IMG/VR virus record: IMGVR_UViG_3300010389_000132
Span: 1-23,486 of that record
Source of the DNA: a virus
Reading direction: 5' to 3' (one strand)
Length of the DNA stretch: 23,486 nt
Shown: positions 1-23,486 of the stretch, piece by piece
How positions within the stretch are numbered: the first letter of the stretch is position 1
Layout of the letters: the number at the start of each line of letters is the position of its first letter
Notes under the pieces: model-generated
What the model was told of the DNA's origin: nothing
Databases searched by the model: none
Seen by the model: the letters and a program-made list of their open reading frames with translations, nothing else
Translations under genes and position numbers: made by a program

Positions 1-1
1 A

Positions 2-3000
2 GGAAATACTGCAGAAATAATTTTATCCAACGGAACTAAAAAATTAACTAATATCTCAAGCATTCTTAGTGAAAAAGTATTTACTGTACGTGGACAAGGA
101 ATTCTTGATGAGAATACTGTATTAAAAATTCAAAGAAAAATACAAAAAGGATCTTCTACAACTTTTCCAGAAATCCAATCTTTCTCGACTGATGTTGATA
201 ATCTGTATAAGAATAATGATGGTGATTACATAGTTGCATCACCATCTATCCCAAATTATAATTCTCAACCAATTCAAGTTAATCCAAGAGAATTTAAGTT
301 CTCTGGAACTTTTGCTGGTAGTATTTTTGAAATATCACCTGGATTTGATCACGGACTCTATACTGGCGACTCTGTTTATTATGAGGCAAGAAAATTTGAT
401 CAGCAGTTTATTAATGATAGTGGTGCTATTGAAACAAGGAGGGTTAGTGATACTGGATTATTTGATGATGGATTATATTTCATTTACAGAATAGATGGAT
501 TTTCTGTAAAATTTGCTAAGAGTAGAGATGATATTTTTAACTCCAATTTTATTAGTGTAGATACAGAAACCACTGTAACTGATAGTTCAATAAAACCATT
601 TAAGTTTTTTAACAAAACTCTAAAACCACAGAAAATTCTAAGAAAAATTTCTTCTCCAAAATCTAGTGGATCCGTATCAAAAACAAAACCAGGATTCACT
701 GGAATGTTGTTAAATGGCGTAGAAATTTTAAACTATAAGTCGGAAGATGTTATAAGATATGGAGAGATTGAAAAGGTTGATATTTTATCACCAACAGAGA
801 ATGTTGATGTCATAAATCCACCAAATTTGATTGTTAGTAGCACTGTTGGGTCAGGTGCAACCGGGTATGTTGCTGTTTCCGGATCCGTAAGAGAGGTTAG
901 AGTATTAGATCCTGGATTTGACTATCTTACATCACCAACTTTGAAGATAGATGGTGGAAATGGTCAAGGAGCCATTGGACAAGTTAATCTGAAGTATATT
1001 GACCATTCTCCAGAATTCTTTGCAGATTTAGTATCTGCGAAAGTTGTTCTTGGAACATCTGCGAATGAATCTAGAATTGGTTTTTCTACATATCACAAAT
1101 TTAGAAATGCTGAAGCGGTATTCTATAAAACTAGAGGTCAGCAAGGAATTGCTGGTCTTACAACAAACTCGTCTTATTTTGTTTCCGTAATTGACGATAC
1201 AACAGTCAGATTACATCCAACGCAATTTGATGCTATCACGGGAATCAACACGGTTTTTCTTACTAATTTTGGAGTTGGAAAACATGAACTTCAGTCTGTA
1301 AATAAGAAAGCTGTAGTTTACTCAGTAAACATCGTTACCGGTGGATTTGGGTATGAAAATAAAAAGAGAACCTCTCAGACAACTGGAATTAATACATCAT
1401 CAAATACAGTCACAATAAAAAATCACGATTATAATAGTGGAGAAAAAGTTACATATAATTGTGTTGGAACACCAGTTTCGGGTCTTACAACTAATACAGA
1501 ATATTACGTAACTAAAATTGATAACGATTCATTCAAACTTTCTTTAGTTGGAATAAGTTCGGATACAGAATTTTATTATAGAACAAATCAATATGTCAAT
1601 TTTGACTCTGTTGGAGTAGGAACTCATATCTTTAATTATCCAGAGATAACTGCAACTCTCGTTGGTGAAGTTGGTATATCCTCCATAGGAACTGAAACCT
1701 TTAAAGCAGTTGTTCAACCAATTGTAAGAGGAACAACTTCTTCAATTCACTTAGAAAATGGTGGAGTTGGATACGGATCTTCCGAAATATTAAATTACGA
1801 TCATCAACCTCAAATTACAATTAGTAGCGGAAAAAATGCACAGGTAAAACCAATTATAGTTAACGGAAGAATTCTTGAAGTAATTGTTTTAAATAGAGGA
1901 TCAAACTACGTTTCAACTCCAGATTTATCTATTAATGGAACTGGTGTTGGTGCAGTTTTAATTCCTATCATTGAAAATGAAAGTTTGTCTGAAGTAAGAG
2001 TTCTTGAACCTGGAGCGGGATATTCTGAATACGATACTACTATTGATGTTGTAACTCCATTTGACGCTGAGCAACAGCCAGTATTTCATGCAAACATTAA
2101 AACTTGGAGAGTTAATCTCTTTGAAAAAAATTATCAATATTTTGGTAAAGATGATGGAGTCGTGGTTTCTGGATCAAATGAACTCCAGTATGCACATTTG
2201 TATGCTCCAAGAGTTCTGAGAGAAAGCACATATTCCGTTGATCAAGAAGGAAAAATTCTATATGGGCAAAGTGATCTACTCAAAGTAAATGGTATTGAGC
2301 AACCATCATCACAACACTCACCAATATTGGGATTTGCATATGACGGTCATCCAATTTACGGACCATACAGTTACGTAACTAAGAGTGGTGGTGTTATTGG
2401 GCAGATGAAATCTGGATACTCTCTAGATTTAAAACCAGGTAGACCACCAACTTCAATTTTCCCAGAAGGATTCTTTGTTGAAGATTACTCTCACAAAAAA
2501 GTATCTGATCAAACTGTTCTTGACGAAAACAATGGAAGATTCTGTGTTACTCCAGAATATCCTGAAGGAACTTATGCATATTTCATGACAATTAATAATT
2601 TGAATTCAGATTCTTCAGGAACTTTTGAAAGATATAGAAGACCTGTTTTTCCATATATTATTGGTGACAATTATTATTCTTCACCTGAAGAGTTTAACTT
2701 CTTAGGATCATCAAATCAAGATTCTTATCCATTTGAGTATGGAGATCTCCATAGAAATACGGAGCCATTAAATCTTATTGAAGGTAGTTCTGAGTATCCT
2801 TACATTTTTATTCCAAATAGACTAAATCAGAAAGTAAACATTAATGCTGCTTATCCAGGAACGGTTGATAGTATTGGAATTGTAACTTCTGGAGTTAATT
2901 ATAGAATTGGGGATCGTTTGGTATTTAATAATGATGGAACTGGTGGTGATAGCGCATATGCTAAAGTTAGTAGAATAAAAGGAAAATCTGTAACTAACAT

Positions 3001-6000
3001 TAGTGTTGCTTCTAGTACCATTGAAAATGTAGAAATTTATCCAGAAAAGCAAAAGGGTCTTTATAGAATATACAGCGATTCTCCAAATAAATTTAATAAT
3101 TCGGACATAGTAAGAATTTCTGGATTATCCACAACTGCAACCAAAATTGAAGGTTCTTATTCTGTAGGAATTTCTTCAAATAGACTCTCTATTGCTGGAG
3201 TTGGAACTACTGGTGTAGCAATTGGTACTGATGGTGTTACTGGATTGGTTACATATTTTAGCGTTGTTGGCGATATTTCTCAGACTAGAGAAAATGATAT
3301 CTTCTCTATTGGAACTGAAAGAATTAAAGTTCTAAACGTAGACTACTCGTCTTCAAGGCTTAGAGTCTTAAGATCTGTTGATGGAACTGTTTCAACTTCA
3401 CATACTATCGGAAAATATCTTTATGAAGATCCTAGAAAATTATTTGTAAATTCTGGATATGGAACAGATTATAGTTTTAGAGTAAACAAACAGATCTACT
3501 TCAATCCAGTTGAGTCTGTTGGAGTTGGAACTACTTCTGGAGTTGGTATTGGAACCACAATATATTTCTCAAATCCAGGCACAGGAATAACACAAAAATT
3601 TATTCCAACAAAATCAATCTATATTAAAAATCACAATCTTAAGACTGGAGATTTATTAACATATTCTTTCGGATTTGGTGGAACTGGATTATATGTTCAA
3701 GATGAAACCAATGTTGGTATTGGCACAACTCTTACTGACGGTCAAAATTTATTTGTTGCCAAAATTGATGACGATTTAATTGGAATTGCAACGGTAAGAG
3801 TTGGACTGGGGACAACTGGAACGTTCGTTGGAATCGCATCCACCCACAGAAACTCATCAACTCTTTATATAAGAGGAGTCGGAATTGGAGATACTCATAG
3901 CTTTAGAACTAATCATACAGTTATAACTGGTAGATTGGATAAAGACACTGTTACTGTGTCTACTGCATCTACTCATGGATTAAAATCTGGAGATAAAATT
4001 TCTTTATCAGTAAATCCAAAATCTAGCAAAACCATAACTGTAAAATATGATGATTATAACAAGAAAATTTTGATCAATCCATTAGGATTCTCTTCTACTG
4101 GAATCAATACGTCTACAGGTGCAATTACAATTTCTTCACACGGATTTAAGGGCGGAGAAAAAGTAGTTTACACTGCTACAGAAGTTTCTGATGGGTTAAC
4201 CAATAACAACATTTATTATGTGTCAATAGTGGATGATAATAGGATAAAATTATCAAATACCTATTTTGATGCGGTTAGAGAAATTCCAGTAACAGTTGGA
4301 ATTGCTAGCACTGGAGGTAGTGGTGGAGTTCTAAGTCCAATAAATCCACCAATAACTTTATATAAAAACTCTACTGTCACATTTGATCTTTCAGATTCTT
4401 CTCTTGGATATACTATTCTTGGATCAGATTATCCTGCTTTTGATTTAAATCTGTATAAAGACAAAAATTTGACACAAATTTGGAATAAGTCTGAAAGCAG
4501 TATTGTTTTTGAATATTCTAAGTTTGGTCAGGTAGGATCTCCTGGAGGAAGATCTGTCTTAACTGTAGATGAAAACATACCAGAAGAACTCTATTACAAT
4601 TTAGATCTAATATATGATGAAGAAGTACCTAGTGTAAAATCGGAGATAACCTTAGATACTGATGTAATCTCTGCAAATCAATTATCATTTGAAGAAAGTC
4701 TGTATAACGGAAACCATATTATTACTGTTGGGACTGCAAGTACTTTCACATACACTTTAAAGAAAAGACCAGAGAGCGTATCATATGCTTCCAGCACATC
4801 TGAAATTTTATATGATACCGATAGTGTAGGTACATATGGTCCTATTTCTAAAGTAGAAGTTATTAATCCTGGAAAAAATTATTATTCTTTACCAGGAATA
4901 ACAACCATAAGAACTCTTGCGGGATCTGGCGCAATTTTAGATGCGTCCAGTACTAGTATTGGTCGTTTAAAATCCGCATCTATATCCGATATTGGGTTTA
5001 ATTTGCCATCCGATATAACTTTAAATCCAACAGTTATTTTCCCACAAACAATCAAGATTGAAACTCTAGCTTCATTTGATTCTATTGGGATAACCTCTTT
5101 TGGTAGAGGATATTCTATTGCACCAAAATTAGTAGTAATTGATGCAAAAACTAGTGAAGTTATTGATGATGTAGATTTAAGAATGAGGCTTAATGATTCC
5201 AATGTTGAGATTCTTAAAAATACTAATGGAATCAGTAACATAACCCCAACTATAATTCCAACTAAATCTGATTCTGGAGTTGGAATTAGTACAATTGAAT
5301 ACTTCCCATCAACAAAGGACGTTATCGTTACTTTATCGGTGTCGTCTAGAGGTCTGTTTGATAATGGAGATAATAAGTTCCCATTTGCAGTTGGAGATAA
5401 AGTTTTAGTTGAAAATGTTAGTATTGGTATTGGGTCTACTGGTAAAGGATACAATTCTGATGGATATGGTTATAATTTATTTGAGTTGACTGAAGTACAA
5501 CCAAATATTGGAGGAATTGGATCTGTCACTTTCAATATGACTGGTCTTTTTGATGAAGATGAGTTCCCAGGACAGTTTGATCACATTAATTCTTCCGGAA
5601 GAATAACTCCACAAAAACATTTCCCGATTTTTGATGCGAAACTAAAATTAAATAATTATTTTATTGGGGAAACAATTGTTTCAGATTCGGCAACTGGAAA
5701 ACTTGAGGATTGGAATCCAGTATTGGGAATTCTAAGAGTTTCTTCTGATGAAAATTTTGCTGTCGGAGAAAGTATTGTTGGACAAGCTTCTAATGTTAAG
5801 GGGAATATAGAGTCGGTAAATCTTTACCAATCTTATGCTAACTTTGGAGCGTCATCCAAAGTTATTAGGGGATGGCAAAATGACTCTGGAGAATTGAATT
5901 TTAACCTGCAGAGAATTCAGGATAACTTCTATTATCAAAAGTTCTCGTATTCGTTGAAAACTGACATTCCATATGATACTTGGAATGACGTAGTTTCTTC

Positions 6001-9000
6001 AACCAACCATACTCTTGGATATAGAAAATTTGGGGATTATCAATTAGAGTCTTCAAACGAAAATACAATGAAGGTTAGTATTCCTTCTAGCGTTGACCTT
6101 ATTGATGGCACTTTTAATAGTTTTGCTGTTGTAAATGATGTTGATACCTTTGGAAGTCTTCATTGTGTTCATGATTTTGACCTAGCAATCGAAAATAATT
6201 TCAATTCTGGAACTTTATCCGACGAAATTATTTTTGAGAATAAAATTTTAACAGATTATTTTGAATCCTTTGGAAACAGAGTTCTTTCTATTGATGATGT
6301 TAGTGGTCAATTTAATAGCGAACCAAGAGCAACACCTTTCAGTGTTGTTGGTACATTTGATCTTACTACTATAAAATCTCAGAAGTATTTTACATACGTG
6401 AGGGACAAGAGATATACCCAGCAAAGACAATTATTAATTGTTGATTTGGTTCATAACGGATCAACTGGTTACTTGAATCAATATGGTAGGGTTGAGACTC
6501 AATATGATCAAGGATCGTTTGATTTCTCCATTGCAGGAACAGAAGGTCAATTACTTTTCTATCCAACAAAATCCACAATTAACGATTACAACATAACGAC
6601 ACTTTCATATAATTTAAGTGGAATATCCACAATTGGAAATGGAACAACTACGTTTGGTAGTGGTGTTTTAGTAGACACTAGTAGCACTGAGGTTCCAACA
6701 GGATCATCAACCACGATTGTTTCTATTGCAAACACCTACAATTCTGTAAAAGTTCTTGCAACCATTAATCCTGATATTTCTAAAACCAATGAATTTGAAA
6801 TGGTTGAATTGAATGTTGTTCATGATGGAACTAATGTTGAATTGATGGAATTTGGTAGATTGGCAACGGACGGATTTGATGCTTATGTTGGTTCTGGACT
6901 TGGAACATATTATCCGTACATTGATGGTTCAAACTTAAAAATTGATTTTGTTCCTTCCGCTGGTATTGGAACAACTTCTCTTGTGAATACGATCCAGGTT
7001 GGACTTTCTAGTGTTACTTCTGGAATTTCAACTGTAGAACTGCAGCATTCTGAACTGGATGGAAGAGTTACTAGCATTTCTGCTTCTGGATCTCCAGGAA
7101 TTACAACAGTTTCTCAATATGGAAACGACTACGATTCCGCATACTTTATTGTTCAAGTAGCAGATACTACTAATGGTAGATATCAAATTTCCGAGGTAAT
7201 CATTGTAGATGATTATATTAATTCTGTTACACCTTTCGAAACTTACGATGTTGAGTTTGGTAATGTTGAAACTTCTGTTGGTCTTGGAACTTTTGGATCC
7301 GAAATTGATGTTAATGGTACAGTTTCTCTGACATTTGTACCATTACCTAGCATTGATACAGAAGTAACAGTATTTAAACATGCAATAACCCTCACTCAAG
7401 ACACGACTTTAGGAACAGCAATAACTTTCACTAATGGTTACATTGGTGGACAGTTTGGACAGTATACTGGAACGGAATCTGAAGTCATTAGATCGTTTGG
7501 ATTAACCCATAAAAATGATGAAATTTTTGAAAGATATTTTGAAGGAAACAATTCTGATATTGTCGACTTAGAAAATAACACTATCAAAATTCCAAACCAT
7601 TTCTTTGTAAGTGGTGAAAAAATTGAATATATCCATGTTGGAACTGCTACCTCTGCAATTGGAATTGCAACAACTTCTTTTGTTGGAGCATCCAACACAA
7701 CATTCTTACCTGGTTCCAATTTATATGCTGTAAAATATGACGATAACAACATTCAAATTGCCACTAGTGCTCTAAATGCTCTTAAGAGTGTACCTGATGT
7801 AGTTGATCTTGAAAGTGTTGGTATTGGAACGTCACATAGATTTGTTGCAACAAATCAAAATGCAAAAGTTATTGTTGCAATTGATAATGTGATTCAGTCT
7901 CCAATTGTTTCTACATCAGTGACAACTGGAATAAGTACCCAGTTGACGATATTTGACGATCTAGCATATTTTAGTGGCATTACTTCTTTCTTTGGATCTG
8001 ATCTTATCAAGGTTAATGATGAAATAATGAAGATTGAAGGAATTGGAATTGGATCTACAAATGCTATAAGAGTTCGTAGAGGGTGGTTGGGAACTAAAGT
8101 TGCATTCGCATCCACAGGATCACTTGTTACTAAGATTTCTGGTAATTATAATATTGTTGATAATACTCTTAATTTCTCTGAAGCCCCATATGGAAACACT
8201 CCTATAGGATCTACTACAAATCCACCTGATGATAGAGACTGGTTGGGTATCACAACAAGTTCTACATTCCAAGGAAGATCTTTCATGAGATCTGGAATAG
8301 AAAATAGTTCAAGTAGTTCATATTCTAAAAATTATATCTTTGATAATATTTCAAGTCAGTTCAATGGATCTGATAAAGAATTTGGACTAAAACAGAATGG
8401 TGCAAATATTAGTGGGATCACTAATGAAAACGCTATTGTTCTGATAAATGATATTTTCCAAGTTCCAACTGTCAGAGGAAATTATGTTTTGAATGAAACT
8501 ACTGGAATTACTTCAATTACTTTCCAGGGTTCTTTACCACAATCTCCACTTGGACCTGATGTTGGAATTTCAAGTTTCCCCAAAGGAGGAATTATTGTTT
8601 CCGTTGCTTCAACCGAAGGATTTGGATATCAACCTCTAGTTGCTGCTGGTGGAACGGCTATCGTTTCTGGTTTTGGAACGATCACATCTATTAGTATTGG
8701 AAATAGTGGTTCTGGGTATAGATCTGGAGTTCAAACTTCTGTAAATGTTGGTGTGGCAACTTCATCCACAGGAGTACCTAATATTGAATTTATTGGAACT
8801 GCTGCGATAAGTGGTGGTCATATTGTTAGCGTTGCTATTACAAATCCAGGTTCAGGATATACTTCAACAAATCCACCTATAGTTATTTTTGATGATCCAC
8901 TATCATATTCGGATTTAAGTTTGATTTACAGTTCTTCTTCTGTTTCTGGTGTTGGAACTGAAGCAACAATAGACGTTGTTGTTGGACAAGGATCTAGTGT

Positions 9001-10714
9001 AATAGATTTTGAAATTAAAAATACTGGATATGGATATGGAAATACTGAAATATTAACAGTTGCTATTGGTGGAACGACAGGTATTCCAACTACATCTTCT
9101 TACTCTGGAAATGAGTTCCAAGTAACGATTGATGAAGTATTTGATGATAAGTTCTCTGGTTGGTCTTTAGGAACTTTACAATTACTTGACAATGTTGAAG
9201 AGTTTATTGATGGTAGTAGGAAAGATTTCCCACTAGCACAAGACGGATCTCTAGTTTCTATTATTGCAGCAAGAGGATCCAAAATTGATGTTAAGGATGT
9301 TCTTATTATTTTTGTTAACGACGTTCTTCAAGTTCCAGGCGTCGGATATAATTTCACTGGAGGAAGTTCAGTAACATTTACAGAGGCTCCTAGACTGGGA
9401 GATAAAATTACGATCATTTTCTATAAAGGAAATGGGGATAGTGATGTTCTGTTTAGAAATGTTATTGAAACAGTCAAGAAAGGAGACACACTTCAACTTA
9501 AACATATTCCAGGAGAGCAACCATATTCTCTTGAGGAAGATGTTAGAAGTGTTCTCTCTGTTCTTTCTACAGGTAACGTAGAAACTAATGTTTATTTTGG
9601 ACCAGGAAATACAAATGACGTAACATTATCCAGACCAGTAACCTGGTGCAGACAAACTGAAGATAAAATCATTAACGGAGTTCCAACAGGTAAAGATAGA
9701 GAACTTTATGAACCTGTAGTCAATCCAAGCGCATATCTTACTAAAAATGTTGGAATTGGATCTACAGTAATTTACGTAGATACATTAAGACCGATATTTG
9801 ACACTCAAAATGAGGCAGCTGATCTGACCTTCCAGAATAAGATTAAATTTATTACTCAAGAAGTTAAGAGTGGTGCTGCTGCTACTGCCGTTGTCTCTGG
9901 TTTTGGGACAATTTCTTCTGTTGTGATATCAGACGGAGGAATTGGTTACTCTACAGCTACCGTAAGTTTTGGTTCTACTGTTGGTATTGCAACCACGACA
10001 AGTGCTTTTGGATCAGTTACTATTAGTGCTGGGGGAACTGTAACTGGAGTTGCTATTACAAGTCCAGGAGTTGGATATACGTTTACAAACCCACCTGTCG
10101 TCTTAATTTCTCCACCTGCTTATACTGAGGAGGAAGTCGGTGTTAATAATTATTATGGAGATAATGGAATTATCGTTGGATTTGGATCTACCAGTGTTGG
10201 CGTGGGAACAACTCAGTTAATATTTGATATTCATATTCCTTATGATTCTTTCCTGAGAAATTCTACTATTGCTGGAACTGCGGTTACAATAAGTTCAATT
10301 CAAGCAAATGACTACTTCATTATTAGAGATTCTAATGTTGGTCTTGGATCAACTACAATAACTTCTCTAAATTCATCGGGAGGAACCGTTGGAATTGGAA
10401 CATCATTCGTAGATAATGTTTATGAAGTCTCTAGTGTAGAAACTTTATCTACCAGTATTTTGGGAATATCCACTAATGTTAAGAGACTTTTTGTTAATGT
10501 TGATGGATTTACTTCCGGATATTCTGGAATCACAACTTCCGATTATGGATTTGGCAAGTTCAGTTGGGGTAGAATGAATGTTTCAGAAAGAAACAACACA
10601 AATACTTACAATTCATATACTCAATCTGGAATTGGAATTACTAATGGTTCTGGAATATCAACTTCAGATATGGTCGTTAGATCAAACTTCCTGAAGTTCA
10701 AAGGATATACCTAA
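2..10714 (+). CDS. Giant YHYH-domain virion structural protein, 5'-truncated by window edge
   Basis: The reading frame is open from base 2 to the TAA at 10712-10714 (3570 sense codons). The in-frame ATG at 704 is internal: about 234 uninterrupted, protein-like codons precede it, so the real start lies left of the window. Visible parts, numbered from base 2: a YHYH-type domain at about residues 773-863 (DGHPIYGPY, then an NGRF..TPEYP segment); about 15 copies of a GxGY/P beta module along the length; several H-x-x-x-x-G-E-K-V modules; a YYQKFSYSL..IP...W segment near nt 5930-5990 that recurs in large phage structural proteins; three tandem copies of a roughly 90-residue module (nt 6371-7400); and two NDxxQVP modules (nt 8350-8530, 9196-9440). 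No enzyme motif, signal peptide or membrane segment was seen. It lies directly upstream of gp8, where T4 has gene 7, so a baseplate or tail-fibre role is likely but inferred. The virion structural assignment is firm; the exact function is unknown. Confidence 0.88.
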   Translation, partial: GNTAEIILSNGTKKLTNISSILSEKVFTVRGQGILDENTVLKIQRKIQKGSSTTFPEIQSFSTDVDNLYKNNDGDYIVASPSIPNYNSQPIQVNPREFKFSGTFAGSIFEISPGFDHGLYTGDSVYYEARKFDQQFINDSGAIETRRVSDTGLFDDGLYFIYRIDGFSVKFAKSRDDIFNSNFISVDTETTVTDSSIKPFKFFNKTLKPQKILRKISSPKSSGSVSKTKPGFTGMLLNGVEILNYKSEDVIRYGEIEKVDILSPTENVDVINPPNLIVSSTVGSGATGYVAVSGSVREVRVLDPGFDYLTSPTLKIDGGNGQGAIGQVNLKYIDHSPEFFADLVSAKVVLGTSANESRIGFSTYHKFRNAEAVFYKTRGQQGIAGLTTNSSYFVSVIDDTTVRLHPTQFDAITGINTVFLTNFGVGKHELQSVNKKAVVYSVNIVTGGFGYENKKRTSQTTGINTSSNTVTIKNHDYNSGEKVTYNCVGTPVSGLTTNTEYYVTKIDNDSFKLSLVGISSDTEFYYRTNQYVNFDSVGVGTHIFNYPEITATLVGEVGISSIGTETFKAVVQPIVRGTTSSIHLENGGVGYGSSEILNYDHQPQITISSGKNAQVKPIIVNGRILEVIVLNRGSNYVSTPDLSINGTGVGAVLIPIIENESLSEVRVLEPGAGYSEYDTTIDVVTPFDAEQQPVFHANIKTWRVNLFEKNYQYFGKDDGVVVSGSNELQYAHLYAPRVLRESTYSVDQEGKILYGQSDLLKVNGIEQPSSQHSPILGFAYDGHPIYGPYSYVTKSGGVIGQMKSGYSLDLKPGRPPTSIFPEGFFVEDYSHKKVSDQTVLDENNGRFCVTPEYPEGTYAYFMTINNLNSDSSGTFERYRRPVFPYIIGDNYYSSPEEFNFLGSSNQDSYPFEYGDLHRNTEPLNLIEGSSEYPYIFIPNRLNQKVNINAAYPGTVDSIGIVTSGVNYRIGDRLVFNNDGTGGDSAYAKVSRIKGKSVTNISVASSTIENVEIYPEKQKGLYRIYSDSPNKFNNSDIVRISGLSTTATKIEGSYSVGISSNRLSIAGVGTTGVAIGTDGVTGLVTYFSVVGDISQTRENDIFSIGTERIKVLNVDYSSSRLRVLRSVDGTVSTSHTIGKYLYEDPRKLFVNSGYGTDYSFRVNKQIYFNPVESVGVGTTSGVGIGTTIYFSNPGTGITQKFIPTKSIYIKNHNLKTGDLLTYSFGFGGTGLYVQDETNVGIGTTLTDGQNLFVAKIDDDLIGIATVRVGLGTTGTFVGIASTHRNSSTLYIRGVGIGDTHSFRTNHTVITGRLDKDTVTVSTASTHGLKSGDKISLSVNPKSSKTITVKYDDYNKKILINPLGFSSTGINTSTGAITISSHGFKGGEKVVYTATEVSDGLTNNNIYYVSIVDDNRIKLSNTYFDAVREIPVTVGIASTGGSGGVLSPINPPITLYKNSTVTFDLSDSSLGYTILGSDYPAFDLNLYKDKNLTQIWNKSESSIVFEYSKFGQVGSPGGRSVLTVDENIPEELYYNLDLIYDEEVPSVKSEITLDTDVISANQLSFEESLYNGNHIITVGTASTFTYTLKKRPESVSYASSTSEILYDTDSVGTYGPISKVEVINPGKNYYSLPGITTIRTLAGSGAILDASSTSIGRLKSASISDIGFNLPSDITLNPTVIFPQTIKIETLASFDSIGITSFGRGYSIAPKLVVIDAKTSEVIDDVDLRMRLNDSNVEILKNTNGISNITPTIIPTKSDSGVGISTIEYFPSTKDVIVTLSVSSRGLFDNGDNKFPFAVGDKVLVENVSIGIGSTGKGYNSDGYGYNLFELTEVQPNIGGIGSVTFNMTGLFDEDEFPGQFDHINSSGRITPQKHFPIFDAKLKLNNYFIGETIVSDSATGKLEDWNPVLGILRVSSDENFAVGESIVGQASNVKGNIESVNLYQSYANFGASSKVIRGWQNDSGELNFNLQRIQDNFYYQKFSYSLKTDIPYDTWNDVVSSTNHTLGYRKFGDYQLESSNENTMKVSIPSSVDLIDGTFNSFAVVNDVDTFGSLHCVHDFDLAIENNFNSGTLSDEIIFENKILTDYFESFGNRVLSIDDVSGQFNSEPRATPFSVVGTFDLTTIKSQKYFTYVRDKRYTQQRQLLIVDLVHNGSTGYLNQYGRVETQYDQGSFDFSIAGTEGQLLFYPTKSTINDYNITTLSYNLSGISTIGNGTTTFGSGVLVDTSSTEVPTGSSTTIVSIANTYNSVKVLATINPDISKTNEFEMVELNVVHDGTNVELMEFGRLATDGFDAYVGSGLGTYYPYIDGSNLKIDFVPSAGIGTTSLVNTIQVGLSSVTSGISTVELQHSELDGRVTSISASGSPGITTVSQYGNDYDSAYFIVQVADTTNGRYQISEVIIVDDYINSVTPFETYDVEFGNVETSVGLGTFGSEIDVNGTVSLTFVPLPSIDTEVTVFKHAITLTQDTTLGTAITFTNGYIGGQFGQYTGTESEVIRSFGLTHKNDEIFERYFEGNNSDIVDLENNTIKIPNHFFVSGEKIEYIHVGTATSAIGIATTSFVGASNTTFLPGSNLYAVKYDDNNIQIATSALNALKSVPDVVDLESVGIGTSHRFVATNQNAKVIVAIDNVIQSPIVSTSVTTGISTQLTIFDDLAYFSGITSFFGSDLIKVNDEIMKIEGIGIGSTNAIRVRRGWLGTKVAFASTGSLVTKISGNYNIVDNTLNFSEAPYGNTPIGSTTNPPDDRDWLGITTSSTFQGRSFMRSGIENSSSSSYSKNYIFDNISSQFNGSDKEFGLKQNGANISGITNENAIVLINDIFQVPTVRGNYVLNETTGITSITFQGSLPQSPLGPDVGISSFPKGGIIVSVASTEGFGYQPLVAAGGTAIVSGFGTITSISIGNSGSGYRSGVQTSVNVGVATSSTGVPNIEFIGTAAISGGHIVSVAITNPGSGYTSTNPPIVIFDDPLSYSDLSLIYSSSSVSGVGTEATIDVVVGQGSSVIDFEIKNTGYGYGNTEILTVAIGGTTGIPTTSSYSGNEFQVTIDEVFDDKFSGWSLGTLQLLDNVEEFIDGSRKDFPLAQDGSLVSIIAARGSKIDVKDVLIIFVNDVLQVPGVGYNFTGGSSVTFTEAPRLGDKITIIFYKGNGDSDVLFRNVIETVKKGDTLQLKHIPGEQPYSLEEDVRSVLSVLSTGNVETNVYFGPGNTNDVTLSRPVTWCRQTEDKIINGVPTGKDRELYEPVVNPSAYLTKNVGIGSTVIYVDTLRPIFDTQNEAADLTFQNKIKFITQEVKSGAAATAVVSGFGTISSVVISDGGIGYSTATVSFGSTVGIATTTSAFGSVTISAGGTVTGVAITSPGVGYTFTNPPVVLISPPAYTEEEVGVNNYYGDNGIIVGFGSTSVGVGTTQLIFDIHIPYDSFLRNSTIAGTAVTISSIQANDYFIIRDSNVGLGSTTITSLNSSGGTVGIGTSFVDNVYEVSSVETLSTSILGISTNVKRLFVNVDGFTSGYSGITTSDYGFGKFSWGRMNVSERNNTNTYNSYTQSGIGITNGSGISTSDMVVRSNFLKFKGYT
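2320..2590 (+). other. YHYH-type domain within the giant protein
   Basis: The translated segment has the layout of the YHYH domain family: HSPILGFAYDGHPIYGPY, a variable stretch, then L-D-E-N-N-G-R-F, T-P-E-Y-P and a closing aromatic strand. The name-giving Tyr-His-Tyr-His is Tyr-Ala-Tyr-Phe here (nt 2573-2584). The family occurs in secreted bacterial proteins and in very large marine phage structural proteins; its biochemical role is not established. Confidence 0.75.
6371..7400 (+). repeat. Three tandem diverged copies of a ~90-residue module in the giant protein
   Basis: Three consecutive protein segments (about nt 6371-6620, 6735-7010 and 7120-7400) share one pattern: a short strand with aromatic or hydrophobic residues, an acidic spacer, a V-x-H-x-G-like strand (LVHNG, VVHDG, IIVDD), a short segment with G-R-V/G-R-L/G-N-V, a glycine turn, then L-x-F-x-P (LLFYP, LKIDFVP, LTFVP) and a final strand. 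They are diverged at the residue level. This suggests old internal duplication of a beta-sandwich-like unit. Confidence 0.6.
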
Positions 10715-10741
10715 ATTATGCTTTTAAATCACTAATAAATA
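10710..10741 (+). promoter_or_regulatory. Candidate late promoter region upstream of gp8
   Basis: The 45-nt gap between the giant gene and gp8 is extremely AT-rich. It contains AATAAATA at 10734-10741, which matches the T4 late consensus TATAAATA at 7 of 8 positions and ends 18 nt before the gp8 ATG. A CCTAAAT at 10710-10716 overlaps the upstream stop codon, like the elements before gp13 and gp15. No clear Shine-Dalgarno sequence precedes the gp8 start. Promoter activity is inferred from sequence and position only. Confidence 0.45.
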
Positions 10742-10759
10742 AAGAAAAAACTGCGTCAA

Positions 10760-12313
10760 ATGGCTGCCATTATAACTGACCAAGTTAGAATATTAAATGC
10801 GAAAAATTTTGTTGCTGGAGTAACCAGCACAAACAATTCATATTATTCTTTCGTTGGACTATCAAACCCCACCGACTACCAATCGGACTGGGACAATGAT
10901 CCCCCATCACCTAAAGATAGTTTTGATCAGGAAAACGATTATTGGGATACAATGATCGCTTTGAAAAAAATCAATTCAAGTGACGTAAAACAAGTAATTC
11001 CAAAAAGAGTTTGGTCTTCTGGAACTTCATATGACATGTATCGTCATGATTATAGTAGATCCAATACGGCATCTGTTTCTGGATCAACCTCTCTTTACCT
11101 TGCAAATTATTTTGTATTGAATAGTGACTTTAGGGTCTATATTTGTCTGCAAAATGGAACAGATCCAGATAATCCATCTGGAAAACCATCTTTGGATGAA
11201 CCAACTTTTACGGACTTGGAACCCAGAACTGCAGGAAATAGTGGCGATGGATATATTTGGAAGTACTTATATACTATCAAACCAAGTGACGTAGTTAAGT
11301 TTGAGTCAACTCAGTATATGCCAGTTCCACCAAACTGGGAAACTTCAACTGAAACGGCTGCAGTTAGAGATAATGCTGTTGATGGTGGAATTAAAGTCGT
11401 AACCATTACAAATAGGGGAGTTGGTCTTGGTACTGCCAACACTGCATACTCGGGTGTTCCAATTAAAGGTGATGGAAGTGGAGCACAGTGTACAATTGTT
11501 ATTGACGGAAATCAACAAGTAAGTTCTGTTACTGTTTCAAATCAAGGGTCTGGTTATACTTTTGGTACTGTTGATTTGGTCGGTGGAGGTGTTCCAACTG
11601 GAACTACTAGACCTACCTTTGATGTGATTATTCCACCTCAAGGTGGACATGGTGCAGACATTTACAGAGAACTTGGTGCTTATAATGTATTAATGTACTC
11701 TAGAATTGAAAATGACAATGAAAACCCAGACTTTATTACCGGCAACCAAATATCTAGAATTGGTGTTGTTGAGAATCCAGAGCAATTTGGATCATCAATT
11801 TTACTAAATTCTGATAAAGCCGCAGCAACATACGCACTTAAGTTAGTTGGAACTGGTTATAGTACCGCTACTTTTACAGCAGACTCATATTTTACTCAAA
11901 CAGTTGCAACTGGAACAACTGCAGTTGGAAGAGTCGTAAGTTATGATCAAAACACAGGAGTTTTAAAGTACTGGCAAGATAGAAGTCTTGCTGGATTCAA
12001 TACAGTTGGAACAGCACAAACTCAACCAACATATGGATTCACTTTGACAAGGTTTACTTCTACCCCCAGTTCTGGCGGAAGTTTAACGATTGTTCCTTCA
12101 ACTGGAACAAATTTGGGTATTGATTCCACTTTCTCAGGTATATCCACCGTAATAAATAATAGAACATACTATCTTGGTCAGAATTTTACGAGTGGTATTG
12201 CCAATCCTGAGGTCAAAAAACACTCTGGTAATATTATTTACGTTGATAACAGACCTTCTATAACCAGATCGTCAAACCAAAAGGAAGACATAAAAGTTAT
12301 TTTGCAGTTCTAA
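10760..12313 (+). CDS. 8: Baseplate wedge protein gp8
   Basis: This is a structural subunit of the hexagonal baseplate wedge, homologous to T4 gp8. Landmarks shared with T4 gp8 are: the N-terminal strand (ITDQVRILNAKNFV) leading into an F/Y-rich segment; VIPKRVW at about residues 79-85 (T4 VIPRRDW); GDGYIWKYLYTI at about 162 (T4 GDGYVWEYLFEI); and the C-terminal IYVDNRPSITRSSNQKEDIKVILQF region, about residues 493-517 (T4 IYMENRPPI...QTEEINILFTF). At 517 residues it is much longer than T4 gp8 (334). The extra length is mostly a central part at about residues 210-300 holding two glycine-rich beta repeats (TNRGVGLG..., SNQGSGYTFG) and a further module at about 370-420 (TGTTAVGRVVSYDQNTGVLKYW). 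The start is the first ATG after the 45-nt leader and fits the family N-terminus. The DUF4815 gene follows 6 nt after the stop. Confidence 0.9.
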   Translation: MAAIITDQVRILNAKNFVAGVTSTNNSYYSFVGLSNPTDYQSDWDNDPPSPKDSFDQENDYWDTMIALKKINSSDVKQVIPKRVWSSGTSYDMYRHDYSRSNTASVSGSTSLYLANYFVLNSDFRVYICLQNGTDPDNPSGKPSLDEPTFTDLEPRTAGNSGDGYIWKYLYTIKPSDVVKFESTQYMPVPPNWETSTETAAVRDNAVDGGIKVVTITNRGVGLGTANTAYSGVPIKGDGSGAQCTIVIDGNQQVSSVTVSNQGSGYTFGTVDLVGGGVPTGTTRPTFDVIIPPQGGHGADIYRELGAYNVLMYSRIENDNENPDFITGNQISRIGVVENPEQFGSSILLNSDKAAATYALKLVGTGYSTATFTADSYFTQTVATGTTAVGRVVSYDQNTGVLKYWQDRSLAGFNTVGTAQTQPTYGFTLTRFTSTPSSGGSLTIVPSTGTNLGIDSTFSGISTVINNRTYYLGQNFTSGIANPEVKKHSGNIIYVDNRPSITRSSNQKEDIKVILQF

Positions 12314-12319
12314 AGAATT

Positions 12320-15300
12320 ATGCCTCAACAAACGAATCTCAACGTAGCGCCATATTTTGACGACTTTGATCCAGCTAACGATTACCACAAAGTATTGTTT
12401 AAGCCTGGATATCCTGTTCAGGCGAGAGAATTAACTACTTTACAGTCAATTCTGCAAAATCAAATTGAAAGATTTGGTCAGCACTTTTTCAAAGAAGGTG
12501 CTAAGGTTATTCCAGGAAATATTGGTTATTCTCAGATATATTACGCAATTCAGTTAGAAAACAACTATCAGGGTGTTCCTGTTAGTGCGTATGTAGATCA
12601 GTTGGTAGGAACAAGGATCACTGGACAAAGATCTGGAGTAACTGCTGTTGTTGACAGTATTCTTTTAGCAGAAGACTCTGATAGAGGCAATTTAACACTA
12701 TACATAAATTATTTAAATTCTAGTACATCAAATAATTCAACTCAAGTTTTTCTTGATGCTGAACCACTTACTTGTGATCAGGTAATTACATCAGGATTAC
12801 TCGGAAATACTACTATTGCAGCAGGATCTCCTTTTGCAACGACTTTGGCTTCCGACGCTGCTGCCACAGGATCTTCGTTTCAAATTGAAAGTGGCATATA
12901 CTTCATTCGTGGAAACTTTGTAAATGTAAATAGAGAAACTTTAATTCTTGACCAATATACAAATACTCCCAGTTATAGAGTTGGATTGTTTATAAATGAG
13001 GAGATTGTTACTGCAGATCTGGACGAAACTCTGAATGACAATTCTCAAGGATATAATAACTATGCCGCTCCTGGTGCAGATAGACTTAGAATTAGTGTAA
13101 GTTTATTTAAAAAACCTGTTGATGATTTTAATGATGATAATTTTATTTTACTTGCTACAGTAATTAATGGAGTTCTCCAAACTACAACCAATAGAAAAGG
13201 TGATCTTGGAGGAGGTCCAGGTTACCTAGATGTCAGAGACATGCTTGCAAGAAGGACTTTTGATGAGTCCGGACATTATTACGTAAAAGCATTTGACGTA
13301 TCAGTTGTCAACTCTTTGAATGATAATGTTGGTAATGGTGGTATATTTAATTCTGGGCAGTTTACTCCTGGAGGAGAGACTCCTAGTGCTGACCTTGCTC
13401 TTTACAAAATCTCTCCAGGAAAAGCATACGTAAAGGGATATGAAATTGAATCCATTAATGCTACTTATATTGATGTAAATAAACCAAGAACAACTAAAAC
13501 ATTAAAAGATCAAAGTATTCTCTATAATACTGGACCAACTTTTAAGGTTAATAGCGTCTACAGAGCACCAACAATTGGAGTTGGTAACACATATACTATC
13601 AGTTTAAGAAACCAAAGAGTAGGGGTTAATTCCGAAACTGCTCCAGGAAAAGAAATTGGATTGGCAAGAGTTTATGATTTTAGATTAGAATCTGGAACAT
13701 ATAACCTATCTAATGGCAACATTAATCAATGGGACTTAGCTCTCTTTGATGTACAAACAACGACAGAGATTGCTTTAAACGAAGCCCACACCCTAAATGT
13801 TCCAACATTCGTAAAAGGTGGTGCTAGTGGTGCAACTGGTTTCTTAAGATATCCAGTTACGGCTGGAACTGCTGTAACAGTTTACGAAACTAATGGCACT
13901 TTTGTTCAAAATGAAAAACTGTTCTTTAATGGAATAGAAAATGGAAGAATTGCTATCGCAGTAACAGAGAATAGTATTTCTGATGTAAAGTCTGTTTATG
14001 GAACTAATGATGGTGTAAGTGGAATTAACACTTTCAGCGCAAACGTAATTCAGTCAGTTAAGTTTGATGTTGGAATTGCAACAGTTAGCCCATCTTCGGG
14101 TGGAGTCAGTGTAATAACAAGTTCAAATGATAGGTTCCCAGGAACAATTGTAAAGCAAAATGACCTTGTAAGATATACTGATACTACTGCGGGACTTTCT
14201 GGAGATCAAATTTTAGCGAGAGTTGTTAGTGTTGGCACAACAACTATAAGTGTTGAAGGTGTTGCCACGGTTGCTGGTATTGCCAGTGGATATCTTCCAG
14301 CATCAACACTGGAAATAACCGACCTTAAAGTTCTTACTTCTAGTTTAGCAGCATCTTCAGACAATACTCTATTCACACCTTTACCAAATGTAAATGTATC
14401 TGCTTTAGATATTTCTGGATCAATTTTAACAATTAGAAAAACCTTTGATGTCAGTATCACATCAAATCAACTTACCACTCAAGTACAAGCAGGTGATAAT
14501 GAAACCTTCTTGCCTTTTGATGATGAAAGATATCTTTTGATTAGATCTGACGGAACAACAGAACCTCTGTCAGCTGATAAATTTGAAATTGGTGGAGATG
14601 CTAAGAGTTTACAAATAAGAAATCTTGGATCGGATGATAATGGTGCCACTCTTATTGCAACACTCAGAAAAACTAATCCAAAATCAAAAGTAAAAATTAA
14701 AAATAGAGTAAAATCTATTATTGTTGACAAGTCTAGACGTGAAGGGTCTGGAATTGGTACAACTACTCTCAATAATGGATTGACCTATGGAAATTATCCA
14801 TATGGAACAAGAGTAGAAGATGAAATTCTTTCTCTGAATTCTCCAGATATTATTGAAATTCATGGAATTTATGAGTCTGCAAACACTTCAGCACCTTCAG
14901 CACCTAAAGCAACACTTCTATCAATTGATAGTCCTTCAACAACTACTTCTGGACTTTTAATTGGAGAAGTATTAACAGGGCAAAATAGTGGAGCTGTTGC
15001 TATTCTTGTTGAAATTTTAAATGATTACACAATTTCATATATTTACAAGAACGAAGCAGTTTTCAACCAAGGTGAAACTATAACTTTTGCCGAGTCTGGA
15101 ATTACTGCTAGAGTTTCAACAGTAGAAACTCCAAGTTTTAATATTTCTCCAAATTATACATTTAAGACTGGTCAAGAAGAAACCTTCTATGATTATGGAA
15201 GACTGAGAAGAACTCCAAAAGCATCCGCTCCCACAAAACAGGTTAAAATTTACTTCTCAAGTGCATATTACGATACCACCGATGATGGTGATGTGACTAC

Positions 15301-18300
15301 TGTAGAATCTTATAAACAGTTTAATTATACAAAAGAGATTAAAGACATAAGTTTGTATAGAAACTCTGATATTATTGATATTAGACCAAGAGTTTCTGAA
15401 TTTACGGTTTCTGAAGGTGGAAGATCTCCATTAGAATTCTTGGGGAGATCTTTCAATGCTTCTGGACAATCTGCGTCAAATATTCTTGCTTCGGACGAAG
15501 CAATAACCGCAGATATTTCATATTATCAAGGAAGAATTGATAGAGTATTTCTTTCTAAAGAGGGAAGATTCCAGGTAATTTATGGAACTCCATCAGACAA
15601 TCCACAAAGACCAAATCCGATTGATGATGCAATTGAAATTTGTACGATAGAACTTCCACCATACTTATATACTCCAGAGGACGCAAAACTTTCTTTCAAT
15701 GAATATAAGAGATATCGTATGAGCGATATCAAGAAACTGGAAGATAGAATTAAGAGTCTTGAATATTACACTGCTCTTTCTTTATTAGAAAAAGAAACAG
15801 CAAATATGTTCATCACCGATGATGATGGATTGAATAGATTTAAGTCTGGTTTCTTTGTTGATAATTTCTCAGACTTCCAAACTCAAGAGGATGGATCTCT
15901 TATCCAAAACTCAATTGATAGGAAGTTTAATGAATTGAGACCAAGACATTACACCAATTCCGTTGATATGATACTTGGACCAGTAGTAGATACTGATCCA
16001 GCAACAGATTTAAATTTTGCTACCATTGAAGGCAATAATATAAGAAAAGAAAATGATGTCATCACATTAGACTATGCTGAAGTTGAATATATTACTCAAG
16101 CATTTGCAACTAGAACTGAAAGTGTAACACCTTTCTTAATTAGTTTTTGGAATGGTACACTTGAATTAACACCAGCCTCAGATAACTGGGTTGATACAAC
16201 TAGACTTGAAGCAAAGATTATTCAACAAGAAGGAAACTACACAGAAACCTTTAACGATTTAGTTGCTACAGGAAGACTTGATCCTCAGACTGGATTTGGT
16301 CCAATTGTTTGGAATTCTTGGGAAACTAATTGGGCTGGGGTCAATGAAGTAGAAACTACTAGAACAAGAGTTATTGAGGGTGGTCCAGATACAATTCATC
16401 GTCAAGGTCCAGGTGGAAGAGCTAGAAGAAGAACGGAAAGAAGAACAGTAACCGATCAAGTTATTGAAGATAGATTTGTAACAAGAACTCAGTCTGGAAT
16501 TCAAAACAGAGCTGGTGTCAGAACTATTATTACTGAACAATTTGACAATACTTCTATTGGAGACAGAGTTGTTAGTAGAGATCTCATTCCATTTATGAGA
16601 TCTAGAAATGTTGAGTTTGTATCTAAGAAAGTTAAACCTCTCACTAGACTCTATGCTTTCTTTGATGGAATTGATATTACAAAATATTGTGTTCCAAAAC
16701 TTTTAGAAATCTCTATGACATCTGGAACTTTCCAGGTTGGAGAAACTGTTCGTGGCGTAATGCTAAGAACTGGTCTTTCTGAAGAGTTGTCAGAGACTTC
16801 TGCAAGGATTACCTTTAGAGTTGCTCAGTCAAACCACAGAGAAGGTCCATATGACTCTCCAACAAAGGTTTTCCAGCAAAATCCATATACAAATAGACCA
16901 TTATCTAGTACATATTCATCAACATCAAATATTCTGAACGTAGATACATTCTCTCTTGCAGCTCAAGCAAGAGGAGATTATTTTGGATTTGTTTCTACTG
17001 GAATGGTCCTTACCGGAACTACAAGTGGAGCACAAGCAACCATTACAGATGTTAGATTAATATCTGACATTTCTGCAACCTTGATTGGTAGTTATTTTAT
17101 TCCAAGTCCAAATAATATCAACTTCCCAAGATTTGAAGCTGGAACAAAAACATTTACACTTACAAATGATCCAGATAATAATCAGGATCTGGCAACTACT
17201 ATTGCAGAAGAGTCCTTTACCTCATCTGGAACTTTAGAGACTCTTCAAGAAAATATCATTTCTGTTAGAAATGCTAGACTTGAACTTAAAAATGAATTCC
17301 AAAGCAGAAACGTTAATAGAAATCTTGGAACGGAACTTGTAGAGAGTGATGTTGTCTCACAAAGACAAAGAACTCAGACAATTATTACCTGGTACGATCC
17401 TCTCGCACAGTCTTTCTTAGTTGAAGATGACACTGGAGTATTTTTGACCAGTTGTGATGTATTCTTCAGAACAAAAGATGACATGGATGTTCCAGTTGTC
17501 TTCCAACTGAGATCAATGGATAATGGTTTACCAACTTCTAAGATTTTACCTTTCTCTGAGATTGTTCTTGATCCAGATGAAGTCTTGACTTCTGCAGATG
17601 GTTCAATAGCAACAAATATTAAATTTAAAGCACCAGTTTACCTTGAGGGTGGAAAGGAGTATGCTATTTGTTTGGCATCAAACTCTACCAAATACAGTGT
17701 TTACATCTCTAGAATTGGTGAGAATGATCTGTTAACAGATACATTTATTTCCAACCAACCTTATCTTGGATCTCTGTTTAAGTCTCAGAATGCTTCAACT
17801 TGGGAACCAAGTCAGTGGGAAGATTTGAAATTTACTCTGTATAGAGCAGATTTCGTACAAAATGGAACGGTTGAATTTTACAACCCAGAACTTACAGAAG
17901 GAAATGGTCAAATACCAAAGTTACTCCCAGATCCTATTAACTTGACAGCGAGACAAGTAAGAGTTGGTCTTGGAACCACTGTTGCTGATTCTGGATACGT
18001 TATTGGAAATACTTTCTTCCAAGACGGAACAAATGCAACTGGCAATCTTGTTGGAACTGCTGGATCTGCAACAGGATCCCTTTCCGTATCCAATGCTGGA
18101 ATTGGATATACTCCTGCAGATGGTACTTATACCTTTACTGGAGTAAATCTGGTAACTATTACTGGAAATGGAAGAGGCGCTACTGCAGATATTAGTATTG
18201 CCAACGGAAGCATTGTTTCTGGTGGTGCAACAGTCGTAACTGGCGGCACTGGTTATCAGGTTGGAGACGTTCTCGGTATTACTACAATTGGCATTGCATC

Positions 18301-19837
18301 AATCGGAAGAAATGCAAGATTAACTGTCTCTGGAATTGGACACACAAATGAACTTGTGTTTGATAACGTTCAGGGAGAGTTTATTGTTGGATCTGCAAAT
18401 ACAGTAAAATATTATAATAGTGTTGGTGTAGCGCAAACACTAAACAATGCTTTCGGTGGAGATGTTCAAATTGATTCTATCAATGTAATATCTGATGGTT
18501 TGCATATTTCTGTAGATCATCAAAATCATGGAATGTATTTCACCGAAAACTCAGTTAAGATATCCAATATTACTCCGGATATAAAACCAACCACTCTTGC
18601 TGCAGCATATCCAGCAGATTCCACTAGTGGAATTTTAGTTGCTGCTGGTGGAACTTTTGGAACATTTGAAAATGTTGGAGTTGGAACTACTAATGTTGGT
18701 TATCTTCTCATTGGAGAAGAGATAATTGAATATACAAATGTTTCCGGAAATACTATTGGTGGAGATATTGTTAGAGGATCAAATCCCAAAACATATCCAA
18801 TTGGAACACCAGTTTATAAGTATGAACTTGGTGGAATTAATTTGAATAGAATCAACAAAACGCACAGTCTTGCTGATGTCACAGAATCCAATCCATTTAC
18901 TTTTGATTCCTATAAGATTAAATTGGATATGAGTTCTGCAACTGGAACAGATAGAAGTACTGATGTAGGATGGCCAAAACTTTATGTAAACGACACTAAA
19001 TCCACAGGTGGATTTAAAGTAAGAGCATCACAGAATATGCCTTTTGAATTGATTACCCCAAATGTACAAAATCTTACTGTTCCTGGAACAAATATCAATG
19101 CTGAAATCAGAACAACTACAAGTAAGAGTTTCAGTGGATTAGAAGTTCCTTATCTTGACTCTGGATATGAACCTATTGTTATTAACCAGAAAAATTATTT
19201 CAGCACTCCAAGAATGATTGCATCTAAGATAAACGAAGATGCAAGGTTGACAAATGTTACTGGATCTAAGTCCATGAACATGAGACTTTTCCTTAACACT
19301 GTTGATACAAGACTCACTCCAGTTATCGATTCGCAAAGAGTCAGTGCAATTGTTACCACAAATAAGGTAAATGATGTGATTGAAAACTATGCGACAGATC
19401 CTAGAGTTGATTCTATTGAAGAAGATCCTACAGCATGTCAATACGTTTCGAAAGAAATTGTGTTAGAAAATCCAGCATCTTCAATCAAAATCATACTTGC
19501 TGCACATGTTAATTCTGATGCTGATATCAGAGCATTCTATTCAGTTAACAACAAAGCTGGACTTACTCCAATCTTTACACCATTCCCAGGTTATTTGAAT
19601 TTGAATTCAAGAGGTCAAATTATTGATCCAGAAAATAATAATGGTGAATCAGATAACTATGTTTTAAAATCAAATTCGTTTGTTTTTGATTCATCGTTAG
19701 CTGATTACAGGGAATATGTATTTACAATTGATCAACTCCCATCATTTAGAACTTATAGAGTTAAATTGAACCTAACATCTAAAACACAATGTTATGTTCC
19801 AAGAATCAAAGATCTTAGAGTAATTGCTTTAGCTTGA
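12320..19837 (+). CDS. DUF4815-type giant virion structural protein (baseplate/tail-fibre class)
   Basis: This is a 2505-residue virion protein. The N-terminus (NVAPYFDDFDPANDYHKVLF, then a PVQARELTTLQSILQ helix) is the DUF4815 signature found in large tail proteins of T4-like marine phages. Further on: a helical segment at about residues 1130-1165 (YRMSDIKKLEDRIKSLEYYT), likely a short coiled coil; an Arg-rich patch at about 1365-1378 (GGRARRRTERRTVT); an IPFMRSR..EF..K..KPLTRLYAFFDG block at about 1420-1455; a YDPLAQSFLVED block at about 1692, typical of phage fibre and baseplate proteins; GxGY repeats at about 1914-1990; a GEEIIEYT...IVRG module at about 2128-2168; and a C-terminal domain ending in YVPRIKDLRVIALA. 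It begins 6 nt after gp8 and ends 1 nt before the next start. It fills the position of T4 genes 9-12, so a role in the baseplate periphery or fibre attachment is inferred. Catalytic motifs were not seen. Confidence 0.87.
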   Translation: MPQQTNLNVAPYFDDFDPANDYHKVLFKPGYPVQARELTTLQSILQNQIERFGQHFFKEGAKVIPGNIGYSQIYYAIQLENNYQGVPVSAYVDQLVGTRITGQRSGVTAVVDSILLAEDSDRGNLTLYINYLNSSTSNNSTQVFLDAEPLTCDQVITSGLLGNTTIAAGSPFATTLASDAAATGSSFQIESGIYFIRGNFVNVNRETLILDQYTNTPSYRVGLFINEEIVTADLDETLNDNSQGYNNYAAPGADRLRISVSLFKKPVDDFNDDNFILLATVINGVLQTTTNRKGDLGGGPGYLDVRDMLARRTFDESGHYYVKAFDVSVVNSLNDNVGNGGIFNSGQFTPGGETPSADLALYKISPGKAYVKGYEIESINATYIDVNKPRTTKTLKDQSILYNTGPTFKVNSVYRAPTIGVGNTYTISLRNQRVGVNSETAPGKEIGLARVYDFRLESGTYNLSNGNINQWDLALFDVQTTTEIALNEAHTLNVPTFVKGGASGATGFLRYPVTAGTAVTVYETNGTFVQNEKLFFNGIENGRIAIAVTENSISDVKSVYGTNDGVSGINTFSANVIQSVKFDVGIATVSPSSGGVSVITSSNDRFPGTIVKQNDLVRYTDTTAGLSGDQILARVVSVGTTTISVEGVATVAGIASGYLPASTLEITDLKVLTSSLAASSDNTLFTPLPNVNVSALDISGSILTIRKTFDVSITSNQLTTQVQAGDNETFLPFDDERYLLIRSDGTTEPLSADKFEIGGDAKSLQIRNLGSDDNGATLIATLRKTNPKSKVKIKNRVKSIIVDKSRREGSGIGTTTLNNGLTYGNYPYGTRVEDEILSLNSPDIIEIHGIYESANTSAPSAPKATLLSIDSPSTTTSGLLIGEVLTGQNSGAVAILVEILNDYTISYIYKNEAVFNQGETITFAESGITARVSTVETPSFNISPNYTFKTGQEETFYDYGRLRRTPKASAPTKQVKIYFSSAYYDTTDDGDVTTVESYKQFNYTKEIKDISLYRNSDIIDIRPRVSEFTVSEGGRSPLEFLGRSFNASGQSASNILASDEAITADISYYQGRIDRVFLSKEGRFQVIYGTPSDNPQRPNPIDDAIEICTIELPPYLYTPEDAKLSFNEYKRYRMSDIKKLEDRIKSLEYYTALSLLEKETANMFITDDDGLNRFKSGFFVDNFSDFQTQEDGSLIQNSIDRKFNELRPRHYTNSVDMILGPVVDTDPATDLNFATIEGNNIRKENDVITLDYAEVEYITQAFATRTESVTPFLISFWNGTLELTPASDNWVDTTRLEAKIIQQEGNYTETFNDLVATGRLDPQTGFGPIVWNSWETNWAGVNEVETTRTRVIEGGPDTIHRQGPGGRARRRTERRTVTDQVIEDRFVTRTQSGIQNRAGVRTIITEQFDNTSIGDRVVSRDLIPFMRSRNVEFVSKKVKPLTRLYAFFDGIDITKYCVPKLLEISMTSGTFQVGETVRGVMLRTGLSEELSETSARITFRVAQSNHREGPYDSPTKVFQQNPYTNRPLSSTYSSTSNILNVDTFSLAAQARGDYFGFVSTGMVLTGTTSGAQATITDVRLISDISATLIGSYFIPSPNNINFPRFEAGTKTFTLTNDPDNNQDLATTIAEESFTSSGTLETLQENIISVRNARLELKNEFQSRNVNRNLGTELVESDVVSQRQRTQTIITWYDPLAQSFLVEDDTGVFLTSCDVFFRTKDDMDVPVVFQLRSMDNGLPTSKILPFSEIVLDPDEVLTSADGSIATNIKFKAPVYLEGGKEYAICLASNSTKYSVYISRIGENDLLTDTFISNQPYLGSLFKSQNASTWEPSQWEDLKFTLYRADFVQNGTVEFYNPELTEGNGQIPKLLPDPINLTARQVRVGLGTTVADSGYVIGNTFFQDGTNATGNLVGTAGSATGSLSVSNAGIGYTPADGTYTFTGVNLVTITGNGRGATADISIANGSIVSGGATVVTGGTGYQVGDVLGITTIGIASIGRNARLTVSGIGHTNELVFDNVQGEFIVGSANTVKYYNSVGVAQTLNNAFGGDVQIDSINVISDGLHISVDHQNHGMYFTENSVKISNITPDIKPTTLAAAYPADSTSGILVAAGGTFGTFENVGVGTTNVGYLLIGEEIIEYTNVSGNTIGGDIVRGSNPKTYPIGTPVYKYELGGINLNRINKTHSLADVTESNPFTFDSYKIKLDMSSATGTDRSTDVGWPKLYVNDTKSTGGFKVRASQNMPFELITPNVQNLTVPGTNINAEIRTTTSKSFSGLEVPYLDSGYEPIVINQKNYFSTPRMIASKINEDARLTNVTGSKSMNMRLFLNTVDTRLTPVIDSQRVSAIVTTNKVNDVIENYATDPRVDSIEEDPTACQYVSKEIVLENPASSIKIILAAHVNSDADIRAFYSVNNKAGLTPIFTPFPGYLNLNSRGQIIDPENNNGESDNYVLKSNSFVFDSSLADYREYVFTIDQLPSFRTYRVKLNLTSKTQCYVPRIKDLRVIALA

Positions 19838-19838
19838 T

Positions 19839-20063
19839 ATGGATTTTTATGAATTAGAAGGGAATAAGGATCTCGCAAGAGATCCTGAAACCAATGCAGT
19901 AGTAAATGTTAATGGTTATGAATATCAACATTATCTTTCAACACGCAAATCCAAAATTAAAAAGAATCAAAAGGTACAATCAATTGAACAGGAAGTTGCT
20001 AGTATGAAGAGTGATATAAATGAGATCAAGTCATTACTAAAGGAGTTACTAAATGGATCCTGA
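19839..20063 (+). CDS. Small coiled-coil protein of unknown function
   Basis: This 74-residue protein has two parts. The N-terminal half (DLARDPETNAVVNVNGYEYQ, then HYLSTRKSK) resembles a short conserved segment I associate with small T4-like marine phage proteins. The C-terminal half is a textbook coiled coil: hydrophobic residues fall on positions 46, 49, 53, 56, 60, 63, 67 and 70, a regular 3-4 spacing over about four heptads. Its ATG lies 1 nt after the TGA of the DUF4815 gene, so its translation is probably coupled to that gene. It overlaps the next gene by 11 nt. It could be an oligomerising structural or assembly factor in the place of T4 wac (fibritin), but there is no sequence evidence for that role. 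Confidence 0.75.
   Translation: MDFYELEGNKDLARDPETNAVVNVNGYEYQHYLSTRKSKIKKNQKVQSIEQEVASMKSDINEIKSLLKELLNGS
20040..20045 (+). promoter_or_regulatory. Strong Shine-Dalgarno for the 60-codon gene
   Basis: AAGGAG lies 7 nt upstream of the ATG at 20053, inside the end of the preceding gene. It is the clearest ribosome binding site in the window and supports the start at 20053 despite the 11-nt overlap. Confidence 0.7.
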
Positions 20064-20235
20064 CAAAATTGAACTTTCAAATCTATCAAAGAGTTTTGCA
20101 TATACGCAAATGGCATCCGAGATAGATAAATGTGATGACACAGAATCTTTGAAAAGGATTGCAAAATCATTCTGCAAACTTTTTTATAAACAGCAAGAAA
20201 CACTACGGGAAATAGGTATTCCAGATGGCAACTAA
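20053..20235 (+). CDS. Small helical protein of unknown function
   Basis: This is a 60-residue acidic/basic, mostly helical protein (SKSFAYTQMASEIDKCDD, ESLKRIAKSFCKLFYKQQET). It has two cysteines and no membrane segment or recognised catalytic motif. Its start is well supported by AAGGAG 7 nt upstream. It overlaps the upstream gene by 11 nt and the downstream gene by 11 nt, so the three small genes form one coupled translation unit. Such proteins appear conserved next to neck genes in T4-like cyanophages as I recall them, but no function is known to me. A virion-assembly role is only contextual. Confidence 0.72.
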   Translation: MDPDKIELSNLSKSFAYTQMASEIDKCDDTESLKRIAKSFCKLFYKQQETLREIGIPDGN

Positions 20236-20611
20236 AAACATTACTTTTGATCCCGATTCGGGAGTTCCATATGGTTTAAATTTAACGATGTATGGTGGAT
20301 CGGATTTTGTGGTTAACTTGAACGTAAAGACAACCTCAAGTGCCGCCTTTGATTTAACTGGATATAGTGGATCAGCAGCAATGTCTAAAAGTGTTGCTGT
20401 TGGAGCTACTCTTGGAATTACTTCAACATTTACCGTTGGATTTACCAGTGCGTATGATGGTAAAATGAAAATTTCTTTGGGTTCTACTGATACCAGAGCA
20501 ACTAAAGAAGGAAGATATGTATATGATATTTTAGTTTCTGCGGGGGGAACTTACTACACTCTTGCAAATGGAAACATATATGTTTACAATCCAGTTTCAT
20601 CCGCACCCTAA
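20225..20611 (+). CDS. Small beta-rich virion protein, possibly baseplate/fibre N-domain-like
   Basis: The 128-residue product lacks long helices and reads as alternating beta strands: GGSDFVVNLNVK, FDLTGYSGSAAMSKS, a FTVGFTS...GKMKISLGS stretch, then GRYVYDILVSAGGTYYTLANG and a final strand. The order 'linear term, L-T-G-Y, G-K-M-x-I-x-L, G-x-Y-x-Y-D-I, G-x-x-x-V/I' recalls the N-terminal domain of BppU-type baseplate proteins, a fold-level impression only. The start at 20225 overlaps the previous gene by 11 nt; an AGG lies 8 nt upstream. Its TAA stop (20609-20611) lies within the CCCTAAATA element upstream of gp13. It is probably a virion component near the neck or baseplate; the function is unknown. 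Confidence 0.75.
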   Translation: MATKNITFDPDSGVPYGLNLTMYGGSDFVVNLNVKTTSSAAFDLTGYSGSAAMSKSVAVGATLGITSTFTVGFTSAYDGKMKISLGSTDTRATKEGRYVYDILVSAGGTYYTLANGNIYVYNPVSSAP

Positions 20612-20614
20612 ATA
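20606..20614 (+). promoter_or_regulatory. Candidate late promoter for gp13 (CCCTAAATA)
   Basis: CCCTAAATA overlaps the stop codon of the 128-codon gene. CTAAATAC resembles the T4 late -10 element (TATAAATA). By T4 spacing, transcription would start near 20620, giving a leader of roughly 17 nt before gp13. The same 9-mer recurs at 22909-22917 before gp15. Activity is inferred. Confidence 0.5.
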
Positions 20615-20622
20615 CATTTAGG
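20607..20622 (+). repeat. Inverted repeat overlapping promoter and ribosome site of gp13
   Basis: CCTAAAT (20607-20613) and ATTTAGG (20616-20622) are perfect inverted copies separated by AC. In RNA they would form a 6-bp stem with a 4-nt loop. The 3' arm contains the AGG of the likely gp13 ribosome binding site. There is no downstream T-run, so it is not a typical intrinsic terminator. Confidence 0.6.
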
Positions 20623-20636
20623 AAACTTGTGAATAA

Positions 20637-21482
20637 ATGGCACAACCAGCAAGTAGAACAGATTTAATTAACTATTGTAAAAGGCAACTCGGCGCTCCTG
20701 TGCTTGAGATTAACGTTGCTGATGAGCAGGTAGATGATCTGGTTGATGATGCACTGCAATATTTTCATGAAAGGCATTTTGATGGGGTAACTCAAACCTA
20801 TCTGAAATATAAAATTACGCAAGCAGATATTGATAGAGGGAGATCAAGAGGAGGATCTGCGACCGCTGGAATTGTTACGACAACTGCTTCAGCAACAATT
20901 GACGGATCTTCAGTAACTTTCTCATTTGAAGAAAATAGCAATTATCTTCAAGTACCACCATCCGTAATCGGGGTCAGTAAGATATATCAGTTTGATGGTT
21001 CAAACACCATGACAAATAATATGTTTAGTGTGAAGTATCAGTTGTTCTTGAATGATATCTACTACTGGGGATCAACTGAACTGTTGACATATGCAATGAC
21101 TAAAACATATTTGGAAGATATTGACTTTTTACTTACAACAGAAAAACAAATAAGATTCAATCAAAGACAAGATAGATTATATCTTGATATTGATTGGGGA
21201 TCAGTTCAAGTGAATGATTATATTATTATTGATTGCTACAGATTACTTGACCCAAATGACTATTCTAGAGTTTGGAACGATTCTTTCTTAAAGAGATACT
21301 TAACTGCATTAATCAAAAGACAATGGGGACAAAATTTAATTAAGTTTCAGGGAGTAAAACTTCCTGGTGGAATTGAATTAAATGGAAGACAGATTTATGA
21401 TGATGCTGAAAAAGAATTGGAAAATATCAGAGAAGTTATGTCAAATACATATGAACTTCCACCATTAGATATGATAGGATGA
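20637..21482 (+). CDS. 13: Neck protein gp13 (head-to-tail connector)
   Basis: This is a homologue of T4 gp13, which with gp14 forms the neck that closes the DNA-filled head and provides the tail attachment site. At 281 residues it is close to T4 gp13 (309). Family-like features are: the N-terminal LINYCKRQLGAPVLEINV segment; the acidic helix DEQVDDLVDDALQYFHERHF at about residues 28-47; the central FSVKYQLFLNDIYYWG and LDIDWG strands; and the C-terminal helical block LTALIKRQWGQNLIKFQG followed by LPGG...QIYDDAEKELENI. A short insertion with Thr/Ser/Ala-rich strands (about residues 70-100) interrupts the N-terminal part. It starts 25 nt after the upstream stop, behind a putative promoter and hairpin, with AGGA 13-14 nt upstream. 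gp14 follows after 4 nt. Confidence 0.93.
   Translation: MAQPASRTDLINYCKRQLGAPVLEINVADEQVDDLVDDALQYFHERHFDGVTQTYLKYKITQADIDRGRSRGGSATAGIVTTTASATIDGSSVTFSFEENSNYLQVPPSVIGVSKIYQFDGSNTMTNNMFSVKYQLFLNDIYYWGSTELLTYAMTKTYLEDIDFLLTTEKQIRFNQRQDRLYLDIDWGSVQVNDYIIIDCYRLLDPNDYSRVWNDSFLKRYLTALIKRQWGQNLIKFQGVKLPGGIELNGRQIYDDAEKELENIREVMSNTYELPPLDMIG
21477..21480 (+). promoter_or_regulatory. Shine-Dalgarno for gp14
   Basis: AGGA sits 6 nt before the gp14 ATG, within the last codons of gp13. It supports the start at 21487 and coupled translation of the two neck proteins. Confidence 0.6.
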
Positions 21483-21486
21483 TATC

Positions 21487-22914
21487 ATGCTAAATCCATT
21501 TTTTACTCAAGGAACTAAGGGGGAACAGAACTTAGTTCAAGATTTAATTAATGAGCAATTAAGGATGTATGGGGTAGATATCTTCTATCTACCAAGAAAA
21601 TATTTGACAGAAAATACTATTATTAGGGAAGTTGTTCAATCTAAATTTGACATGGCACTTCCACTTGAAGCATATGTCAATAATTTTGATCAATATGAAG
21701 GAGCAGGGAACCTTCTATCAAAATTCGGAATTGAATCAAAAGAAGAAATAAGACTTACAATATCAAGAGAGAGATTTGAAAATTATATATCACCTTTAAT
21801 TGAAGATCAAGCAAATATTAAATTATCAACGAGACCTAAAAGTGGAGATTTGGTTTGGTTTCCTCTTGACGATAGAATATATGAAATAAAAGAAGTTGAA
21901 CGCGCTAAACCATATTATCAACTACAAAGTCTTTATGTTTATGAACTTTATTGTGAACTCTTTAGACTTGAAGATGAGATTATTGCAACTGGAATTGGTG
22001 AAATTGATGACAACTTAGTAGGAAATCAATCTGACGGATTAACCGATGATGGAATATCTACTATCTTGGGAATAACTCAAACACTAACACTTATTGGTGC
22101 AGGTGCTACTGCTACTGCTACCGCAAGTGTCGTGGATGGTGGAATTAGAACAATCACCATAACAAATAGAGGTGGTGGATATAGTAGCATTCCTACAATC
22201 GGTATTTCTTCCGCTCCAGCTGGAGGAGTTACTGGGGTAGCAACTGCAAGAATGATTGGTGGAATTCAATTCTGCAATTTAAACGTCAATCCAAAATTAC
22301 AATCAGTCCAACATGTAGATATTGTAAATGCTGGTTCTGGGTATACAACAGCACCACTAATAACATTTACCGGTGGAGGAGGTGGTAGTGGAGCAGCTGC
22401 TACTGCGTCCATTGGAGACGGAGTGGTCGGAATTATTACAGTTACTTCTGGTGGATCTGGTTACACTACATCACCAACCATTACGTTTACAGGTATTTCA
22501 TCTGTTTCTGCCGCTGCTACAGCAGTTATCAATTCTGCTGGAACTATCACAGCAATCAATATTACAAACTCAGGTTTAGGATATACAGAATCTCCATTAG
22601 TAACAATTTCAGATCCTAATTTTGGATCAACCGGAGATTTTGTATTCAATGAAACTGTCACTGGTTCATCTAGCGGAACAACAGCAAAAGTAAGAACCTG
22701 GAATTCAATTACAAATGTTCTTGAAGTATCTACTATTGCCGGAACATTTGCCGTTGGAGAAAGTATAGTTGGTTCAACTTCAGGTGCTTCTCATACACTC
22801 TTAAATGTTGATACAAATCCAACGGACGACGGATTTGCAGATAACTTCAATATTGAAACTGAAGCAGATGCCATCTTAGATTTTACAGAACAAAACCCAT
22901 TCGGTATTCCCTAA
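21487..22914 (+). CDS. 14: Neck protein gp14 with repeat-rich insertion
   Basis: This is a homologue of T4 gp14, partner of gp13 in the neck. Residues about 1-180 carry the family core: MLNPFF, a DLINEQLRMYGVDIFYLPRKY stretch (T4 has AESIQMRGVECYYVPREY), YVNNFDQYEGAGNLLSKFGI (T4 YLNSFEGYEGQKSFFSNFGM), and GDLVWFPLDDRIYEIKEVE followed by PYYQL. The C-terminus (FADNFNIETEADAILDF, then NPFG) also looks native: T4 ends with a comparable acidic tail with SPF. Between them, at about residues 196-450, lies an insertion of four GxGY/P beta repeats and a GE-type module. This makes the protein 475 residues against 256 in T4. It lies 4 nt after gp13, with a good ribosome site. Its stop codon overlaps the CCCTAAATA element before gp15. 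Confidence 0.92.
   Translation: MLNPFFTQGTKGEQNLVQDLINEQLRMYGVDIFYLPRKYLTENTIIREVVQSKFDMALPLEAYVNNFDQYEGAGNLLSKFGIESKEEIRLTISRERFENYISPLIEDQANIKLSTRPKSGDLVWFPLDDRIYEIKEVERAKPYYQLQSLYVYELYCELFRLEDEIIATGIGEIDDNLVGNQSDGLTDDGISTILGITQTLTLIGAGATATATASVVDGGIRTITITNRGGGYSSIPTIGISSAPAGGVTGVATARMIGGIQFCNLNVNPKLQSVQHVDIVNAGSGYTTAPLITFTGGGGGSGAAATASIGDGVVGIITVTSGGSGYTTSPTITFTGISSVSAAATAVINSAGTITAINITNSGLGYTESPLVTISDPNFGSTGDFVFNETVTGSSSGTTAKVRTWNSITNVLEVSTIAGTFAVGESIVGSTSGASHTLLNVDTNPTDDGFADNFNIETEADAILDFTEQNPFGIP
22072..22830 (+). repeat. Glycine-rich beta repeat insertion in gp14
   Basis: Four successive units follow the pattern hydrophobic strand, G-x-G-Y, P, hydrophobic strand: TNRGGGYSSIPTIGIS, VNAGSGYTTAPLITFTG, TSGGSGYTTSPTITFTG and TNSGLGYTESPLVTISD. 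They are followed by two GE/SGA half-units (FNETVTGSSSGTTAKV, VGESIVGSTSGASHTLL). The DNA at about 22371-22405 is a GGT/GGA/GCT-rich low-complexity tract. Confidence 0.85.
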
Positions 22915-22917
22915 ATA
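22909..22917 (+). promoter_or_regulatory. Candidate late promoter for gp15 (CCCTAAATA)
   Basis: The 9-mer is identical to that at 20606-20614, and it again embeds the stop codon of the upstream gene (TAA at 22912-22914). It lies 36 nt before the gp15 ATG. With T4-like spacing, transcription would begin near 22923. Activity is inferred from recurrence and position. Confidence 0.5.
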
Positions 22918-22946
22918 GAAATACCTTACAAGTAACATATTTTAGG
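22910..22946 (+). repeat. Inverted repeat pairing the CCTAAA element with the gp15 ribosome site
   Basis: CCTAAA (22910-22915) and TTTAGG (22941-22946) are exact inverted copies separated by 25 nt. The 3' arm contains the AGG of the gp15 Shine-Dalgarno (AGGA, 22944-22947, 6 nt before the ATG). The stem is short and the loop long, so stability is uncertain. Confidence 0.4.
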
Positions 22947-22953
22947 ATTAAAA

Positions 22954-23486
22954 ATGTTTGAGTATTTTTACAACGAAATTTTGAGAAGAACCATTATATC
23001 TTTTGGTACTCTTTTTAATGACATTTCTATCAAAAAAACAGATTCTTCTGATAATGTTGTAAGCGTTGTAAAAGTTCCTTTGGCATATGGTCCAACTCAA
23101 AAATTCTTAGCAAGACTGGAACAGTCTCCAGACTTGAATAAACCCTTTGCAATTACTTTGCCAAGGATGTCGTTTGAATTTATTGGACTAACTTATGATC
23201 CATCCAGAAAGGTAACAACTACTCAGACTTTTACTGTTAAAGATTCTAGTGATGGAACTCAAACAAAAAAGTCCTACATGCCAGTTCCATACAATATGCA
23301 ATTTGAGTTATCAATCATGTCAAAATTGAATGATGATGCTCTTCAAATTGTAGAACAAATTCTTCCATATTTCCAACCAGCATATAATTTGACTGTAGAA
23401 TTGGTTGAAGCAATTAAAGAAAAAAGAGATATTCCCGTCGTTTTAGAAAATATTACGATGCAAGATGATTATGAAGGAGATTTTAC
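22954..23486 (+). CDS. 15: Proximal tail sheath stabiliser gp15, 3'-truncated by window edge
   Basis: This is a homologue of T4 gp15, the hexameric protein that caps the tail tube and contractile sheath and forms the joint to the neck. The first 177 codons are present, against 272 residues in T4; the frame is open to the right edge. The match is strong: MFEYFYN (T4 MFGYFYN), RR near residues 11-12, SFGTLFNDISIKK (T4 LMGDLFSNIQIKR), VPLAYGPTQKFLARL (T4 VPITYASKEHFMMKL), LPRMSFEFIGLTYD, MPVPYNMQFELSIMSKLNDD, and QIVEQILPYFQP, identical in both. The start has AGGA 6 nt upstream. The gene lies 39 nt after gp14, behind the putative late promoter, keeping the T4 order 13-14-15. Confidence 0.93.
   Translation, partial: MFEYFYNEILRRTIISFGTLFNDISIKKTDSSDNVVSVVKVPLAYGPTQKFLARLEQSPDLNKPFAITLPRMSFEFIGLTYDPSRKVTTTQTFTVKDSSDGTQTKKSYMPVPYNMQFELSIMSKLNDDALQIVEQILPYFQPAYNLTVELVEAIKEKRDIPVVLENITMQDDYEGDF

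Follow-up and report, generated by a model that had tools for sequence, protein, structure and literature searches.

The site ahead of gp13 in this stretch of DNA is very probably a T4-type [A/C]TAAATA late promoter fused to the stop codon of the preceding gene, and the inverse repeat that accompanies it is most likely, for the most part, a by-product of this arrangement. The window, that is, the whole 23,486-nucleotide stretch that was analysed, covers part of the genome of a marine T4-like cyanophage (cyanomyovirus) and comes from a record that is itself a 24,426-base fragment. Its genes run from a baseplate wedge protein (start at 10760) through a very large structural protein and three small genes to gp13, gp14 (stop codon at 22912-22914) and gp15 (start at 22954), an order common to S-SM2, SynMITS9220M01 and Bellamy. 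The neck protein gp13 (head-tail adaptor Ad2) is encoded on the plus strand at 20637-21482, with its ATG at 20637, and shares 84% identity with its counterpart in the Synechococcus phage S-SM2. The gene directly upstream, on the same strand at 20225-20611, had been labelled gp12 in a previous reading made from the sequence alone; this label is wrong, as the small 128-aa ORF matches phrog_1084 and 'L-shaped tail fiber protein assembly'.

Several elements are packed into the gap between these two genes, where positions 20606-20622 read CCCTAAATACATTTAGG. The sequence-only reading was correct in its description of the site: CCCTAAATA at 20606-20614 overlaps the TAA (20609-20611) that ends the 128-aa ORF, and CCTAAAT (20607-20613) is followed after 2 nt by its exact inverse ATTTAGG (20616-20622). 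The wide gap that it listed as a weak point is also there, with 14 nt separating the AGG (20620-20622) from the ATG. This AGG, found in 82 of 94 gp13 leaders, belongs to a weak Shine-Dalgarno-like AGGA (20620-20623, plus strand), with which the late RNA is predicted to begin and which is separated from the ATG by 13 nt. The putative promoter, CCTAAATA at 20607-20614 on the plus strand, stands at the position of the T4 consensus, -13 to -6 (PMC1524935). Published late promoter consensus sequences are TATAAATA in T4 (-13 to -6), NATAAATA in S-PM2 and CTAAATA in Aeh1 (PMC2984593, PMC1524935).

The placement of the motif is not what chance would give, since the window has just two copies of CTAAATA, each at a gene end directly ahead of a late gene, and the motif is conserved in relatives. 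The second copy is again part of CCTAAATA (22910-22917, plus strand), which overlaps the gp14 stop codon ahead of gp15. ATAAATA also has two copies, one of them a candidate late promoter at 10735-10741 (plus strand) ahead of the baseplate wedge gene, and both forms are rarer in the window than in shuffled sequences. When gp13 relatives were fetched with their upstream DNA, [A/C]TAAATA was found 25-31 nt before the gp13 ATG in 77 of 78, and it persists in relatives that have another upstream gene or one that stops sooner (L002, L009, L017). At position -12 of the gp13 promoter only A or C is present. The same preference was manifested in 1.58 Mb of related sequence, in which 337 distinct NTAAATA sites directly before ORFs carry A in 199, C in 115, T in 17 and G in 6 cases (A and C forms, 314/337), as compared with 16 A, 34 C, 329 T and 190 G on the opposite strand. 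This enrichment before ORFs on the coding strand argues that the A and C forms are both real signals. As judged from conservation together with strand and placement statistics, the late promoter that the earlier reading had placed over the upstream stop codon is strongly supported, and [A/C]TAAATA behaves as a late promoter in cyanophages. The literature yielded no mapped cyanophage transcript starts at gp13.

From T4 geometry, the +1 of the late gp13 RNA is predicted at 20620 (plus strand), the A of the AGG. A purine (A or G) occupies the predicted start in 87 of 94 gp13 leaders, although about three gp18-type leaders slipped into the gp13 sets behind this count, as well as behind the swap test and the full-stem search described below; the 24-row alignment excludes them. 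According to the proposed mechanism, the late-phase RNA polymerase with a gp55-type sigma factor would initiate at about A20620 and produce a leader of 17 nt beginning with AGGAAAC, giving gp13 and gp14 a separate late message. The likeness to T4-type late promoters resides in a short octamer that precedes late genes and occupies -13 to -6 relative to the predicted start, and in the presence of the gp55 sigma factor and the gp45 clamp in relatives; both genes are carried by S-SM2, the window's own record being a 24-kb fragment. The differences are that C or A occurs at -12 within one phage group, that the core also supplies the stop codon of the upstream gene, and that the start is a predicted one.

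The inverse repeat can be traced to constraints that overlap on the same few bases. The TAA of the promoter is the upstream stop codon in 72 of 99 gp13-type and 82 of 92 gp15-type promoters, and the codon before it is mostly proline (CCA 29 and CCC 20 for gp13, CCA 38 and CCC 43 for gp15). The C and A at -12 are thus mostly the third (wobble) base of the last proline codon of the upstream gene (CCC/CCA). Both bases are compatible with the promoter and both are silent in a proline codon, which explains the CC of the 5' arm as coding sequence. In the window the upstream gene ends with CCC TAA, which already makes up most of that arm. The CC would therefore come from the last proline codon, TAAATA from the stop codon and the promoter, and AGG from the RNA start and the weak ribosome site, leaving only the TTT ahead of the AGG free of other constraints. 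The inverse repeat is most likely a by-product of this overlap, and the stem would have no regulatory role.

The hairpin taken alone is ordinary, and chance suffices to account for it, unlike for the motif. As a 2-nt RNA loop cannot close, the structure reduces to CCUAAA-UACA-UUUAGG (20607-20622, plus strand), in which a 6-bp stem (20607-20612 with 20617-20622) closes a 4-nt loop at a folding energy of about -4.5 kcal/mol. The stem pairs the AGG and leaves the gp13 AUG free, and the fold around it has a z of -1.0 against shuffles. The window contains 78 perfect hairpins with loops of 3-8 nt and stems of 6 bp or more, versus 34-56 in shuffles; 36 of these 78 are at least as stable as the proposed one, and a fold as good or better is obtained for 18% of 30-nt stretches. 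Gp13 leaders as a set fold no better than shuffles, and a search of Rfam gave no match in the window or in five related loci.

Comparison among relatives points in the same direction. The 94 gp13 genes with a promoter were classed by their -12 base as A-type (59) or C-type (35), a state that switches about 20 times on the tree and at least 13 times on well-supported branches. Stem pairs were compared in 24 distinct leaders with equal spacing, and the full 6-bp stem is present only in the window and in L004. Every A at -12 in these leaders faces a G and breaks the stem; overall, 10 of them lack pair 2, 8 lack pair 5 and 22 lack pair 6, no pair is altered on both sides and none is compensated. 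The leaders L083 and L084 illustrate this loss, as a lone C to A change in the compared stretch weakens the stem from -4.0 to -0.2 kcal/mol and leaves the rest unchanged. Relatives have therefore repeatedly retained the promoter and lost the complementary arm, an outcome that the sequence-only reading had itself set against a switch, and the covarying arms for which it suggested looking are absent, with pair 2 broken in 10 of the 24 leaders and never compensated.

That reading had proposed a switch like those of the T4 genes e, soc and 49, in which the pairing of CCUAAA with UUUAGG in read-through RNA would conceal the ribosome site of gp13, whereas transcripts beginning near 20620 would lack the 5' arm and be translated. 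In T4, the transcripts of e, soc, 49 and I-TevI form a helix over the ribosome site and/or the AUG, described for e and I-TevI in early or middle read-through RNA (PMC3014915). The geometry at gp13 fits this model, with the promoter (20607-20614) in the 5' arm and its predicted start point within the 3' arm that carries the ribosome site, just as the T4 late promoters sit within the 5' arm. The window's stem is weak and short, however, when compared with the folded T4 leaders of e (-14.9 kcal/mol, z -4.2) and 49 (-17.9 kcal/mol, z -3.6), whose long stems reach the start codon, and it also differs from the T4 cases in its free AUG and in having neither conservation, compensation nor an upstream early gene. 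Baseplate and virion genes are late genes in T4-like phages. The small upstream genes invoked as the source of early RNA stand in a block of baseplate and virion genes, judged late by homology, which makes early read-through unlikely. Moreover, ribosomes on any read-through RNA would be expected to mask the 5' arm, because this arm holds the stop codon of the translated upstream gene. Some comparative data speak in favor of the switch: folding predicts a stem at least as stable as -2.5 kcal/mol for 25 of 94 relatives, almost all of them C-type, and TTAGG pooled over gp13 leaders goes with the C-type (20/35 versus 8/59). Nevertheless, over 13 independent tree pairs TTAGG varies with class in the same way in 3.0, in the opposite way in 0.5 and shows no difference in 9.4, which is not significant (median p 0.375). 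The label 'stem' does follow class on independent pairs (median p 0.03), an association true by construction, since a C at -12 is one half of a pair. Given the weakness of the stem, its full form in only 2 of 24 leaders and the uncompensated breaks, a T4-like switch on gp13 is quite unlikely.

A milder version would confine the effect to the C-type lineage, where a CCTAA/TTAGG stem of 5-6 bp would slightly lower gp13 translation from read-through RNA while the bulk of gp13 would come from the separate late message. The swap test leaves a residual TTAGG excess in C-type versus A-type leaders of the AGGAAA lineage, which gives room for a small lineage-specific role of the stem, and we regard this version as improbable too; if true, evolution would toggle this control through the C/A wobble at the upstream proline codon. 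The exactness of the repeat in the window could also suggest a palindromic site at which a protein binds DNA or RNA or at which RNA is processed, but the restriction of the full repeat to the window and L004 among the 24 comparable leaders makes such a site very improbable. At the other extreme, TAAATA could be a stop codon followed by chance bases, with gp13 expressed by read-through alone. The motif is indeed absent before gp13 in the cyanophages P-SSM2, P-HM2 and S-CAM3, but its retention in nearly all the relatives fetched, even behind a different or shorter upstream gene, together with the restriction of -12 to A or C and the strong strand bias, renders this explanation hardly credible. 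The promoter fused to the stop codon, with the repeat as its by-product, is the reading retained here.

Other T4 leaders offer partial parallels. The split ribosome sites of T4 genes 25 and 38 share with gp13 a longer-than-usual gap between Shine-Dalgarno and AUG (PMC3014915); here, in contrast, the gap is just 13-14 nt and no stable stem is predicted between AGG and AUG. T4 gene 13 itself is preceded by a GC-rich inverted repeat (GGGGCC..GGCCCC), which lies upstream of the ribosome site in the gap to wac (L158, 3595-3620), and differs from these cyanophages in having no late-promoter octamer directly upstream.

Hairpins were also noted in other late leaders. The gp15 leader of the window (22910-22953) repeats the gp13 pattern, with CCTAAATA over the gp14 stop codon and, ahead of the ATG, a TTTAGG able to pair with the CCTAAA at 22910. 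This pairing was taken as chance because few other leaders carry TTAGG (7/80 C-type, 3/140 A-type) and because it is not kept in relatives. A stem of varying sequence picked out by eye in gp15 late leaders (AATATCTT/AAGATATT and others) was likewise rejected, as the folding of 78 leaders was no better than that of shuffled sequences (mean z 0.24). The window's own record contains a strictly conserved hairpin, GGGAGAGAAATCCC, at 24390-24426 (G000:C1; L274, 491-527), just beyond the end of the window. This hairpin lies around +1 to +4 on the late RNA predicted for the gene that follows gp16, whose proteins begin MS..DLPSI.., always 4-9 nt past [AC]TAAATA, and is mostly followed by [GA]AAGTA. When the gene was located through its protein start, the hairpin was found in 27 of 27 leaders with a late promoter; it occurs in 101 distinct contexts in relatives, before one gene family (for example in L067 near 3886-3936 and in L155 at 31431), a count biased by the fact that many were fetched by the motif itself. 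Rfam gave no match for it in the loci tested, and it may stabilise the 5' end of the mRNA or bind a protein. Strong hairpins directly past a late promoter were also observed at L136 18853 (GGGGGGCGATAACCCCCC) and from L121 19927 onward (GGGGAAGAATGACTTCCCC), immediately ahead of the ATG start codons of small ORFs whose products begin with MDE.

For marine cyanophages, these results support CTAAATA as a late promoter form beside the published NATAAATA. They also indicate that a stop codon, a promoter core and a proline wobble position share bases, and that such an overlap yields an inverse repeat mimicking a T4 translation switch, a caution to be kept in mind when raw sequence is read.
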